Shown in pieces: positions 1-64,000 of a stretch of 64,000 nucleotides of DNA. Numbering within the stretch: position 1 is the first letter of the stretch; every line of letters begins with the position of its first letter. A model generated the notes under the pieces. That model made no database searches. It was not told the DNA's origin and saw nothing but the letters and a program-made list of their open reading frames with translations. This DNA is from Rubritalea marina DSM 17716. Lineage in GTDB: Bacteria > Verrucomicrobiota > Verrucomicrobiia > Verrucomicrobiales > Akkermansiaceae. A program made the translations under genes and the position numbers. The stretch is taken from NCBI RefSeq assembly GCF_000378105.1, contig NZ_KB899253.1, positions 62,001 to 126,000 on the forward strand, written 5' to 3'.

Positions 1-131
1 GCTAGGTTGCCATAAGAACCATTACGAACAATATTCTGAAGTTGTGGGAGCTTCCCTTGTTGCATCAATGGGCGGGCCACTTTCCAGTCAGCTCCATCCC
101 AGCCTATAAGGAGGGTTTTTTTGAAAGGCAT
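1..131 (-). CDS. Alkaline phosphatase-superfamily phosphodiesterase/nucleotide pyrophosphatase, N-terminus only (gene leaves the window)
   Basis: The first 43 codons, read on the minus strand from ATG at 131, give a protein beginning MPFKKTLLIGWDGADWK and run open to the window edge. The hydrophobic strand followed by GWDGADW is typical of the N-terminus of type I phosphodiesterase/nucleotide pyrophosphatase proteins, where this Asp is a metal ligand. The following PLMQQGKLPQLQNIVRNGSYGNL matches the family pattern of a helix ending in a G-x-L-P-x-L stretch. There is no signal peptide, so the protein is probably cytoplasmic. Substrate cannot be told from this fragment. Family assignment is by pattern recognition only. 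Confidence 0.65.
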   Translation of the reverse strand, partial: MPFKKTLLIGWDGADWKVARPLMQQGKLPQLQNIVRNGSYGNL

Positions 132-340
132 TACTAACAGCTTATAAGCTACTAGAGTAATCGACAAGAAGGAATTACTTCCTGAGTCCTTCTGTTTGAG
201 TCTTTAGCATGGGGCTCCTTGCTTGAGTCGTCGTGCAGGCTCGTGAGAGAGCTTAGGAAAACTGGTTAATGAATCTGCATGAAGCAGGCTGTGCTTTGTG
301 TCTGTAGACAATGGCTAGACGCGAGAGGGGGAGCACTTGC

Positions 341-1015
341 TCATTCACTGGCTATGAGTAGCGCTTTTATTTTCTCTTGGCTATCGGGCGATAGCTTATT
401 GAGCGGGTAGGTGATTGGTTTGTCTTTGATGATAAAGATGACCTGCTGCTGGTTGGCTGACTGGATTGCTGCTGTGATAGATTTTCCCTGAAGGTTGGTC
501 CATTCTTGTGATTCTGCTAAGAGTTCTTCCTGCTCAGCGGGCGCATCATTTTTGGCTTCGCTTTCAGAGCTCACTTGCTGTTCTTTGACGAACTTTTTGA
601 GTTCGCGCGCTGCTTTTCTGGGATCTTCGGCAAGTTCTTCATAGGTGATGACATCGATGAGTTCATCGCCATCAGAGTTGGTGACGAAGACCATGGGAAT
701 GATGCGCCCTGCCTTTTGCTTTCCAGCTTGAGCTCCATTGGGAAGTTTTCCCCAGTCTGTTTTGGAGTGCGCGAAGACCACGGTGCCGGCTGATTTTAGG
801 TTTTTAAATGCTGCCAAACTGGCAGTGATACAGGGACCTCAGGTAGAGCCAGGATCGGTGTAGACAAAGATGAGTGGCTCCTTGTCAGCGGTGGCTTCTT
901 GTTTGGCTTCATCAAGCTCGTCGATAGTGAATATCGATTTGGGAACTTTGAAGCCTGCCAGAGCCAAATGGCCACTGAGTAGCAGAGCAATCATGATAAG
1001 GGGTGAGTGCTTCAT
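341..1015 (-). CDS. Secreted thioredoxin-like protein, probable selenoprotein (in-frame TGA at a UGPC motif) with C-terminal SHD1-like domain
   Basis: Reading from ATG at 1015, the frame is open for 58 codons, meets TGA at 841-839, then continues open for 165 more codons to 341 (224 residues). Residues 1-20 are a signal peptide ending LALA. Residues 45-62 read KEPLIFVYTDPGSTUGPC, so the TGA (codon 59) sits where thioredoxins have the first Cys of CGPC, and Cys62 is the resolving Cys. The thioredoxin fold continues past the TGA, with strand VVFAH and a cis-Pro loop GRIIPM (Pro107). Residues about 171-222 (EWTNLQGK to PLNKLSPDSQEKI) resemble the SHD1-like beta-barrel common in Verrucomicrobia and Planctomycetes proteins. 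The downstream part alone has no ATG start; its first possible start is TTG at 817, inside the fold. A SECIS-like hairpin follows the TGA. The likely role is a periplasmic thiol/selenol oxidoreductase. The alternative is a nonsense-mutated Cys codon (TGT/TGC to TGA), that is, a recent pseudogene. Confidence 0.7.
811..841 (-). promoter_or_regulatory. Candidate bacterial SECIS element next to the in-frame TGA
   Basis: The minus strand reads TGA at 841-839. The hairpin CTGCCA-GTT-TGGCAG then occupies 825-811, a perfect 6-bp stem. Counting from the base after TGA, the stem starts at nucleotide 14 and the loop at 20. Known bacterial SECIS elements put an apical loop, with G among its first two bases, about 16-37 nt after the UGA; this one fits (loop G-U-U, or A-G-U-U-U if the closing A-U pair opens). 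The hairpin lies inside coding sequence, as bacterial SECIS elements do. Function is inferred and needs SelB elsewhere in the genome. Confidence 0.55.
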
Positions 1016-1073
1016 GGGAATTGGGGATTCGCTGGTGCTATTATTAATCAAACAAGTATCAGGTAGAATAGTG

Positions 1074-1150
1074 TGATCGATCAAGGATAGATTACTCCAT
1101 TGTCTGATGGAGGATGTGTGATGAGGCTTGAGCTCCTCAATGATCGATCA
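1074..1150. repeat. Two copies of the palindrome TGATCGATCA
   Basis: The 10-base perfect palindrome TGATCGATCA occurs at 1074-1083 and again at 1141-1150, in the divergent intergenic region between the thioredoxin-like gene (minus) and the sulfatase gene (plus). Two identical palindromes 67 bases apart in a shared promoter region could be operators for a dimeric regulator. They could also be chance, or sites of a GATC-related process. No other function is visible. Confidence 0.35.
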
Positions 1151-1286
1151 CCTAGGGGTCGTCTAGCATGGTTAAAAATATCAAACAAAAGGTGAAAAAT
1201 GTTCATTTATCGCTCGTAGTGATATGACTGGTTTGGCCATAATGTCATCTCGGTTGATTCAACAAACTACCAACACGATTAAAAAA

Positions 1287-2561
1287 ATGCATACGAATTC
1301 TCTACGACTGCTAGCGATAGCTTTTACGAGCTTTTTATCTGTCCTTACGGTGACGGCTGAAGACAAGCCGCCTAATATTGTGGTCATTATCAGTGATGAC
1401 CATGGATTCAATGATTATGGATTTATGGGACACCCACATATCAAGACTCCGCATATTGATAAGTTAGCCTCTGAGAGTAAGGTCTTCACACGGGGTTACG
1501 TCAGCACACCGCTCTGTTGTCCATCGCTGACTACGATGCTAACTGGCTTGTATTCTTACCAACACGGATACACAGGAAATGATCCAGTTGATGGCTGGTC
1601 TAAGCGCCAAAAATGGTTGGCCCATTACAAAACATTGCCCCAGCTGCCTAAGATGCTCCAAGAGAAAGGGTATCTGAGTCTGCATACCGGAAAATTTTGG
1701 CAGGAAGACCCTATCCAGGTGGGTGGGTTCACGCACTCGATGGGAAAAACATTACGCCACGGTTCTCAAGAATCATTGGGGATTGGGCGCGATGGGATGC
1801 AGCCGGTTTATGATTTTATTGACGAAGCTCAGGATAAGGAAAAACCATTCATGGTGTGGTATGCACCATTCCTTCCCCACACACCACATAATCCACCAGC
1901 TCGTCTAGAGAACAAGTACAAGGGCATCCGTAACGGGACCTACTTTGCGATGGTCGACTGGCTAGATGAAACCTGTGGCCAACTCCTAGGTTACCTTGAA
2001 GATAAGGGGCTCGATGAGAATACCGTGGTACTCTATATATCAGATAACGGCTGGCCTGGGCCTCACAAGGTGTACCCGTCTGAGCTTGGAATGAGAACTC
2101 CTATCATGATCAAGTGGCCTGGGAAGGTGACGCCAAACATGGACGTGTCAAATGTAGCGAGTAATATTGATTTAGCGCCAACGATTCTCAGTCTTGCTGG
2201 GCTTCAGAAGGCTGCAATGATGCAAGGTATAGACCTGTTGGACACGCAGGCGGTCGAGTCCCGTAAATTTGTCTTTGGAGACAACTATCACCACGACATG
2301 GCTGCGGCAGATAAACCCGAAGCATCCCTGCGCGCACGCGTGGCAATTTCAAATCAATGGAAATTGATCTCCTGGCAAGAAGAGCAACCCGACCTGCGAG
2401 AGATCCCATGGCTGACACCTGCTCCCAAGCAGCGCTATCAATTGTTCAACCTACAATTAGATCCATTTGAGAAACAAAATTTAGCCGAAGACCGGCCGGA
2501 AATTGTTGAACAGATTGAGAAAACATTAGACGCATGGTGGGTTCCAAACTCTCTAGATTGA
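1287..2561 (+). CDS. Secreted sulfatase (S1 family) with an atypical active-site signature
   Basis: The 424-residue product starts at ATG 1287, chosen because a signal peptide (SLRLLAIAFTSFLSVLTVTAE) follows at once; an upstream ATG at 1224 would bury it. The mature part opens with PPNIVVIISDDHG, whose two Asp (37, 38) are the usual metal ligands. The signature region is STPLCCPSLTTMLTG: Cys77 is at the formylglycine position, but the Arg of C-x-P-x-R is Leu81. Later hallmarks are present (LYISDNG and ELGMRTPIMIKWPG). Sulfatases of this type remove sulfate from polysaccharides in the periplasm or outside the cell. The Arg-to-Leu change makes maturation by formylglycine-generating enzyme doubtful. 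The gene stands alone and ends at a strong terminator. Confidence 0.85.
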   Translation: MHTNSLRLLAIAFTSFLSVLTVTAEDKPPNIVVIISDDHGFNDYGFMGHPHIKTPHIDKLASESKVFTRGYVSTPLCCPSLTTMLTGLYSYQHGYTGNDPVDGWSKRQKWLAHYKTLPQLPKMLQEKGYLSLHTGKFWQEDPIQVGGFTHSMGKTLRHGSQESLGIGRDGMQPVYDFIDEAQDKEKPFMVWYAPFLPHTPHNPPARLENKYKGIRNGTYFAMVDWLDETCGQLLGYLEDKGLDENTVVLYISDNGWPGPHKVYPSELGMRTPIMIKWPGKVTPNMDVSNVASNIDLAPTILSLAGLQKAAMMQGIDLLDTQAVESRKFVFGDNYHHDMAAADKPEASLRARVAISNQWKLISWQEEQPDLREIPWLTPAPKQRYQLFNLQLDPFEKQNLAEDRPEIVEQIEKTLDAWWVPNSLD

Positions 2562-2601
2562 TTTAGATAGGATCACATTCATACGATTGGCTGATACTGG
2601 C

Positions 2602-2638
2602 ATCTCACTTATCTCTCTGAGGTAGGTGAGATTTTTTG
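2602..2638 (+). terminator. Rho-independent terminator after the sulfatase gene
   Basis: A 14-bp stem (2602-2615 with 2619-2632, including two G-T pairs) closes on a three-base TCT loop and is followed directly by a run of T at 2632-2637. It lies 40 bases after the sulfatase stop codon. Confidence 0.85.
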
Positions 2639-2697
2639 TTGCTACTCTGCGCTGCATGAGGTGTTGCCTCAGTGGGGGAATATTGTAGAACAAGAAC

Positions 2698-3531
2698 ATG
2701 AAGAAAATTGGTCTATGCTTGGGAGGCGGCGGGGCTAAAGGATTTGCCCACATCCCGATTCTAGAAGTGATGGATGACTTGGGGGTGAAGCCAGCTTGCA
2801 TCAGCGGTACGAGCATTGGTGCCATTGTTGGAGCGCTCTACGCTTCAGGACGAAGTGCCCGAGAGATTGCCGATCTTAGCCTTTTCCCAAAACCCAAGGG
2901 TCTGAAAGAAGCATTGAAAAGTAAAGATTTAGGGAAACTTTGGGACATGATCGACCCGGATTTAGGTTGGAATGCCAAGGGGCTCTTGAAGGGGGAGAAG
3001 GTGTTAGGGTTCTTGGAAGAAAGTCTCAAAGTGAAGTCCTTTGAAGAGCTCGACATTCCCTTCCGCTGTGTGGCGACGGATTTCTGGAACTATGAAGCGG
3101 TCGCCATTGATTCTGGTAATCTACTGGAGGCCATTCGAGCGAGCATGGCCATCCCCTATGTGTTTGCACCGATTTCTAAAGGTGGTCAGGTGTTGGTGGA
3201 TGGTGGCCTTACAAACAATGTGCCAGTCGATCTGCTAGATGATGATTGTGATATCAAAATAGCGATCAATCTCAGAGGTGAACGTTCCACGCCTAAGGAT
3301 AAAATCCCGAATGCTCTCGATGCCGTGTTCCATTCTTATGACATTATGATGGAAGCCACGACGCAGGCAAAGCTGGAGTCATATCCAGTGGACATCTACC
3401 TTCATGCTCCAGTGGTCGATGTGGATGTGATGGACTTTCATCGCGCTGAAGAGGTCTACCAACAAGGGCTCCCAATGAAGCATGTCTTTCGTGAACAACT
3501 AGAGGCAGCTCTCTGGGATTCGTGTACTTAG
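2698..3531 (+). CDS. Patatin-like phospholipase (RssA-type)
   Basis: The 277-residue protein has all patatin hallmarks: the glycine-rich oxyanion loop GGGGAKG (residues 9-15), the nucleophile elbow GTSIG with Ser39, and the catalytic Asp168 in VDGGLTNNVP. The Ser-Asp dyad hydrolyses acyl ester bonds of lipids. The length is typical of the short bacterial RssA/YchK type, and no signal peptide is seen, so the protein is cytoplasmic. The start at ATG 2698 puts the first strand KKIGLCLGGGG right at the N-terminus, as is usual. It is transcribed alone after the sulfatase terminator. Confidence 0.9.
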   Translation: MKKIGLCLGGGGAKGFAHIPILEVMDDLGVKPACISGTSIGAIVGALYASGRSAREIADLSLFPKPKGLKEALKSKDLGKLWDMIDPDLGWNAKGLLKGEKVLGFLEESLKVKSFEELDIPFRCVATDFWNYEAVAIDSGNLLEAIRASMAIPYVFAPISKGGQVLVDGGLTNNVPVDLLDDDCDIKIAINLRGERSTPKDKIPNALDAVFHSYDIMMEATTQAKLESYPVDIYLHAPVVDVDVMDFHRAEEVYQQGLPMKHVFREQLEAALWDSCT

Positions 3532-3637
3532 GAGTCCTAAATTTGCATGGTTTGAAATTCAAGGTGGTTTAATGTTGCGTACCTGGTTGGATGTTTGGTA
3601 TAAATCGTTACTCAATGATCATTAACCCTGTAGAATC

Positions 3638-4333
3638 ATGAAAATTAAAAATAGAACACTGTGTGCCGCTCTTGCTCTTTGCACGGCTTTCACTCTGACC
3701 GCTGTTGATGCGGCTGTTATTCTTTCGACAGACGCCACTCGAATTGATGATAATGCTGGTGGAGGTGTTGGAAGTCTCGACCCCGATGGTGTAGGTGACT
3801 CTCTACCTGGTAGTGCTAACATGCTGGTAGGATACTTTGATAATGGTGCTGTCGAAGACATGGTAAGTGTTTGGGTGTTTCAGATGACTGGGTTCAGCTC
3901 TGGTGGTGATATTAGCAATGCGGATTTTTCGGTAGAGCAGACGGTGAATACCGGTACATTGGCGACTGATGTGCACGTGATTAGAACCTCTTCGAGTGCT
4001 AGTTTTCTGACAACTGACTATCAAACCACAGCTGCCACCTTGATGAGCAACTTCTCTACAAGTGTCGGGCTACAATCATTGGATGCAGGTGGTCAATCTG
4101 CACTGACCTCATACCTTCAGTCCAACTGGGTGGAAAATGACTATGTATTCATCGGAGTGAAAAACCAGACGACACCGACTGGCCTCACTAACGAGAATGG
4201 TGATGCGGGGAATTTCCGTATTTTCACGAGTGGTGCAAATGGAGGGAGCCTGACGCTAACTGTGGTGCCAGAGCCATCTTCTTCAGCCTTAATGGGACTG
4301 GGTGCTCTTGCTCTCTTGAGGCGTAGGCGCTAG
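3638..4333 (+). CDS. PEP-CTERM sorting-domain secreted protein
   Basis: The 231-residue protein has an N-terminal signal peptide (ALALCTAFTLTAVDAA). Its C-terminus is a PEP-CTERM signal: VVPEPSSSALMGLGALALLRRRR, with VPEP motif, hydrophobic helix and Arg cluster. In known systems this tail is cut and anchored by an exosortase during export. The middle is rich in Ser, Thr, Asp and Gly and looks like a beta-rich surface domain of unknown function. No exosortase gene is in the window. Downstream lies a clear terminator. Confidence 0.85.
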   Translation: MKIKNRTLCAALALCTAFTLTAVDAAVILSTDATRIDDNAGGGVGSLDPDGVGDSLPGSANMLVGYFDNGAVEDMVSVWVFQMTGFSSGGDISNADFSVEQTVNTGTLATDVHVIRTSSSASFLTTDYQTTAATLMSNFSTSVGLQSLDAGGQSALTSYLQSNWVENDYVFIGVKNQTTPTGLTNENGDAGNFRIFTSGANGGSLTLTVVPEPSSSALMGLGALALLRRRR

Positions 4334-4362
4334 GAGTTCGTTCCTGCATTAGAGGATCTTCA

Positions 4363-4394
4363 AAGCTCGGGTGAATCACCCCGAGCTTTTTTAT
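4363..4394 (+). terminator. Rho-independent terminator after the PEP-CTERM gene
   Basis: A 9-bp perfect stem (AAGCTCGGG at 4363-4371, CCCGAGCTT at 4380-4388) with an 8-base loop is followed by a T-rich run. It separates this gene from the convergent ppx/gppA gene. Confidence 0.85.
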
Positions 4395-4408
4395 TTGCTA
4401 GCTGCTGC

Positions 4409-5914
4409 CTATTCAAACTTCAGCTGCCAATCTACGGCCTTCCAGTAGGCTTGTTCGGTTCTGAGGTCAGCTTTCAGGAGTTTGTTTTTATCTAGCCATT
4501 TCGGGTCGACGCTGCTGAGTTGCCAGGTCTTTCCCTTCACCTTGAGAGTGAGGGGAGGGAGTGAGATATTGTTACGCTGACCGTTGACCACCACGGCTAG
4601 GCGAAGTACGCGGATGAGGTTGAGGACGTGTTTGCGTTTGAAAAGGGTGAGTTCTTCCATTTCATGAATTTTGAGGGATTTTCGGTGAAATCGGACGAGG
4701 GTTGCAATGACGCGCTGTTGTTCAGAGTTGAAACCGGGGAGGTTGGTGTGGCGGAGTAAGTAGGCTGAGTGGCGGTGAACTGAGGAGAGGTTGATGCTGA
4801 GTCCGACTTCGTGAAGGAGAGCACTCCAATCGAGTAACTCGAAGAGCTCAGAATGCTCATCGAGTCTGAGCTCTGGACTCACCTGTTGCAGAAAATCGTG
4901 CGCCTGTTCTTTGACATTGATGGCATGGTTGATATCGACCTTGTATTTTTGCGCGAGTGCTTCAGTGGTTCGCAGTCTGATGTCAGAGCGCTTAAAAAGA
5001 TCCTCCATTTGGTAAAGGAGTCCTTCACGCAGCGCTCCTTCAGAGAAGTGCATTTCCTTGATCCCTAGGGCTCGGAATACACCGGTGAGAACCGAAACTC
5101 CTGCGACAAACACCGGCTTGCGCTCGGCTGATAGACCGACGAGATCGAGTGAGTCGATGGTGTCGAACTCGCAGAGCTTGCTTGCTAATTGCTTCAGCGC
5201 CTCCGCCGTGATGGCCCCATCTTCAAAGCCAAGGCCGACGAGGACCCCTCGGATTGATTTAATCGTGCCTGAGGAACCAAACGCGACTTCCCAGCCTGCG
5301 TTACGGTATTGTTCGGCGATGGGTTCAAGGCGTTGCTGAGCAGCAAGTACTGCTTTGTTAAAGAGTTTCTTTGTGATCTTTCCTTTGGCGAAATATGCTT
5401 TGGTAAAACTCACACAGCCCATTTGTTTGCTATTCACAATGTGAGGCTCGAACCCACGACCGATGATGAGTTCCGTACTGCCTCCCCCGATATCCACCAC
5501 GAGTTTGGAGTCTGATTCTGGTTGTGTGTGTGCCACGCCAAGGTAGACGAGGCGTGCTTCTTCAGCCCCCGGAATCACTTCAACCGGGTAGGGCAGCACG
5601 CGCTTAGCTAGCTGAAGAAAGGTGGGAGCATTGGTGGCGATACGAAGTGTGTTGGTCGCGGCAATGGACACATCTTCCGGGGCGAATCCCTGAATACGTT
5701 CTGCAAACATCGCAAGGCAATCGAGGCCTCGGTTGATTGCGGCATCATCCAGCGTGTTTCTTTCATCGAGTCCTGAGGCTAGGCTCACCCGTTCTTTGTG
5801 TCGGCTAACGAGTTGGAGCTCTTGACCAATGACGCGCGCTACCACCATGTGAAAACTATTTGATCCCAAGTCAATGGCCGCAATCTTGCGAACTTTTTCT
5901 GATGCTGATGTCAT
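4409..5914 (-). CDS. ppx: Exopolyphosphatase / guanosine pentaphosphate phosphatase (Ppx/GppA family)
   Basis: The 501-residue protein carries the ASKHA-type phosphate-binding motifs of Ppx/Gpp[16 protein letters not shown] (residues 11-25) and [12 protein letters not shown] near residue 145, with the signature PGAEEARL between them. The C-terminal part ([28 protein letters not shown]) is the HD-like helical domain found in long Ppx proteins of about 500 residues. The enzyme removes terminal phosphate from polyphosphate or converts pppGpp to ppGpp; sequence alone does not separate the two. It is cytoplasmic and monocistronic, convergent with the PEP-CTERM gene. Confidence 0.85.
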
Positions 5915-6004
5915 GGCGGTAAAAATCTCTTACTGAGTTCCTAGATCATGAGGGAAGATGTAGGATTCAGCAATATGATTGTTGCCATTCTCTAGTCTCG
6001 CAGT

Positions 6005-6139
6005 GTGAGCATTTCGGGTGTCGTCATCTATGCTGTTCAAACACATTCGATACTGCTACGTGATCCGTATCGAGCTGCAATCGCTGAGCGCATTGAGGTG
6101 ACTCGGTTGATAGAGCAATTAAGCAAACAATTTTATTGA
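6005..6139 (+). CDS. Possible 44-residue small protein upstream of gltS (weak)
   Basis: From GTG at 6005 a short frame runs to TGA at 6137-6139, one base before the gltS ATG at 6141. The product (VSISGVVIYAVQTH ... AAIAERIEVTRLIEQLSKQFY) ends in a plausible amphipathic helix. There is no ATG and no Shine-Dalgarno sequence. It may be a leader peptide translationally coupled to gltS, or chance. The tight spacing to gltS is the only real argument for it. Confidence 0.2.
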   Translation: MSISGVVIYAVQTHSILLRDPYRAAIAERIEVTRLIEQLSKQFY

Positions 6140-6140
6140 G

Positions 6141-7373
6141 ATGGAATATGTAGATAATGTGTTGGAAGTTGATACTTTCCTAACAGTGACTTTAGGGATT
6201 TTGGTGTTGTTCATTGGACGACGCCTGACGGGGGCTGTCGGGCTTTTGCAAAAATTCAGTATCCCGACCCCAGTATCAGGAGGCTTGTTAGTTGCCTTAT
6301 TCATCACCTTGTTTTATTCGATCACAGGCATTGCTGTGAATTTCAGCATGGGAGCTCGCGACATTTTGTTAGTCTATTTTTTCACGACGATTGGCATCAA
6401 CGCGAGCCTGAAGGACCTGATGCATGGTGGGCGACCGTTAGTGATTTTATTGCTGATCACGATTACTTACATGGTGCTGCAGAATCTGACTGGGATTGGG
6501 GTGGCTAGCTTGTTTGGACTGTCGGGTGCTGTGGGGCTACTTGGGGGGACTGTTTCGCTGATTGGCGGGCACGGTACAGCGATTGCATGGGCTCCTAAAA
6601 TAGCGGAAAGTCATGGGGTTGAGAATGCGATGGAAATGGGGATCGCTAGTGCCACCTTTGGTCTGATTTTAGCTAGTTTGATGGGGGGGCCGATCGCCAA
6701 TTACTTGGTGAAGAAGCATAAGCTCAAAGGCCAGAGCGACGAGGCTTTGGAGGTTGGTGTAGCCAATGACGAGAGCACTACCTCACAGATGGATTACATG
6801 GATGTACTAGACGCGGTGTTGGCCATTCACGTGAGTATTTTACTTGGAGGCTTGATTAATCTAGGTGTCGAGCAGACGGGACTCGATCTACCATTTTTCG
6901 TGAGTTGTTTGTTTGCTGGTATCTTGCTCACAAATCTGACGCCCAAGAACCTTCCTCGTCTCACGGGTACGAAATGGCCCACGCGCAAGCCGGCTGTGGC
7001 GATGGTAGCTGATATTTCTCTTGGAACCTTCCTCGCAATGTCCTTGATGAGTATGAAGCTGTGGGAACTCCTCGATCTAGCAGGCCCCATCTTCACCATC
7101 CTAGCAGCTCAGTTCGCGGTGGCGGTGGCGGTGAACATCTTCATCGTCTTTCCAGCGATGGGTAGAACTTATGATGCTGCAGTCATCTGCTCAGGATTTG
7201 GCGGGATTTCTCTTGGGTCGACTCCAACAGCGATGGCCAACATGTCGGCTGTTACCAAGCAACATGGGGCATCACACCTAGCCTTCATCATCGTGCCTCT
7301 AGTCTGCGCCTTCTTCATCGACCTAGCCAACGCCATGCTCATCCCTCTGTTCCTGGGCTGGGTTGCAGGGTAG
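6141..7373 (+). CDS. gltS: Sodium/glutamate symporter
   Basis: The 410-residue protein is an integral inner-membrane carrier with about ten hydrophobic segments. Family hallmarks of GltS include FSIPTPVSGGLL near residue 42, FFTTIGINASLKDL near 85, the glycine-rich loop GGTVSLIGGHGTAIAW near 140, and the repeated motif GFGGISLGSTPTAMANM near 355. These two inverted glycine-rich loops carry substrate and sodium. It imports glutamate with Na+, fitting a marine or saline life. The length matches the E. coli protein (401). It lies convergent with purT, with 28 bases between stops. Confidence 0.9.
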   Translation: MEYVDNVLEVDTFLTVTLGILVLFIGRRLTGAVGLLQKFSIPTPVSGGLLVALFITLFYSITGIAVNFSMGARDILLVYFFTTIGINASLKDLMHGGRPLVILLLITITYMVLQNLTGIGVASLFGLSGAVGLLGGTVSLIGGHGTAIAWAPKIAESHGVENAMEMGIASATFGLILASLMGGPIANYLVKKHKLKGQSDEALEVGVANDESTTSQMDYMDVLDAVLAIHVSILLGGLINLGVEQTGLDLPFFVSCLFAGILLTNLTPKNLPRLTGTKWPTRKPAVAMVADISLGTFLAMSLMSMKLWELLDLAGPIFTILAAQFAVAVAVNIFIVFPAMGRTYDAAVICSGFGGISLGSTPTAMANMSAVTKQHGASHLAFIIVPLVCAFFIDLANAMLIPLFLGWVAG

Positions 7374-7401
7374 AGACGCAGCCGCTTGGGTGAGGGGCTC
7401 T

Positions 7402-8583
7402 TTAGAGTGTCACTTCAAGTTTATTGTAGGCGCGTTCTGCCTTGGCACGCGCAGTGTCGGTGTCGACATCACGAGCGAGGATAACTGCCATGCGGCGGTG
7501 GCCATGCACTTCTTGTTTGCCGAAGAGGCGGATGTCGGTGCCGGCTTCTTCGAGCACTTTATCGAGTGCGCCAAATTGGACGTCTGTGGAGCTACCTTCA
7601 ACCACCACAGCATGCGAGGCGGATGGACCGCGGAAGGCGATTTCAGGGATTGGTAGGCCTAGGATGGCGCGAGCGTGGAGTGCGAACTCCGAGAGGTCTT
7701 GGGAGATGAGCGTGACCATGCCGGTGTCGTGTGGGCGTGGCGATACCTCGGAGAAGATTACTTCGTCACCTTTGACGAAGAATTCGACACCGAAGAGACC
7801 GCGGCCGCCGAGGGCGCTGGTGACTTTATCAGCCATGTCTTGAGCGGATTTTTTGGCAGCTTGGCTCATTGCTTGTGGTTGCCATGACTGGCGGTAGTCA
7901 CCGTCTACCTGTTGGTGACCGATGGGTTCGAGGAATGAGGTGCCGCCTACGTGACAGACTGTGAGAAGGGTGATCTCATAATCGAAGTCGACAAATCCTT
8001 CGACGATGACCTTACCTCCTCCGGCGCGACCGCCTTCTTGGGAGTAATTCCATGCGGCTTCGATGTCGGCTTCGCTTTTGATTGTGCTTTGCCCATGGCC
8101 AGAAGAGCTCATGATGGGCTTGCAGACGCAGGGGATACCGATGCTATCGATGGCTGCGAGAAATTCTTCTTTGTTTGCTGCGAATTGGTAGCGCGAGGTG
8201 GTGAGGTCGAGATCTTCGGCAGCGAGGCGGCGTATGCCCTCGCGGTTCATGGTGAGTTGGGTTGCCTTGGCAGTGGGCACGATGTGGAAGCCTTCGGCCT
8301 CGAGCTCGGCGAGTGTGTCGGTAGCAATGGCTTCAACCTCTGGCACGATGCAGTCTGGTTTTTCTAGTTCGATCACACGGCGGAGTTCTGCTCCATCGAG
8401 CATCGAAAAGGTGTGGCTGCGGTGGGCCACTTGCATGGCTGGTGAGTTTTCTTTGCTATCGCAGGCGATGACTTCCACGCCAAGGCGTTGGAGTTCAATG
8501 ACGACTTCTTTGCCGAGTTCGCCAGATCCACAGAGGAGTACTTTGGTAGCCGATGGAGTGAGTGCGGTGCCGATGCTTGCCAT
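7402..8583 (-). CDS. purT: Formate-dependent phosphoribosylglycinamide formyltransferase 2
   Basis: The 393-residue ATP-grasp enzyme makes formyl-GAR from GAR, formate and ATP in purine synthesis, without folate. It begins with the N-terminal Rossmann-like segment [22 protein letters not shown]. Then come VPEVEAI, the ATP-grasp lysine strand [17 protein letters not shown], and the metal-binding [27 protein letters not shown], all highly characteristic of PurT. The length equals the E. coli enzyme (392). It is the last gene of a minus-strand run, 38 bases after the small membrane-protein gene. Confidence 0.93.
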
Positions 8584-8621
8584 AGCAAGATGCTGACTAG
8601 CTTGTGTTAAAATTACAACAG

Positions 8622-8981
8622 CTATTCGGCTGTGGGCTGTATTTTGGGTTCAGCCACCTTGGTCAGAAGTTGATGTAGCAGTGCGCAGATCTGAGCAGCA
8701 ATGATCCAACTGCACAGACTCCAGAGGATTTCGTGCACCCAACGATTCGAGAATATGTTGAGGTAATAAGGCCACTCACCACTCAAGTAGCGGTTGAACA
8801 ATACGATAAGTAGTGAACTCACAGAGCCTGCTAAATGGAGGTAGCGGTCGCGCTTAAAGATGAACAAGGCAATCGCAACAAGCAGGAGGCCGTAAACATT
8901 CACAGAGAATGCCATGAGTGCCAAGAGGAGGAATAGATAGAAAAACCATTCTACGAGCAATCTCAGGCGACAGGCTTTCAT
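8622..8981 (-). CDS. Small integral membrane protein of unknown function
   Basis: The 119-residue protein has about four hydrophobic segments (residues 8-22, 24-42, 48-65 and 85-108) with a positively charged KRDRY loop between the second and third. I do not recognise a family. Its ATG overlaps the stop of the thioredoxin-fold gene in an ATGA (8978-8981), so the two are translationally coupled and may act together at the inner membrane. Confidence 0.6.
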
Positions 8982-9874
8982 CGGGGTGTTGTCGGGTAGG
9001 CATCAATCAGCTCCTGCAGTTTACGTGTGCCTGGGTGGCCATTGTAGAGGACTTTACCCTCTGAGCTGATGAGCACGGCTGTGGGGAGGGTCTGGATCAT
9101 GAGCTGGCGACTGAGGTCGAGACTGGGGTGTTCTAACAACCATTTTGCGTGATCGCGCAGTTGGAATTCGTCGAGTGTGCTTTTTGCGTCTGCGAGGATC
9201 TCTGGATTGAGTTCGCCGAGGATGCAAGTGCTATGGATTCCACGTTGTTTGGCTTCGTGGCAGAAGGCCTTCCAGGCATCAATAGATTCGATCCATTCTT
9301 GTGACCAAGGTGACCAGAAGAAGACCAAGTGGGCTGGGGTATCTAGCTTGCCAATCGAGCGTTGTTGGAGGGGTTGCTCAAGTGTAGGCAGCTGGCTGCT
9401 GAGCTCAATGCTGAGCTTGGCCATTGCTTTCTTTAGCTTGAAGGCTTCGATGTGTGGCGCCAGTGCGGGGGCTTGGCGGGGGCTGAGCCAAAAGGCTTCT
9501 AGCATGTGCTGTTGGAAGGCATTTTCTGACCCAAGTTCAAGGGCTGCTAGTGCTTGGGTGAAGTGGACGATAGCCTTCCAGTCGTCTTCGAGTGTGAATA
9601 TCTGGGAAGAGGCGCTATCGAAATTGGAGTACAGGGGGGCGAGTTCTTTGGAGAGGGCGGCCAGTTGCTTGAAGTCTTGCTGGTCGACGTGGTGGATGAA
9701 GCGAGCCTCAAGCAGTACTTGCTTGCTCAAGCCGTCCTTCTTGCCCTGCGCCAGAGCTGATAGAAATTCGGCTTCAGACTGAGCCGCGAAGAGTGCCTCC
9801 ATGGCGCTCGGGGCTTGCTGGTCAGCGGCTATTGCTGAAAAGCTGAGAGCCGCTGCTAGAAACAGAGAGCGCAT
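8978..9874 (-). CDS. Exported thioredoxin-fold (TlpA-like) protein with no redox cysteines
   Basis: The 298-residue protein starts at ATG 9874 with a short signal peptide (MRSLFLAAALSFSAIAADQ). Residues about 20-190 are helical, a common arrangement in TlpA-type proteins of this phylum. The C-terminal third is a thioredoxin fold: strand AHLVFFWSPWSQEW, then a cis-Pro motif QTLPTAVLISSEGKVLYNG. The expected W-C-x-x-C is W-S-P-W-S, so both redox Cys are Ser (both codons TCA). Dithiol chemistry is therefore unlikely; a binding or chaperone role is an inference. It overlaps the next gene by four bases (ATGA) and follows the LysM gene by 20 bases. Confidence 0.7.
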   Translation of the reverse strand: MRSLFLAAALSFSAIAADQQAPSAMEALFAAQSEAEFLSALAQGKKDGLSKQVLLEARFIHHVDQQDFKQLAALSKELAPLYSNFDSASSQIFTLEDDWKAIVHFTQALAALELGSENAFQQHMLEAFWLSPRQAPALAPHIEAFKLKKAMAKLSIELSSQLPTLEQPLQQRSIGKLDTPAHLVFFWSPWSQEWIESIDAWKAFCHEAKQRGIHSTCILGELNPEILADAKSTLDEFQLRDHAKWLLEHPSLDLSRQLMIQTLPTAVLISSEGKVLYNGHPGTRKLQELIDAYPTTPR

Positions 9875-9894
9875 GGGAGACTGGAGCAGGTTGC

Positions 9895-10365
9895 TTAGTT
9901 GCTGGGAATTCGCAATGTTTGTCCCACATTGATGCGGTCGCTGCTCATGTTGTTTGCAGCTTTGATGGCGCCGACGGTGGAGCCGTGGTTGCGAGAAATT
10001 TTCCAAAGCGAGTCGCCAGGTTGCACGGTGTAGCTGGTTGTTGTGCCGCTGGTAGCGGGAGCCGCAGCTGGGGCTGGTGTTGGGGCTGGTGTTGGGGCTG
10101 GTGTTGGGCTATAATCGGGCGTGACATTCGCCGGCGGGGTGTACGCGGTGGGTTGCTGCACGGGAGGAAGTGAGCCGCCGACTCCTGGTTGTGATGGGTA
10201 GGCATTGGTCTCGCCATTAGACTGAGGCACCGCATAGGGGTTTGAGCCCGGGGTGCTTGAATTTAAGTTGGCAGCCGGAGCGCCGTAGGGGTTGCCTGAG
10301 TTTGGGGTGCAGGAGCTGAGTGCTGCGGCTGCTAATGCAGGAACGAAGAGAAGCAATGATTTCAT
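9895..10365 (-). CDS. LysM-domain lipoprotein (peptidoglycan binding)
   Basis: The 156-residue protein starts at ATG 10365. It opens with a lipoprotein signal (LLLFVPALAAAALSSC, lipobox LSSC). A flexible Pro/Ala/Asn-rich linker with a PTPAPTPAPTPAP repeat follows. The C-terminal LysM domain (YTVQPGDSLWKISRNHGS ... INVGQTLRIPSN) binds glycan chains of peptidoglycan. The linker would let the domain reach the cell wall from a membrane anchor. It lies between tatD and the thioredoxin-fold gene in one run. Some ORF callers would start 42 bases upstream, but that spoils the signal peptide. Confidence 0.85.
   Translation of the reverse strand: MKSLLLFVPALAAAALSSCTPNSGNPYGAPAANLNSSTPGSNPYAVPQSNGETNAYPSQPGVGGSLPPVQQPTAYTPPANVTPDYSPTPAPTPAPTPAPAAAPATSGTTTSYTVQPGDSLWKISRNHGSTVGAIKAANNMSSDRINVGQTLRIPSN
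10070..10105 (-). repeat. Three tandem 12-base repeats encoding the PTPA linker
   Basis: The plus strand has GGGGCTGGTGTT three times without a break, inside the LysM lipoprotein gene. On the coding strand each unit encodes Asn/Thr-Pro-Ala-Pro type linker residues. The identical DNA copies suggest that linker length can change by slippage. Confidence 0.8.
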
Positions 10366-10419
10366 ATGAAGTGGTACGTTAGAAAAAATAAAATTGTTAC
10401 CACTCAATAAATCGTTCGG

Positions 10420-11229
10420 CTAGAGGGGTGGCAACTTAAAAAATGAGCAGACTGCCGATTCTGTGTGCTTGGCGAGTTGTTCTAATGACTCTCCTCTAGC
10501 GTCTGCGATGAAATCTGCAGTGAGGCGCGTGTGTCCGGGCTCGCAGCGTTTCCCTCGATGAGGCGCTGGGGCAAGGTAGGGGGCATCGGTTTCTAGCATG
10601 AAGCTACCAGCGGGGGCGGCGATGGCTGACTCGCGGCAGTCTTTAGCAGATTTGAACGTGCTGATAGCTGTGAAGGAGACGAGCCCACCGAGGTCGAGCA
10701 CCTTGTGCATATTTTCCTGAGGGCCTAGGAAACAATGAAAGACAGCTTGGGCGCGATCGGAAAACTCGGAGTAGATTGCGAGTGCGTCGTCAAAGGAGGC
10801 GGTGCCGGATCGGTCGCGGGTGTGGATGACCACATTTTTGCCGAGTTTGCAGGCTAGTTCAAAGTGTTGACGCAAGAAGTCTTGTTGGCGTTGGTTGTAG
10901 GCTTCTTCGGTCCAGCCATCTGGGGCTGGGTGATAGTAGTCTAGGCCAGTCTCGCCGATGGCCACACATCGTGGGTGCTGCGCGTGAAGCTGGAGCTGCG
11001 TCATGTAGTCGTCTGGAGTTTCGCAGACGTCGGTAGGGTGGATACCGATGGCGCAAAAGATCTCTGGGTGTGCTTCAGTGAGTGCTAGATTGTTAGGGCA
11101 ATCCTCTAGGCAGGTGGCGAGAGTCACCATCCTGCTGATATTTGCCTCGCTGGCACGCCTTACCAAATCAGGGATTTCTTCAGCTGGGAACTGGCGCGAC
11201 GCCAAGTGGCAGTGTGAGTCGGTGAGCAT
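10420..11229 (-). CDS. tatD: TatD-family metal-dependent deoxyribonuclease
   Basis: The 269-residue protein is chosen to start at ATG 11229, giving MLTDSHCHLAS at the N-terminus with the HxH metal ligands. Other TIM-barrel metal motifs follow: GETGLDYYH, VVIHTRD, FHCFLG and the C-terminal ETDAPYLAP. This is the full TatD/YcfH set, and the length fits (about 260). The enzyme is a cytoplasmic 3'-5' DNase or related hydrolase. It lies 34 bases after sufE and 54 bases before the LysM lipoprotein gene. The subgroup (TatD, YcfH or YjjV) is not resolved. Confidence 0.85.
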   Translation of the reverse strand: MLTDSHCHLASRQFPAEEIPDLVRRASEANISRMVTLATCLEDCPNNLALTEAHPEIFCAIGIHPTDVCETPDDYMTQLQLHAQHPRCVAIGETGLDYYHPAPDGWTEEAYNQRQQDFLRQHFELACKLGKNVVIHTRDRSGTASFDDALAIYSEFSDRAQAVFHCFLGPQENMHKVLDLGGLVSFTAISTFKSAKDCRESAIAAPAGSFMLETDAPYLAPAPHRGKRCEPGHTRLTADFIADARGESLEQLAKHTESAVCSFFKLPPL

Positions 11230-11263
11230 GGGGTGGCGATCGCTACGGGGTCGATGGCTAGGC

Positions 11264-11683
11264 TTAGCCTGCTGAGCTGAGTTCAAGAGCTCGTTGCTTC
11301 ATCTGAGTGGCCATGAGGTTGAGAGCATTGGCACGTGTTGGCGCGAGGTGTTCCTTGAGGCCAGTTTGGTCGATGAAGCTCATGTCTGCTGTGAGGATAG
11401 CATCGGATGATTCATTGTCGAGAATGCGCACGAACAGGGCGATCATGCCTTTCGTGATGAGGGAGTCGGAGTCTGCGGTGAAGCGGATATTCTCGCCTTC
11501 CTTCGTGGCTTCTAGCCAAACCTGTGATTGGCAGCCTTTGATGAGGCGTTCATCGGTGTGGAGGCTTGGGTCGAGCGATGGCATTTTCTTGCCTAGGCCG
11601 ATGACGTATTCGTAGCGTTCAGTCCAGTCTTGGAAGAGGTTGAGCTCGTCTAGCAATTCTTGTTGTTTGGATGCGATAGACAT
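11264..11683 (-). CDS. sufE: Cysteine desulfuration protein SufE
   Basis: The 139-residue protein matches SufE in length and pattern: an N-terminal helix pair with YEYVIGLGKKMPSL, then the active-site loop RLIKGCQSQVWL. Cys51 is the sulfur acceptor, at the same number as in E. coli. SufE takes persulfide from the SufS desulfurase and passes it to the Suf scaffold for Fe-S assembly. Only 12 bases separate it from ygfZ, another Fe-S biogenesis gene, so the two are probably co-transcribed. No sufS or sufBCD is in the window. Confidence 0.92.
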   Translation of the reverse strand: MSIASKQQELLDELNLFQDWTERYEYVIGLGKKMPSLDPSLHTDERLIKGCQSQVWLEATKEGENIRFTADSDSLITKGMIALFVRILDNESSDAILTADMSFIDQTGLKEHLAPTRANALNLMATQMKQRALELSSAG

Positions 11684-11695
11684 GGTTGGAAATAT

Positions 11696-12517
11696 TTAGA
11701 TTGTTTTGATCAGGCGTGCGGTGCTGGTGCCAATTTGAAATTCTGTCTCGGAGTAGAATTTTTTGGCAATGAATGCCAGCCCAATATGTTTGCCATCAAT
11801 GGTGGTGGCGCTGGTGAGCGTGCCAGCGGGTTTTTCTAGAGTGGCGCCATCGGCGAGCAAGGGAGCAGGGATTTCAGGAAGGGCATCGAGCTCTAGCATG
11901 GCGAGTTTTCGGTTGGTTCGGCCAGCGGAGCGCATGCGCGAGATGACTTCTTGGCCGGTGTAGCATCCTTTGCTGTAGGAAATGGCGCGATCTTCGAGGC
12001 CGGCTTCTGGAGGAAGTGTGTCGTTCCCGAGTTCAGCACCCCAGGCTGGAACCATGTTGGCAATGCGTATTTCTTCGAGTGCTTCAAGAGTAAGGTTGGC
12101 TTCGGGAGCCTGGGATGTTTCGACTAATTGTTCGGTGGCGGTTTGGCCAAAGCGATTGACGCTCCAGCGAGGTGCTGAGCTGTCGAGGTGTTCGGCCAGA
12201 GGCGCGTGAAGTAATCGATAGTTGTCGCTGAGGTCGGTGATTTCGACATCATCAGCGATGATGTAGCGATCGAGTCTAAGGTGGAGCTCCTCGCGTAGCT
12301 CAGGGGCTGCGTCTACCAAGAGACCGCCATGGTGGGCGCGCACAAATATGTCGGCATCCATTTTCCCTTTATGGTTGAGAATGGTGGCGTAGCAGGCGGC
12401 CTCAGGGGTAGCGAGTGAGAGGTCTTGACTGCATTGGCCGCTGAGGTAGCGCTGCGCGTCCTCGCCGGTGAGGTGGAAAATCGTGCGGTTGAGGAGGGCG
12501 ATGGATGGTGATGGCAT
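11696..12517 (-). CDS. ygfZ: YgfZ/GcvT-domain protein (folate-dependent Fe-S cluster maintenance)
   Basis: The 273-residue protein starts at ATG 12517; an in-frame TTG lies nine bases upstream. The diagnostic YgfZ motif KGCYTGQEVISRM is present near residue 190, with the conserved Cys. The N-terminal part (FHLTGEDAQRYLSGQCSQDL) is the GcvT-like tetrahydrofolate-binding domain. YgfZ helps assembly or repair of some Fe-S enzymes in E. coli. Its position directly before sufE agrees with that role. Confidence 0.88.
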   Translation of the reverse strand: MPSPSIALLNRTIFHLTGEDAQRYLSGQCSQDLSLATPEAACYATILNHKGKMDADIFVRAHHGGLLVDAAPELREELHLRLDRYIIADDVEITDLSDNYRLLHAPLAEHLDSSAPRWSVNRFGQTATEQLVETSQAPEANLTLEALEEIRIANMVPAWGAELGNDTLPPEAGLEDRAISYSKGCYTGQEVISRMRSAGRTNRKLAMLELDALPEIPAPLLADGATLEKPAGTLTSATTIDGKHIGLAFIAKKFYSETEFQIGTSTARLIKTI

Positions 12518-12616
12518 GCGGATCAATGGAGTGGTTGGGATCTGCGGTGGATTCTTGCGCAGATGCCCAGATACTCAAGTGAAAAGCATGCAATCGCACT
12601 CCGCCATGCTGGCGGC

Positions 12617-13456
12617 TTACTTGCCGCGTGAGAGCGCAAGTTTGGTGAGTTCTGCACTAAGGATTCGGATCTTACTGACTTTGCCTTCGGTGGGTTCCTC
12701 ATCGGCAGCGAGGGTCATGGTGTCGCGTAGGTCGGCGCAGATTTGTTGAATCTTGACCATGTGGGGAAGTTCGGACACCTGAGGATCAAGGGAGCCGACG
12801 ACAGATTCGTAGTAGTCTGCCACATCTTCACGGAAGAGTTGGTTGGCGCGTTCTTCGGTGAAGTTGCGATCGACAGCGAGTGACGCGCATTCGAGTGCAC
12901 GGGCCCATCCACCCAATGAGATGAGGTGAGCGAGGTCTGCATCCCGCAGTTGGACTAGCTCGATCTCGACGTCCTTTTGAGTGGCGGCAAGTTCGGCGCG
13001 CAGTTCTTCAGAGCGGTTGTTGGCGGCGTGATCGAGGAGTGAGGCTGCGTGGCGGTTGACGCGTTCTCCTGCACCCAGGGCTTTTCCATAGCGTGAGAGT
13101 TCCTTGGCAACTTCTTCAATGTCATTGAGTGTGTTGTTTTGCACGGCGAGGAAGCCTTCCGCGATGAGCACGCCGATCTCGAGGGCTAAGTCGGAACGCA
13201 CCAATGGCATGCGGCTGCGTTTGGGGTGCTGGGTTTCTTCGACTGGCAGTGGGGCAAGTTGCTCGAGGTCATCAAAGATGAGGCGGATCGATGGTGCCGT
13301 GAATTCATTAACTCCTAGTTCCTCTCGTACGTGTGGGTCGTCAATCAGATCTGCGGGGATTAGCTTTTCTGGTTCGTTATTCTCCTCAGCCCAGGCTATG
13401 TGGCTGAAGCTAAGGAGTGAGACTAGAGTGAGGCTGCCGAGTGGACGCAAAATCAT
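12617..13456 (-). CDS. Exported protein of unknown function
   Basis: The 279-residue protein starts at ATG 13456 and has a signal peptide (LGSLTLVSLLSFSHIAWAEE). The mature part is acidic and almost entirely helical (EIEELAKEL and RSEELRAELAATQKDVEIEL-like segments). I see no catalytic motif and no known domain. It heads a minus-strand run toward ygfZ (90-base gap), so it may be co-transcribed. The divergent neighbour is the glycosyltransferase gene. Confidence 0.65.
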   Translation of the reverse strand: MILRPLGSLTLVSLLSFSHIAWAEENNEPEKLIPADLIDDPHVREELGVNEFTAPSIRLIFDDLEQLAPLPVEETQHPKRSRMPLVRSDLALEIGVLIAEGFLAVQNNTLNDIEEVAKELSRYGKALGAGERVNRHAASLLDHAANNRSEELRAELAATQKDVEIELVQLRDADLAHLISLGGWARALECASLAVDRNFTEERANQLFREDVADYYESVVGSLDPQVSELPHMVKIQQICADLRDTMTLAADEEPTEGKVSKIRILSAELTKLALSRGK

Positions 13457-13722
13457 GGTGTAAGGGAAACATAGATCCCTTTGGCATGGCAAATCTAAAC
13501 ACACTGATCTTTTCGAGAGGCTTGCTCCTTGTCTCAGACCGACTTGTTAGCCGCTGCACTGAGGGCTTACTGAGTCGTAATCAAGGGATTAAGAATGGAG
13601 TGCGAATCTTGTTAGGTTTGATACTAGTCATTGACATTTAGCACCGATTAGTGCATCGGCAGTATGCGGGTCGAATAACAATTTACCTGCAAACTCCTAC
13701 ACACCACAAACTTTCGACGGCC

Positions 13723-15255
13723 ATGATGAATTGGATTTGGTTTATTGCATATTTCTTAGTGCTCATCGGCTTAGCTGGCTACGGCTTCCACCGATTGACT
13801 ACCTTGTTTCTTTATTTGAAGCACGCTGACGACACGCCCACGCCGCTGAGGAAGTATGCGGATGCTGAGCTACCGGTGATCACGATGCAGCTTCCTTGCT
13901 TCAATGAATTGCATGTGGTGGAGCGTTTGATCGACCACATTGCTGAGCTCGACTACCCCAAAGATAAGCTTCAAATTCAGATTCTTGACGACTCGACTGA
14001 CGACACGGTGCGAGTGTGTGCTGAGCAGATTGAACGTCTACACAGTTTGGGCTTTGACGCAGTGTATGTGCACCGCAACGACCGTATAGGTTTCAAGGCT
14101 GGAGCCTTGGAAAATGGTATGAAGACCGCGAAAGGGGAGCTTCTCTTTATCCTTGATGCAGACTTTGCTCCGAAACCAGACGTGCTTCGTAATACGGTAC
14201 ACTTCTTCACCGATCCTAAAATTGGGATGATCCAAACACGCTGGGGTCACATGAACCGAGAGTACAATATGCTCACTCGAATTCAGGCAATGTTTCTGGA
14301 CGGGCATCTCGAGCTTGAACAAACCGCACGCAGTCGCTCTGGACGATTTTTTACTTTCAATGGAACTGGTGGTATGTGGCGCAAGAGCTGTATCGATGAT
14401 GCCGGTGGCTGGGAGCACGACACGCTAACAGAAGATATGGATCTCAGCTACCGAGCGCAGCTCAAGGGCTGGCGCTTTGTGTTTCTGAAAGACATCGAGA
14501 CGCCTGCGGAGTTACCGGTTGATATGGACGGCTTTAAGAGCCAGCAACACCGCTGGACCAAGGGCTCTATCCAGTGTTGTAAGAAGTGCTTGGTCGACAT
14601 CTGGGAGAGTGGCTACCCTCTAAAGTGCAAACTCGAAGCGACTGCTCACCTAACCTCTAACTTCGCCTACTTGTTGTTGATTGTGTTGTGTTTTCTTCTC
14701 TACCCGAAGCAAGAATACCGCCCGACCTTCGAGTTGCTTGAAAAGTACCCATGGCTAGAGCACTTCCTGAATGTGCCGATTTTCCTGTTTGGCTCTGTTT
14801 CAGTGGCATTGTTTTACCTTATGGCGCAGAAGGCGCTGCGTCCGAAGACTTGGTACAAGGAGGTGGTTTATCTGCCAGTACTATTGGCGCTAGGCATTGG
14901 CATGTCAGTGAATAATGCCAAGGCTGTGATTGAGGCCTTGATGAACCATCAGACTGGATTTGTTCGCACGCCCAAGTACGGGATCGGCGAAAAAGCGGAG
15001 TCGAGTGGTGCTGAGAGTGTGAAAAGCAGTCGCTACAAAACGATGAAATCGATGATGCCCCTGATCGAGTTTGCCTTCGCCATTTTCTTTAGTGTGGTGG
15101 TGGTGTCGAATGCACTGGAGGCGAACTGGCTTTCAGCGGTTCTTCTGATGCCATTCCCTGTAGGTTTCTTTTATACTTCCGTACCATCCTTGCTGCGTAT
15201 GATGCCGATCAATCAAAAGGCTGATGCTGAGTCGATTGTGGATGAAGGGAAGTAG
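13723..15255 (+). CDS. Processive family 2 glycosyltransferase (cellulose synthase / CsbB-like)
   Basis: The 510-residue membrane enzyme begins with one transmembrane segment (WFIAYFLVLIGLAGYGF). The cytoplasmic GT2 domain shows ILDDSTDD and LFILDADF (the D,D pair that binds UDP-sugar and metal), TEDMD (the catalytic Asp) and QQHRWTKG (the QxxRW motif of processive enzymes). Three or four further membrane spans follow (residues about 315-410 and 450-490). Such enzymes polymerise or transfer hexoses across the membrane, making glycolipid or exopolysaccharide. The product cannot be named from sequence. It is followed within 19 bases by an L,D-transpeptidase gene. Confidence 0.85.
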   Translation: MMNWIWFIAYFLVLIGLAGYGFHRLTTLFLYLKHADDTPTPLRKYADAELPVITMQLPCFNELHVVERLIDHIAELDYPKDKLQIQILDDSTDDTVRVCAEQIERLHSLGFDAVYVHRNDRIGFKAGALENGMKTAKGELLFILDADFAPKPDVLRNTVHFFTDPKIGMIQTRWGHMNREYNMLTRIQAMFLDGHLELEQTARSRSGRFFTFNGTGGMWRKSCIDDAGGWEHDTLTEDMDLSYRAQLKGWRFVFLKDIETPAELPVDMDGFKSQQHRWTKGSIQCCKKCLVDIWESGYPLKCKLEATAHLTSNFAYLLLIVLCFLLYPKQEYRPTFELLEKYPWLEHFLNVPIFLFGSVSVALFYLMAQKALRPKTWYKEVVYLPVLLALGIGMSVNNAKAVIEALMNHQTGFVRTPKYGIGEKAESSGAESVKSSRYKTMKSMMPLIEFAFAIFFSVVVVSNALEANWLSAVLLMPFPVGFFYTSVPSLLRMMPINQKADAESIVDEGK

Positions 15256-15274
15256 TCGCCTACCAACCAGAGTC

Positions 15275-15883
15275 ATGAAAACCCTCCATGTATTAGCACT
15301 ACTATCTTTGAGTGTGTTTGTCGTCAGCTGTGGCATCGGGCATGATCGAAACCGCAGTGAGATGCTCGTCAGTGTTGCCGATCAGAAAATGCTGCTCAGT
15401 CAGCGCGGCCAGCCGGTTAAAGTCTATCCCGTCTCGACTTCTAAGTTTGGACTTGGGGATGTGCCCAAGTCGAAATGCACTCCTCTGGGTACAATGAAAG
15501 TCGCTAGAAAGTTTGGCGATGGCGCTGTGCCGGGTACCGTGTATAAATCGCGCAAGCCGACGGGGGAGATATTGAAGCCAGACGCACCAGGGCGCGATCC
15601 GATCGTGACGCGCATTCTCTGGCTGCGAGGCACGGAAGAACAAAATCGTAATGCGTTCGATCGCTACATCTATATCCACGGAACTCCTGAAGAACGCACC
15701 ATAGGCTCCGCCACTAGCTATGGTTGTATCCGGATGAAGTCACATGATGTGATTGATCTCTACAACCGTGTTGGAATCAACGCCTCAGTCACCGTGGTGA
15801 CTCAGCCACTATCACAGACTGAGGCCGGCCGGCTCTACGATCAGGCAATCCAAACTCAGCAGGCCGCAGCCACTGCGCAGTGA
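15275..15883 (+). CDS. L,D-transpeptidase (YkuD) lipoprotein
   Basis: The 202-residue protein starts at ATG 15275 with a lipoprotein signal (LALLSLSVFVVSC). The YkuD domain carries IYIHGTPEE and, 16 residues on, SYGCIRM, that is, the catalytic His and Cys of L,D-transpeptidases. These enzymes cross-link peptidoglycan or attach proteins to it. It is linked to the GT2 gene just upstream. A second YkuD lipoprotein is at 39030-39698; the two differ strongly, so they are not recent duplicates. Confidence 0.88.
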   Translation: MKTLHVLALLSLSVFVVSCGIGHDRNRSEMLVSVADQKMLLSQRGQPVKVYPVSTSKFGLGDVPKSKCTPLGTMKVARKFGDGAVPGTVYKSRKPTGEILKPDAPGRDPIVTRILWLRGTEEQNRNAFDRYIYIHGTPEERTIGSATSYGCIRMKSHDVIDLYNRVGINASVTVVTQPLSQTEAGRLYDQAIQTQQAAATAQ

Positions 15884-15979
15884 ATCCGCGAGCCCTTACC
15901 AGAGTAGGAGGTAAGACCGCTACTCTAGGGCGACTCAAGGCGGTGGTTCCAGAAATTCCTAGAATTCATACTCAAATGC

Positions 15980-16007
15980 TTGACAAGATATGCGATATGA
16001 GTAGTTT
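15980..16007 (+). promoter_or_regulatory. Putative sigma-70-type promoter of rpsT
   Basis: TTGACA at 15980-15985 and TAGTTT at 16002-16007 are 16 bases apart, followed by a C-rich stretch. The rpmH promoter region has exactly the same two hexamers and spacing. This lies about 52 bases before the rpsT start codon. Confidence 0.5.
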
Positions 16008-16058
16008 TCCCCCCCCGGCGCTACGGTGCCAACTTCAGCAATTTTACTTTAACAAATC

Positions 16059-16328
16059 ATGGCTAACTCAAAACAAGCACTCAAGCGCGTACGACAGAAC
16101 GCTAAGCGCAACGCGACTAACACCGCTCTCAAGAGCCGTGTTAAGACACTCCGCAAGAACTCCATCGCAGCTGCAGCAGCTGGTGATGCAGACGTGGCTA
16201 AGAAAGCATACCAGCAGTTCACATCTGCTGTAGACAAGGCTGCTAAGAAGAATATCTTCCACAAGAACAAAGCTGCAAACCTCAAGAGCAAGACTGCCAA
16301 GGCAATCGTTGCTGCACAAGCTGCTTAA
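16059..16328 (+). CDS. rpsT: 30S ribosomal protein S20
   Basis: The 89-residue, Lys/Ala/Arg-rich helical protein begins MANSKQALKRVRQNAKRNA, the classic S20 N-terminus with the RxxxxNA pattern, and has the family length. S20 binds 16S rRNA early in 30S assembly. The gene is monocistronic, with its own putative promoter and a strong terminator. Confidence 0.97.
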   Translation: MANSKQALKRVRQNAKRNATNTALKSRVKTLRKNSIAAAAAGDADVAKKAYQQFTSAVDKAAKKNIFHKNKAANLKSKTAKAIVAAQAA

Positions 16329-16368
16329 TTCTCGTTTGCTGAAGTTATCAGTCTGAGAATTTCTCACG

Positions 16369-16405
16369 ATCGGAGGCTCTTCTAAAGAAGGTCTCCGATT
16401 TTTTT
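16369..16405 (+). terminator. Rho-independent terminator after rpsT
   Basis: ATCGGAG at 16369-16375 pairs with CTCCGAT at 16393-16399, with an inner CTTC/GAAG extension, and is followed by a T run to 16405. Confidence 0.88.
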
Positions 16406-16518
16406 GTCTCATTACTAAGTTGAATCAAAGTCCTCTAATAGGACTTGAATTCTAAGTCGTGAGACATAGCATCTTTTATAGAGTATTCCTCTTATTGGAA
16501 TCTCAACAAACCACCATT

Positions 16519-16749
16519 ATGAAGACCACTGTCAACGATAGCCGACTCAAGAAAGCCCAGGAAATAGCATCCAACCCTGTAGCTTACAAGGTTTGTGAAG
16601 GTTGCGACTCCATTGTGGGAATTCAATCGGTTACTTGCCCGAATTGCCATGGTTACCGTTTTGATGTTGATCCTACCCGGGTGGTGGATCAAGCGATTTA
16701 CCTTGGTGCGCGAAAGCAAACATCGGTGACCAGCGAAGACATGGTATAG
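16519..16749 (+). CDS. Small zinc-ribbon protein
   Basis: The 76-residue protein starts at ATG 16519. Two Cys pairs, VCEGCDSIV and TCPNCHGY, are spaced as a zinc ribbon. The rest (FDVDPTRVVDQA ... TSVTSEDMV) is conserved-looking but unassigned. It may bind nucleic acid or protein. It is cytoplasmic, with no signal peptide. It lies 93 bases before pdxA and may be co-transcribed. The specific family is not recognised. Confidence 0.7.
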   Translation: MKTTVNDSRLKKAQEIASNPVAYKVCEGCDSIVGIQSVTCPNCHGYRFDVDPTRVVDQAIYLGARKQTSVTSEDMV

Positions 16750-16841
16750 CCTGTCCCGTGCAGGATTTCACTCGAGTCTTGATTGTTGTGATCGGTAGTT
16801 GAACCGAACTGCAAGATCGATTATTGCCAGTGTCTACAGCG

Positions 16842-17708
16842 ATGAAGACAATAGGAATCACCTTAGGCGATCAGGCTGGTATTGGGCCAGAGATTGTGGA
16901 TGCGGCGCTTGAGCGTCTCGCTCTCCCGGATGGGGTTGAAGTACGCGTGATTGGCGAGAGATTAGAGGGTGTGGTGCCGGGTAAGCCCACGCTTGAGACC
17001 GCTAGAGCGGCCTTGGATTCTCTTGAGGAATCAACGCGATTGATGCGTGATGGTGAGATTGCCGCTGTGGTGACAGCTCCAGTGGCAAAGGAGGGATTGC
17101 ATCAATTGGGGTTTGATTTCCCCGGGCAAACCGAATTTTTTGCGGAGCGGCTTGATTGTGAGAATTTTGCGATGTGTTTGACTGGGCGATCCTTGACGGT
17201 GGCCTTGGTGACCATTCACGTGCCGATAGCGCGTGTGCCTGGCCTCTTGAGCGAGGAGGAAATCGTGCGTGTTGGTGCTTTGCTGGCTGGGTTTCTGGAA
17301 CAAAAGAACCGGCGCAAAGCTCGGGTGGCGGTGTGTGGTTTGAATCCACACGCTGGCGAGAATGGAGCATTTGGTGATGAAGAGGTGACTATCATTGCCC
17401 CTGCGATCCAGCTGTTAGGCGAGCGATACCCTGAGGCCGAGTTTAGTGGGCCTCACCCGCCGGATACGGTGTTTGGTGCTGCGGCGCAGGGAGAGTATGA
17501 CGGCGTGCTCTGCATGTACCATGACCAAGGCTTGATTCCTCTGAAGCTCTTGGATTTTGATAATGGCGTCAATGTGACCTTGGGCTTGCCCGTACCGCGT
17601 ACGAGCCCTGACCACGGCACAGCATTTGGCATTGCTGGTAAGGGAATCGCGAAGGCGGATTCCATGCTCAGCGCGATCCAGACCGCTTGTGACTTGGTGC
17701 GTCAATAA
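16842..17708 (+). CDS. pdxA: 4-hydroxythreonine-4-phosphate dehydrogenase
   Basis: The 288-residue enzyme starts at ATG 16842 (an upstream TTG is also in frame) with ITLGDQAGIGPEIV, the usual GDPxGIGPE motif with Gln in place of Pro. Metal and active-site motifs follow: CGLNPHAGE near residue 170, MYHDQGLIPLK near 225, and SPDHGTAFGIAGKG near 260. PdxA oxidises 4-phosphohydroxy-threonine in DXP-dependent pyridoxal phosphate synthesis, and its product feeds PdxJ, encoded at 33.1 kb. At 288 residues it is somewhat shorter than the E. coli enzyme (329). Confidence 0.92.
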   Translation: MKTIGITLGDQAGIGPEIVDAALERLALPDGVEVRVIGERLEGVVPGKPTLETARAALDSLEESTRLMRDGEIAAVVTAPVAKEGLHQLGFDFPGQTEFFAERLDCENFAMCLTGRSLTVALVTIHVPIARVPGLLSEEEIVRVGALLAGFLEQKNRRKARVAVCGLNPHAGENGAFGDEEVTIIAPAIQLLGERYPEAEFSGPHPPDTVFGAAAQGEYDGVLCMYHDQGLIPLKLLDFDNGVNVTLGLPVPRTSPDHGTAFGIAGKGIAKADSMLSAIQTACDLVRQ

Positions 17709-17780
17709 TGCGACGGCTGGGATCTTGATTCGTGTAGAGAAAAGTTTGACTTTGTGGTCAAATTGGTAATTGCTCGCAGC

Positions 17781-18128
17781 ATGTTACGTCAACTTTTGAA
17801 GTCAAAGATCCACCGTGCGATGTGTACGATGGCAGATGTAGAGTATGAAGGCAGTATTGAGATCCCGGGGGACCTCATGGAAGCTGCAGACATCATCGCG
17901 GGTGAGAAGGTGCTCGTGACCTCGGCAACTGCAGGCGGTCGTCTAGAAACCTACGCACAACCGGGTGTGCCGGGTACTGGCAAGATCATCATGAATGGTG
18001 GAGCCGCGCACGTCATCAAAGCGGGTGAACGTATCACGATCATGGCATTTGCACTTTCTTCTGAGCCAATCGAAGCGAAAAAGATTGTCTGTAACGACCA
18101 GAACGAAATCGTTCGCCTAGGCAAGTAG
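17781..18128 (+). CDS. panD: Aspartate 1-decarboxylase precursor
   Basis: The 115-residue protein starts at ATG 17781. It has Lys9, Tyr22 and the self-cleavage site Gly24-Ser25 (YEGSIEI), the same positions as in E. coli PanD. Cleavage makes the pyruvoyl group on the new Ser25 end, and the enzyme then turns aspartate into beta-alanine for pantothenate and CoA. Family residues NGGAAH and RITIMAF are also present. It sits between pdxA and secG as a stand-alone gene. Confidence 0.94.
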   Translation: MLRQLLKSKIHRAMCTMADVEYEGSIEIPGDLMEAADIIAGEKVLVTSATAGGRLETYAQPGVPGTGKIIMNGGAAHVIKAGERITIMAFALSSEPIEAKKIVCNDQNEIVRLGK

Positions 18129-18198
18129 TGGGAATCTCTGAGTTCCCAACGAAATACCGCTTTACATTGAGTTATCTTCTCATCATATTCCGCGTCTC

Positions 18199-18834
18199 AT
18201 GAAATTAATGATTTTAGCTGCATCTGGCGCTGTGCCGATCATCATCAACGTATTACTCGTTATCTTGGTAGCGTTGAGCTTGTTGTTGTGTTTGGTTATT
18301 CTGATGCAACGTCCTAAGCAAGAAGGTCTTGGTGCTGCATTTGGTGGTGGGATGACCGATCAAGCATTTGGTGCGCGCACCACGGATGTATTGCAGAAAG
18401 GCACCGTTTGGCTTGGCACACTCTTCTTTGTGATCACACTGACTCTTTCCCTTCTCGTCGCCTCGCAGAGTGAAACGAAAGAAGTGGAGTCGACACTTGC
18501 TGAAATTGAAGCAAGTCAAGAAGCAGAAAAGGTAGAGGCTGAGCAGGCTCCTGCCGAGGAAGTGGCGCCAGTAGAGGAGGCCACTCCAGCTGAGGCTGCA
18601 GAGGCGCCAAAGCTTGCGGAAGAAGCTGTGAAGCAAGCATCCGAAGAACTTACACAATCTGCTCCTGCAGCAGAAGAAGCTGCTAAAGAGCAAGTGGAAG
18701 CTGTCCAAGAACAAGTGACCGAAACTGCTGCTGCTGTTGAGGAAAAAGTGGAGGAAGCTGCTGCTGAAGTGCCAGCTGCTCCAAAAGCTGAGGACGTGGT
18801 TCCAGCTGTTCCTACTGAGAAGCCAGCTCAGTAA
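18199..18834 (+). CDS. secG: Protein translocase subunit SecG with a long acidic Ala/Glu tail
   Basis: Residues 1-95 are SecG: a first membrane helix (IIINVLLVILVALSLLLCLVILM), the loop RPKQEGLGAAFGGG with FGARTTDVLQKGT, then the second helix (LGTLFFVITLTLSLLVAS). SecG assists SecYE-dependent export. Residues about 96-211 form a low-complexity tail rich in Glu, Ala, Val and Pro, with coiled-coil-like spacing. E. coli SecG is 110 residues, so this one (211) is nearly double. The tail is acidic and would lie outside the membrane core. The rhomboid gene starts 24 bases later. Confidence 0.92.
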   Translation: MKLMILAASGAVPIIINVLLVILVALSLLLCLVILMQRPKQEGLGAAFGGGMTDQAFGARTTDVLQKGTVWLGTLFFVITLTLSLLVASQSETKEVESTLAEIEASQEAEKVEAEQAPAEEVAPVEEATPAEAAEAPKLAEEAVKQASEELTQSAPAAEEAAKEQVEAVQEQVTETAAAVEEKVEEAAAEVPAAPKAEDVVPAVPTEKPAQ

Positions 18835-18857
18835 TTCTATTTTAGACTCCGAATCCG

Positions 18858-20045
18858 GTGTCATATTCAATCGCATTGCCAATTTGGGCGAGACCGGACA
18901 CGTTTCCTGTCAAACCTCAGATTGGCAATTTTGGTTATATCCGCAAGGGTGGGGAGCCGCAGGCCTGTGTCGATATGGATGCATTGATCCAGGGATGTCA
19001 GGCTGAGGATAAAATTCCCCTACTTGTTTGGACTCCAGACAGCGAATACCTTCAAGTCGCCGAAGAGTGTGTTGCCTTGCGTGCGATGTTCCTGAATACG
19101 ACGCGTGAGCGGCTGGGAAAAAGGGCTCAAAACTTAGGTAGGATTAGCCTCCTATTAGGCGCTGTGGTGATTAGCTACTTGCTGATATCTCTGTGTGCTG
19201 GTGCTACTTTTGTAGAGGTCTTATCCTCAGGTTTTTTCCTACTCATTGCTCTACCGTGGCTTTTTTATACGCTGCTGCCATGGTACAATAGTACCAAGTT
19301 TCTGCGTCAATCTGCGCATCCTGATTCAAGGTTTTGGGAGAAGGAGGTGGCGGATGCTCGCTTTGAATATTGGCTACAGCATCAAAAAGCACCGTGGACT
19401 CAGGTTTTGAGTGTCATGATGATTGTGCTAGGTGCCATCCAATTATTTGTTTCTCAGGGCTTTGATTGGTCGCAGCATGCCGTTGGGTCCGTGGCGCTTA
19501 CAAAACAAGCTTCTGATCCGTTCTGGCGCTACCTCACAGGGCCGCTGGCGCACGGAAATCTGATCCATTGGGGGATGAATTTTGCAGCGCTACGATACCT
19601 TGCCAAGCGAATGGAGTTGTTGGTGGGGTGGCAGCATATGCTCTGGGTGATCGTCTTTTCAGCTTATGCAGGGGCCGTGGCAACAGCGTATTGGATGCCA
19701 GAGGTTCCTAGCGTTGGGATATCAGGTGGAATCCTAGGGGTGCTTGGGTTTCTATTGGCCTTTGAAACACGCCACAAGGCACTCGTACCGAAGTCGCCAA
19801 GGCGTCGTCTTGCAGCAGCTCTTGCCTCGGTGACATTGCTTGGAGCGATTGGTTTCCAATTTGTTGACAATGCAGCGCATGCAGGAGGTCTTGTGGCCGG
19901 CGTCTTTTATGGTTGGGTGGTATTCCCAAGCAGCACCTCAGTCCAGCGGCCAGAGCGGCTGAAGAGGGATTATATCACAGGTGTGTTAGCGCTATGCATC
20001 CTACTGGTGGCCACAGTGACTTGCGCTTACCAGATGTTGGTATGA
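18858..20045 (+). CDS. Rhomboid-family intramembrane serine protease
   Basis: The 395-residue protein begins at GTG 18858. The rhomboid core lies in the C-terminal half: GISGGILGVLGF with Ser289, the His341 of AHAGG, and HGNLIHWGMNF as the His/Asn motif of the first active-site helix. It cleaves single-pass proteins within the membrane. Residues 1-85 form a soluble N-terminal region and two extra hydrophobic segments (about 95-140) precede the core. The gene follows secG closely and is probably co-transcribed. A later ATG at 18975 is possible, but it would cut the conserved-looking N-terminus. Confidence 0.88.
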   Translation: MSYSIALPIWARPDTFPVKPQIGNFGYIRKGGEPQACVDMDALIQGCQAEDKIPLLVWTPDSEYLQVAEECVALRAMFLNTTRERLGKRAQNLGRISLLLGAVVISYLLISLCAGATFVEVLSSGFFLLIALPWLFYTLLPWYNSTKFLRQSAHPDSRFWEKEVADARFEYWLQHQKAPWTQVLSVMMIVLGAIQLFVSQGFDWSQHAVGSVALTKQASDPFWRYLTGPLAHGNLIHWGMNFAALRYLAKRMELLVGWQHMLWVIVFSAYAGAVATAYWMPEVPSVGISGGILGVLGFLLAFETRHKALVPKSPRRRLAAALASVTLLGAIGFQFVDNAAHAGGLVAGVFYGWVVFPSSTSVQRPERLKRDYITGVLALCILLVATVTCAYQMLV

Positions 20046-20336
20046 TTGAATGAAGCTTGATGGCCACGGCTTGTGCTTTGTTGGTCTAAGGCAGAATAAA
20101 TAACTGATAGATGATAGATGATCTGTGTGATCAAGTGAAGGATAATTGATGTGATTTTATGAAGCACGCCTGAGCTTTCTTGGTCGGGATTTCAGTAGAT
20201 TTCTTGGCAAAAGATAAGATGACGTATCCTTAAAATTATGTGCTTTGTCGTTTGATACGAAGCTTCTTGGGAGTCTAGATACTTAGTATAGCCATAATTT
20301 ATTATTGAGGCATTAGATTCACGAATACACAAATTG

Positions 20337-23300
20337 ATGCGATTAATCTTACTATCTCTATGTTCGATACTGCTGCTGGTTCAGGTCAGTTTGGCCAGTC
20401 CGTCGCTTATTTTGGATGCTGCAAACACGGATACAATTCAGCTGGGTGCCGGGGAAGTTGTGGAGCAATGGGCTGACCTCTCTGGAAGAGAGAACCATGC
20501 GACCACTCTCGCGGGTGCTTTATTTTTGGACGAATCTCAGGCATCGCCAAGTGGCCTTTACGGCATTGATTTTGGGGAGACCTTGAATTCCTTGGAGTTG
20601 ATGGATGCAAGCGCAAGTGACAGTGTGTTCGATTTTAGCGATGCTAGTCGCAAAGGTTTCGCAATGTTTGTGGTGCTTCGAGTGGATGCGAATATTGGTG
20701 GGTGGAATGATGTGATTGGCAATAGCAGCAGTGTGAGCTCCGGATTCGGGATGCGATTCAGTGATGCCGGCACACTTGCAGCCTATCTGGGGGGAAGCAA
20801 AATTGAGAGATCAAGTGATGCGCAAGTAACTGTTGGAGATACTTTCGTTCTAGCTGCAAACTACAATGCTGCTTCTGAGCAATTTGATTTTTATGATTCA
20901 TTGAATGACAGCAGTACTAGTATCTCGGTGGCGCCTGGCGACTTTAGTAACGCCAGTGGATTGCTCCTTGGGGCGACGAATAATACTGGGCGCTTTCTCG
21001 ATGGAGTTGTGTATGAGGTTCAGCTATTCGAGCGACCTCTCAGTACGCGTCAATTTGCTGAAGAATATGGTAAACTTAAGCAGAAGTGGGTCGCTCCGGC
21101 TGAGACTGAGATCACACCGTTTCTGCATTTGAATGCAGCGAGCTCGGAGCTTGGCTATGCGGAGGGCGCAGTGATTGCGCATTGGTCCGATCTCTCGGCG
21201 AATGGCTACGATGCCACCAATGAGGGGACGATGGTGACTCATGAATTCGGCGAGCACTTGGCAGAGTCAGGGGTGGCTGGAGTGCATTTCGGCGCTGCTT
21301 CTAGCAATTTGGAGGTCTTCAACGAGGTGGAGCAGGATGCTTTGCTAGATTTTACTGGGAGTGCTTCGGCTAAATCAGGTTTTGCAGTTCTTGTGGCATT
21401 CAAGACTGAGAGTTTCACACCGTTATGGAATGATATTCTTGGTAGTGAATCCTCGTTTGGTGATGGATTTGCTCTGCGGATGAGTAATACGGGGCAACCC
21501 GTGGCGACCTTGGAGGGTGTTGATGCTCGATCCAGTAGCAAGGTAGAACTTGGTGAAACCGTGTTGTTCGCTTTTAATTATGATGCGGTGGCAGGGAGCT
21601 ACAGTTTTTGGGATTCTACCAGCGGGGAGACTCTCGTAGAGTCTGTGGTGGCGGCAGATTTTTCTGATAGTTCTCCCTTCACGATTGGGCGCGCGAATAA
21701 TGCTGGGCGTTATTTTCATGGTTCGATCTACGAGGTGAAAGTGTTTGATCGCAATCTGAGTGAATCTGAACTTGATCAAGAAAAAGAAGTCATGAGCACT
21801 GCGCTGGCTGGGCTGGAGTTGCCAGTCGAAGTGATTGGTGTGGAGGGGCGCATTGAAGAGCGAGAGCTGTATTTAAGCCCATCACAAGCGGCTGAGGCAA
21901 ATCGGCTATGGTTACAGGTCAATAATCTGGGATACGAGAATAAGGCGGCTGTCTCGATCAATCATGGAGCTTGGCTCAACTTGAACCACGACACGGTGGA
22001 GATGCAATACCAAGAGGCTCGCCGTGGAGGGATGGCGCATGGAGGTTTCAGTACCATTCGCTTGAGTATTCCGGTGGATGCTGGCCAGCTACTTGCTGGT
22101 TCGAACTCACTGCGCTTCCGCTTTAACGAATCGGATGGGCTGTCAGTGGGGTATCGCGTGGTGGATATGAACTTTCTTGATGATACTGGCGAACTCATCT
22201 TAGCAGACTCCAGATTCTATGAACAAGACCCCGATAGCTGGGAGGCACCCTACAGTGATCCAAGTTCAATTGCTGCAGGCAAGGTGCTGTGGGAAGAGGC
22301 TGGGCTATGGAGTCATCCTAAAGCTGATGGGCAGACTGGTTGGTGGTATGATCATCAAATCCCTGCAGCAAAGCCGATTTTGGCAAATTGCAAGGATTGT
22401 CATACCCGAGATGGGCGGGACTTGGAGATCTTTAGTTACAGTAATCAATCGATCATTGAACGCGCTCGCTTTCATCAATTGAGCGAGGAAGACGGTAAGT
22501 TGATTGCAAGCTACATCCGATCCCTTTCCGATGAGCACAGCACGGTTGGTAGGTACGGGCGACCATGGAATCCTCCCTTCCAACCAGGGCCGGCTGTTGC
22601 CGAGCGCCCTGTAGAGGAATGGGCCGCAGGGGCTGGGCTTGATGCCGTGTTGGATCGTGACGCGGATATGCGCGATTATTTATTCCCGAATGGTGAGATT
22701 TCGGAACAATCAGTGGATGCGTTTTTCGATGCCGATAAGATGCTCGACCACTCGCTCATCCCACTCTCGATTCAATTTCCAGATTGGAAACATTGGCTTC
22801 CAATGATTCACCCTAAAGACGCGTGGAGCCGGAACGGTTATTACGACAACCCAACAGCATTCAACAACAGTATCAGTGCCGATGTGAAAGGCAGTCTCAC
22901 TGAATTCCATGGCCATGTGGACGACATGCTGCAAAATGGTGTCAACTTTGAGACTTTGATTTCTGAGTACAAAGAGTTTCGTAGTGATTTACGTTTCTTT
23001 GTGGCATCAGGGGACCTGCTTGATAATGATGGTACTTATGAAGGTGGAGCACGCCATTGGCGAACCTTATGGGGTGACGCCAATAAGCAAGGTCTCGTGA
23101 TCGGTGATGATAGTGTGTACGATGCTGAGACACATTCTGTTGTTCGTCAGTTTGCAACTACCAGTCTCGCTAGGTTGCTGGCCGTAAAAAACTTTGAGTT
23201 CCACCATGAGCTAAATATTCAAGGGAGAGCAGATGAATACATCGACAGCTTGGATCAACCAGGCGACCGCCAATGGATTAGTGATGCCTACAATGTGTTT

Positions 23301-25676
23301 GAGACACCACCACACTTTAATGCTCCGTTGAATGGAGACCGGCATTATGATGGGCAGCTTCTCGCGACCGGGGAGTTTGAGTCTACGAATTGGTACCACC
23401 TTCAGTTAGTTCTAAATAGTGGTAACGGGCAGATGAGCCACAACTCACCTGTGGACTACAACTACACGCCTCCTTTTGTGTTGGACGCTTCCCATAGTTC
23501 GGGGATTTATGAACCACTGCGCTACTTCCTGACTTTAAATACAGCCTACCAAACAAAGACGTGGACGGGTGGAGAGGATCCGAATGATGGAAAAGGCTTC
23601 CGCATTCGTGTGATGGGGCCGTGGTATATTGCTAACATCAGTGATAGTACCCAACTCAATGGCTTTGGTTCAGGTTATATCCTGAGCTTGCTCGATCAGA
23701 TTGAGCCGGGAATGAGTCATTGGGTGATGAACGCCATGCTCGAATTGTTTCTGACCGAGATGGAACAAGATCATAACGATCTTAGTGGGTGGACTCGCTA
23801 TGACGTTGGTGGTGATTGGTCGCAGAATCTCGATCCCATTGCCACCACCACGACCTACCAAGACCCTCTAGATTCCAATAGTTCATTGGTGGCTACTGGT
23901 GACTGGGCCCATCGGATTTTTTACATGGTACGATTCCTTTCTGAACGGGGGGCGGATCCTGAGAAAATTGATCGACTCATCGATTGGGGGAAGGCTGCAT
24001 GGCCGAATCTGGCAGATGGGGCGATTGGCTGGGATGCCTTGCGTGATCAATCTGCTACCACACTTGCACTCGACACAGGAGGCAATAGCTTAACCGCGAC
24101 TAATGCTATTAGTGTGGTGATCCATAATGGCGGCGATACCCCAGAGGTGCAATGGTACGTGAATGATGTGCTGGTGGCATTGCCTTCCAGTACGAGCACC
24201 TTGCCATCGAGTTACTTCGATCATGGAGACACGATTCTGGTGAAAGTAACGAGTAACAGTGGTGACGTGCCAGCTGGGAATCGTGCGGTAGAGCTGAGCC
24301 ACACCCTACCTCAACTGGGTTTTCAGCTGACTCGCGATGGTCAGGTAGTCGAAGCAGGAACTGGTGCCTTGGCTGAGATGGGGGATGAGCTGTTGTTGCA
24401 GGTGTCCCCGATTTCTGGGCCTGTCTTATGGTTGGATGCGTATCATCTGAATGGGACCACTCTGCCAAGTGATGGAGAATCTATCAGCACTTGGAGGGAC
24501 ATGTCGGCGACTGAGAATCACGCGTTGGCTCCATCTGTTGAGTATCAGCCAGTATTCCGAAGTGACGCGTTGGATGGGAGACCAGGTGTTGAATTTGGAG
24601 CTCAAGATTTGGATGGGCTTGAATTGTTGGATGCCAATGAGGATGACTTCCTCGATGGTGATTTCACCCTCTTTATTTTGGGTTCTGGGGATGTTGAGAA
24701 TGGTCCATGGAATCTTGATTTGATTGGTAATGATACGTCTACAGGAAATGATGGTGAGGGATGGGGGCTACGCCTACGCAATAATAGTCGTTTGATCCCT
24801 ATCGTTGGTGGTGAAGACGGGAATCTCCCTGGCTATGACTACAGCCAATTTACCATTCGAATCAATAAATCAGGTAATGATGTTGCGTATTACTACAATG
24901 GCCAATACGTCACAACGCTGACGCTGACGGATGGGGCGAAACTCACAAGAGACGATAACCGTTCGACCTTCTTGGGTACGATTAGCTATACGAATCCAGA
25001 TGCTAGTGACTATTTCAAGGGCTTGTTGCATGAGGTGTTGATCTATGATCGCTCTCTAGAGCCCAGTGAAGAATCCTTGGTAGAAGGGTATCTATCTCAC
25101 AAATGGTTAGGTGGAGATAATCTCACTAGCGATAGTTACTATTTTGAAAACCCTCCGATTGAATTGACACTCCAGTCTCCAGATGGGCAGGAGAGAGTCA
25201 TCGATGAGTCACTCTTTGCTCAGCATCGCATTGATCTGGATTCGTTGATAGATTTTGGGGCTTACCAGCTAGATTTTGGCGGAGCGAGCGACATTGAATA
25301 CGAGATTTTTCTGCGGCAGAATTTTGAGGCTTGGGCCGCTGAGAATCACCCATCCATCGAGAATCGCTACGTGGATAATGATGGTGATGGCCAGTCGAAC
25401 TTTCTAGAGTATGCTCTTGGCTCAGATCCTGGAAATGCTGAGAGCATGGGAGGGATTGAGCTCGTGAATATGGAAAATGCCACAAGGCTCAGGTTGCCTG
25501 TGCGCAATGACGACGACAGCATTAAGTACACACTTCAGAGTAGTACGAACCTGGAGGATTGGGGAGGTGATACCCCGATTCTACCACACCCAAAAGCCAG
25601 TGCTACCGAGCTCATCGAAGTGGATTTCCCGCATGAAGTGAAAAAGTTTTATCGGATCAAGGTCGAGCCGCAATAA
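20337..25676 (+). CDS. Giant secreted protein with LamG-like domains and a c-type heme site
   Basis: The 1779-residue protein starts at ATG 20337 with a signal peptide (LILLSLCSILLLVQVSLAS). LamG/concanavalin-like lectin domains lie at about 25-245, 262-480 and 1362-1575; each opens with a LNAA/LDAY strand and a WSDLS-type motif and ends with a GxxxEVxxFDR-type strand. A cytochrome c motif CKDCH (Cys685, Cys688, His689) is followed by a helix ending IASYIRSL, as in class I cytochromes. Residues about 730-1290 form a large Trp/Asp-rich region I do not recognise. Near 1680 is a calcium-loop-like DNDGDGQSNFLEYALGSDP, a common C-terminal feature in Verrucomicrobia. It may be an outer-surface redox enzyme acting on polysaccharide; the function is not established. 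It is monocistronic. Confidence 0.8.
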   Translation: MRLILLSLCSILLLVQVSLASPSLILDAANTDTIQLGAGEVVEQWADLSGRENHATTLAGALFLDESQASPSGLYGIDFGETLNSLELMDASASDSVFDFSDASRKGFAMFVVLRVDANIGGWNDVIGNSSSVSSGFGMRFSDAGTLAAYLGGSKIERSSDAQVTVGDTFVLAANYNAASEQFDFYDSLNDSSTSISVAPGDFSNASGLLLGATNNTGRFLDGVVYEVQLFERPLSTRQFAEEYGKLKQKWVAPAETEITPFLHLNAASSELGYAEGAVIAHWSDLSANGYDATNEGTMVTHEFGEHLAESGVAGVHFGAASSNLEVFNEVEQDALLDFTGSASAKSGFAVLVAFKTESFTPLWNDILGSESSFGDGFALRMSNTGQPVATLEGVDARSSSKVELGETVLFAFNYDAVAGSYSFWDSTSGETLVESVVAADFSDSSPFTIGRANNAGRYFHGSIYEVKVFDRNLSESELDQEKEVMSTALAGLELPVEVIGVEGRIEERELYLSPSQAAEANRLWLQVNNLGYENKAAVSINHGAWLNLNHDTVEMQYQEARRGGMAHGGFSTIRLSIPVDAGQLLAGSNSLRFRFNESDGLSVGYRVVDMNFLDDTGELILADSRFYEQDPDSWEAPYSDPSSIAAGKVLWEEAGLWSHPKADGQTGWWYDHQIPAAKPILANCKDCHTRDGRDLEIFSYSNQSIIERARFHQLSEEDGKLIASYIRSLSDEHSTVGRYGRPWNPPFQPGPAVAERPVEEWAAGAGLDAVLDRDADMRDYLFPNGEISEQSVDAFFDADKMLDHSLIPLSIQFPDWKHWLPMIHPKDAWSRNGYYDNPTAFNNSISADVKGSLTEFHGHVDDMLQNGVNFETLISEYKEFRSDLRFFVASGDLLDNDGTYEGGARHWRTLWGDANKQGLVIGDDSVYDAETHSVVRQFATTSLARLLAVKNFEFHHELNIQGRADEYIDSLDQPGDRQWISDAYNVFETPPHFNAPLNGDRHYDGQLLATGEFESTNWYHLQLVLNSGNGQMSHNSPVDYNYTPPFVLDASHSSGIYEPLRYFLTLNTAYQTKTWTGGEDPNDGKGFRIRVMGPWYIANISDSTQLNGFGSGYILSLLDQIEPGMSHWVMNAMLELFLTEMEQDHNDLSGWTRYDVGGDWSQNLDPIATTTTYQDPLDSNSSLVATGDWAHRIFYMVRFLSERGADPEKIDRLIDWGKAAWPNLADGAIGWDALRDQSATTLALDTGGNSLTATNAISVVIHNGGDTPEVQWYVNDVLVALPSSTSTLPSSYFDHGDTILVKVTSNSGDVPAGNRAVELSHTLPQLGFQLTRDGQVVEAGTGALAEMGDELLLQVSPISGPVLWLDAYHLNGTTLPSDGESISTWRDMSATENHALAPSVEYQPVFRSDALDGRPGVEFGAQDLDGLELLDANEDDFLDGDFTLFILGSGDVENGPWNLDLIGNDTSTGNDGEGWGLRLRNNSRLIPIVGGEDGNLPGYDYSQFTIRINKSGNDVAYYYNGQYVTTLTLTDGAKLTRDDNRSTFLGTISYTNPDASDYFKGLLHEVLIYDRSLEPSEESLVEGYLSHKWLGGDNLTSDSYYFENPPIELTLQSPDGQERVIDESLFAQHRIDLDSLIDFGAYQLDFGGASDIEYEIFLRQNFEAWAAENHPSIENRYVDNDGDGQSNFLEYALGSDPGNAESMGGIELVNMENATRLRLPVRNDDDSIKYTLQSSTNLEDWGGDTPILPHPKASATELIEVDFPHEVKKFYRIKVEPQ

Positions 25677-25722
25677 TACGCAGAATACGACACAGAGAGA
25701 GTCGGCCTTAGCTACTTGAGGG

Positions 25723-26565
25723 TTATAAGGAGCGCTCTACCCAGTCGGAAACTGTGTCAAAAAGTAACTGGCGGTGGGGTTCTGCGAATGTTTCATGACG
25801 CATGCCCTCGAGCCCTGTCCATTGTTTTTGCGGCCATTCAAGCTCCTGGAATAACTGACGTGAGAATTCTGGCGGGCAGATTTGGTCTTCGAGCCCTTGA
25901 GTAAGGAGAAAGGGGTTTGGGTAGTGATGGCTCGTTAGAGTCTCATGCACGAATTCTGAAATCTCGATGAGCTGGCTGCCCCATCCCAGCGAAACTCGTT
26001 GGTGTGCTAGGTCTCCAAGCTTAGGCACACGATCGTCACCCGGCTCGCCTCGATTGCATTGTTCCGCCGTGACCTTGGTGTCGATGGTGGTACGTGGAAG
26101 TAATTTGCCAATTTTTTTAGCAATCCCAACAAACCAATCAGGATGGCCATTCGCTGGCTTGAGCAGCGGGCCGTTGACCCAACAAAATGCTGGTTGAGCT
26201 AGCTCACCTTTCAATGAGAGGGCGAGATGCCTTAAGGTCAAGAGGCCGCCCATCGAGTGTCCTGCGATACCTACAGGCAAGGAGCCAGCCAGAGCCAAGT
26301 TGTGTTGTATGAGCGCATCGATGTCTCGGAGTCTCAGGTGGCCACGCTTGCCACCGCTGCGGCCGTGACCAGGCAAGTCTGAGAGAATGCAACGAATACC
26401 ACTCTGGGTGAAGGGGTGAAGTACTTCCACGTAGCGTTCGGCGTAGTCGCCTTGGCCATGCGTGAAAATACAAACCATTCTCACACGAACACCAGGCGGC
26501 GGCTCAAGGGTGAGGTGATGGTATCGCCGGCCAGCGATCTGGATGAATTGGACGTCAGGAACCAC
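25723..26565 (-). CDS. Alpha/beta hydrolase (monoacylglycerol lipase / lysophospholipase-like)
   Basis: The 280-residue protein starts at GTG 26565. The first strand and oxyanion loop are FTHGQGDYAERY, and the nucleophile elbow is GHSMGG. The later Asp and His are in LLTQGLEDQICPP and GMRHETF. This matches the Hydrolase_4 type of monoglyceride lipase and lysophospholipase L2. No signal peptide is seen. The stop of the SirB1-like gene lies only 7 bases before this start, so the two are co-transcribed. Confidence 0.85.
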   Translation of the reverse strand: MVPDVQFIQIAGRRYHHLTLEPPPGVRVRMVCIFTHGQGDYAERYVEVLHPFTQSGIRCILSDLPGHGRSGGKRGHLRLRDIDALIQHNLALAGSLPVGIAGHSMGGLLTLRHLALSLKGELAQPAFCWVNGPLLKPANGHPDWFVGIAKKIGKLLPRTTIDTKVTAEQCNRGEPGDDRVPKLGDLAHQRVSLGWGSQLIEISEFVHETLTSHHYPNPFLLTQGLEDQICPPEFSRQLFQELEWPQKQWTGLEGMRHETFAEPHRQLLFDTVSDWVERSL

Positions 26566-26572
26566 AGTGCAA

Positions 26573-27415
26573 TCAATCTACATGCATCTTATCGAAGATC
26601 ATGGTGAAGACTTTTTCGTCTTCGAAGCGTTGGCCTTTTTTAAAGCAATGCATCAGGTTGCGGATAATGCGAAGCAAGATAGAGCCCAAGGGGGCGCTCT
26701 CCGTGATGGCGTGTCTGGCGTAGTCTGAGATGTGTTTGTTTGAGTTGAGGACTTCTTCGACAGAAATTAAGCGCCCGCGATGGAAGCAGTCAGCGAGATG
26801 CTTTTTCCCATTGATTTGAATCATAGCGAGAAAGTGGCCAGGGTAGTTGCATCCATGCACTTCTAGATTGAGGCGCCGTGCCACCAAAATGTAGATGAGA
26901 GAGAGGCTGATGGGGTTACCCGTTTCGTTGTCGATACACCAGCAGAGATCGCTATTTTCGGGAGCATAGTAATTGTCTTTGTTTCCCTTGAACCGGCCTG
27001 ACTCAAATAGCCAAGCGCGCAGTGCATTTTCTGAGATGTGTGCTTTTTCCGTTCGTGCCTCTTCGGCAAGGATATCAAGAAGGTCCGGGAGCGAGGGGCG
27101 CAGCGTGATGCCATCATGGAGAAAGTCTGAAACCATTGAAAGGTATGACTCAAAGGTTTCATAATCACCATCGACGCTGTGTGAACCTTGAGGTGGGACT
27201 TGCCACTCGGCCATCAATGTCTCGCGCCGGCCCGGTAGGAGCATCTCAGAGAGCAGCTTTTGGCTCGTCGTGGATATGTCGACGCCCAATGCTGCAATCT
27301 CATGACTGAGGTCACCACTCGTGTCGGCCAGTTCTTTGCTAATGGCACTCTGAATTGCAGGCTCTTCGTCATCTAAAAGCTGAAGCATATAAGGCAATTT
27401 CTGGAAATCAACCAT
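26573..27415 (-). CDS. SirB1-family transglutaminase-like protein
   Basis: The 280-residue protein has the SirB1 pattern: GNKDNYYAPENSDLCWCIDNETGNPISLSLIY (quoted in two parts here as NYYAPENSDLCWCID and NPISLSLIYILVARRL), followed by HGCNYPGHFLAMI. The family keeps a transglutaminase-like core, but the catalytic role is unclear. The N-terminal 100 residues are helical. It is cytoplasmic. It is the first gene of a two-gene unit with the alpha/beta hydrolase. Confidence 0.8.
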   Translation of the reverse strand: MVDFQKLPYMLQLLDDEEPAIQSAISKELADTSGDLSHEIAALGVDISTTSQKLLSEMLLPGRRETLMAEWQVPPQGSHSVDGDYETFESYLSMVSDFLHDGITLRPSLPDLLDILAEEARTEKAHISENALRAWLFESGRFKGNKDNYYAPENSDLCWCIDNETGNPISLSLIYILVARRLNLEVHGCNYPGHFLAMIQINGKKHLADCFHRGRLISVEEVLNSNKHISDYARHAITESAPLGSILLRIIRNLMHCFKKGQRFEDEKVFTMIFDKMHVD

Positions 27416-27638
27416 ACCTCGTAGAGACTAGCCTGTGCATGCGAGCAGGTCAACTATCTGATTCTTTAGATTTCTACTGTTGGTCAGAGGCTGATATGGC
27501 ATTCTTTGTGCTATACTATCATTGATACGAACGACCATATACAAAAGGCAGAATGTACTTGTTGTAAGTTGACTATGCGAAGTTTCGGTGTATTATAGCT
27601 ACCCAAACAATTCACATTATCTAACAATTTAGCGACCA

Positions 27639-28682
27639 ATGAATTCCCCTCTACTAAGATTGCTGAGCATCATCGCATGCTTGTGTGTCAGTATGGCGGA
27701 CAGCAAAGCCGCCCTATTGATGGATACCTATTTCACGACGGATCCAACGTATGATGATCCAGGTGACGCTACTGATGATTCCTTTGGTTATGATCTGCCT
27801 CTTGATGTTACGGTGTATGATGGCGATGAAATAAAGTTTAAAATCGACGTCGACAAAGGAACTTACGAGTGGGAGGTAAAGCGTGATAAGAACAGCCCGG
27901 CTACGAAGATTGAAAAGACTAGTGATAGTGCTGGGGCCTTCACGTTTGATCCGTCAGGGAAGGACTATGGGGCATTTATATTTGGAAGTCTAGATATCCA
28001 AGAAGGGGCAACAATTAAGTTGGACATGAAAGATGACGGTGGGACCTACCCCGGGTTTGCGATTCTAACCACTGGTGGCTTGTCGATTGCTGCCGAAATT
28101 GAATATGATGGAGAAGGCGATGGTCCGGGTGGGGATGTGTATTTGTATTCCCAGGGTACCATGACGCTTTCATCTCACATTTCCTTGGATGGAGATGATA
28201 ATCATGATGATAATATGGGCAATGGAGGAAACTTGATTCTTCAAGCCGATGAAATTATTCTGGACGGAGCGACTTTATCCGCAACTGGTGGACAGGGTGA
28301 TAAAAAGAATGATACTGGCGGAGCTGGTGGTAGTTTCTTAATTGATACGAACACATTGTCATTGGAAAATTACGACACAGAAGCTGGGCCGTATTTTGAT
28401 ATTCGCGGTGGCGAAGGTGACAAGAAAGATGGTGAGCTTGGTGATGGCGGAGTGGCTCGGCTGTATGCCGATGAAATCGACTTAGATGGAGTTTCTCAAC
28501 CCGGGGACGATTTTTCTGATCTAGACCTTTTTGTAGAGTTGTTCGACGCGTCTCATTCGGTGAATGATGCCAATGTTGGTTCCGCAATTTTAGTTACCAC
28601 TGCGGTGCCTGAGCCCAGTGCCACCGTGGCGTTGATGCTAGGAAGTGTGATGCTGCTGACGTCTCGCAAGCGCACCTTGTGA
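27639..28682 (+). CDS. PEP-CTERM sorting-domain secreted protein, beta-rich
   Basis: The 347-residue protein has a signal peptide (LLSIIACLCVSMADSKA). The acidic middle is rich in Asp and Gly (for example SLDGDDNHDDNMGNGGNL) and resembles a beta-helical exposed domain. The C-terminus AVPEPSATVALMLGSVMLL with a terminal SRKR is a PEP-CTERM tail. No other domain is recognised. It differs from the PEP-CTERM protein at 3638-4333 except in the tail. Confidence 0.8.
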   Translation: MNSPLLRLLSIIACLCVSMADSKAALLMDTYFTTDPTYDDPGDATDDSFGYDLPLDVTVYDGDEIKFKIDVDKGTYEWEVKRDKNSPATKIEKTSDSAGAFTFDPSGKDYGAFIFGSLDIQEGATIKLDMKDDGGTYPGFAILTTGGLSIAAEIEYDGEGDGPGGDVYLYSQGTMTLSSHISLDGDDNHDDNMGNGGNLILQADEIILDGATLSATGGQGDKKNDTGGAGGSFLIDTNTLSLENYDTEAGPYFDIRGGEGDKKDGELGDGGVARLYADEIDLDGVSQPGDDFSDLDLFVELFDASHSVNDANVGSAILVTTAVPEPSATVALMLGSVMLLTSRKRTL

Positions 28683-28724
28683 GCAGAGCGTAAAGGCTGG
28701 CTTGCTGCTCGGCTTAGATCAGAC

Positions 28725-28741
28725 AGAAGCGGGGCTTCTTT
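28725..28741 (+). terminator. Possible weak terminator after the PEP-CTERM gene
   Basis: AGAAGC and GCTTCT form a 6-bp stem around GGG, followed by only three T residues. It is weak, but it lies at the right place between convergent genes. Confidence 0.3.
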
Positions 28742-28774
28742 GACCTAGCGTAGGCTGGGCCTTTAGTGTGTTTT

Positions 28775-29482
28775 CTAATAGGCTACGCTGGAACGAACCG
28801 CTTGGCTTAGCAGCTTAGCTGGCCATTGGCCTGGAGCGGTTTCTTTTGCTCCTAGAAAGCCATAGTTGAGTAGAGAACCAAGTTGTGAATACAAGACTCG
28901 TGACACCGGTCCCAAGCTACCCATGCCCATGAAGGAGGTGGCGATTGGGTGGCCTTCTTGCATGATTTTGGCACAGCGGTACATGTCATCGAGGCTCTTG
29001 TGCATCACCGCTATTTTTACCATGTCGGCACCTAGATCGATAGCGCGGCGGATGCTTGCGCGGATCTCTTCATCTGATGGAGTTAGGTTAAAATTGTGCG
29101 CGGAAGCGACGATGAGGGCTCCATTACTGCGGGCGAGCTCAGCCGACTCTGACATGGCCTCCAGGTTTGCGAGTTCGATGTCGACGAAGTTTGCAAATGG
29201 CGAGAGCCCGACGATCAATTGGCCGCGTTGTTCCTGACTGAGTTCTGCCACTCCACCCTCGCTGGGGCAGCGTGCTGTGATCAAGGTTTGTAGTCGGCTC
29301 GACTTGAGGCTGAGTAATTGTTCGCGCACCTTGGTGATTTCGCTGATGAGTCCATCGAGACGAAATTCTACGATATCGCATTCCTCAGGATCATATTGAT
29401 TCTGGATTTGGGAAACATGGGCAACGGAGCCTACCACCTTGGGGCTCTGAGGCATGCTAGGATGGCTGCGTCTCATACTCAT
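28775..29482 (-). CDS. aroD: 3-dehydroquinate dehydratase, type I
   Basis: The protein (235 residues from ATG 29482) has the type I motifs: VEFRLDGL near the N-terminus, ASAHNFNLTP with the catalytic His, MVKIAVMHKS with the Schiff-base Lys, and MGSLGPVSRVLYSQLGS near the C-terminus. It forms 3-dehydroshikimate in aromatic amino acid synthesis. Start choice is uncertain: ATG at 29482, 29476 and 29455 are all in frame, and the last gives MPQSPKVVGSV, close to the usual family N-terminus. It lies 62 bases after the phosphoesterase gene. Confidence 0.88.
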   Translation of the reverse strand: MSMRRSHPSMPQSPKVVGSVAHVSQIQNQYDPEECDIVEFRLDGLISEITKVREQLLSLKSSRLQTLITARCPSEGGVAELSQEQRGQLIVGLSPFANFVDIELANLEAMSESAELARSNGALIVASAHNFNLTPSDEEIRASIRRAIDLGADMVKIAVMHKSLDDMYRCAKIMQEGHPIATSFMGMGSLGPVSRVLYSQLGSLLNYGFLGAKETAPGQWPAKLLSQAVRSSVAY

Positions 29483-29544
29483 GGGCGTGGATGGTGCACA
29501 TGGAACCACAAGATTCAACTCCAAACCCCGGGGATGTGAGTGAT

Positions 29545-30378
29545 CTAGACTTGGCGGCGCAAGGTGATGCGAGCGAGCTCAGGGGGGCAGGCGAAGCGCA
29601 CGCGTACTCCAGTGGTGCCCACGCCACGGCTGACAAAAATCTGTGAGGCATCGCGCTCATAGCGATCGTAGATGTAAAGTTTGCCAAAGTTGACTTTGGC
29701 AGGAGCATAGCCAAAGAAGGGGACTCGGCATTGCCCGCCATGGGTGTGGCCTGAGAGTTGCAGATCGATCTTCCGAACCGCACGCATGACATCGAAGTAG
29801 TCTGGCTCGTGCACCAGAGCGAGGATACTGGCATCTTCTGGAATGCCATGTAGTGCTGCTTTGGCATTGGGTTTGCCTTTCCACACATAGTCTGTGCCAG
29901 CGATGTAGAGGGGACGCTTGGCACTTGTTTCTAGTTTGAAGTTTTCATTCGAGAGCAGGGGGATCCCTTCCGCTTCGAGCGCTTTTTTGTAGTAACTGCG
30001 TAGGTCGCACCAGCCATCGTGATTGCCTAGGCAGGCCACGGTTCCGTAGGTGGCTTTGGGGCGTTTGAGATGATCGAGGAGTGCGGGGAAGCACTCGGCA
30101 TCGTGGTCCACAAAATCGCCAGTTAGAGCAATGAGGTCGACGGGGTTCTGTTCGAGCGACCGCACCACTTTTTGCATGAGTTTGTGGTCTTTGTCCGGCT
30201 TGTAATGAAAGTCGGTGAGGTGGGCGATGGTGAAGCCGTCCAGCTCTGGGTCGAGATCCTTGATGAAGATCTCTCGTTTCGTCGTGCTGAGGAGGTTTGG
30301 CTCAAGCATGAAGGCATTTCCGAAAGCAGCCGCCATGGCAGCGGCGCTCATCTGGAAGTAGCGTCGGCGGGTAATCAT
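29545..30378 (-). CDS. Calcineurin-like metallophosphoesterase (YaeI-type)
   Basis: The 277-residue protein carries all dimetal motifs: HLTDFHYKPDKD (DxH), ALTGDFVDHD (GD), CLGNHDGW (GNHD), LVHEPDYF and LSGHTHGGQC (GHTHGG). This order is typical of YaeI-like enzymes, some of which act on lipid A precursors such as UDP-diacylglucosamine. The N-terminus MITRRRYFQMSAAAMAAAFG looks like a twin-arginine signal. The substrate is not settled. It lies between thiD and aroD on the same strand, with a 32-base gap to thiD. Confidence 0.85.
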   Translation of the reverse strand: MITRRRYFQMSAAAMAAAFGNAFMLEPNLLSTTKREIFIKDLDPELDGFTIAHLTDFHYKPDKDHKLMQKVVRSLEQNPVDLIALTGDFVDHDAECFPALLDHLKRPKATYGTVACLGNHDGWCDLRSYYKKALEAEGIPLLSNENFKLETSAKRPLYIAGTDYVWKGKPNAKAALHGIPEDASILALVHEPDYFDVMRAVRKIDLQLSGHTHGGQCRVPFFGYAPAKVNFGKLYIYDRYERDASQIFVSRGVGTTGVRVRFACPPELARITLRRQV

Positions 30379-30410
30379 TGATGGTGGGAGTTTGTTGAGG
30401 GAAGGAGGGC

Positions 30411-31226
30411 TCAGGGCTTGAGGGCTCCTGGCCGCAATTGATTGAGGGCTTGGACTTGGCCACCGCTAGGTGACTGGAAGTCAAAGGACTCAGTAATGGC
30501 GGAGTGTACCCAATCTTTAGATGTTTTAACAGCATCAACCATACTTAAGCCTCGTCCGATGTTCGCAGTGATGGCGGCGGATAGTGTGCATCCGGTGCCG
30601 TGTGTGCTGTCGATATCGATCGTGGGTGCGCTAAATCTGTGGTGTTTGCGGTCGGTGTATAGGACATCCACTCGATCGTCGCTTTGTGGCAGGTGCCCAC
30701 CTTTGACAAGGCATGCAATGTTGTAGAGGCTGCTAATTTCTCTTGCAGCATCTTCCATTTCGCTGAGTTGTGAGATCTCTTCCTTGAGGAAAACTGAGGC
30801 TTCTGCGAGATTTGGAGTTACTAGGGATGCGACTGGTAGAAGTCGTTGGGAGTAGGCATCGATGGCATCATCTTCAATCAGATGGGTGCCAGAGCTGGCA
30901 ACCATCACTGGATCCACAATGACGGGTATGGGGAGGTCTTCTAGTAATTCACTCACTGCCACAATGTGTGCTTTGGAGTAGAGCATCCCGGTTTTGATCG
31001 CCTTGATCTGGTAGGTTTCGAGTAAGACTTTGAACTGGTCTTGGAGGATGGCTGGTGGGATGGGATGAATCGAGACTACTTGGTTTGGGGTCTCGGCAAC
31101 AACGCAGGTCAGAGCGGTTAAACCGTGGGTGCCGAAATAGGAAAATGCTTTGAGATCGGCTTGGATGCCAGCTCCGGAGGAACAATCGGAACCAGCGATG
31201 CTGAGGACTACGGGTGGTTTGATCAT
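30411..31226 (-). CDS. thiD: Hydroxymethylpyrimidine/phosphomethylpyrimidine kinase
   Basis: The 271-residue ribokinase-fold enzyme starts at ATG 31226. Motifs are VLSIAGSDCSSGAGIQADLKAF at the N-terminus (quoted in part: AGSDCSSGAGIQADLKAF), KTGMLYS, VIVDPVMVASSG, LVTPNLAEASVFL, LVKGGHLP and the anion-hole motif STHGTGCTLSAAI. It phosphorylates HMP and HMP-P in thiamine synthesis, the step after ThiC, which is encoded at 44.7 kb. No TPP riboswitch is seen upstream of thiD. The start fits the family better than a start 45 bases upstream. Confidence 0.93.
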   Translation of the reverse strand: MIKPPVVLSIAGSDCSSGAGIQADLKAFSYFGTHGLTALTCVVAETPNQVVSIHPIPPAILQDQFKVLLETYQIKAIKTGMLYSKAHIVAVSELLEDLPIPVIVDPVMVASSGTHLIEDDAIDAYSQRLLPVASLVTPNLAEASVFLKEEISQLSEMEDAAREISSLYNIACLVKGGHLPQSDDRVDVLYTDRKHHRFSAPTIDIDSTHGTGCTLSAAITANIGRGLSMVDAVKTSKDWVHSAITESFDFQSPSGGQVQALNQLRPGALKP

Positions 31227-31348
31227 GGTCGGGGTGATGATGGCTAGGGTGAATGGTGAACGATGAACCAAGTGCCAAGATGCTCAATTGGTTCGAAATG
31301 GATCTATGTGAGATTGAGGTAATGGACAATGGAAATCTTCCAAGCTTG

Positions 31349-32329
31349 TCATCCTTGGGGAGCTAGACAACCCGTGCAATCTTGAACCCAATGGCCAAGC
31401 TCGATTTCTTTCAGTTCAGGGTTGCGGTCACAGAGGCAGAGGTTCGGATTGCCTAGGGTGTTGCGGTGACGGAAGGCGCAGCCGGGTGGTGGGTCGATGA
31501 GCGATGGTGGGAGCCCCGGTATGGTAAAGAGGCGTTCGCCTTTGGCGTGCTCCGATGGGGAGGACTTGATCAATGCGCGGGTATAGGCGTGTTTGGGGTG
31601 CTGGATGAGTTGTTTGGTGGGGGCATTTTCTACGACACGTCCTGAGTACATCACCATGATGCGGTCGCAGACTTGTGAGACAACGGCGAGGTCATGTGAG
31701 ATTAAGATCACGGCGGTGCCAAGCTCTTGCTGGCGTTGCTTGATGAGGTCGAGTACTTGCTTTTGAACTGTCACGTCGAGTGCTGTGGTAGGCTCATCAC
31801 AGATGAGAAGGTCGGGCTTGGTGATCAATGCCATGGCGATGACGACGCGCTGACGCATGCCACCCGAGAATTCGTGTGGGAATGCATGCACCCGTTTTTC
31901 TGGGTCAGGGATCCCGACTTCGGCTAGTGCGGTGATTGCGCGTTGTAGGGCTTCTGCTTTGCTAACCTTTTCGTGCAAGAGCACGGGCTCCATCAGTTGG
32001 GTAGAGATTTTGAGGTAAGGGTTGAGAGAGGTCATCGGGTCTTGGAAAATCATGGAGACCTTCTTGCCGCGAATGTTCCTCAGGTCGGACTCCGAGGCGC
32101 TCAGTAGATCCGTCTTGGAATCTAGGATGGCCGTGCCGGAGTGGATTTTCCCTGGAGGCTTGGGGATTAGTCCCATGAGAGAAAAGCAAGTGACTGACTT
32201 ACCTGAGCCAGATTCACCTACGATGCCTAGGGTCTCACCGCGTTCTACAGAAAATGAGACGTCTTCCACTGCGTGCACGACTCCGCTGCGCGTGTGGAAG
32301 TAGGTAGATAAGTGAGAGACTTCGAGCAT
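31349..32329 (-). CDS. Oligopeptide/dipeptide ABC transporter ATP-binding protein (OppD/DppD type)
   Basis: The 326-residue ATPase has Walker A GESGSGKS (residues about 39-46), the signature FSGGMRQRVVIAMAL, Walker B LLICDEPTTALD and the H-loop ISHDLA. The C-terminal extension (GLPPSLIDPPPGCAFRHRN) is the OppD/DppD domain with its Cys-containing motif. It would power peptide or nickel uptake. No permease, OppF or substrate-binding protein gene is next to it, so the partners lie elsewhere. It is divergent from the PAP2 gene. Confidence 0.9.
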   Translation of the reverse strand: MLEVSHLSTYFHTRSGVVHAVEDVSFSVERGETLGIVGESGSGKSVTCFSLMGLIPKPPGKIHSGTAILDSKTDLLSASESDLRNIRGKKVSMIFQDPMTSLNPYLKISTQLMEPVLLHEKVSKAEALQRAITALAEVGIPDPEKRVHAFPHEFSGGMRQRVVIAMALITKPDLLICDEPTTALDVTVQKQVLDLIKQRQQELGTAVILISHDLAVVSQVCDRIMVMYSGRVVENAPTKQLIQHPKHAYTRALIKSSPSEHAKGERLFTIPGLPPSLIDPPPGCAFRHRNTLGNPNLCLCDRNPELKEIELGHWVQDCTGCLAPQG

Positions 32330-32440
32330 TGGGCTTCACTATGCAAAGATCGCAGGACTTGCAGCAAGGAGAAAAGGAGTGCTATTGGTGTTAGTTCGCG
32401 CTGGTGATTTGAAAGTGGCTAGTGCTATAGTTTGGGCGCG

Positions 32441-33058
32441 ATGAGACTGGAGATGAAAGAGCTACTGCGCCGTCTGTATTCAGGCGCTATTTTAGTGATC
32501 TGGATTATCCTTCCATACGCACTTTTGCAAGCGATTGAAATACGCGAAGTTTGGTGGCTTGAGCAAACTCTTTTCGATCGATGGATCGGCATCCACTTCA
32601 ATGCGGTTTGGGTCTATTTTAGTTTTTACTTCTTGCTGGCATTTGCAGGATTGGCACCAGAGCGCAGAGTCTACCTACAATACTTGTACGCTGTTGGGTG
32701 GACGACAATGGCGGCTCACATGATTTTTTTAATGATACCTAGCGGCTTATCTCGCGATGCGATTGAGATGCAAGGAGCGCCTCAGCTGTATCAATGGCTG
32801 GTAGAATATGATAAACCGCGCAATGTCTTTCCATCGTTGCATGTGGCTTTGTCGGTGCTAGCTGGTATGGCACTCCAGCGATCATGCAGATTTTCGTCAT
32901 TCGTCAAGGTGCTCGTTTGGGCTTGGGTATCTGGGATTGTTTGGTCGACGGTGGCGCTTGGTCAGCACGTGATTTACGACGGGATTTTAGGGGCCTTGAT
33001 TGCGGTGGTGACTTGGTGGGTCGTGGGGCGATATGCGACGAGTTTGCACCCTGAATAA
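32441..33058 (+). CDS. PAP2-superfamily membrane phosphatase (inositolphosphotransferase-like)
   Basis: The 205-residue protein starts at ATG 32441 and has five or six membrane spans. The active-site pair is NVFPSLHVALSVLAG (the PSLH motif) and STVALGQHVIYDGILGAL (His and Asp). The Arg usual in the third PAP2 motif is absent, as in the PAP2_3 / Aur1-like group. Such enzymes move phosphate-linked headgroups on lipids. The lipid substrate is unknown. It stands 42 bases before pdxJ. Confidence 0.82.
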   Translation: MRLEMKELLRRLYSGAILVIWIILPYALLQAIEIREVWWLEQTLFDRWIGIHFNAVWVYFSFYFLLAFAGLAPERRVYLQYLYAVGWTTMAAHMIFLMIPSGLSRDAIEMQGAPQLYQWLVEYDKPRNVFPSLHVALSVLAGMALQRSCRFSSFVKVLVWAWVSGIVWSTVALGQHVIYDGILGALIAVVTWWVVGRYATSLHPE

Positions 33059-33100
33059 ACGAGCTTTGACAGAGGCTGCTGGGTGAGGCATATCCAAGTC

Positions 33101-33847
33101 ATGAGTTTACTTTTAGGTGTCAACATTGATCACGTAGCAACCCTGCGCCAAGCGCGATACGCCCTGCAGCCAGATTCTCCGAATGCGGAACCTTCGCCTG
33201 CATCGATTGTTCGGGATGCGAAGGCTGGAGGGGCTGACTCGATCACGATTCACGTGCGCGTGGACCGTCGCCACATGCAGGATGCCGACGCGTATGAGGT
33301 GAAGAATACCTGTGATCTTCCGATTAATCTCGAGATGGGGAATACTCCTGAAATGCTAGCCTTAGCGCTCGATCTGAGCCCCGAGTTTGTTTGTTTGGTC
33401 CCTGAAACGCGTGAGGAAGTGACAACAGAGGGCGGCTTAGATGTGCATGGCCTTTTTGATTCGCTTCAGCCAACAGTCGCGAAGCTCCGCGAGGCTGGTA
33501 TTAAGGTCAGCATGTTCATTGACCCAGATGTGGAGCAGGTGGAGGCATCCGCACGTATTGGGGCTGAGATGGTAGAGCTGCATACTGGCTGCTTCGCCAA
33601 TGCCTTTGGTGATACACGCAAACAGGAAGTGCAGCGCCTGACGCAGGCTGCGAACAAAGGGCATGCTCTCGGTGTCCAAGTGAATGCTGGACACGGCATC
33701 AATTACACGAACATTGTGGATCTTTATGAGGTGCCACATTTCGCTGAATTCAATATCGGCCACTCGATTGTGGCGCGCTCGGTGAAGGTGGGCTTTGAGA
33801 CTGCAGTGGCTGAGATGGTCGAGCTTATGAAAGGATACCAAGGTTAA
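33101..33847 (+). CDS. pdxJ: Pyridoxine 5'-phosphate synthase
   Basis: The 248-residue TIM-barrel starts at ATG 33101 with LLLGVNIDHVATLRQAR. Other PdxJ motifs are AGGADSITIHVRVDRRHMQD, INLEMGNTPEM (catalytic Glu), CLVPETREEVTTEGGLDV and VNAGHGINYTN (catalytic His). It joins DXP with 3-amino-2-oxopropyl phosphate made by PdxA. It is followed at 3 bases by acpS; the pdxJ-acpS pair is conserved in many bacteria. Confidence 0.95.
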   Translation: MSLLLGVNIDHVATLRQARYALQPDSPNAEPSPASIVRDAKAGGADSITIHVRVDRRHMQDADAYEVKNTCDLPINLEMGNTPEMLALALDLSPEFVCLVPETREEVTTEGGLDVHGLFDSLQPTVAKLREAGIKVSMFIDPDVEQVEASARIGAEMVELHTGCFANAFGDTRKQEVQRLTQAANKGHALGVQVNAGHGINYTNIVDLYEVPHFAEFNIGHSIVARSVKVGFETAVAEMVELMKGYQG

Positions 33848-33850
33848 GCT

Positions 33851-34237
33851 GTGGTGATCTTTGGCATTGGTATCGACGTCACAGAAATCGATCGTATCGA
33901 AGATATGATTGAGCGCCTAGGTGAGCGCTTCACTCAGCGGATTTTCACCCAAGAAGAACGAGACTACTGCGAAAGTCAGAAGGCCCCAGCAGTCCACTTC
34001 GCAGGGCGCTTCGCCGTAAAGGAAGCTGTGGCCAAAGCCTTGGGGACGGGCATAGGGAAGGATCTTGCCTTCATTGACGTCAATGTACGGCGTGCTGCAT
34101 CTGGCGCACCCAAGGTGGAGTTGACTGGTGATGGTAAAGCCTTTATGGAGAGGCGCGGGATTCGCCAGATCATGGTAAGCCTCACACACGCAAAGCACTA
34201 CGCAGCAGCGAATGCGATCGCGATTTGCGCCGACTGA
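33851..34237 (+). CDS. acpS: Holo-[acyl-carrier-protein] synthase
   Basis: The 128-residue protein starts at GTG 33851. It shows FGIGIDVTEIDRIE with the magnesium-binding Asp, FAGRFAVKEAVAKALGTG with the catalytic Glu, and VSLTHAKHYAAANAI at the C-terminus. AcpS transfers phosphopantetheine from CoA to ACP. It is coupled to pdxJ, with a 3-base gap. Confidence 0.94.
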   Translation: MVIFGIGIDVTEIDRIEDMIERLGERFTQRIFTQEERDYCESQKAPAVHFAGRFAVKEAVAKALGTGIGKDLAFIDVNVRRAASGAPKVELTGDGKAFMERRGIRQIMVSLTHAKHYAAANAIAICAD

Positions 34238-34265
34238 AAAAAGTGCATATTCTCCATAGTTTTTT

Positions 34266-34294
34266 CTTGCACATGATCGTGAGTTCATGCAGTT
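34266..34294 (+). promoter_or_regulatory. Putative promoter of tRNA-Asn
   Basis: TTGCAC at 34266-34271 and CAGTTT at 34289-34294 are 17 bases apart, with TCCGCC after the second hexamer. The -10 (xAGTTT) and the C-rich sequence after it resemble those of rpsT and rpmH. The tRNA begins 43 bases later. Confidence 0.35.
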
Positions 34295-34337
34295 TTCCGC
34301 CGTCGCGAGTCAGAGTGATCTGATGAATGACACAAGT

Positions 34338-34412
34338 TCCGGCATAGCTCAGCGGTAGAGCGGGTGACTGTTAATCACTAGGTCCTTGGTTCGATCCCAA
34401 GTGCCGGAGCCA
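34338..34412 (+). tRNA. tRNA-Asn (GUU)
   Basis: The 75-base sequence folds as a full cloverleaf. The acceptor stem TCCGGCA pairs with TGCCGGA, the D arm is GCTC/GAGC, the anticodon stem GTGAC/... encloses the loop CTGTTAA (anticodon GTT), and the T arm CTTGG-TTCGATC-CCAAG is intact. Discriminator G is followed by an encoded CCA at 34410-34412. Confidence 0.97.
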
Positions 34413-34593
34413 TTTAATAAGCCTCATTTCCAAGTAGGAGATGAGGCTTTCCTTTTGTCCTCAAATGCGCGCTGGGTAGCCAGTAGAGTAGGGTGGTTTG
34501 ATTCAAGTATTCGACTCTAACATATTGTGACGATTCGCTCACATCGATGATTTCTCTAGACATAGTGTGATTCATGGTGGTGAATATAGTGTT

Positions 34594-34962
34594 ATGTATG
34601 AATTGTCTTTGATGAATGATGGATCTGTGGTGTTCGAGTTGAATGGTGCACCTGACGCGGTCGACATGGAGAATATTCTGCAGCAAATGAGTGAACTCTC
34701 GGAGGGAAAGCAGGGAATGACCATGCTCTATAAGATTTCTTGTTTCGAGATTCCCTCGGCCTCAGCAATGATGGTCAAATTGAGCGATTTACCGAGATGG
34801 ATCGGGGTCATGAAAGCGTTCAAGAAAATGGCAATCGTCACGGAAAAAGCATGGATTCGCAATGTGGCGGAACTTGAAGGTTTTTTGATCAGGGGCCTCG
34901 AAATTAAAAGTTTTGAGTTCGACGAAATTCACCAAGCAGAAGCCTGGCTCGACGAGGGATAG
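34594..34962 (+). CDS. SpoIIAA-like (STAS-type) protein
   Basis: The 122-residue protein starts at ATG 34594, with alternating strands and helices. The C-terminal half (KKMAIVTEKAWIRNVAELEG and SFEFDEIHQAEAWL) matches the SpoIIAA-like group (Pfam PF11964), whose members resemble the anti-sigma antagonist and SEC14 lipid-binding folds. The N-terminal part (LSLMNDGSVVFELNG) fits the first two strands. It is cytoplasmic and stands alone after tRNA-Asn. The role is unknown. Confidence 0.7.
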   Translation: MYELSLMNDGSVVFELNGAPDAVDMENILQQMSELSEGKQGMTMLYKISCFEIPSASAMMVKLSDLPRWIGVMKAFKKMAIVTEKAWIRNVAELEGFLIRGLEIKSFEFDEIHQAEAWLDEG

Positions 34963-35205
34963 AAGCCGCAGGGTAGTGGCCAGAATTTAAGTTTTATAGG
35001 CACCCTCGACTGGGTGCTTCGAAAATGTTAAATATAATCATTCATGACATCTATTTGTTAGCTTTTGTTGATAGATGAATGGTGTGATTTAGTTTTGTGA
35101 TAGATGTGTGTTTATTCAGTTGAATGGATGTGTGAGCTCATGGCATAATGCAGCCCTTCTCGGATTCGAATTGTATCGGATCGAGTCGCCAACCCCTCAT
35201 TCCAC

Positions 35206-36132
35206 ATGAAGAAGCTCCCCATTCTTTTAGCCTTACCACTGTTGTTAGTTAGTTGTGACTCAGGTTCGCATAGTGCCAACCGTGACCTTGAATTAGAAAC
35301 TTCAGATAGAGCGATTGCTGTCGTTGAAGGCAGTGCCAAGCAGGCGGGGATGTCGCGCCTGCTCAGCGTGGATCACTCAAGGCTGGCGGCGGCTGAGGGG
35401 GCTGTTCTTGATGCCAATCGTGTGAGCCTGTATTCGAGTCCGCGCGTCCATTCAATGATGCTAAAAGAGAATATTCGGTCTGGTCTGGATCTGCCGTACC
35501 GAGTGCAAGCGTATTACCACAATGCAGAGTTCGTGGTAGACTATACCTCTGCCGAGTTTGTCGCCATCCGTCATGGAGTGAGCGAGTCGCCAGTGGTGCA
35601 CCTACTAAAGCGCGATTTAGAGGCATTGGTAGAGGGGGTACCAGAGGCGCGTCCGGTCCCTCACGATGGTCTAGAGGAAAACTATGGGATTGTGGAGCTG
35701 CGATCAGGATTTGTCTTTGATGAAACGGTCAGCAAATTGAAGGCAGCAGTGTTGAGCGAGGGGGATACTCAATGGTTTGAGACGATCGACTTCCAAGCTC
35801 AAGCCAAGCAATTTCAGATTGAACTACCGCCAGTGAAGCTCTTGATATTTGGCGCACCGACACCTGGTGCTAGAGCGATGCGTGAGTTTCCGTCCATTGG
35901 TTTGGATGCGTTTCCTCAGAAAGTTCTCGTGTATCAAGATGGGGCGCAGGTGCGTGTGATTTATAATGAAATCCCCGCAATGGCACGCCTGCACTATGGG
36001 GACGCGGCCTTCGCGCACAAGTTTATAGCATTTCGACTCAAGAGTACCCTCGATCAAGCGATCTCGTTGGAGGATAAAGCTATGAGTACTCTTGCTGTCT
36101 CAGAGCTAATTCAAGAGCTTGTTGGGGAGTGA
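35206..36132 (+). CDS. Lipoprotein with two DUF302 domains
   Basis: The 308-residue protein has a lipoprotein signal (LPILLALPLLLVSC, Cys17). Two repeats of DUF302-type sequence follow. The second is clear (FVFDETVSKLKAAV, DFQAQAKQFQIELPPVKLLIFG, SIGLDAFPQKVLVYQDG). The first, at about residues 40-150, is more diverged (NRVSLYSSPRVHSMML, LDLPYRVQAYYHNAEFVV). DUF302 proteins have no settled biochemistry. The last 53 bases overlap the convergent gluQ gene, so the two transcripts can pair. Confidence 0.75.
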   Translation: MKKLPILLALPLLLVSCDSGSHSANRDLELETSDRAIAVVEGSAKQAGMSRLLSVDHSRLAAAEGAVLDANRVSLYSSPRVHSMMLKENIRSGLDLPYRVQAYYHNAEFVVDYTSAEFVAIRHGVSESPVVHLLKRDLEALVEGVPEARPVPHDGLEENYGIVELRSGFVFDETVSKLKAAVLSEGDTQWFETIDFQAQAKQFQIELPPVKLLIFGAPTPGARAMREFPSIGLDAFPQKVLVYQDGAQVRVIYNEIPAMARLHYGDAAFAHKFIAFRLKSTLDQAISLEDKAMSTLAVSELIQELVGE

Positions 36133-36949
36133 GCCCCTGCTTGCTGCGTAGGGATTGTAGGGATCGTGCTGCGTGGCGCTTCGCCAAGCGCACTCCAGTA
36201 TCGTCAGTGACGAGCGGGTGATGGTGGTAGCGAGGTTCAGGGAGCTCGAGTAACACTTGTAGTAGGCGGTGAATGTGCGTCGAGTCTAGCAGGTCTCTGC
36301 CTCTAACCACATCGCTTATTCCTTGGTAGGCGTCGTCTACGACAACCGCGATATGGTAGGAGGTTCCTATATCCTTCCGCGCTAGAATGAGGTCTCCTAG
36401 GAGTTCTGGTTGGACTGTGATTTTACCGTGATAGTGGTCATGGAAACTCAATGCTCCGACAATCGCTCCCGCTTTTCGAGCATCTAAGCGCCAACTTGGA
36501 GTGCGACCTTCAGCTAGTTTTTGATTGATTTGAGAATCGCTCATGCCATGACAAATCTGCGGGTAGTGAGGACCATCCGAGCCATGTGGCGCGTGGGCCA
36601 ATTGTGTGAGCTCGTTTTGGATTTCTCTACGTGTGCAGAAGCAGGGATAGATGACGCCTAGCTCTTTGAGCTTATCCAGTGCTAGATCATAGGCTGCTAG
36701 GCGGTCTCGCTGACGTAAAAATGGCTTTGGCGCATGAAGCCCGGCCCACTCCAAGTCTTCTTCAATAGCTTGGTAGAATGTGTCTCTAGTCCGCGTTTCG
36801 TCAATGTCTTCGAAGCGCACTAGAAACTGCCCCTGTGTGCTCAGAGCGAGCTGGTGCGCTAGGTGTGCGGAGTAGAGGTGGCCTAGGTGAAGCAAGCCTG
36901 TGGGCGAGGGGGCAAATCGGGTGATGACCTCAACTTCAGGAATTGCCAT
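36080..36949 (-). CDS. gluQ: Glutamyl-Q tRNA(Asp) synthetase
   Basis: The 289-residue protein is a truncated GluRS-like enzyme: only the catalytic domain is present, with no anticodon-binding domain. Motifs are RFAPSPTGLLHLGHLYSA (the HIGH box as HLGH), VRFEDIDETR, CFCTRREI (part of the Cys-bearing motif) and VRLAKRHAARSL (KMSKS-like). It charges Glu onto queuosine at position 34 of tRNA-Asp. The length matches the YadB/GluQ family (about 290-310). Its 3' end overlaps the DUF302 lipoprotein gene, and it starts 21 bases after the rho stop. Confidence 0.9.
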   Translation of the reverse strand: MAIPEVEVITRFAPSPTGLLHLGHLYSAHLAHQLALSTQGQFLVRFEDIDETRTRDTFYQAIEEDLEWAGLHAPKPFLRQRDRLAAYDLALDKLKELGVIYPCFCTRREIQNELTQLAHAPHGSDGPHYPQICHGMSDSQINQKLAEGRTPSWRLDARKAGAIVGALSFHDHYHGKITVQPELLGDLILARKDIGTSYHIAVVVDDAYQGISDVVRGRDLLDSTHIHRLLQVLLELPEPRYHHHPLVTDDTGVRLAKRHAARSLQSLRSKQGLTPQQALELALRQQEYS

Positions 36950-36970
36950 AGGAGCGTAGCTCTTTACTTG

Positions 36971-38620
36971 TTAGCCCTTAATTTCTAGCAACATTTGTGC
37001 ATTGTTGTGGAAGCGCTTTAGGAAGAATATCAGACGCTCCATTGCTTCGTGAGGGCGTGCCCCTGAGAGGCCACGACGGATGAGGTGAATCTTGTGGAGC
37101 ATATGTTCCGGTAGCAGAAGTTCTTCACGTCGTGTGCCTGACTTAAAGATGTCTACCGCTGGGAAGATGTACTGTTCGGCGATCCGGCGATCGAGGCAGA
37201 GCTCCATGTTACCGGTGCCTTTGAATTCTTGGAAGATTGCTTCATCGGCGCGTGAGTTGGTATGAACCAAGGCTGTAGCGACGATGGTAAGTGAGCCTGC
37301 TTCGCGGGTGTTTCGTGCTGCTGCGAAGAGCTGACGCGGGACTTCAAGGGCGCCTGAAATGATACCTCCTGATTGGATGCCGCGGCCTTTACCCTTTTTG
37401 TTGCCACCCATGTTGGTGTTGTAGGCGCGGGCGAGGCGGGTGATGGAATCCATGAGTAGGAAGACATGCTCTCCAGCTTCCACGAGTCGCTTGGCGCGTT
37501 CGATACAGAGCTCAGCAACGCGGCAATGGTTTTTCGCTCCAGAATCATTAGAACTTGCGTAGATTTCTGCCTCTGGGAGGTTCATCTTGAATTCCGTGAC
37601 TTCCTCTGGACGTTCGTCAACGAGGAGAATCATGAGGTGCATTTCTTCTGAATACTTGTCGCGAACAGCTTCAGCCATATGTTGCATCATGGTGGTTTTA
37701 CCTGAGCGCGGCGGCGAAACGATGAGCCCTCGTTGGCCTCGGCCAATAGGGGCGATGATGTCGAGTACGCGTGTGGAGAAACGATCGCTTTCTGTTTCAA
37801 ATGGAATGCGTTTGCTAGGGTTCACCGCTTTGAGTTCTTCAAAGTGTGGTAACTTGCGCGCTTCGTCGACTGGCTTGTCATTGACGCTGTTGATCTCCAC
37901 GATTTGGAGTCCGCGAGGGCCCTCTTTGGCGATAGCTTTGATCCAGAGCCCTTCGCGAAGCCCATTGACTCTCACGATATCAGGTGAAATGAAGACATCG
38001 TTGTTGGATTGCTCGAGGTTGGAAGAAAGCTCTCTGAGGAATCCAAACCCTTTTGGGCTGAGTTCCAAAATACCGCTTACCGCGACAGGTGGGCCGGTGA
38101 GTTCGACTGGCTTTGTCTCGCGGCGTTCGCGGTTCCCGTTTCGGCGGTTGCGGTTATTATTACGTCGATTGCGATTGTTATTGTTGCGACCGTTGCGGTT
38201 ACCATGATTACGGTTTTTATTTTCTCCGTCTTGCGAGTTTTCATGTTTCTGCACAGGGCCCCCGCCTCTAACGCGACCATTTTTTTTGGCTGGCGCTTTC
38301 GCTTGCTTACCTTCTTGAGGAGGAGCGGATTCTTTCGCTTGTTCAGGTGCTGGAGTTTTCACTGGCTTGGGTGCGGGGGATGGTGCAGCGCTTTCTGTTG
38401 TCACTTGAGCTGCTGAGCTTGGAGCTGCTTCGGCGGGTGATGCCGCTTTTTTGGTGCTGGTTTTTTTTGCCACTTTCTTGGTGGTGGCTTTCTTGGTAGC
38501 AGTTTTTTTCGCGCTCGTTTTTTTCGCCGCTTTTTTTGCTGCGGTTTTTTGGGTCGCAGCCTTTTTGGCAGTCACTTTTTTTGCCGCTTTTTTAGCAGGC
38601 GTGGAAGCTTCTTCGCTCAT
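36971..38620 (-). CDS. rho: Transcription termination factor Rho with a long basic, Asn/Arg-rich N-terminus
   Basis: The 549-residue protein has a normal Rho core from about residue 175. It includes the cold-shock-type RNA-binding domain ([13 protein letters not shown]), the P-loop [17 protein letters not shown], Walker [16 protein letters not shown], and the Q/R-loop region ([12 protein letters not shown] and [15 protein letters not shown]). It ends transcripts by translocating on RNA. Residues 1-60 are nearly all Lys, Ala and Thr, like histone H1 tails. Residues 60-115 are Ala/Pro-rich, and 116-170 are a Gly/Asn/Arg tract ([20 protein letters not shown]). E. coli Rho is 419 residues, so about 130 are extra. 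It precedes gluQ by 21 bases. Confidence 0.93.
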
Positions 38621-39029
38621 AATAAATTGGTGTGGAGATACCCCTAAATACGGGGGGTAATCTTCTAACTAATGTTGTAGTTGGGTAGGTAAAACTGGTT
38701 AGAACTAACGGTTCGTAAATGGTTCTGTATGGAAAAGTGTCGTTTCGGGAGTGTGCCCGAGCTTGTTAGTGTAAGCAGAATGGGTGTGACTATTCTCGAC
38801 TAACAAAGGCGTCTGTGAACTTTAAGAAAGTTCGAAAGGGGGAATCAGATAAGCTGTGAGCTGCGTGTGTCCTAAAACTCTAGGTTTGCAACACAGATAT
38901 CGTGAAGACGCTTCATGTTGCGACGGATGTGCGGTGAATGCAAATATTTTTTTATCAAGCCTGTGACGAGTGTACAAAAAAGCCATCCATGTTGGCATGG
39001 ATGGCTGTGGAGAAAGCGAGGGAGTTATC
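38621..39029. other. Intergenic region upstream of rho, 409 bases
   Basis: I see no convincing gene here. Open frames are short or shadow the rho gene and have no sensible start. The region holds the rho leader and promoter on the minus strand and the terminator of the L,D-transpeptidase gene (38976-39006). A small interrupted palindrome (TTAGAACTAA at 38699-38708) may be part of the leader. Rho leaders in other bacteria attenuate rho expression; here that is only a possibility. Confidence 0.5.
38976..39006 (-). terminator. Rho-independent terminator of the L,D-transpeptidase gene
   Basis: AGCCATCCAT (38981-38990) pairs with ATGGATGGCT (38997-39006) around a 6-base loop. On the minus strand it is followed by a T run (the A bases at 38976-38980). 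It lies 24 bases after the stop. Confidence 0.85.
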
Positions 39030-39698
39030 TTACTTGAGTGTCGGTGGTTTGTGACGCTTGTAGACTTTGTTGGTGACGAGGTACTCGATTGGGAAGTCTG
39101 GAAGTGGGCCCGCATCGACTGGGCGTGGGACATTGCGTCCGATGGTTTGGTCTTCGGGTTGTGAGTATGCGATGTTGACTGGAGTACCAGTTTTGACGAT
39201 TTTGAAGAATTTTGGAGCCACGTTGTGATGCATGCGGATGCAGCCATGGGTGCAGGGTGTGTGTTTCATCCATCCTGTGTGGAATCCGTAGGCAGATTTG
39301 AATTCCATCCAGTACGGCATTGGGGTGCCGATAAATTTGGTGCCAGCAGGTTTGTTGCGTAGGTAGCCTCGTGAGTAGCTGCCGTTGCTATGCTTGAAGT
39401 AACCATGGGTATTTGCACGGCGGTATTCTTCTTTACTGTAGATGGTGAAATTCCCTTTGGGAGTTGGGGTGGAAGCTTTACCAACGGAGACAGGCATTAC
39501 GAGAAGTGGCTTATTGCCTTCCATCACGTAGACCATTTGGTTGTTGGTTGAGACTTTGACTCTAACGTTGTTGGGGTTTTGAGGTTTGGTGGCTGGACGG
39601 TTGTAAGCGTCGTAGGCACCAAGGTTGGCATTCGGTTCGCAGGAGCTAAGGAAGATAGCTAGGGCTGCAGAACTTAGAGCGAGTAGGATGTTTTTCAT
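39030..39698 (-). CDS. L,D-transpeptidase (YkuD) lipoprotein
   Basis: The 222-residue protein has a lipobox in ALAIFLSSC (Cys20). The YkuD domain runs from about residue 45 to 175 and opens with VRVKVSTNNQMVYVMEG. The motif HTGWMKHTPCTHGCIRMH holds the catalytic His and the THGCIRM Cys. It would remodel or cross-link peptidoglycan from the periplasmic face. It has its own terminator and faces rho on the same strand. Confidence 0.9.
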   Translation of the reverse strand: MKNILLALSSAALAIFLSSCEPNANLGAYDAYNRPATKPQNPNNVRVKVSTNNQMVYVMEGNKPLLVMPVSVGKASTPTPKGNFTIYSKEEYRRANTHGYFKHSNGSYSRGYLRNKPAGTKFIGTPMPYWMEFKSAYGFHTGWMKHTPCTHGCIRMHHNVAPKFFKIVKTGTPVNIAYSQPEDQTIGRNVPRPVDAGPLPDFPIEYLVTNKVYKRHKPPTLK

Positions 39699-39746
39699 GG
39701 GAACTGTAAGTTAATGGGTTTCTATCAAGAGAGCAATGCTGGAATT

Positions 39747-40181
39747 CTATCGGCGTGGATTGCGTGAGTTTTCCCAGCTAATGACGCGCTCGTTGCGGAA
39801 TTCTACTTGAGCAATAAGTTCGGTGTCATAGCTGGTGCCGCGGTTGACCCCTATACCATAGTGGTCATAGCCATAGTATCCGTAGCCGCCATAGATTCCG
39901 CCTGTGGTGCGAGGTGAGTGTTGGTAGTAATACCATTTTTCAAATGGCCCTGATTGGTTTTGGCCTTTGGCGGAGCGGCTGGGGTTGCCCCAGGCGATAA
40001 AGACTGCTTTTTTAGGCATGCCTTTCTTAATCTGCCCACTTTGAACGAGATTTTGATCCTCGGTGCTGAGTTCGGAGTAGATGTCGAGATTGTTGGAAAT
40101 TCGCTTTTGGATTTGATTGGTCGCACAGCTGCTGAGGAACAGGGAAGTGAGAGCTGCCGCAGCGATGAGGTGGATTTTCAT
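39747..40181 (-). CDS. Small lipoprotein, BamE/SmpA-like N-terminal pattern
   Basis: The 144-residue protein starts at ATG 40181 with a lipobox (ALTSLFLSSC). The pattern GQIKKGMPKKAVFIAWGNPSRS resembles the SmpA/OmlA (BamE) motif, in which GM-x5-V-x5-G-x-P is common. A Tyr/Gly-rich stretch (GIYGGYGYYGYDHYG) follows, then a strand-like end (TELIAQVEFRNERVISWEN). A BamE link is only a suggestion. It lies in a block of small envelope genes, 48 bases upstream of the YkuD gene on the same strand. Confidence 0.7.
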   Translation of the reverse strand: MKIHLIAAAALTSLFLSSCATNQIQKRISNNLDIYSELSTEDQNLVQSGQIKKGMPKKAVFIAWGNPSRSAKGQNQSGPFEKWYYYQHSPRTTGGIYGGYGYYGYDHYGIGVNRGTSYDTELIAQVEFRNERVISWENSRNPRR

Positions 40182-40285
40182 GTCTCTACCAATATCGAAG
40201 ATTAGGGAGTGGTTCAACTCCCAATGTCTTGGCTGCTTGGTTTGCGCCTTGTCAAATTGTGACGGATTCGGTACATGCATTCTTC

Positions 40286-40867
40286 ATGCAACGCGTTCTA
40301 TCTATCTTAGTTCCTGTCGCGCTCCTTGCTTCTTGTGCGAGTGAACGTGAGGTGAGCTATGAGCAGGCAGAGGCCTCAGGACTGGCGAAGTACCAGAGTG
40401 ATGTGCGTTACATGGTTGATGAAGCGGGAAATGTCCAACCTACTGGTCAAGACCAACGCAGCCAATTCGAGTCAGAGGGGAATTTCTACCAAGCTCAGAG
40501 CCAGAAAAATTCGCAGTTTTCGAAGTCTGAGTACAATGCGTCGCGGTGGAACCAGAATGCGAATTCGAGCTACAGCAAGAAGGCGTACTCTGACGGCAAG
40601 GCTTCCGGTTCTTACAAACATTCACCTTACTTCGTGCAACAGCAGGCAGCGGCGCAAGGCCGAGAAGCCGCTGTGTCGCAGCAAAGCTATGGACAGCAAG
40701 GAGCTTACGCTCAGGCTGGAAACCAAGCATACTCAAATAGCACATCCGTGGCTAAACCAACAGATGCTGCGACGTCTAATCGCAATCTGCCGCCGCCGGA
40801 GATCTTTACACTGGGGGAGATCAACCAACTGGGCGTGGACGATACCAACGCGATGTTGGGTAGATAG
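40286..40867 (+). CDS. Small Gln/Ser-rich lipoprotein
   Basis: The 193-residue protein starts at ATG 40286 with a lipobox LVPVALLASC. The middle is low-complexity, rich in Gln, Ser, Ala and Tyr (for example QQQAAAQGREAAVSQQSYG). The end (LPPPEIFTLGEINQLGVDD) looks conserved. I know no family for it. It is divergent from the BamE-like lipoprotein gene and convergent with the GNAT gene. Confidence 0.7.
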   Translation: MQRVLSILVPVALLASCASEREVSYEQAEASGLAKYQSDVRYMVDEAGNVQPTGQDQRSQFESEGNFYQAQSQKNSQFSKSEYNASRWNQNANSSYSKKAYSDGKASGSYKHSPYFVQQQAAAQGREAAVSQQSYGQQGAYAQAGNQAYSNSTSVAKPTDAATSNRNLPPPEIFTLGEINQLGVDDTNAMLGR

Positions 40868-40876
40868 AGAGTGTGC

Positions 40877-41371
40877 TTAATCGATGTTCAAGCGCATCGG
40901 GATCATGGACGAGTGGGCGAAACCGTGCTTTTGGAAAAAACGCTGGGAGTCTTCACTAATTTTGTCCGTCAGTAGTGTGATGCGGGCAAAGTTCTTTTGC
41001 TTGGCAAAGTTACTGACGTGATCCAGTAGAAGGGTGCCGTAGCCTTGGCCGCGGTGGCTCGGGTGCATGATAAAGTCTTCCAAGATAAGGACCATTCCGC
41101 CCATGGCGGTAGAGATGGTGAAGAGTAGGTTCACCATGCCAAAGATTTGGTCATCATTGCGCAGCACAAAGATGCGCCCCCTTGCGGGCTGTTCAAGAAT
41201 CATGGAGACGCCTTCGCGTTGTCTTTGTGGGTCGGAAGTGAAATCACCTTGTTGCTCGAAGAGTGCAGTGAGTAGATCGGTGATTTGATCTAAATCTTCG
41301 ATGGTAGCAGTTTGTACTCGGGGGAGATCGTTGCTGGAACTTAAGGTGCTTTGTTGAAGTGTACTACTCAT
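40877..41371 (-). CDS. GNAT-family N-acetyltransferase
   Basis: The 164-residue protein has the GNAT core: VQTATIEDLDQITDLL (motif C side), VLILEDFIMHPSHRGQGYGTLLLDHV (acetyl-CoA loop with R-G-Q-G-Y-G) and ITLLTDKISEDSQRFFQKHGF (last strand). It transfers an acetyl group from acetyl-CoA to an amine. The substrate is unknown. It ends 9 bases from the lipoprotein gene. Confidence 0.88.
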   Translation of the reverse strand: MSSTLQQSTLSSSNDLPRVQTATIEDLDQITDLLTALFEQQGDFTSDPQRQREGVSMILEQPARGRIFVLRNDDQIFGMVNLLFTISTAMGGMVLILEDFIMHPSHRGQGYGTLLLDHVSNFAKQKNFARITLLTDKISEDSQRFFQKHGFAHSSMIPMRLNID

Positions 41372-41461
41372 AATCGGGTGTCTGGAGGATAAGGCACTGA
41401 TGTTTTAATCCCAAATTTACTTCGAATCGATAAAAAAATGACTATAGAGACGAATGACGTA

Positions 41462-41489
41462 TTGACAAAGCGTCTGAAATACTTAGTTT
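41462..41489 (+). promoter_or_regulatory. Putative promoter of the rpmH-rnpA-yidD-yidC operon
   Basis: TTGACA at 41462-41467 and TAGTTT at 41484-41489 are 16 bases apart, followed by GCCCGCCC. The hexamers, spacing and C-rich discriminator match those before rpsT. Confidence 0.5.
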
Positions 41490-41561
41490 GCCCGCCCACC
41501 CAAGCATCTCGTAATTGAGTGATTGGCGAGGCACATTAATCTTTCAAAAGGATATATCACC

Positions 41562-41744
41562 ATGAGCAAAAGAACTTACCAACCATCTAAGCGTGTTCGC
41601 AAGCGTCAGCACGGTTTCCGCGCCCGCATGGCTACTAAAGCTGGACGCGACATCATCCGTCGTCGTCGTCAGAAGGGTCGCAAGCGTCTCCTTCCGAAAG
41701 GTGCTGAGCTTCAATACAAGCGTCACACCAAGCAACACACCTAA
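41562..41744 (+). CDS. rpmH: 50S ribosomal protein L34
   Basis: The 60-residue protein begins [36 protein letters not shown], quoted here as the family core KRTYQPSK and [14 protein letters not shown]34 binds 23S rRNA. It is usually 44-46 residues; the last 14 or so ([16 protein letters not shown]) are extra. AAAGGAT lies upstream of the ATG as a possible ribosome binding site. It starts the rpmH-rnpA-yidD-yidC cluster. Confidence 0.95.
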
Positions 41745-41830
41745 TTGACTCGCAGTGATTTCACTTGGGGTGCGGTAGTCGTATCCCAAGTTATTCACTG
41801 TATGATTCAATCAGCAAAGTGAAGCGCCCC

Positions 41831-42187
41831 ATGCGTCTTCCTAGAAAATTCTCGATGAAATCTCGTGCAGAATTTGCACAGGTTCGAGAATTGGGTAGGT
41901 CGCGTTCGGGGCGCTATCTTGTTGTAAGCGTGCTGGAGTCAGACGAGCTCGAACATTTTAAGTATGGGCTCATCACCACCAAGAAGATTGGCAAGGCGCA
42001 TCAGAGGAATTATCTTCGCCGCGTTGTTCGCTCGATCATGAGTGATCACGGAGGGCAGGTGATCGGTAATCGCTACGTGGTGACAATCTTACGTTGGAGG
42101 GCTCCAGAGGCTACTTATGAACAACTAGAGCGCGAGTGGTTGAAGCTGGCGCGCAAGCTTGGGGCCTTGCAGGAAGAAGAGTCATGA
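41831..42187 (+). CDS. rnpA: Ribonuclease P protein component
   Basis: The 118-residue basic protein starts at ATG 41831 ([14 protein letters not shown]). The RnpA signature (normally RNxxKRxxR) appears as [13 protein letters not shown], after [12 protein letters not shown]. It helps the RNase P RNA cut tRNA 5' leaders. It lies between rpmH and yidD, as in many genomes. Its stop overlaps the yidD ATG in ATGA. Confidence 0.93.
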
Positions 42188-42486
42188 AGCGTCTGCCAGT
42201 GCGAATCATCCAAGGATTGATCCGTGGATACCAAAAGTTTTTGAACCCAATGTTGCGGGTACTATCAGCTGGGACCTACACAGGCTGTCGTTTTTCACCT
42301 TCTTGCTCGCAATATTTTTATGAGGCTGTAGAGATGCATGGGGCCATCAAGGGGAGTCTGCTAGGAATCGGAAGATTATGCAGGTGCCATCCCTGGGGCG
42401 GCTTCGGACACGACCCAGTCCCACCCAAGAAGAAGTGCTGTTGCTGTGATCAGCCAGTTACTTCTCACAAAGAATCACAAATTTAG
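42184..42486 (+). CDS. yidD: Membrane protein insertion efficiency factor YidD
   Basis: The 100-residue protein has the YidD motif set: [11 protein letters not shown] near the N-terminus, then [15 protein letters not shown] and [17 protein letters not shown]. It has an amphipathic N-terminal helix and supports YidC-dependent insertion. It is translationally coupled to rnpA (overlap 42184-42187). The Cys-rich end [10 protein letters not shown] is unusual. Confidence 0.94.
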
Positions 42487-42498
42487 ACACACACAACA

Positions 42499-44388
42499 AT
42501 GGATAGGAAAGCATGGATCATCCTCGTACTTTGTAGCCTTGGCCTGGTTGCCAACTACTACTACATGAGCGAAACCCAGAAGGAGCTTGAAGTACAGCAA
42601 CGGGTTGAAGAAACAGCCCAAAAGACTGTAGAAGCGGAAGCCCTGAAAGATGGCTTAGTGACTCAGAAACCTACGATCGAGTCGGGTGAAAAAGACCAGC
42701 CTCATACTCTCGTCGGGATGGATGGTGAGATTGAAGATGTGATCTACACCTTCACCAACTTCGGAGGCGGCGTGAAGTCTGCCGCATTCCCACAGCAGCA
42801 GACGATTTATGGAGAGGGCCATGTCGAGGTCAACGTGCATTCACCCTTTGCTGTTGGTGCCCTTGCCGATGACTACCAGAAGATCGACAATAGCTATTAC
42901 GAAATCGTAGCCAAAGACGACAAGTCCATCACCTATCGAGGCCAAGTCGCACCGGGAGTTGAAGTGACGAAGTCATGGAAGCTCGTAGAAAAAGCGGAGG
43001 CCAAAGGCTACCAGCTTCATTTGGACGTGACCTTCAAGAATGCCAGCGCGAGTGTGATCAATGTTTCTGATTACGGACTCTATACGGGAACAGTGGCTCC
43101 CTTGCATGGCAAAGAAATGCAGGACAAAGCAGGGTGGTTTTACTTTGAGGATAGTTCCTTTTCATTCAAACAGCACAAGCCATTCTCGGGGGGGTGGTTC
43201 AGCGATGCCAAAGCGGTGGAGATCATCAAGCCATCTTCGCTTGAGTATGCTGGTGTGAATAACCAGTTCTTCACCACATTCATCATGCCGAAAGGCTTCC
43301 AAGCTGACTCACTTTGGGCAACTGGACGTGAGCGTGAGATTCAGGAAGACGAAGAGATGATGAAGCGTTGGGTCTTCACCATGGGTGTCAACTTTCCTGA
43401 CCAGGTAGTCAATGCTGGCAGCGAGCAAAGCTACAGTGTCGATATCTACATGGGGCCAAAGAAGCGTGAGCTGATCAAGCAAGTGGCGCCACACACTGAC
43501 TCGATCATGAATTACGGATGGTTTAGTGTTTTCGCGACATTCATGAGTTGGGCGCTCAACATGATTCATGGTTGGTTTGGTGATGCTTCATGGGCTTGGG
43601 GCGTTTCCGTGATCCTCTTGACAGTATTTATCCGCATCATCATTTGGCCGCTGCACAACAAGTCCACTCGTACGATGAAGCGTATGGGGAAACTGCAGCC
43701 GATCATGAAGGAGATGCGTGAGAAATACGCAGACAATCCTCAGAAGCTCAATCAAGAGACCATGAAGATGTATCGCCAGTATGGCGTGAATCCGATGGGT
43801 GGGTGTTTGCCAATGTTGATCCAGATTCCAATTTTCTTTGGTGTGTTCAAGATGCTGGGTTCTGCCGTTGAGATGCGTGGAGCGAGCTTCCTGTGGGTTG
43901 AAGATCTTTCCCGTCCGGACACAGTCTTTGAAGTGATGGGTGTGCCAATCAACGTTCTTCCAATTGTGATGGCGATCACCATGGTGCTGCAAATGCGCCT
44001 CACCCCACAAGCTGGTGATAAACTCCAGCAGCGCATCTTCATGATGATGCCTTTGATGTTCTTCTTCTTCTGTTACAACTACGCAGCCGCCTTGGCTCTG
44101 TATTGGTCCACGCAAAACGTGGTGTCGATCGGTCAGACTTTGTTGATGAAAAAGCTCCCTGAGCCAGAGCTCAAGGAATCGGGGAAATCCAGCAATGATG
44201 ACTCAGCAAAGCCACGCAAGAAGGGCCTCTTCGAGAAATTTGCAGAGCGCCTTGAAGATGTGCAGCGTCAGCAAGAGATTGCGGCCGGTAAAAAGCCTGG
44301 AGGGAATGCCCCACAAAATCCGATGGCACCCGGTCAGATGAAGCAAGCTAAGAAGCCAAAAAAGCGCGATCCAAAGACGGGCGGCTAA
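42499..44388 (+). CDS. yidC: Membrane protein insertase YidC
   Basis: The 629-residue protein has an N-terminal anchor (KAWIILVLCSLGLVANYYYM) and a large periplasmic beta-sandwich (residues about 60-345). The insertase core with its hairpin of five spans runs to about 560. Motifs are VILLTVFIRIIIWPL, then MKRMGKLQPIMKEMREKY, and GVNPMGGCLPMLIQIPIFFGVFKML. It inserts proteins into the inner membrane with or without Sec. The C-terminal 75 residues are basic and would lie in the cytoplasm near the ribosome. Its gene ends at a strong terminator. Confidence 0.96.
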   Translation: MDRKAWIILVLCSLGLVANYYYMSETQKELEVQQRVEETAQKTVEAEALKDGLVTQKPTIESGEKDQPHTLVGMDGEIEDVIYTFTNFGGGVKSAAFPQQQTIYGEGHVEVNVHSPFAVGALADDYQKIDNSYYEIVAKDDKSITYRGQVAPGVEVTKSWKLVEKAEAKGYQLHLDVTFKNASASVINVSDYGLYTGTVAPLHGKEMQDKAGWFYFEDSSFSFKQHKPFSGGWFSDAKAVEIIKPSSLEYAGVNNQFFTTFIMPKGFQADSLWATGREREIQEDEEMMKRWVFTMGVNFPDQVVNAGSEQSYSVDIYMGPKKRELIKQVAPHTDSIMNYGWFSVFATFMSWALNMIHGWFGDASWAWGVSVILLTVFIRIIIWPLHNKSTRTMKRMGKLQPIMKEMREKYADNPQKLNQETMKMYRQYGVNPMGGCLPMLIQIPIFFGVFKMLGSAVEMRGASFLWVEDLSRPDTVFEVMGVPINVLPIVMAITMVLQMRLTPQAGDKLQQRIFMMMPLMFFFFCYNYAAALALYWSTQNVVSIGQTLLMKKLPEPELKESGKSSNDDSAKPRKKGLFEKFAERLEDVQRQQEIAAGKKPGGNAPQNPMAPGQMKQAKKPKKRDPKTGG

Positions 44389-44420
44389 GTCGATAGGATT
44401 CTCTAATCGAACATTTTATC

Positions 44421-44454
44421 AAAGCGGAGCTGAGCAATCAGCTCCGCTTTTTTC
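44421..44454 (+). terminator. Rho-independent terminator after yidC
   Basis: A perfect 13-bp stem (AAAGCGGAGCTGA at 44421-44433 and TCAGCTCCGCTTT at 44438-44450) around GCAA is followed by more T residues. Confidence 0.92.
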
Positions 44455-44527
44455 ATCGTATCATTACCGCATCTCGTCGGGCATATAGAATCCTCTTGCA
44501 TCTATGATGGTGGGAACTACCTTGATC

Positions 44528-44622
44528 GCAAGACAGGGGAGCCGCTGAGGCTGAGAATGGACAGTTACGTGCATGACCCTTGGAACCTGCTGCGGTTAGA
44601 ACCGACGAAGGGAGTCGCCTGA
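44528..44622 (+). promoter_or_regulatory. TPP riboswitch (THI element) controlling thiC
   Basis: The sequence has the conserved THI-box parts in order: ACAGGGGAGCC, GGCTGAGA, GACCCTTGGAACCTG and GGTTAGAACC, then GAAGGGAGTC. These match the TPP aptamer core, including the CTGAGA loop and the ACCTG helix. A terminator hairpin follows at 44671-44705, then the thiC start. With TPP bound, the aptamer would favour termination and lower thiC expression. Confidence 0.95.
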
Positions 44623-44670
44623 GATGCTAACAAATTGATCGTATGTAAGGTTAGTTTACTCAGTCAACTC

Positions 44671-44705
44671 GCCTGTCAGACACCGCTCTCGACAGGCTTT
44701 TTTAT
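44671..44705 (+). terminator. Expression-platform terminator of the TPP riboswitch
   Basis: GCCTGTC (44671-44677) pairs with GACAGGC (44691-44697), followed by a T-rich run (TTTTTTATTT). Its position between the aptamer and the thiC start (44746) fits transcriptional control. Confidence 0.85.
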
Positions 44706-44739
44706 TTACTTTATACAAACTCAAGACACCTAGAACTAA

Positions 44740-46854
<2,115 letters not shown>

Positions 46855-46882
46855 TCATAGCAATCATTGATCATTTATTCAA

Positions 46883-46916
46883 AAGCTCAGGCGCCAAGGT
46901 GTCTGAGCTTTTTTTA
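46883..46916 (+). terminator. Rho-independent terminator after thiC
   Basis: AAGCTCAG (46883-46890) pairs with CTGAGCTT (46903-46910), followed by seven T residues. Confidence 0.88.
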
Positions 46917-46930
46917 TTGAAATGAAGTTA

Positions 46931-46998
46931 TCATGTGATGTGTTGCAAGTTTTCATTTGAAGGTGTTCATCTGATGTGATACATTCTCTCATATGAGA
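46931..46998 (+). promoter_or_regulatory. Possible autoregulatory operator of the toxin-antitoxin operon
   Basis: The 12-base perfect palindrome TCTCATATGAGA at 46987-46998 contains the antitoxin start codon (ATG at 46993). Upstream, the element TCATnTGATGTG occurs twice in direct orientation (46931 and 46967, 36 bases apart). Antitoxins with an HTH domain often repress their own promoter through such sites. Binding is not shown by sequence alone. Confidence 0.45.
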
Positions 46999-47445
46999 AG
47001 TGGTGTGGTGCATAGTTTCCTCCCGAAAAAAGAAGAGAAGTCTCTAAAACTTGCAGAGGCTGAGGACTCATATGGAGCAGAGAAGACTCTCGTGCAGCTG
47101 CTCAGAGAGGGCTTTCCGATGGCGGAGTTCCATTGCCTCCAGGACTTACTTCAAGTGCCTGAAGAGGAATTGGGGCGCCTGATTGGTATCTCGCAGGCTA
47201 CCTTGCATCGTCGCAAGAAGCTGGGCCGCCTAGACACACCGGAAAGTGAACGTGTCGTGCGTGTGGCACGCCTCTTCGGCATGAGTATGGAAGTCTTTGA
47301 AACGGAGATTGCCACGCGTGAGTGGCTCAAGTGCGAACACCCTAGCCTCCTCAATGAATCACCATTGGCGCATATGGATACCGAATTCGGCGCTCGAGAA
47401 GTAGAGAACCTCATCGGTAGGCTCGATCATGGAGTATTCTGTTAA
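46993..47445 (+). CDS. Xre/MbcA/ParS-family antitoxin (DUF2384)
   Basis: The 150-residue protein has an N-terminal Xre-like HTH region (EEELGRLIGISQATLHRRKKLGRLDTPESERV) and the C-terminal MbcA/ParS/Xre toxin-binding domain ending TEFGAREVENLIGRLDHGVF, a strong family signature. Its gene overlaps the RES-toxin gene by 17 bases (47429-47445), so synthesis is coupled. It would bind and block the toxin and repress the operon. It has its own palindromic promoter region. Confidence 0.92.
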   Translation: MRSGVVHSFLPKKEEKSLKLAEAEDSYGAEKTLVQLLREGFPMAEFHCLQDLLQVPEEELGRLIGISQATLHRRKKLGRLDTPESERVVRVARLFGMSMEVFETEIATREWLKCEHPSLLNESPLAHMDTEFGAREVENLIGRLDHGVFC

Positions 47446-47947
47446 GTCGAAGCTGTCGGAGCTCAGTGCTGCTGCGGAGGATGAAGGGATGCTCTACGCC
47501 TATCGTATCGTGGCCCCTCGTTGGGTGGAGTCTGCATTTAGTGGAGAAGGGGCTCACAAGTATGGTGGCCGATGGAATGCCCCAGGTAGGCATGTTGTTT
47601 ATTTGGGAGGCTCTCGTGCTCTGACGGCCTTGGAAATGCTGGTGCATCTCACCACCCCAAGTTCTCGTAAAAAGACCTACCAGCTCATACGTGTTGGGAT
47701 TCCTAGGGAAGACCTTGCTGTCTATCCATCAGAGATCTTGCCTGCACACTGGAATGCTGAGCCGTCGATGGAACCGACTCAAGCCATTGGCAATGATTGG
47801 GTCGATGCCGCTGCTCAGCTCGCCCTCATGGTCCCTTCGGCTCTGATTCCTGAAGAATACAACCTCCTCCTCAATCCAAAGCACCCACGCTTTTCAGAAT
47901 TAATGATCGAACCTCCGTTAGATTTCCGCTTTGATCCGAGGTTATGA
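47429..47947 (+). CDS. RES-domain toxin (NAD+-consuming)
   Basis: The 172-residue protein has the RES motif set: YRIVAPRW with Arg, AFSGEGAHKYGGRWNAPG, VVYLGGSRALTALEMLVHL with Glu, and a C-terminal NDWVDAAAQLALMVPSA with Ser. RES toxins of known relatives (Res, MbcT) break down NAD+ and stop growth unless the cognate Xre antitoxin is present. The overlap with the antitoxin gene supports this pairing. No mobile element flanks it. Confidence 0.92.
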   Translation: MEYSVKSKLSELSAAAEDEGMLYAYRIVAPRWVESAFSGEGAHKYGGRWNAPGRHVVYLGGSRALTALEMLVHLTTPSSRKKTYQLIRVGIPREDLAVYPSEILPAHWNAEPSMEPTQAIGNDWVDAAAQLALMVPSALIPEEYNLLLNPKHPRFSELMIEPPLDFRFDPRL

Positions 47948-48025
47948 GAATTTGTCTAATGCTTTCGATACGCTGAGGTTGCACTTAGCACTTTTCACTC
48001 GCTCTATCATGGCTATGGTTAGGGT

Positions 48026-48553
48026 ATGGCTATTGAGACCTATGAATCGTTTGCTCCTGAAGTCCATGACTCGGCGTTCATCACTGCGAGTGCGGATGTG
48101 ATCGGGCGCGTGCGTGTGGAGGAGGAAGCAAGTATTTGGTACAATGCGACCTTACGTGGCGACATCAACGAGATCGTGATTGGTCCGCGTTCTAATGTGC
48201 AAGATAATGCCGTGATTCACTTGGCAGATGATTATGGAACCTACCTCGGTGAGTTGGTGACTGTAGGGCATGGTGCGATTGTTCATGCAGCAACAATTAA
48301 AGATGAGGTGTTAGTTGGTATGGGTGCCTGTGTGTTAGATGGTGCAGTTGTTGGTGAACGTTCGATTATTGGAGCCAATTCATTAGTGACTGGAGGCATG
48401 ATCATCCCACCGGGTTCTCTCGTGATGGGTTCCCCTGCGAGGGTGGTGAAGAGCCTAGATCTTGATGCTCAATCCAAGGTGAGGCATTGGGCTGAGAAGT
48501 ATGTAAAACAGTCGCGTTTATATATGGCGCGAAGCAATGGTGGCGTGGTATAG
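48026..48553 (+). CDS. Gamma-class carbonic anhydrase-like protein
   Basis: The 175-residue left-handed beta-helix protein has zinc-ligand candidates His65, His82 and His87 (VIHLADDYG, TVGHGAIVHAA). Conserved RGDINEIVIGPRSNVQDNAV and the C-terminal GSLVMGSPARVVK are typical. It may hydrate CO2, or act as a structural family member. It is cytoplasmic and lies 27 bases before the BFN gene, so the two may be co-transcribed. Confidence 0.88.
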   Translation: MAIETYESFAPEVHDSAFITASADVIGRVRVEEEASIWYNATLRGDINEIVIGPRSNVQDNAVIHLADDYGTYLGELVTVGHGAIVHAATIKDEVLVGMGACVLDGAVVGERSIIGANSLVTGGMIIPPGSLVMGSPARVVKSLDLDAQSKVRHWAEKYVKQSRLYMARSNGGVV

Positions 48554-48579
48554 TGGGATATTCTAATTGTTAAATTGTG

Positions 48580-49029
48580 ATGCAAGCTGAGGTGGTACGT
48601 GTGGAACCTGTGGCTCTGATTCAGTCAGAGACAAGCTGCATGTTGTTCATTAAAGGGGAGCATAAAACGATGGTCATGCACATTGACCCGCATGTAGGGA
48701 ATGCGATCAACCTAGCTCTGGGGTATCAGAACACACCGCGGCCCATGACTCATGACCTATTTATCAATAGCCTCAATGGCATGGGTGCTAGGATCAGGCG
48801 TTGTGTGATTGTGGAAGTGGATGATCAAGAAGTCTATTATGCTAGATTGATCATCGAAGCTCAGAACGAGGTGATGCAGCGCAAGGTTTTAGAGATTGAT
48901 TCTAGACCCAGTGACGCCATTGCCCTCGCAGTGCGATGCGGAGCGCCTATGTACTTTGTGAAGGAACTCTGGGATAATTTAGAGGATGCAACCGCATTGT
49001 TGGAATCGATCCAAAACGGTGAGGATTGA
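48580..49029 (+). CDS. Bifunctional nuclease (BFN, DUF151) domain protein
   Basis: The 149-residue protein starts at ATG 48580 (an in-frame GTG is 3 bases upstream). The DUF151/BFN motif VLEIDSRPSDAIALAVRCGAPMYF is clear, as is the N-terminal MLFIKGEHKTMVMHIDPHVGNAI-like strand pair. Plant members show nuclease activity; bacterial roles are uncertain. It follows the carbonic anhydrase gene closely. Confidence 0.85.
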   Translation: MQAEVVRVEPVALIQSETSCMLFIKGEHKTMVMHIDPHVGNAINLALGYQNTPRPMTHDLFINSLNGMGARIRRCVIVEVDDQEVYYARLIIEAQNEVMQRKVLEIDSRPSDAIALAVRCGAPMYFVKELWDNLEDATALLESIQNGED

Positions 49030-49112
49030 ATGGTCCTCCATTCCCATTAATTCAAACATTCATACGAATTTGCTAGATCTATCAAATCGAATCGAGCATA
49101 AATGCTACTGTG

Positions 49113-49946
49113 ATGAATACAATTCTAGCTGAATTAGATACAAGCACGATCATAAACCTCGTGTCCCAATGGGGCGGTAAAATTTTACTCGCGCTCCTTA
49201 CCCTCATTATCGGTTTTTATATTGCGAACTGGGTGGGGGTGCTCTTAGGAAAACGCCTTGATCAGAAAGGGGTTGATCCAACGGTGAAACCGTTTTTATG
49301 CGGCCTGGCGGCCACTCTCATTAAGGTAGCAGTTGTTGTTTCTGCAATTGGCACCCTAGGGGTAGAGGCCACCTCTTTCGCAGCGATCTTTGCTTCGATG
49401 GGTTTGGCTGTCGGTATGGCGCTGAGTGGCACCTTACAGAACTTTGCTGGTGGCGTGTTGCTGCTCGTGTTCCGACCATTCAAGATTGGAGACGTGATTG
49501 AGACGCAAGGGTACACTGGATGCGTGAAAGAAATTCAAATTTTCCAGACATTTCTAACAACACCTGATAACAAGTTGATCATGGTGCCGAATGGCAAGGT
49601 TGCGAACGACTCAATGGTCAACTACTCAGCGATGCCTGAGCGTCGCGTCGACTTTGTATTTGGCATCGGCTACGGCGATGACATCGATCAGGCCCGCGGT
49701 GTGATTGAGCAGGTGATAGGTGAAAATACTGCCGTCATCACTGACGAACCTGGGCGTGAGCCAATGATCGTAGTAGGTGAGCTAGCAGACAGCTCGGTGA
49801 ACTTCACTGTGCGAGTTTGGGTGAAGTCAGCAGACTATTGGGATGTGTTCTTCTCTACCAATGAGAAGGTGAAGAAAGCCTTCGACGCAGCAGGCGTTTC
49901 TATCCCATTCCCACAACAGGATGTTCATGTCTTCAAGCAAGGATAA
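49113..49946 (+). CDS. mscS: Small-conductance mechanosensitive channel (MscS family)
   Basis: The 277-residue protein starts at ATG 49113 with three membrane helices. The third is the pore lining AAIFASMGLAVGMALSGTLQNFAGGVLLL, quoted in part as AVGMALSGTLQNFAGGVLLL. Then come RPFKIGDVIETQGYTG and VPNGKVANDSMVNYS from the beta domain, and the C-terminal FPQQDVHVF. The channel opens under osmotic downshock. Length matches E. coli MscS (286). Confidence 0.93.
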   Translation: MNTILAELDTSTIINLVSQWGGKILLALLTLIIGFYIANWVGVLLGKRLDQKGVDPTVKPFLCGLAATLIKVAVVVSAIGTLGVEATSFAAIFASMGLAVGMALSGTLQNFAGGVLLLVFRPFKIGDVIETQGYTGCVKEIQIFQTFLTTPDNKLIMVPNGKVANDSMVNYSAMPERRVDFVFGIGYGDDIDQARGVIEQVIGENTAVITDEPGREPMIVVGELADSSVNFTVRVWVKSADYWDVFFSTNEKVKKAFDAAGVSIPFPQQDVHVFKQG

Positions 49947-50009
49947 ACTGATCTTCTGTGATTACTTTGGAATAGATCCAACAGAAAACCCTCACAGATA
50001 CGTAGCACT

Positions 50010-50612
50010 ATGAATACATCAGAAAATATTGAAAGCCGTCGTTCGATCAAACATTACGATCCTGAGCACGTCATGCCCGAGGCAGATCTCCAGGAGCTTC
50101 TCCGTCTGACCAAACTCGCACCATCATCCTTCAACATGCAGAACTACCGCATCTTGGTGGTTCGTAATCCTGAGCTGCGCCAGCAGCTTCGCGAAGTGGC
50201 ATGGGACCAAGCACAAGTGACAGATGCCTCTGTGCTCTTCATCCTGTGTGCAGATCTCAAGGCGCACCAAGCAGACCCTTCAGACTACTGGGGGCACGCA
50301 CCGCAGGCAGTGCAGGATATTCTGGGACCAATGATCAAGCCGTTTTATGATGGCAAGGATCAATTGATTCGTGACGAAGCGATGCGTTCTTCAGCACTTG
50401 CTGGCATGACGCTGATGTTAGCGGCTCGCGACCTCGGCTACGATTCTTGCCCGATGGTCGGCTTTGACCCGGATGCTGTTTCTAAGTTGATTAACCTACC
50501 TGATGGCTATGCGTTGAGCTTTATGCTTCCGGTGGGTAAGAAAGCTGAAGAAGCTTGGGACCGTGGCGCCCGTCTTGCTGACGATAAAGTGGTCTCTTAC
50601 GACAGGTTCTAA
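50010..50612 (+). CDS. Nitroreductase-family FMN oxidoreductase
   Basis: The 200-residue protein has SRRSIKHYDPEH near the N-terminus and LTKLAPSSFNMQNYRILVV, both FMN-binding patterns of the nitroreductase fold, and the later LAARDLGYDSCPMVGFDP. These enzymes reduce nitro groups or quinones with NAD(P)H; the substrate is not defined. It ends before a stem-loop. Confidence 0.87.
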   Translation: MNTSENIESRRSIKHYDPEHVMPEADLQELLRLTKLAPSSFNMQNYRILVVRNPELRQQLREVAWDQAQVTDASVLFILCADLKAHQADPSDYWGHAPQAVQDILGPMIKPFYDGKDQLIRDEAMRSSALAGMTLMLAARDLGYDSCPMVGFDPDAVSKLINLPDGYALSFMLPVGKKAEEAWDRGARLADDKVVSYDRF

Positions 50613-50640
50613 AAAAATTTAAAACATTCCTCCCGAACAC

Positions 50641-50673
50641 AACACCCTACAGGATTTTGTCTTGTAGGGTGTT
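50641..50673 (+). terminator. Stem-loop terminator after the nitroreductase gene
   Basis: AACACCCTACA (50641-50651) pairs with TGTAGGGTGTT (50663-50673), 11 bp. Only a modest T-rich run (TTCTTGT) follows, so strength is uncertain. Confidence 0.7.
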
Positions 50674-50685
50674 CTTGTATCACTA

Positions 50686-50720
50686 CAAAAAAGCCTGAGT
50701 GCATCATGTGACTCAGGCTT
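50686..50720 (-). terminator. Rho-independent terminator of argH
   Basis: AAGCCTGAGT (50691-50700) and ACTCAGGCTT (50711-50720) form a perfect 10-bp stem. On the minus strand a T run follows (A bases at 50686-50692). It lies 30 bases after the argH stop. Confidence 0.87.
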
Positions 50721-50750
50721 TGAAAATAATGCGTACTCAGTCGCTTTTTA

Positions 50751-52103
50751 CTAGAGAGTCGACTTCCAGCGCGCTACTTCACTTTTCACATTTTCGACAC
50801 TTGGAGCACCTGGGTTGGTGCGCGCTTTGAGCGCGGTCTCAAGCGAAAACACATCCTTGGCATCGGTGCCGTAGTGTTCGGAGATTTTAGTGAGGTCGAT
50901 TTGGTCGAGTGGGGTCTTCGACTCGACAGCGACGGCGACCGCCTGCCCTACGAGTTCATGAGCGGAGCGGAAGGGCACGCCATTCTTGACCAAGTAATCG
51001 GCAAGATCGGTAGCGAGCAGCATGGGGTCTGAGGCTGCGGCTTTGCATTCTTCGACATTCACGGTCATTTCTGCGATCATCTCAGTGTTCACTGCGAGCG
51101 CCATCTTGAGGGTGTCAATAGAGTCGAAGAGTGGTTCTTTATCTTCCTGTAGGTCGCGGTTGTAGGTTAGAGGAAGCCCTTTGGCGGCAGTGAGGAGGGA
51201 GACGAGGTTTCCGTAGAGGCGGCCTGTCTTACCGCGGGTGATTTCACAGACGTCTGGGTTCTTCTTCTGTGGCATGAGTGAAGAACCAGTGGTGTGAGCG
51301 TCGGAGAGTGTGGCGAAGCCAAACTCGCTGGAACACCAGAGAATGAGGTCTTCGGAGATGCGTGATAGGTGAGTGCCTACAAGTGCAAAGTCAAAGAGCA
51401 GCTCCATGATGTAGTCGCGATCTGAGATAGCATCCATGGAGTTAGTTGTGACTCTATCAAATCCTAACTCTTCAGCAATTTGCTGGCGATCTAGGTTGAT
51501 GGTAGAACCTGCTAGAGCCCCTGAGCCAAGTGGTGAAACGTTGACGCGCTTGCGGGCATTTGCAAGGCGGTCGATGTCGCGAGCAAACATTTCTACGTAG
51601 GCGAGCAGGTGGTGCCCAACAGTCACTGGCTGGCCACGCTGGAGGTGGGTGTAGCCTGGAATGACTGCATCTGCGTATTGCTCGGCCTGCTTGAGCAATG
51701 CGCCTTGCAGTTCTTTGATTTGGGTGCTGAGTGTGTCGATTTCTTCGCGACAATAGAGGCGGGTATCGGTAGCGACCTGGTCGTTGCGAGAGCGCGCGGT
51801 ATGAAGTTTTCCGCCAGCAGCGCCAATGCGCTTGGTGAGAGCGGACTCGATGTTCATGTGGATGTCTTCGAGTTCGATGGAGAAGTCGAAGTTACCGGCG
51901 TCGATGTCTTTTTCGATCTCACGGAGTCCAGCCTCGATCTGTTGGAATTCCTCGTTGGTGAGGATACCAGCTTTGACTTGAGCACGGGCGTGGGCGATGG
52001 AGCCGGCGATGTCGTGCTTGTAGAGGCGCCAATCGTAGGAGATGGATTCTCCATATTGTTGTACGAGATCAGCGGTAGCTTTTGAAAATCTTCCTTTCCA
52101 CAT
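50751..52103 (-). CDS. argH: Argininosuccinate lyase
   Basis: The 450-residue fumarase/aspartase-family enzyme has TGSSLMPQKKNPDVCE (the GSSxMPxKxN signature), GYTHLQRGQPVTVGHHLLAY and HTARSRNDQVATDTRLYCRE. These are the three conserved regions of ArgH. It splits argininosuccinate into arginine and fumarate in arginine synthesis. The length matches (E. coli 457). Its terminator is at 50686-50720. No other arginine genes are nearby. Confidence 0.96.
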   Translation of the reverse strand: MWKGRFSKATADLVQQYGESISYDWRLYKHDIAGSIAHARAQVKAGILTNEEFQQIEAGLREIEKDIDAGNFDFSIELEDIHMNIESALTKRIGAAGGKLHTARSRNDQVATDTRLYCREEIDTLSTQIKELQGALLKQAEQYADAVIPGYTHLQRGQPVTVGHHLLAYVEMFARDIDRLANARKRVNVSPLGSGALAGSTINLDRQQIAEELGFDRVTTNSMDAISDRDYIMELLFDFALVGTHLSRISEDLILWCSSEFGFATLSDAHTTGSSLMPQKKNPDVCEITRGKTGRLYGNLVSLLTAAKGLPLTYNRDLQEDKEPLFDSIDTLKMALAVNTEMIAEMTVNVEECKAAASDPMLLATDLADYLVKNGVPFRSAHELVGQAVAVAVESKTPLDQIDLTKISEHYGTDAKDVFSLETALKARTNPGAPSVENVKSEVARWKSTL

Positions 52104-52328
52104 GTGCTAGGTCATAGGAGAGAAAGGCGGAGCTGTGAAGTGATAATTGCGAATTTGTTCGCCTGAGACATTGCCAGTAGGGCGGCAGCTTGTATTCGCC
52201 ATGAAAACAAGGAGAGAAAAGGGGAGGGACAGCGGCACTTCAGCAATGGTAGGCTGAAGTTAGGGGAGGGGAATGTGTTGCAGGGATGAAAGAGTTCGTC
52301 CTGCTTAGGTGGTGGGCTCAGAACGGAC

Positions 52329-52469
52329 TTATTGGTCCGTGATTGGCAGCTTGGCGTAGTCGGCCTTCTGCGGTGCATAGGTCTTGATATCCCCACTGTG
52401 GTTGAAGGCGGACGCCAGCCAAACACCGAGTAAGATCAATGAGCTCCCAAGAAATAGGCGTAATTTCAT
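52329..52469 (-). CDS. Small membrane or exported protein, 46 residues
   Basis: From ATG at 52469 the frame gives a 46-residue protein: a hydrophobic stretch (LRLFLGSSLILLGVWLASAF) and a short polar tail ending YAPQKADYAKLPITDQ. It is shorter than usual ORF cut-offs. The hydrophobic helix after a single basic residue suggests a membrane anchor or signal peptide. It lies alone between argH and the Dabb gene, on the argH strand. Conservation in relatives would confirm it. Confidence 0.5.
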   Translation of the reverse strand: MKLRLFLGSSLILLGVWLASAFNHSGDIKTYAPQKADYAKLPITDQ

Positions 52470-52612
52470 GCACCCAGTTAGTTAATTTTGTAAGGAATTG
52501 TCAACTATTTGCTACCGTTAATGAGTTATTTGTTGTTATGAATGCAATCGTTCAAAGCAAGTGACTTAGGTGATCTTGTTAGAATATTCACTTTATACCA
52601 CCACGATCATCG

Positions 52613-52948
52613 ATGTCCCATCCAGAACCACGCTGCCCGTACCGGCACATAGTATTATTTCAATTTAAGGCAAGCGCGGGAGCTGAGCAGATAGCAGACA
52701 TTGAGCAGGCATTCATGGCGCTCAAGTCAAAGATTGAAGTCATCGAGTCAATGGAATGGGGGCAGAATGTGAGCCCGGAGGGATTGAATGATGGGCTTAG
52801 CCATGCTTTTTCTCTAACCTTTGCGTCGAAGGAAGGACTTGAGCAGTACCTCCCGCATCCTGCGCACCAGGCATTCGGCGAGCAGTTGCGACCAATTTTG
52901 GAGAAAGCGGTGGTGCTTGATTACGTGGCGCAGCCGGTCTTGGGGTGA
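52613..52948 (+). CDS. Dabb (stress-responsive A/B barrel) domain protein
   Basis: The 111-residue protein has the Dabb pattern: YRHIVLFQFKASAGAEQIADIEQAF near the N-terminus, MEWGQNVSPEGLNDGLSHAFSLTF in the middle, and YLPHPAHQAFGEQLRPILE with the family His pair. These dimeric ferredoxin-like proteins have varied, often unknown roles. It is convergent with the PpgK-like gene (1-base gap). Confidence 0.88.
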   Translation: MSHPEPRCPYRHIVLFQFKASAGAEQIADIEQAFMALKSKIEVIESMEWGQNVSPEGLNDGLSHAFSLTFASKEGLEQYLPHPAHQAFGEQLRPILEKAVVLDYVAQPVLG

Positions 52949-52949
52949 T

Positions 52950-53627
52950 TTACCATGGTTCTTCCCAGAGTCTGAAGCCTCCGGTGAAGGCTGCGTTGTT
53001 ATCGACGCATCGGGTGTTTTCCGGTAGCTGTTCGATGAGTTTGGCATTGCCGCCACCTAGCACGACTTCATTGGCGGTAAAGGCGGCGCGCAGGATCTTA
53101 ACGACCTCGAGAGCTTCGTGTTGCCAGGCATCGAAGCCCATATCGGAGAAACCATTTTTACCGACGAAGTCTTCAAAGCTTTTGCCGTCGCGGTAGGGAA
53201 GGTGACCAGCTTCCATCGGGACAGGGGTGTAATCTTTGATTAGCGTGGTGCCGAGCCCTGTGCCAAAGCCGAGGAATAGCATGGTGCCGCCTTGGTAGCA
53301 ACCGACTGCTTGCATGGCAGCGTCGTTGATGACTTTACAAGGCATGCCAAAGGCTTCTTCGAAATCAAATCCAATCCAGCCGGTGCCTAAGTTTACCGGG
53401 TCAAGCTGTGGGCTGTTGTTGTCACAGACACATGGGCAACCGATGGAAATCACCTCGTAAGTCCATTCATGGGTAGCTTCTTTGACTTGATCGACGAGTT
53501 GTTGGGGATGCAAGTCTGGATCTGATGGGATCTTGATACGCTTCTCTTGACCCGTGGCTAAGAGCTTGATGTTAGAACCGCCAATGTCGATGACGAGTGT
53601 GGGTCTCGAGTTAGATGAGTTATCCAT
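52950..53627 (-). CDS. ppgK: ROK-family kinase, polyphosphate glucokinase-like
   Basis: The 225-residue protein starts at ATG 53627 (ATG codons at 53642 and 53639 are also in frame). Nucleotide-binding motifs are LVIDIGGSNIKLL, VNLGTGWIGFDFEEAFG, VINDAAMQAVG and MLFLGFGTGLGTTLI. The order and length fit polyphosphate glucokinases (PpgK), which use polyphosphate or ATP to phosphorylate glucose. The donor cannot be told from sequence. A ppx-type phosphatase is also in this window. Confidence 0.82.
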   Translation of the reverse strand: MDNSSNSRPTLVIDIGGSNIKLLATGQEKRIKIPSDPDLHPQQLVDQVKEATHEWTYEVISIGCPCVCDNNSPQLDPVNLGTGWIGFDFEEAFGMPCKVINDAAMQAVGCYQGGTMLFLGFGTGLGTTLIKDYTPVPMEAGHLPYRDGKSFEDFVGKNGFSDMGFDAWQHEALEVVKILRAAFTANEVVLGGGNAKLIEQLPENTRCVDNNAAFTGGFRLWEEPW

Positions 53628-53683
53628 AGCTAGTGACATCATAGGACGAATCTAGCTCATCGCACAATATTGAATCTTAGCTA

Positions 53684-56182
53684 CTAGCGGTCAATTTGTT
53701 GGAGTTGTGCGGTCGGAACCCAGGCATGTTTGTTGTTGGGGAGTTGGATGTGCGTCCAAGCATTGTTTGTTTCGAGGATGGCGCACTCTACTCCATCACT
53801 GAGCGGCACCTGGAAGGCATTGGCAAAGCGATGGCTGGGGCCTTTTTTGGCAATCGCATGATCGACGATGACGACGGCGGCGTTTTGGTGCTTGGTTTCT
53901 GAATGGATGGTCAATCCAGCCAGTACTGCAAAGATGCATAAAGTCATCACACAGATTTTGCGGCTTCGGGGTGAACGTAGGTAGAGGTAGGTGAGCAGGC
54001 TAATCCACAGAAAAGTAGAACATAGGCTGAGGGCGCTGCGCAGCCAGATACGCGGGATCTTGAGTAAGGCCTGCCCGCTGTGAGCTCCTGTGTGGATGGC
54101 CACGAGTGAGCGGGCTGACGCTAGGTTGTCCGTCACTTGAGAATCGAGGGGCAGGTAGTAGCTAGCAGAGCGGAAGGCTGCAATCGAACGCCCAAGTTCG
54201 CCAGCGTGAAACCAAGCATTTCCAGCATTGTAGTAGGACTTTCCTGGGAGGTGTCCAAGATCTGCAGCAGCTTCGTAGCACAGGGCCGCTTCGGCAAATT
54301 GTTGCTTTGATTCGGGACTTAGTTGTTGAGCTTGAGCGAAGCGTTGCTCAGCTTTGGACCAAGGGGACGAGGCGTTGGCTCGTGGCGAGAAGATGATGGC
54401 AGTGATTATGATGCACAAGGTGGTAACTCCAGCCATGGCCTTGCTGATACGCTTGGCGATTGGCAACAAATTGGGGAGCTGTGCGGGTGATTTAGCAGAC
54501 GCATAGGCTTGTTGATCTAGAGTCTTGTGCGTGGCGATGACTTGATCAATATCCTGCTGATTGACCTTAGCATGCTGTAGGCATTTTATTGAATCGGCGC
54601 TGGTCCAGGCGCCTGGTTTGGCGTGGTGTTGGACGGCAATCCATTGGATAAAGGCTGCGGCTTGTTCGGGGGTTCCTGGCTTGGATCGCTTGAGTGAGAG
54701 CATGGCCTTGCGCGATGCTTGGAAGGCTGGGTCTAGCTTGAGGCGGCGTCTCAGTTGCACCACTGGCCATAGAGAGATCATGGCGATGGCTCCGATGAGA
54801 AGCATGCTGCTAAGATTTTCTGAGAGGCAGACGATCAATGATTGGATGAAGTCCTGCATGGTATTGGCTTGGTGGTTACTCCAGATTCCATCTGGCTGAG
54901 TCTGGAGTGTGGTGGGTGATTGGAATTGGCTAAGTGGTAGAGTAGAGGCGTCTTCGAGTGGGCTAACATTGAGCGAGATTGATGCTGAGCTTAGTGTGGC
55001 GTAAGCCCCCGCATCGGAATCGAATACGATTAGTTGGATTGGTGGTATTTGTTGCACTGAGGGGGTGAGAATCCTCATGCGATTTTGGTATGTTGTGTGC
55101 TGAGGGTTCCATGTGCTCGAGCGTGTGGAGTCGATGATAAAGCGTTCATCGAAGTCTGCAGATTGTCTGAGCGAAGGCATGTCTATCAAACTCTGAGGAA
55201 CGGGAGTGTTGAGTTGTGTGGTGTGGGTGAGCAAGTCGCCAATCTTTGATTGTTTAGGCTCGATGTTTTGGGAGACTTCAAGGGGGAGGAACAAACCACT
55301 GAAGGTTTGATCGGCAGGGAGCTCAGGGAGTGGAAGAACCTCAATTTCTAGGGCTTGCGATTCGATCCACCATTCTTGGAACTGTGCTTCATCGGGCGGT
55401 GTGGTAAAGAAGCTGTTGTTAAAATGAGCGGCGTAGTGGCCAAACATAGCTTTGGGTTTTGCTAGCTTGGCGACTTCTAGTCGGGTTCTGGGGAGTGTGT
55501 GTGTGCCGGCTCTTTCGAATTTCAGGTAGAGCGGTAGGCTCACCGTACCTAATGCCTTTTCATTGCCCGCGATCTTCTGGCGGGTGGCGATCACACGGCG
55601 CCCGCCGATTGGTAGTCCAATCTGCTGATCTTCCTCAGCGGTGTTGCGTGGGATGGCCACTTTGATGCCTTCATCGTGGAAGAAGCTGGGGTTGAGGCGT
55701 AGATTCTGGAATGCTCCGGCATGGACGCTGCTCATCCAAGTAAGGTCGACGCGCAGCGGTTCACCTACGTAGACCTTGGTTTTGCTTGGCACAATGTTGA
55801 GCGCCATCTTATCGACTTGTTGAGGGGCATCGACATTGAATGTCGACGCTTGTGATGTCAGGGTGGATTGGCCCGAGCGGAATTGGAGCGCGGGGAAGGT
55901 GAGGTTCCCTGCCTTGTGGGGGATGAAGCGCAGGTGGAGTATGGACTTGATCTGTGGGGCCTTTGGCTTCGTTTCAAGCTGGTAATCCAGGAGCTGCAGG
56001 TGATCGCCCAAGTTGGTGAGATTGGTGGGTTCATCGATGATCTTGTTGAAGCTTAACGTGGCGCGTACGGGCTGGTGGATGAAGAGAGACTTCTGGAGCA
56101 GCTCTGGGCGCGGCGTCTCAGCGTGCACGCATGCTGCGCACATGGCGATCGCGAGGCTCAGTATGGGAAGTAAGGTGCGCAT
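53684..56182 (-). CDS. BatD-like protein fused to a BatE-like TPR/SH3 module
   Basis: The 832-residue protein has a signal peptide (LPILSLAIAMCAACVHAE). Residues about 25-430 are the BatD-type beta-rich region (Oxygen tolerance domain: SKTKVYVGEPLRVDLTWM, FERAGTHTLPRTRLEV). A membrane span lies near 455 (SSMLLIGAIAMISLWPVVQL). Further spans and a TPR-like segment (YYNAGNAWFHAGELGRSIAAFRSASYYLP) follow, and the C-terminal SH3-like module ends WVPTAQLQQ. The BatE family carries TPR and SH3 parts, so this reads as a BatD-BatE fusion. It is the last gene of the operon; its ATG overlaps the batB stop by one base. Confidence 0.8.
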   Translation of the reverse strand: MRTLLPILSLAIAMCAACVHAETPRPELLQKSLFIHQPVRATLSFNKIIDEPTNLTNLGDHLQLLDYQLETKPKAPQIKSILHLRFIPHKAGNLTFPALQFRSGQSTLTSQASTFNVDAPQQVDKMALNIVPSKTKVYVGEPLRVDLTWMSSVHAGAFQNLRLNPSFFHDEGIKVAIPRNTAEEDQQIGLPIGGRRVIATRQKIAGNEKALGTVSLPLYLKFERAGTHTLPRTRLEVAKLAKPKAMFGHYAAHFNNSFFTTPPDEAQFQEWWIESQALEIEVLPLPELPADQTFSGLFLPLEVSQNIEPKQSKIGDLLTHTTQLNTPVPQSLIDMPSLRQSADFDERFIIDSTRSSTWNPQHTTYQNRMRILTPSVQQIPPIQLIVFDSDAGAYATLSSASISLNVSPLEDASTLPLSQFQSPTTLQTQPDGIWSNHQANTMQDFIQSLIVCLSENLSSMLLIGAIAMISLWPVVQLRRRLKLDPAFQASRKAMLSLKRSKPGTPEQAAAFIQWIAVQHHAKPGAWTSADSIKCLQHAKVNQQDIDQVIATHKTLDQQAYASAKSPAQLPNLLPIAKRISKAMAGVTTLCIIITAIIFSPRANASSPWSKAEQRFAQAQQLSPESKQQFAEAALCYEAAADLGHLPGKSYYNAGNAWFHAGELGRSIAAFRSASYYLPLDSQVTDNLASARSLVAIHTGAHSGQALLKIPRIWLRSALSLCSTFLWISLLTYLYLRSPRSRKICVMTLCIFAVLAGLTIHSETKHQNAAVVIVDHAIAKKGPSHRFANAFQVPLSDGVECAILETNNAWTHIQLPNNKHAWVPTAQLQQIDR

Positions 56183-58236
56183 CAGTAGTCGTTTTCAATG
56201 TTTGCGGCATTTTTACTGGCGCGTTTTTGTTGTCTGAACTGGAGGTTTCCTTGTTCTTCCTGAAGGATTTCTTCTGCAGAGTAATTGGGGGTTGGCAGCC
56301 CTTGCATTGCGGCACTGGCAGCGAGGTCGCCCTGTTTTGCATCGTCGCTCAATGTCGATTGCGCATGATCATTCATCTCATCAAATTGTTCTGAATCCTC
56401 ACCGGGTAGATCGGATTCATCTCCCTCTTCACTGGCTTTCTGTGAGTCGCCTGAAAGGGACTTGAGGATCAATTCTATGGTTTCAATGGCGGCCGTCTGC
56501 CTTTGCGAGGCTGGGAACCATTGTTCAGCTTGGAGCAAGTAGGTGTGGGCTTGAGTGAGCGTGGGGATAAGCTTCTGACCATGTTCGAGTGCTTGGCTCA
56601 TGAAGGTGATGGGAGGCGCGGCAGGTGGGAGTTGTTCTAGCAGCTGCTGATGCAGCTCCTCTATCATCTCTATGGCTTGCTGACTGGTATTGAGAACCGT
56701 TAGTTGCTGTTGTGCTTGTGCTGGCTCGCTGAGGCGGTGTTGGAGCACCTTGTCTCTGAGTTTGACTTGTGCATCGAGAGCTTGCTCGAGGAGGGCGATG
56801 ATTTTGGCAAGTTCCTCCTCGAGTTCTTTTTCTTGTTCTTCGAGTTCTTGAATTTGGGTTTTTAGAGAGTCCATCCACTGTGAGCAATGTGCGATGGCGG
56901 CACTATGGCGGCGTTGCTGAGGGTTGTGACGTGCACTGCTGAGGAAGGCGTGGCGTGCCTGTTGAGCAAGCTGGTAGGCGGTTTTTGGCGTGTCGGCTGA
57001 TTTAGCCAAAGCGCGGAGGCTGAGACCTAGGTTCATCTGGACGGCCGCGAGTGTTGCTGGGCTTTGGTTGGCCTCTATCATCCTAACATAGAGTAATTGG
57101 AACTCGGTAGCGGCTTCTTCGTAGCTGTGGTTTTGATAGAATGTGGCGGCTTGCTCGAAGCTAGGAGGGCGATTTTCTGTGTTGAGTTCACGGGCATCGA
57201 GGGTTTGCATGCAGGGGGTGATGCAAAGCGCTAGCATGGTGGCGTGACCGATCTGAAGCCCGCGCTTGCCCCAGAGCTCGGAGACCAGGAGAAGGAGGAT
57301 CGCTGGAAGGATCAACCAGAGCGCGGCTTCCTGGTAGACGACAGCTCCTTCTGCCATGTCGCTGGACTGGCTTGATTTGTCTTTGATGAAGTCGTGGTAG
57401 AGATGGCCGAGATTGAATGGTTGGGTGCCAGCGGGGTGGTACTCGGCGCGAGGTGTTATTGAGGCAAATTGTTTGAGTGCTAGGTCATCGAGCTTGGTTA
57501 AGACAGGTTTGCCATTTTGTGTGAGCTCAGAGTCTTGACCATCTCGTTGGATCGGGATCGGTGAGCCTACAGACGGGTCGCCAAGTCCGACGAGCAAGAC
57601 ATCGACTTCATCGCGATTGAGGGCCTGAGCGACACGGTCCATGACGGATCCATGGTCTCCACCGTCGGTGAGTACGATGAGGTCTTGCACGCCTTTGCGA
57701 CCATCTAGGTAGACTTGGTCGATCACTTTCTCTACGGCGGATTGTATTGTGGTGCCTCCGAAATCGACACTGCGGGGGTGTGCTTGGTCCAGCATGTAGC
57801 GCAGGAAGTCGTGATCGTAGGTCAGTGGGCAGAGGATGGAGGAGCTGCCAGCGTAGACGACGAGGCCGACGCGTTGGTTAGGAATGCTGGGTAGGGTGTC
57901 GCGTATCGCTTGCTTGGCAAGCTCCAGACGCGAGGGGCTGAGGTCGTTTGCGAGCATGCTACGGGAGACGTCGAGGGCAAAGACTAAGTCACGGCCCGGC
58001 TTGTTGAGGGACTCCACTTGCGGGTCGTAGCCTGGGCGCGCTAGGGCTAGGCACAATAGGGCGACTGCCAGCACGCGGAGCACATCACGTAGCTTGCGGT
58101 GGGTTGGTGTGTTGCCGCCCATCGAGCGCAGTAAGGTGATGCGCCTTTTGCGTGCGTGGGTGAGCAATGCCACCAGCGGAAAAATCAGCAGCAAAAGCAG
58201 CAAGTAGACGGGCTCTTGAAAGGTGAACTGGTTCAT
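56182..58236 (-). CDS. BatB-like VWA-domain protein with a C-terminal TPR/coiled-coil part
   Basis: The 684-residue protein starts at ATG 58236. Two N-terminal spans (residues about 10-25 and 50-65) precede a VWA domain with MIDAS motif VFALDVSRSMLAND. A third span lies near 310 (ALWLILPAILLLLVSEL). The C-terminal half is TPR-like (FYQNHSYEEAATEFQLLYVRM) then a strong coiled coil (QELEEQEKELEEELAKI). Bat proteins are tied to MoxR ATPases and oxygen or envelope stress. The start overlaps the batA stop in ATGA (58233-58236). Confidence 0.85.
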   Translation of the reverse strand: MNQFTFQEPVYLLLLLLIFPLVALLTHARKRRITLLRSMGGNTPTHRKLRDVLRVLAVALLCLALARPGYDPQVESLNKPGRDLVFALDVSRSMLANDLSPSRLELAKQAIRDTLPSIPNQRVGLVVYAGSSSILCPLTYDHDFLRYMLDQAHPRSVDFGGTTIQSAVEKVIDQVYLDGRKGVQDLIVLTDGGDHGSVMDRVAQALNRDEVDVLLVGLGDPSVGSPIPIQRDGQDSELTQNGKPVLTKLDDLALKQFASITPRAEYHPAGTQPFNLGHLYHDFIKDKSSQSSDMAEGAVVYQEAALWLILPAILLLLVSELWGKRGLQIGHATMLALCITPCMQTLDARELNTENRPPSFEQAATFYQNHSYEEAATEFQLLYVRMIEANQSPATLAAVQMNLGLSLRALAKSADTPKTAYQLAQQARHAFLSSARHNPQQRRHSAAIAHCSQWMDSLKTQIQELEEQEKELEEELAKIIALLEQALDAQVKLRDKVLQHRLSEPAQAQQQLTVLNTSQQAIEMIEELHQQLLEQLPPAAPPITFMSQALEHGQKLIPTLTQAHTYLLQAEQWFPASQRQTAAIETIELILKSLSGDSQKASEEGDESDLPGEDSEQFDEMNDHAQSTLSDDAKQGDLAASAAMQGLPTPNYSAEEILQEEQGNLQFRQQKRASKNAANIENDY

Positions 58237-59240
58237 GGCACGACGCGGAGGATGGTGGCTTCCAAGACCAAAGCTAGGGTGAGAGAAAGGAGACCGAGGG
58301 AGAGAGGAATCCAAAATAGTTCGCTGATTCGCTCGTGATCGCGGGTGGTCATCTGCGCGGTTTCAAGTTGATCGATTTCAGCGTAGACAGCGCGCAATGA
58401 GGCGAGGTCGTGGGCTTGGCGAAAGATGCCGCCAGTCGCAGTACTGATGTGTTCGAGTGTCTGTTCGGCGGCGTTGAGTGTGGGAGTGGTTTCTTGGTGA
58501 TCGCCTAGGCTGATGCAGTAGATCTTGCAAGCCCAGGATTTTGCGAGTCCAGCCGCCTCGAGTGGGAGGTGGGCGCCTGAGTTGTTTTCTCCGTCGGTGA
58601 GCAGGATGATGACCTTGCTCGTGATGGCATTGAGTTCATCATCGGATTGTTGATGTTTGAGCTCTTCGAGTTTCTGTAGTCGTGCTGCGGCAATCGCAAG
58701 GGCGTCTCCGTAGGCAGTGCCGTCCTCGTTCGGGCGTTCTTGGATGTCCAGGCTGCGAACGATTTGTAGCAAGGCTTGGTGGCCAAAGGTGAGTGGGCTA
58801 CGGGTGTCGGCGTAGCGGGCGAAGGTGATCAGGCCGATCAGGTCATTCGGGCGCCCAGCGAGCTCCTCGCCATCACCTTCGATGAAGGTCTCTACCATTT
58901 CTTTAGCAAGCTCCATGCGAGTGATCGTGGTGCCGTCGTGGCGGTAGGCTCTCATGTCCATGCTGCTCGAAACATCGACCAACAACTGGATAGCAATCCC
59001 TTCGTTGACGTCTTGGCTGAAGTTGGATTGCGTTTGAGGACGGCTCAAAGCGATGATGAAAAGGAAGATGGACGCGTGGCGCATGGCCACGGGGATCCAG
59101 AGGTATTTGGCTTTGCCGTGGTCGGCGTGGCCCCATTGTTGCGTGGAGGCGACCGTGAGAGCGCTGCGCTTGCGCTTGCGGCGTAAGAGGAACCAAAAGA
59201 GGGGGGTCAAGATGAGGAACCATGGCGCGCTGATGCTCAT
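58233..59240 (-). CDS. batA: BatA-like VWA-domain membrane protein
   Basis: The 335-residue protein has an N-terminal pair of spans (residues 6-20 and 50-66), a VWA domain with QLLVDVSSSMDM (MIDAS DxSxS), the T and D motif VIILLTDGENNSG, and a C-terminal span (LFWIPLSLGLLSLTLALVL). The layout is that of BatA. It starts at 59240, overlapping the previous gene's stop in ATGA (59237-59240), so it is coupled within the MoxR/Bat operon. Confidence 0.9.
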   Translation of the reverse strand: MSISAPWFLILTPLFWFLLRRKRKRSALTVASTQQWGHADHGKAKYLWIPVAMRHASIFLFIIALSRPQTQSNFSQDVNEGIAIQLLVDVSSSMDMRAYRHDGTTITRMELAKEMVETFIEGDGEELAGRPNDLIGLITFARYADTRSPLTFGHQALLQIVRSLDIQERPNEDGTAYGDALAIAAARLQKLEELKHQQSDDELNAITSKVIILLTDGENNSGAHLPLEAAGLAKSWACKIYCISLGDHQETTPTLNAAEQTLEHISTATGGIFRQAHDLASLRAVYAEIDQLETAQMTTRDHERISELFWIPLSLGLLSLTLALVLEATILRVVP

Positions 59241-59962
59241 CCTTGGGCCTCCTTCTGTAATTGTTGCAGTAGCGCGTATGCCTGTGGATCACGGGCGTAG
59301 AGTGCGGATTCGAGAACGGCTCTCTGGGTGGCTGTGAGTGAGTTGCCCTGGAGAAGCGACTGGATGGTGCCCCGAGGGATGACTCCGGTTTTAAGTGCCT
59401 CGATTAACACGCTGAGTGTCGGGGGAGCGGTAGCTGTGGGGATAGGTGTCACGCGCTGTCGTTGATACTTGAAGAGAAGCACACCAAGCAAGGCGATGCC
59501 TCCGACGCAGAGACTGATCCATAAGGGGAGGGAGGTGTTAGGTGATGCATCTTGGGGTAGAGTGAGGAGCTCTGTGCTGAGCTGCTCTGTAGTTGGTGAG
59601 GCAACGGTGACTGTGATGGGGGGGGCTGTGATTGTTCGTGTCTGTGGGCCGCGGGTGAGTGTGGCGAAGATGCCATCGATGGCGATCTCGCCGCTGCGGG
59701 TAGCCTGCAGCGTCCATGCGTGGGATTGGCAAAAGTGCCCCCCGAGCATCTGAACGGGGTTCTTGGTGCTATTGCTGAGGTAGATATCAGGCATCTCTTC
59801 GATGAAGAATGCAGTCTCCATGAGTGTGGGGCTTCGCAGTGTGGCAGTGAGAATCAATGGCTCACCCACGGTGCAGCGTTCGCTGGAAATGCTGACTTGG
59901 AGTTCTTGGGCGCTAGCAGTGATACTGAGGAGCGCTGTCCAGATGATGAGTAAGGTACGCAT
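59237..59962 (-). CDS. Exported membrane protein of the MoxR/Bat operon
   Basis: The 241-residue protein starts at ATG 59962 with a signal peptide (LLIIWTALLSITASAQE). A beta-rich domain (TVGEPLILTATLRSP, RSGEIAIDGIFATLTRG) resembles part of BatD. One span follows (LPLWISLCVGGIALLGVLLF) and then a helical cytoplasmic tail. Genes for such DUF4381-like proteins commonly sit between DUF58 and BatA. The exact family is not certain. The ends are coupled to both neighbours (7-base gap and ATGA overlap). Confidence 0.75.
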   Translation of the reverse strand: MRTLLIIWTALLSITASAQELQVSISSERCTVGEPLILTATLRSPTLMETAFFIEEMPDIYLSNSTKNPVQMLGGHFCQSHAWTLQATRSGEIAIDGIFATLTRGPQTRTITAPPITVTVASPTTEQLSTELLTLPQDASPNTSLPLWISLCVGGIALLGVLLFKYQRQRVTPIPTATAPPTLSVLIEALKTGVIPRGTIQSLLQGNSLTATQRAVLESALYARDPQAYALLQQLQKEAQG

Positions 59963-59969
59963 GATCGGT

Positions 59970-60839
59970 TTAGCCTCCTGTTTCGTCAGCTTCTCGGCGG
60001 TGTCTGGCATGAAAATAGCCTGCGAGCGCTTCGGCTGTGTTGTCGCCTACGTTGACTTCAAGGAGGTCGATTCCTGAGCTGAGCATGCTGTGTTTGAGAG
60101 CTGTGCTATGTTGTTGGTGTCCTGAGCTGGCGGCGCTGTCGACTACCCGTTGTTCGCCAGTTTCGGCATCTTCAATACGCATCAACCCCCGTGCGTTTTT
60201 GGCCGTTGCGGGATTGGTGTCGGCGATATGGATGGCATTGACATCGTGACGCAGAGAGAGCGACTGCAACTCCTGGCTGTATGCGTCGGTGAGAAAGTCG
60301 GAGATGACGAAGACGATCGAACGCTTCTTGGTGATGTGGCCAAATTGCTGAAGCGTTTCGACGAGATTGGTGCCGCGCCCCTGGGGTTGAAAGTTGCTGA
60401 GAGCATCCATGATACGGAGTGCCTGGCTGCGGCCTTTGGCAGGTGGGATGACGAGTTCGACCTGGTCGGTGAAGGCAATCAAGCCGACACGGTCTTGGTT
60501 TTGGATAGCCGCCATGGTGAGCATGGCGCCCAGCTCGGTCATGGTGCGTCGTTTGCGCCCTTGTTCGTCGTGTGACATCGAGGCGGAGAGGTCGACGAGA
60601 AGATAGAAAAATTGTTCACGTTCTTCGATGTAGCGTTTGATGTGGGCTTCGCCGGTGCGGGCAGTGACCTTCCAATCCATGGCTCGTACGTCGTCTCCAG
60701 CTTGGTAGAGGCGCACGTCTTCAAATTCGATCCCTGAACCTTTGAAAATCGAGCGATATTCCCCAGCCAGTAGGTGTTCGACTGGGCGGCGGCACTTGAG
60801 CTCTAGCAAGTTGAGCTGATGTTCGATGAAATCATTCAC
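59970..60839 (-). CDS. DUF58 domain protein (VWA-like)
   Basis: The 289-residue protein starts at GTG 60839, directly after the moxR stop. The DUF58 signature SIFKGSGIEFEDVRLYQAGDDVRAMDWKVTA is present, quoted in part as EFEDVRLYQAGDDVRAMDW. A VWA-like domain follows with LLVDLSASMSHD. DUF58 proteins partner MoxR ATPases. It is cytoplasmic, without membrane spans. Confidence 0.93.
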   Translation of the reverse strand: MNDFIEHQLNLLELKCRRPVEHLLAGEYRSIFKGSGIEFEDVRLYQAGDDVRAMDWKVTARTGEAHIKRYIEEREQFFYLLVDLSASMSHDEQGRKRRTMTELGAMLTMAAIQNQDRVGLIAFTDQVELVIPPAKGRSQALRIMDALSNFQPQGRGTNLVETLQQFGHITKKRSIVFVISDFLTDAYSQELQSLSLRHDVNAIHIADTNPATAKNARGLMRIEDAETGEQRVVDSAASSGHQQHSTALKHSMLSSGIDLLEVNVGDNTAEALAGYFHARHRREADETGG

Positions 60840-61814
60840 TTAGTGTTTCGGCACGGGTACTTGACTGAGAATTTGGTCGATAAGCGCGTCGGAGCTGAGC
60901 GATTCAGCTTCGGCGCGGTAGGTGATGGCAATGCGGTGTCGTAGGATGTCATGAGCGACATCTTTGACATCTTGGGGGAGGGTGAAGTCGCGCCCTTGCA
61001 AGAGGGCCCTCCCTCTCGCGGCGAGCGACAAGTAGATCGAGGCGCGTGGTGAGGCTCCAAAGCGGATGTAGGGGCTGAGGTCTAGGCCGTAGTTGGCTGG
61101 GTGGCGGGTGGCATCGACAATGCAGAGCAGGTAGCGCTCGATTTTTTCATCAATAAAGACGGACTCGAGGTCCTGGCGCAAACTCATGAGTTCATCCATG
61201 GTCAGCACAGCTTCTACCTCTAGCATGGGCTCGGCCTTGGCCATGCGTTGGATCACCAAAAGTTCATCCTCCATGCTTGGGTAGTCGACCTTGAGTTTGA
61301 ACATAAAACGATCCACTTGCGCTTCTGGCAGGGAGTAGGTGCCTTCCTGTTCGACTGGGTTCTGCGTGGCAAGTACGAGGAAGGGGCGGGGCAGTTCATA
61401 GGTCTTTTTACCCAAGGTTACCTGTTTTTCCGCCATGGCTTCCAGCAGAGCAGACTGCACCTTGGCTGGGGCTCGGTTGATTTCGTCTGCCAGCAAGATG
61501 TTGGTGAAAATCGGGCCTTTATCGGCGTTGAAACTATGATCACGTGGGTCGTAGACTAAGGTGCCGGTGAGGTCTCCAGGGAGGAGGTCGGGGGTGAATT
61601 GGATGCGGCTGAATTGGGCGTGGATCGACTTTGCAAGGCTGTTCACCGTGAGTGTCTTGGCCACTCCTGGGACACCTTCTAGCAGGACGTGACCATTGCA
61701 GAGCAAGGCAAGCAATAAGCGATCTATCAGAGATTCTTGTCCAACGACGACTTTACTGATGCCCTCACGGATAGTTTCAAGCGTGGCGGATGCCTTGTTG
61801 GTGTCAGTACTCAT
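60840..61814 (-). CDS. moxR: MoxR-family AAA+ ATPase
   Basis: The 324-residue ATPase has Walker A LEGVPGVAKTLTVNS, Walker B ILLADEINRAPAKVQSALLEAMAEKQVT (quoted in part: LLADEINRAPAKVQ), sensor FLVLATQNPVEQEGTY, and a C-terminal lid (YIRFGASPRASIYL). Only the Walker A Ser/Thr region deviates mildly: GVPGVAKT is the usual MoxR form. It is thought to act as a chaperone for VWA-protein partners. It heads the operon, and its start at 61814 has the promoter region upstream. Confidence 0.95.
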   Translation of the reverse strand: MSTDTNKASATLETIREGISKVVVGQESLIDRLLLALLCNGHVLLEGVPGVAKTLTVNSLAKSIHAQFSRIQFTPDLLPGDLTGTLVYDPRDHSFNADKGPIFTNILLADEINRAPAKVQSALLEAMAEKQVTLGKKTYELPRPFLVLATQNPVEQEGTYSLPEAQVDRFMFKLKVDYPSMEDELLVIQRMAKAEPMLEVEAVLTMDELMSLRQDLESVFIDEKIERYLLCIVDATRHPANYGLDLSPYIRFGASPRASIYLSLAARGRALLQGRDFTLPQDVKDVAHDILRHRIAITYRAEAESLSSDALIDQILSQVPVPKH

Positions 61815-61950
61815 AAATATTTAGGGTGTGTGGGAAGTGATGGCTACGCTGCAGTATTGGCTGGTATTTCAAAGAATGCAAACACCCGAAGAACGCTTGT
61901 TTGCGCTATGTAGATCATGTTAGTTGCTGATAGATGGGAGCGTTTTTGAG

Positions 61951-62259
61951 TTAGAAATCGCTTGTTGGTTTGGGCTTTCTGGTGCTGATTCTGCCGCCGC
62001 GAGCTTGGCGGATCGGGTCGAAGACGGGGTCCATGCCGCATTCTTTGATCGCGTGTACGGCTTGCATGAGTTCCCCGAGTTGTCCTTTAGGGAAGCCACG
62101 TTCGGCGAACCAAGCGAGGTATTCTGGTGGTAGGTCGGTGAGCGGGATGCCGTGAGGTGGGTAGTGGTTTGGTCCAAACTTGCCGAAGGGCATGTGCGCA
62201 TTGCTGATGCTGGCAAGGAGGTTGCGAAAGTCTTCGCGGTCGATTTCTGTGATGTCCAT
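61951..62259 (-). CDS. DUF3820 family protein
   Basis: The 102-residue protein has the DUF3820 pattern: NAHMPFGKFGPNHYPPHG, LTDLPPEYLAWFAERGFPKG and LGELMQAVHAIKECGMDPVF. The family has no known function and often occurs in small putative nucleic-acid-linked proteins. It stands between moxR and the ThuA gene on the minus strand. Confidence 0.75.
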   Translation of the reverse strand: MDITEIDREDFRNLLASISNAHMPFGKFGPNHYPPHGIPLTDLPPEYLAWFAERGFPKGQLGELMQAVHAIKECGMDPVFDPIRQARGGRISTRKPKPTSDF

Positions 62260-62398
62260 GTGGGATGAATGATTTGCTAGAGCTGTGCTGCATGTGCGCG
62301 TTCAAATTGAATCTTTCTTGTCAGATTTGTCTTTTCCTATGCGTATCATTTTCTACAACCATATCACTACAAATGAATTTGTGAACCACCACCCGATG

Positions 62399-63412
62399 AT
62401 GAAACTACACACATTACTTTTTGGCGCCTCACTCTGGTTTGGCATTTCTGCGACAGGGCTTGCGCAACTTTCGGTACAAGACCTGCAAAAGTCTGTACAG
62501 AAGGTCCGCCAGCAAGAACAACAATTGAATCAGCAACGACTTGAGCTGGAAAAGAAGCGGCACAAGATCGAGGCTCAGATCACGATCATTCAGAACCAAG
62601 CGGCATTCGATCAGGCGGTTTCTGCGATGAAAGTGCAGAAGCCAAAGAAGAAGCGAAAGTTGCTCATCTACTCACGCACCCGTGGCTTCAGACACGACTC
62701 GATTCCTTATGGAGTCTACACTCTCACTGAGCTGGGAAAGCGTACCGGCGCCTACGATGCGGTATCTAGCGAAGATCCGAATGTTTTCCTCCAGCCTGAC
62801 TTCATGGAGTACGATGCCGTTTTGATGCTCAGCACGACTGGGAATGATGTTATCCCCAAAGGGCCAGCACGCGAGGCATTCCAGAAATTTTTGGCACAGA
62901 AGCGTGGTTTGGTAGGTATCCACGCGGCCACCGACTGTCACCGTGATTGGGACCAATACCTCACTGCCATGGGGGGGCTCTTTGATGGGCACCCATGGAA
63001 TGCTCATGATGTGGTGACTTTTTATAATGAAGAGCCGGATCACCCGATCTGTGAACATATCAAGACGGGCGATACTTTCCGCGATGAAATCTACCAATAC
63101 CGCGACGACCAATACTTCTCTCGCGACAACTTGCGTATCTTGTTGAGCCTCGACCTTTCAGGCAAGAACATGAAGAAGCCTGGGATGAAGCGTAAGGACA
63201 ATGACTACCCAGTTTCTTGGATTCGTAAGTACCAAGGATCTCGCGTGTTTTACTCAACTCTGGGTCACAACAAGGCCACGTTCCACAGCGTGATGGCGCT
63301 GCAGCATTTCCTCAATGGTATCCAATTTGCGATGGGCGATCTCGCAGCAGATGCTCGCCCAAGCTCAGAGGTGGGGAATGGCAAGCCGCAGCCCCTGCCA
63401 GAAGGGTTCTAG
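62399..63412 (+). CDS. Secreted ThuA-domain protein
   Basis: The 337-residue protein starts at ATG 62399 with a signal peptide (LLFGASLWFGISATGLAQ). A coiled coil follows (residues about 25-75: QQEQQLNQQRLELEKKRHKI). The ThuA-like domain, with a glutamine-amidotransferase-like fold, starts at RKLLIYSRTRGFRHDSIPYG and holds GIHAATDCHRDWDQY, PVSWIRKYQGSRVFYSTLGH and the C-terminal HFLNGIQFAMGD. ThuA proteins act in sugar metabolism, with trehalose use proposed in rhizobia; this one's substrate is unknown. A strong terminator follows. Confidence 0.85.
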   Translation: MKLHTLLFGASLWFGISATGLAQLSVQDLQKSVQKVRQQEQQLNQQRLELEKKRHKIEAQITIIQNQAAFDQAVSAMKVQKPKKKRKLLIYSRTRGFRHDSIPYGVYTLTELGKRTGAYDAVSSEDPNVFLQPDFMEYDAVLMLSTTGNDVIPKGPAREAFQKFLAQKRGLVGIHAATDCHRDWDQYLTAMGGLFDGHPWNAHDVVTFYNEEPDHPICEHIKTGDTFRDEIYQYRDDQYFSRDNLRILLSLDLSGKNMKKPGMKRKDNDYPVSWIRKYQGSRVFYSTLGHNKATFHSVMALQHFLNGIQFAMGDLAADARPSSEVGNGKPQPLPEGF

Positions 63413-63446
63413 GATTTATAGCTAGATCTATTCCAATCAAGAAAAG

Positions 63447-63481
63447 CGCCCCAGCCACGGATGAGATGGCTGGGGCGTTTG
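63447..63481 (+). terminator. Strong stem-loop terminator after the ThuA gene
   Basis: CGCCCCAGCCA (63447-63457) and TGGCTGGGGCG (63467-63477) form a perfect 11-bp stem. The T run after it is short (TTT). An A run just before it could also give a weak terminator for the convergent gene. Confidence 0.8.
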
Positions 63482-63502
63482 CGTGTCTGAATGGCAGCTG
63501 CG

Positions 63503-64000
63503 TTATTGGCTCTGGATATGCATCGAGTCGATGAAGAGGGAGTCCAGCTGGGTGTTGTTGCTGTCGCGGTTATTGTCGGTGGCACGGATGTGGATGGTGC
63601 CACTGAGGCCTGTGGGTAGGCTGAATGTTTGCTCGGTATTGTCATCGCTAGTTTTACTGACGCTGAACATCGAGATGAAGTTGCTGCCATCGATCGAGTA
63701 GGCGAAGTTGAAGCTATCGCCCTCGGAGTTAGAGCTATGGAAGGCTTCGAGGTGGAAGCTCACTTGGCCGAGCGGGATGTCGGTGAATGTCCAAGTGTAT
63801 TCTGCGGCGGAGCTATTATTGTCGATCGCTTCGCTGATGCTAAAGTAGGCATCATCGCTGATGTCAGCATCTCCAAGGTTGCCACTTGGTGATCCTAGCG
63901 TCGCGTTGCCCGTGGTGGCGATCGCGTATTGAACTTCCTTGATGGTCGCGGTGAGCGAGACATTGGAGATACTCAGGTATGGGGTGCTAGCATTGTTGGT
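63503..64000 (-). CDS. Secreted beta-sandwich protein, C-terminal part (gene continues beyond the window)
   Basis: The minus-strand frame is open from the right window edge (64000) to a TAA at 63505-63503, giving 165 residues with no start in view. Sequence such as VQYAIATTGNATLGSPSGN, YTWTFTDIPLGQVSFHLEAF and TIHIRATDNNRDSNNTQLDSLFIDSM is rich in Ser, Thr and Asn, as in Verrucomicrobia secreted proteins with a carbohydrate-binding or discoidin-like beta-sandwich. I do not recognise the family. A GTG at 63763 is in frame, but the frame is open well past it, so it is not the start. Confidence 0.6.
   Translation of the reverse strand, partial: TNNASTPYLSISNVSLTATIKEVQYAIATTGNATLGSPSGNLGDADISDDAYFSISEAIDNNSSAAEYTWTFTDIPLGQVSFHLEAFHSSNSEGDSFNFAYSIDGSNFISMFSVSKTSDDNTEQTFSLPTGLSGTIHIRATDNNRDSNNTQLDSLFIDSMHIQSQ

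Follow-up and report, generated by a model that had tools for sequence, protein, structure and literature searches.

Carbohydrate-binding cytochromes are suspected of taking part in the oxidative breakdown of polysaccharides by bacteria, and those known so far are, to our knowledge, hard to express and unresolved. The closest described systems are Cbp2D and Cbp2E of Cellvibrio japonicus and TERTU_2913 and TERTU_3803 of Teredinibacter, reported as secreted proteins in which redox domains are joined (CAZy X158, X183, X132 and X122), Cbp2D combining c-type cytochromes with a carbohydrate-binding module (CBM) and being implicated in polysaccharide breakdown (PMC8981238, PMC12542752, PMC10916295). 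X183 cytochromes are reported to have His/Met heme ligands (PMC8981238, PMC10916295) and the Cbp2D-derived CjX183 to reduce LPMOs in vitro (PMC8981238); a model revised after gene deletion has Cbp2D/E acting beyond electron transfer (PMC12542752). A small Pfam DUF lies at the N-terminal end of X132, given as DUF1587 in the legend of PMC8981238 but printed as DUF1687 in that of PMC10916295. For freshwater Verrucomicrobia MAGs, PMC5615132 describes PSCyt proteins that also carry CBM domains and often lie close to genes for sulfatases, their products being predicted there as periplasmic or cytoplasmic, not extracellular.

The Cellvibrio and Teredinibacter proteins resemble the one analysed here in carrying redox domains, and in Cbp2D cytochromes together with a CBM, within a single secreted-type protein. 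The latter is encoded in a window of 64,000 nucleotides, the whole stretch of Rubritalea marina DNA that was analysed, by a coding sequence at 20337..25676 (+ strand, as are all its parts given below) that translates into 1779 amino acids with no internal stop. This sequence opens with an ATG at 20337, immediately preceded by an in-frame TTG, sits within an open frame of 1792 codons and is the sole full-length copy found in the 3.0 Mb genome of the host. That it is a real gene and not a chance frame is borne out by 46% identity over the core in a genome of the same family (G029; E 9.7e-181) and by 153 related stretches in genome contigs. Residues 1-20 (20337..20396), read by eye from the translation, resemble a signal peptide, which makes the protein probably secreted.

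The first-pass annotation had described three LamG-like domains and one heme motif in this frame, and translation, Pfam and a motif count all agree with it. Laminin_G_3 (PF13385) matches the protein over its cut-off (80.8 bits against 27.6; whole-protein E 1.5e-22) in three stretches: domain 1 at 20400..21086 (Pfam residues about 116-238; 27.3 bits alone, just below the 27.6 cut-off), domain 2 at 21120..21806 (residues 346-478; 42.3 bits alone) and domain 3 at 24414..25112 (residues about 1494-1578; 30.5 bits alone). A linker of about residues 1245-1355 (24069..24401) has no Pfam match. The C-terminal module, about residues 1636-1779 (25242..25673; DNDGDGxSNFLEYALGSDP...), is shared with many other large ORFs in the genomes of relatives. 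Pfam offers nothing convincing for it (best E 0.22), and the short matches listed for 37 of 58 genomes, the host's own included, mostly fall here; it is perhaps a Verrucomicrobial surface or secretion module. Searches for relatives with the whole protein caught mainly this module and single LamG matches, and it was the query restricted to the core (residues 490-1245) that proved informative.

Seen through that query, the original view of the protein as a fusion of LamG and heme domains, both of which are indeed present, turns out to be too narrow. By sequence comparison, residues 493-1226 or thereabouts are one conserved and widespread core, and the LamG domains are optional accessories, since a 769-aa Caballeronia protein, apart from a lipoprotein-like N-terminus (by eye), holds the core alone. 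The core consists of a jelly-roll CBM-like domain, a short cytochrome-c-like domain and a Trp/Tyr-rich helical domain of about 490 residues, and belongs to an unnamed family. As had been proposed, neither Pfam nor NCBIfam has a family for the middle region that follows the heme domain, in the window protein or in its relatives; the boundaries suggested for it were slightly off, a jelly roll (493-630) preceding the heme domain and the helical part spanning about 738-1226.

An AlphaFold2 model of residues 489-1240, built from 72 sequences, reached a pLDDT of 92.0 and a pTM of 0.93. The jelly-roll domain (residues 493-630; 21813..22226) is recognised through PF14683 in relatives (47 of the 72 cores at E<=0.1, best 3e-6), the window's own segment falling under the cut-off (E 0.0061; 16.9 bits against 27), and through comparison of the model with known jelly rolls. 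Foldseek and VIA, run with the whole core, listed jelly-roll matches, and the first 130 or so residues of the model matched GH86 (Z 8.3), BcsB (7.9), PL4 rhamnogalacturonan lyase (7.4) and CBM35 (about 7). On the model, residues 493-630 probably share the fold of CBM35/CBM6-type modules and of PL4 domain III; they differ from these in matching at Z 6.5-8.3 over about 100 residues, near the level common for unrelated models, and in the window's Pfam score below cut-off. A search of PDB sequences with the core profile returned a protein phosphatase 1 regulatory subunit at just E 0.43, which was rejected.

The cytochrome-c-like domain (residues 636-735; 22242..22541) is matched by Cytochrom_C (PF00034) in 20 of 36 members at E<=0.05 (best 9.3e-5), the window segment itself staying below the cut-off (16.8 bits against 21.3; E 0.018), and a profile of the domain gave weak cytochrome c matches among PDB sequences (best E 0.0043). 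It carries the only CxxCH of the protein, the heme-c attachment site CKDCH at residues 685-689 (22389..22403), whose C685, C688 and H689 are kept in 86 of 86 extracted cores. Equally constant is His713 (22473..22475), found in 86 of 86 cores and in all 72 rows of the alignment used for conservation, profile and modelling. Both lie outside the patterns used to find the relatives, and both are also kept in two members recovered by protein search (L037, L038), in two recovered by HMM (L122, L123) and in 8 of 9 members from a viral collection, that is, in all 8 that cover the site (L128, L131 and L136 being aligned by eye); RPWNPP, by comparison, varies in 4 of those 8. Because it never varies and stands immediately ahead of the last cytochrome helix, H713 is probably the distal (sixth) ligand, making a bis-His, six-coordinate heme probable. 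The X183 cytochromes are reported as His/Met, whereas no Met is conserved in at least 80% of the 72 cores and the second His is invariant. H825, the only other His conserved at that level (70 of 72), was set aside as distal ligand because it is replaced in two of the 72 and in L122 and L123. The host genome has two matches to cytochrome c assembly proteins.

The helical domain (residues 738-1226; 22548..24014) is the part for which no known fold could be named, in keeping with the earlier statement that no catalytic domain is recognised. Modelled alone over residues 738-1240 (503 residues; pLDDT 89.9, pTM 0.92), it had no PDB match at E<=0.001 by Foldseek, and its best Z, 7.8, a level that the tool calls common, was to helical repeats, which were listed along with other unrelated helical proteins; it may be a new fold, although lack of a match is not proof. 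Two motifs stand out in the core alignment, RPWNPPFQPGP at residues 742-752 (22560..22592), mostly a scan pattern and hence of inflated conservation, and IQFPDWKHWLPMIHPKD at residues 812-828 (22770..22820), of which the first half is a scan pattern and which includes H825. W635, Y726, W744, W762, W817, W820, W980, W1019, Y1020 and Y1043 are invariant in all 72 rows, a conservation that is partly the product of selection because W744 and W817 lie inside scan patterns and W820 beside one. No second cofactor motif is conserved in the cores.

These patterns derive from the RPW and PDW motifs of a four-sequence alignment, whose conservation is inflated for that reason. The alignment joined the window protein with G029, a genome of the same class (G261; 34% identity over part of the core) and Caballeronia, represented by two plasmid records (32.6% over 73%) that have no annotated features under the one stretch looked at. 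The 153 related stretches come from a single scan of genome contigs with the patterns; the tool retained 80 of them, which occupy 79 loci and fall in Bacteroidota, Myxococcota, Burkholderiales, Acidobacteriota, Bdellovibrionota, Deinococcales, gammaproteobacteria and one Verrucomicrobial MAG. The 86 cores extracted include the window's and some near-copies (e.g. L050/L052, L051/L071, L063/L065). In all 86 the helical domain is joined to the heme domain, the scan patterns lying in the former, and relatives with a heme domain but without a helical one would therefore be missed. Across relatives the heme domain is the part closest to the window's, with a median identity of 52%, against 41% for the jelly roll and 45, 17 and 24% for three parts of the helical domain.

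Around the host of the window, the family is rare. The core was found in 5 of 386 genomes of the host's order, its own included, in none of the 10 other genomes of the genus listed in that survey, and in 3 of 387 genomes of a phylum sample when searched by profile (a single-protein search gave 4 of 387, of which one is doubtful). A single-protein match in G398 (E 9.5e-4) was discarded as a probable false match, since the profile of the 72-row alignment missed it. In a quick tree of 76 cores, with long branches, the window groups with three Myxococcota and 12 Bacteroidota (SH-aLRT 94, below the tool's support star), nested in a starred set of 28 (SH-aLRT 96), and the other Verrucomicrobial members stand at three other positions, a scatter that fits, with caution, horizontal transfer. 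Viral contigs yielded no relatives to the window protein and nine loci to the 72-row alignment; these nine contigs of the viral collection (L128-L136) carry the family either as phage-borne genes or as bacterial sequence filed as viral.

The distribution of the family also bears on its relation to the systems described above. The planctomycete-type cytochromes PSCyt1-3/PSD, some of which have LamG or CBM domains, share with the window protein, by the account in PMC5615132, a c-type heme domain and PF13385 in one protein. They are reported there in Verrucomicrobia, whereas nearly all of the 80 kept relatives of the core lie outside that group, and their Pfam models (DUF1549, DUF1553, DUF1587, DUF1592) match neither the window protein, nor the 72 cores, nor 36 heme domains. 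A link to DUF1592/DUF1549 proteins, which the first-pass annotation had named as the finding that would tell against it, is absent by sequence: the 13 families matched by the 72 cores include no PSCyt/PSD. The general idea of heme and CBM near sulfatases is thus already in print for Verrucomicrobia, and the core itself is unmatched by the PSCyt/PSD models. What probably sets X132 apart is the genome distribution of PF07626 (DUF1587/PSD3), not an X132 sequence: within the family to which the Marinibactrum genome belongs, this model matched 32 of 61 genomes and the core 1 of 144, and the core is for that reason probably not X132; the sole core-bearing genome of that family has no PF07626 match. 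By analogy, the core is comparable to Cellvibrio Cbp2D, but it probably forms a family of its own, compact and encoded by a single gene, in which the heme site is fixed and the helical domain lacks a known fold match. No paper describing it was among those listed in searches of the open-licence PMC literature, which is weak evidence of absence.

The sequences that surround the core point towards glycans. Among 57 N- and C-terminal extensions scanned, 27 matched Por_Secre_tail, 14 LamG_3 and 6 RicinB_lectin_2, with Big, Ig, PKD, PA14, H-type lectin and F5/F8-like domains also present (from the best 25 of 41 families), and the core hence occurs alongside glycan-binding modules of various kinds and, in many members, a tail for type IX secretion. 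Gene neighbourhoods were compared over 82 loci, with genes called by a simple longest-ORF script and most clusters left without annotation. Neighbour clusters were sulfatase at 9 loci, GH92 at 4, ROK at 4 and phosphomannose isomerase at 3, the sulfatase and GH92 clusters occurring at no Burkholderiales and no Acidobacteriota locus. In Tamlana fucoidanivorans (L048), the same-strand neighbours are a sulfatase, GH92, a sugar isomerase-like protein, an Fn3/Ig-type protein, MFS, ROK and a weak strictosidine-synthase-like match, the core gene overlapping the downstream Fn3/Ig-type gene by an ATGA, as it does the counterpart in Polaribacter filamentus (L047). At L058 and L059 it stands after a phosphomannose isomerase-cluster gene and sulfatase-cluster genes, two of the latter at L058 and three at L059. 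Pfam counts of neighbours, which cover 68 of 147 neighbours and 15 of 30 loci (L042-L059 among them, and L067), are not to be read as frequencies because these loci were partly picked as locus-like. As raw counts from a subset, these data are suggestive of a mannose-type polysaccharide locus (GH92, sulfatase, ROK, phosphomannose isomerase) around the core gene in some marine Flavobacteriia. Four Acidobacteriota loci (L087, L093, L094, L115) share two other neighbour clusters, of about 160 and 410-546 aa, near the family gene. The window gene itself lies among housekeeping genes, outside any polysaccharide locus, with pdxA-panD-secG-rhomboid on one side and an alpha/beta hydrolase on the other. 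Elsewhere in the window, a 347-aa ORF near the gene (27639-28682, +) has no Pfam match at E<=0.01, and a sulfatase gene at 1224-2561 (+; genome place C7:63371-64201) is one of 36 sulfatase places over cut-off in the host genome.

The initial suggestion of a lectin-like surface protein with heme acting on polysaccharide gains support from the CBM-like jelly roll of the core, the lectin extensions, the type IX tails and the PUL-like loci of Flavobacteriia, whereas its standing as an enzyme is something we infer. The best reading of the core is a glycan-tethered extracellular cytochrome, of which heme binding, export, tethering, electron transfer and catalysis are all predicted properties, and we tentatively prefer, at somewhat less than even confidence, a secreted, glycan-tethered single-heme oxidoreductase built around the three parts of the core. 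Judging from their folds, the LamG domains and the jelly roll would hold such a protein on the polysaccharide; one heme c would be bound at C685 and C688, with H689 as proximal ligand, as the motif implies, and probably H713 as the sixth; the helical domain, with its invariant Trp, Tyr and Asp residues, might form a substrate site beside the heme; and electrons passing through the heme could leave the sugar chain oxidised or oxidatively cleaved, alongside the work of hydrolases and sulfatases. Probable bis-His ligation nevertheless favours electron transfer over catalysis, and the lack of a known enzyme fold match for the helical domain or of a second cofactor motif, window segments below Pfam cut-offs, the housekeeping neighbourhood and the small share of loci with sulfatase or GH92 clusters also count against an oxidoreductase. 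It is possible instead, and next in likelihood, that the cytochrome, not itself catalytic, passes electrons to, or takes them from, another secreted redox partner, be it an LPMO, a dehydrogenase or a terminal acceptor, while the lectin domains anchor the two to the polymer, a role proposed for Cellvibrio Cbp2D. The two invariant His residues, suggestive of a six-coordinate heme, would suit this role, as would the LPMO reduction by CjX183 reported in PMC8981238. The host genome, however, has no match to AA10, the one LPMO family searched, no obvious redox partner recurs beside the family (the commonest neighbour cluster, SDR-like by eye, is at 10 of 82 loci), and a conserved helical domain of this size exceeds, in our judgement, what a relay needs.

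Many members are nearly devoid of extensions (Burkholderiales, with 6-7 residues after the core, and the core-only Caballeronia protein), and sulfatase and GH92 clusters are absent near such members, as might be expected if the heme served to remove peroxide, to sense gas or redox state or to export electrons at the surface, and the lectin domains served adhesion only; since extension-poor members still align across the jelly-roll region, and the extensions include lectin-type domains of several kinds, we consider this unlikely. Least likely of all is a non-redox glycan enzyme with a new hydrolase or lyase in the helical domain and a structural or regulatory role for the heme domain: a structural heme would hardly need the CxxCH and second His to be invariant in 86 cores, and the helical domain matched no CAZyme-like fold, though absence proves little, against which stand a large helical domain with aromatics and Asp joined to a CBM-like jelly roll and the GH92 genes near 4 of the 82 loci. 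Returning to the oxidoreductase that we prefer, its boldest form, a new class of extracellular carbohydrate oxidoreductases with a single bis-His heme c and a new helical fold, working without copper, flavin or PQQ and, in marine hosts, on mannose-rich and possibly sulfated glycans, is rather unlikely. More generally, the core family may perform redox chemistry on polysaccharides, and the mannose-type locus of some marine Flavobacteriia suggests a substrate and thereby a way to test for redox chemistry in the breakdown of marine glycans.

Two further observations concern the copies of the gene. An Aquimarina member (L070:7881-10876) is split over two overlapping frames, the heme site opening the second, through either a frameshift or a sequencing error. 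Two adjacent copies of the family occur in Ochrovirga, Burkholderia, Paraburkholderia and Bryobacterales (L059, L098, L099 and L104), the second copy in L104 running off the locus.
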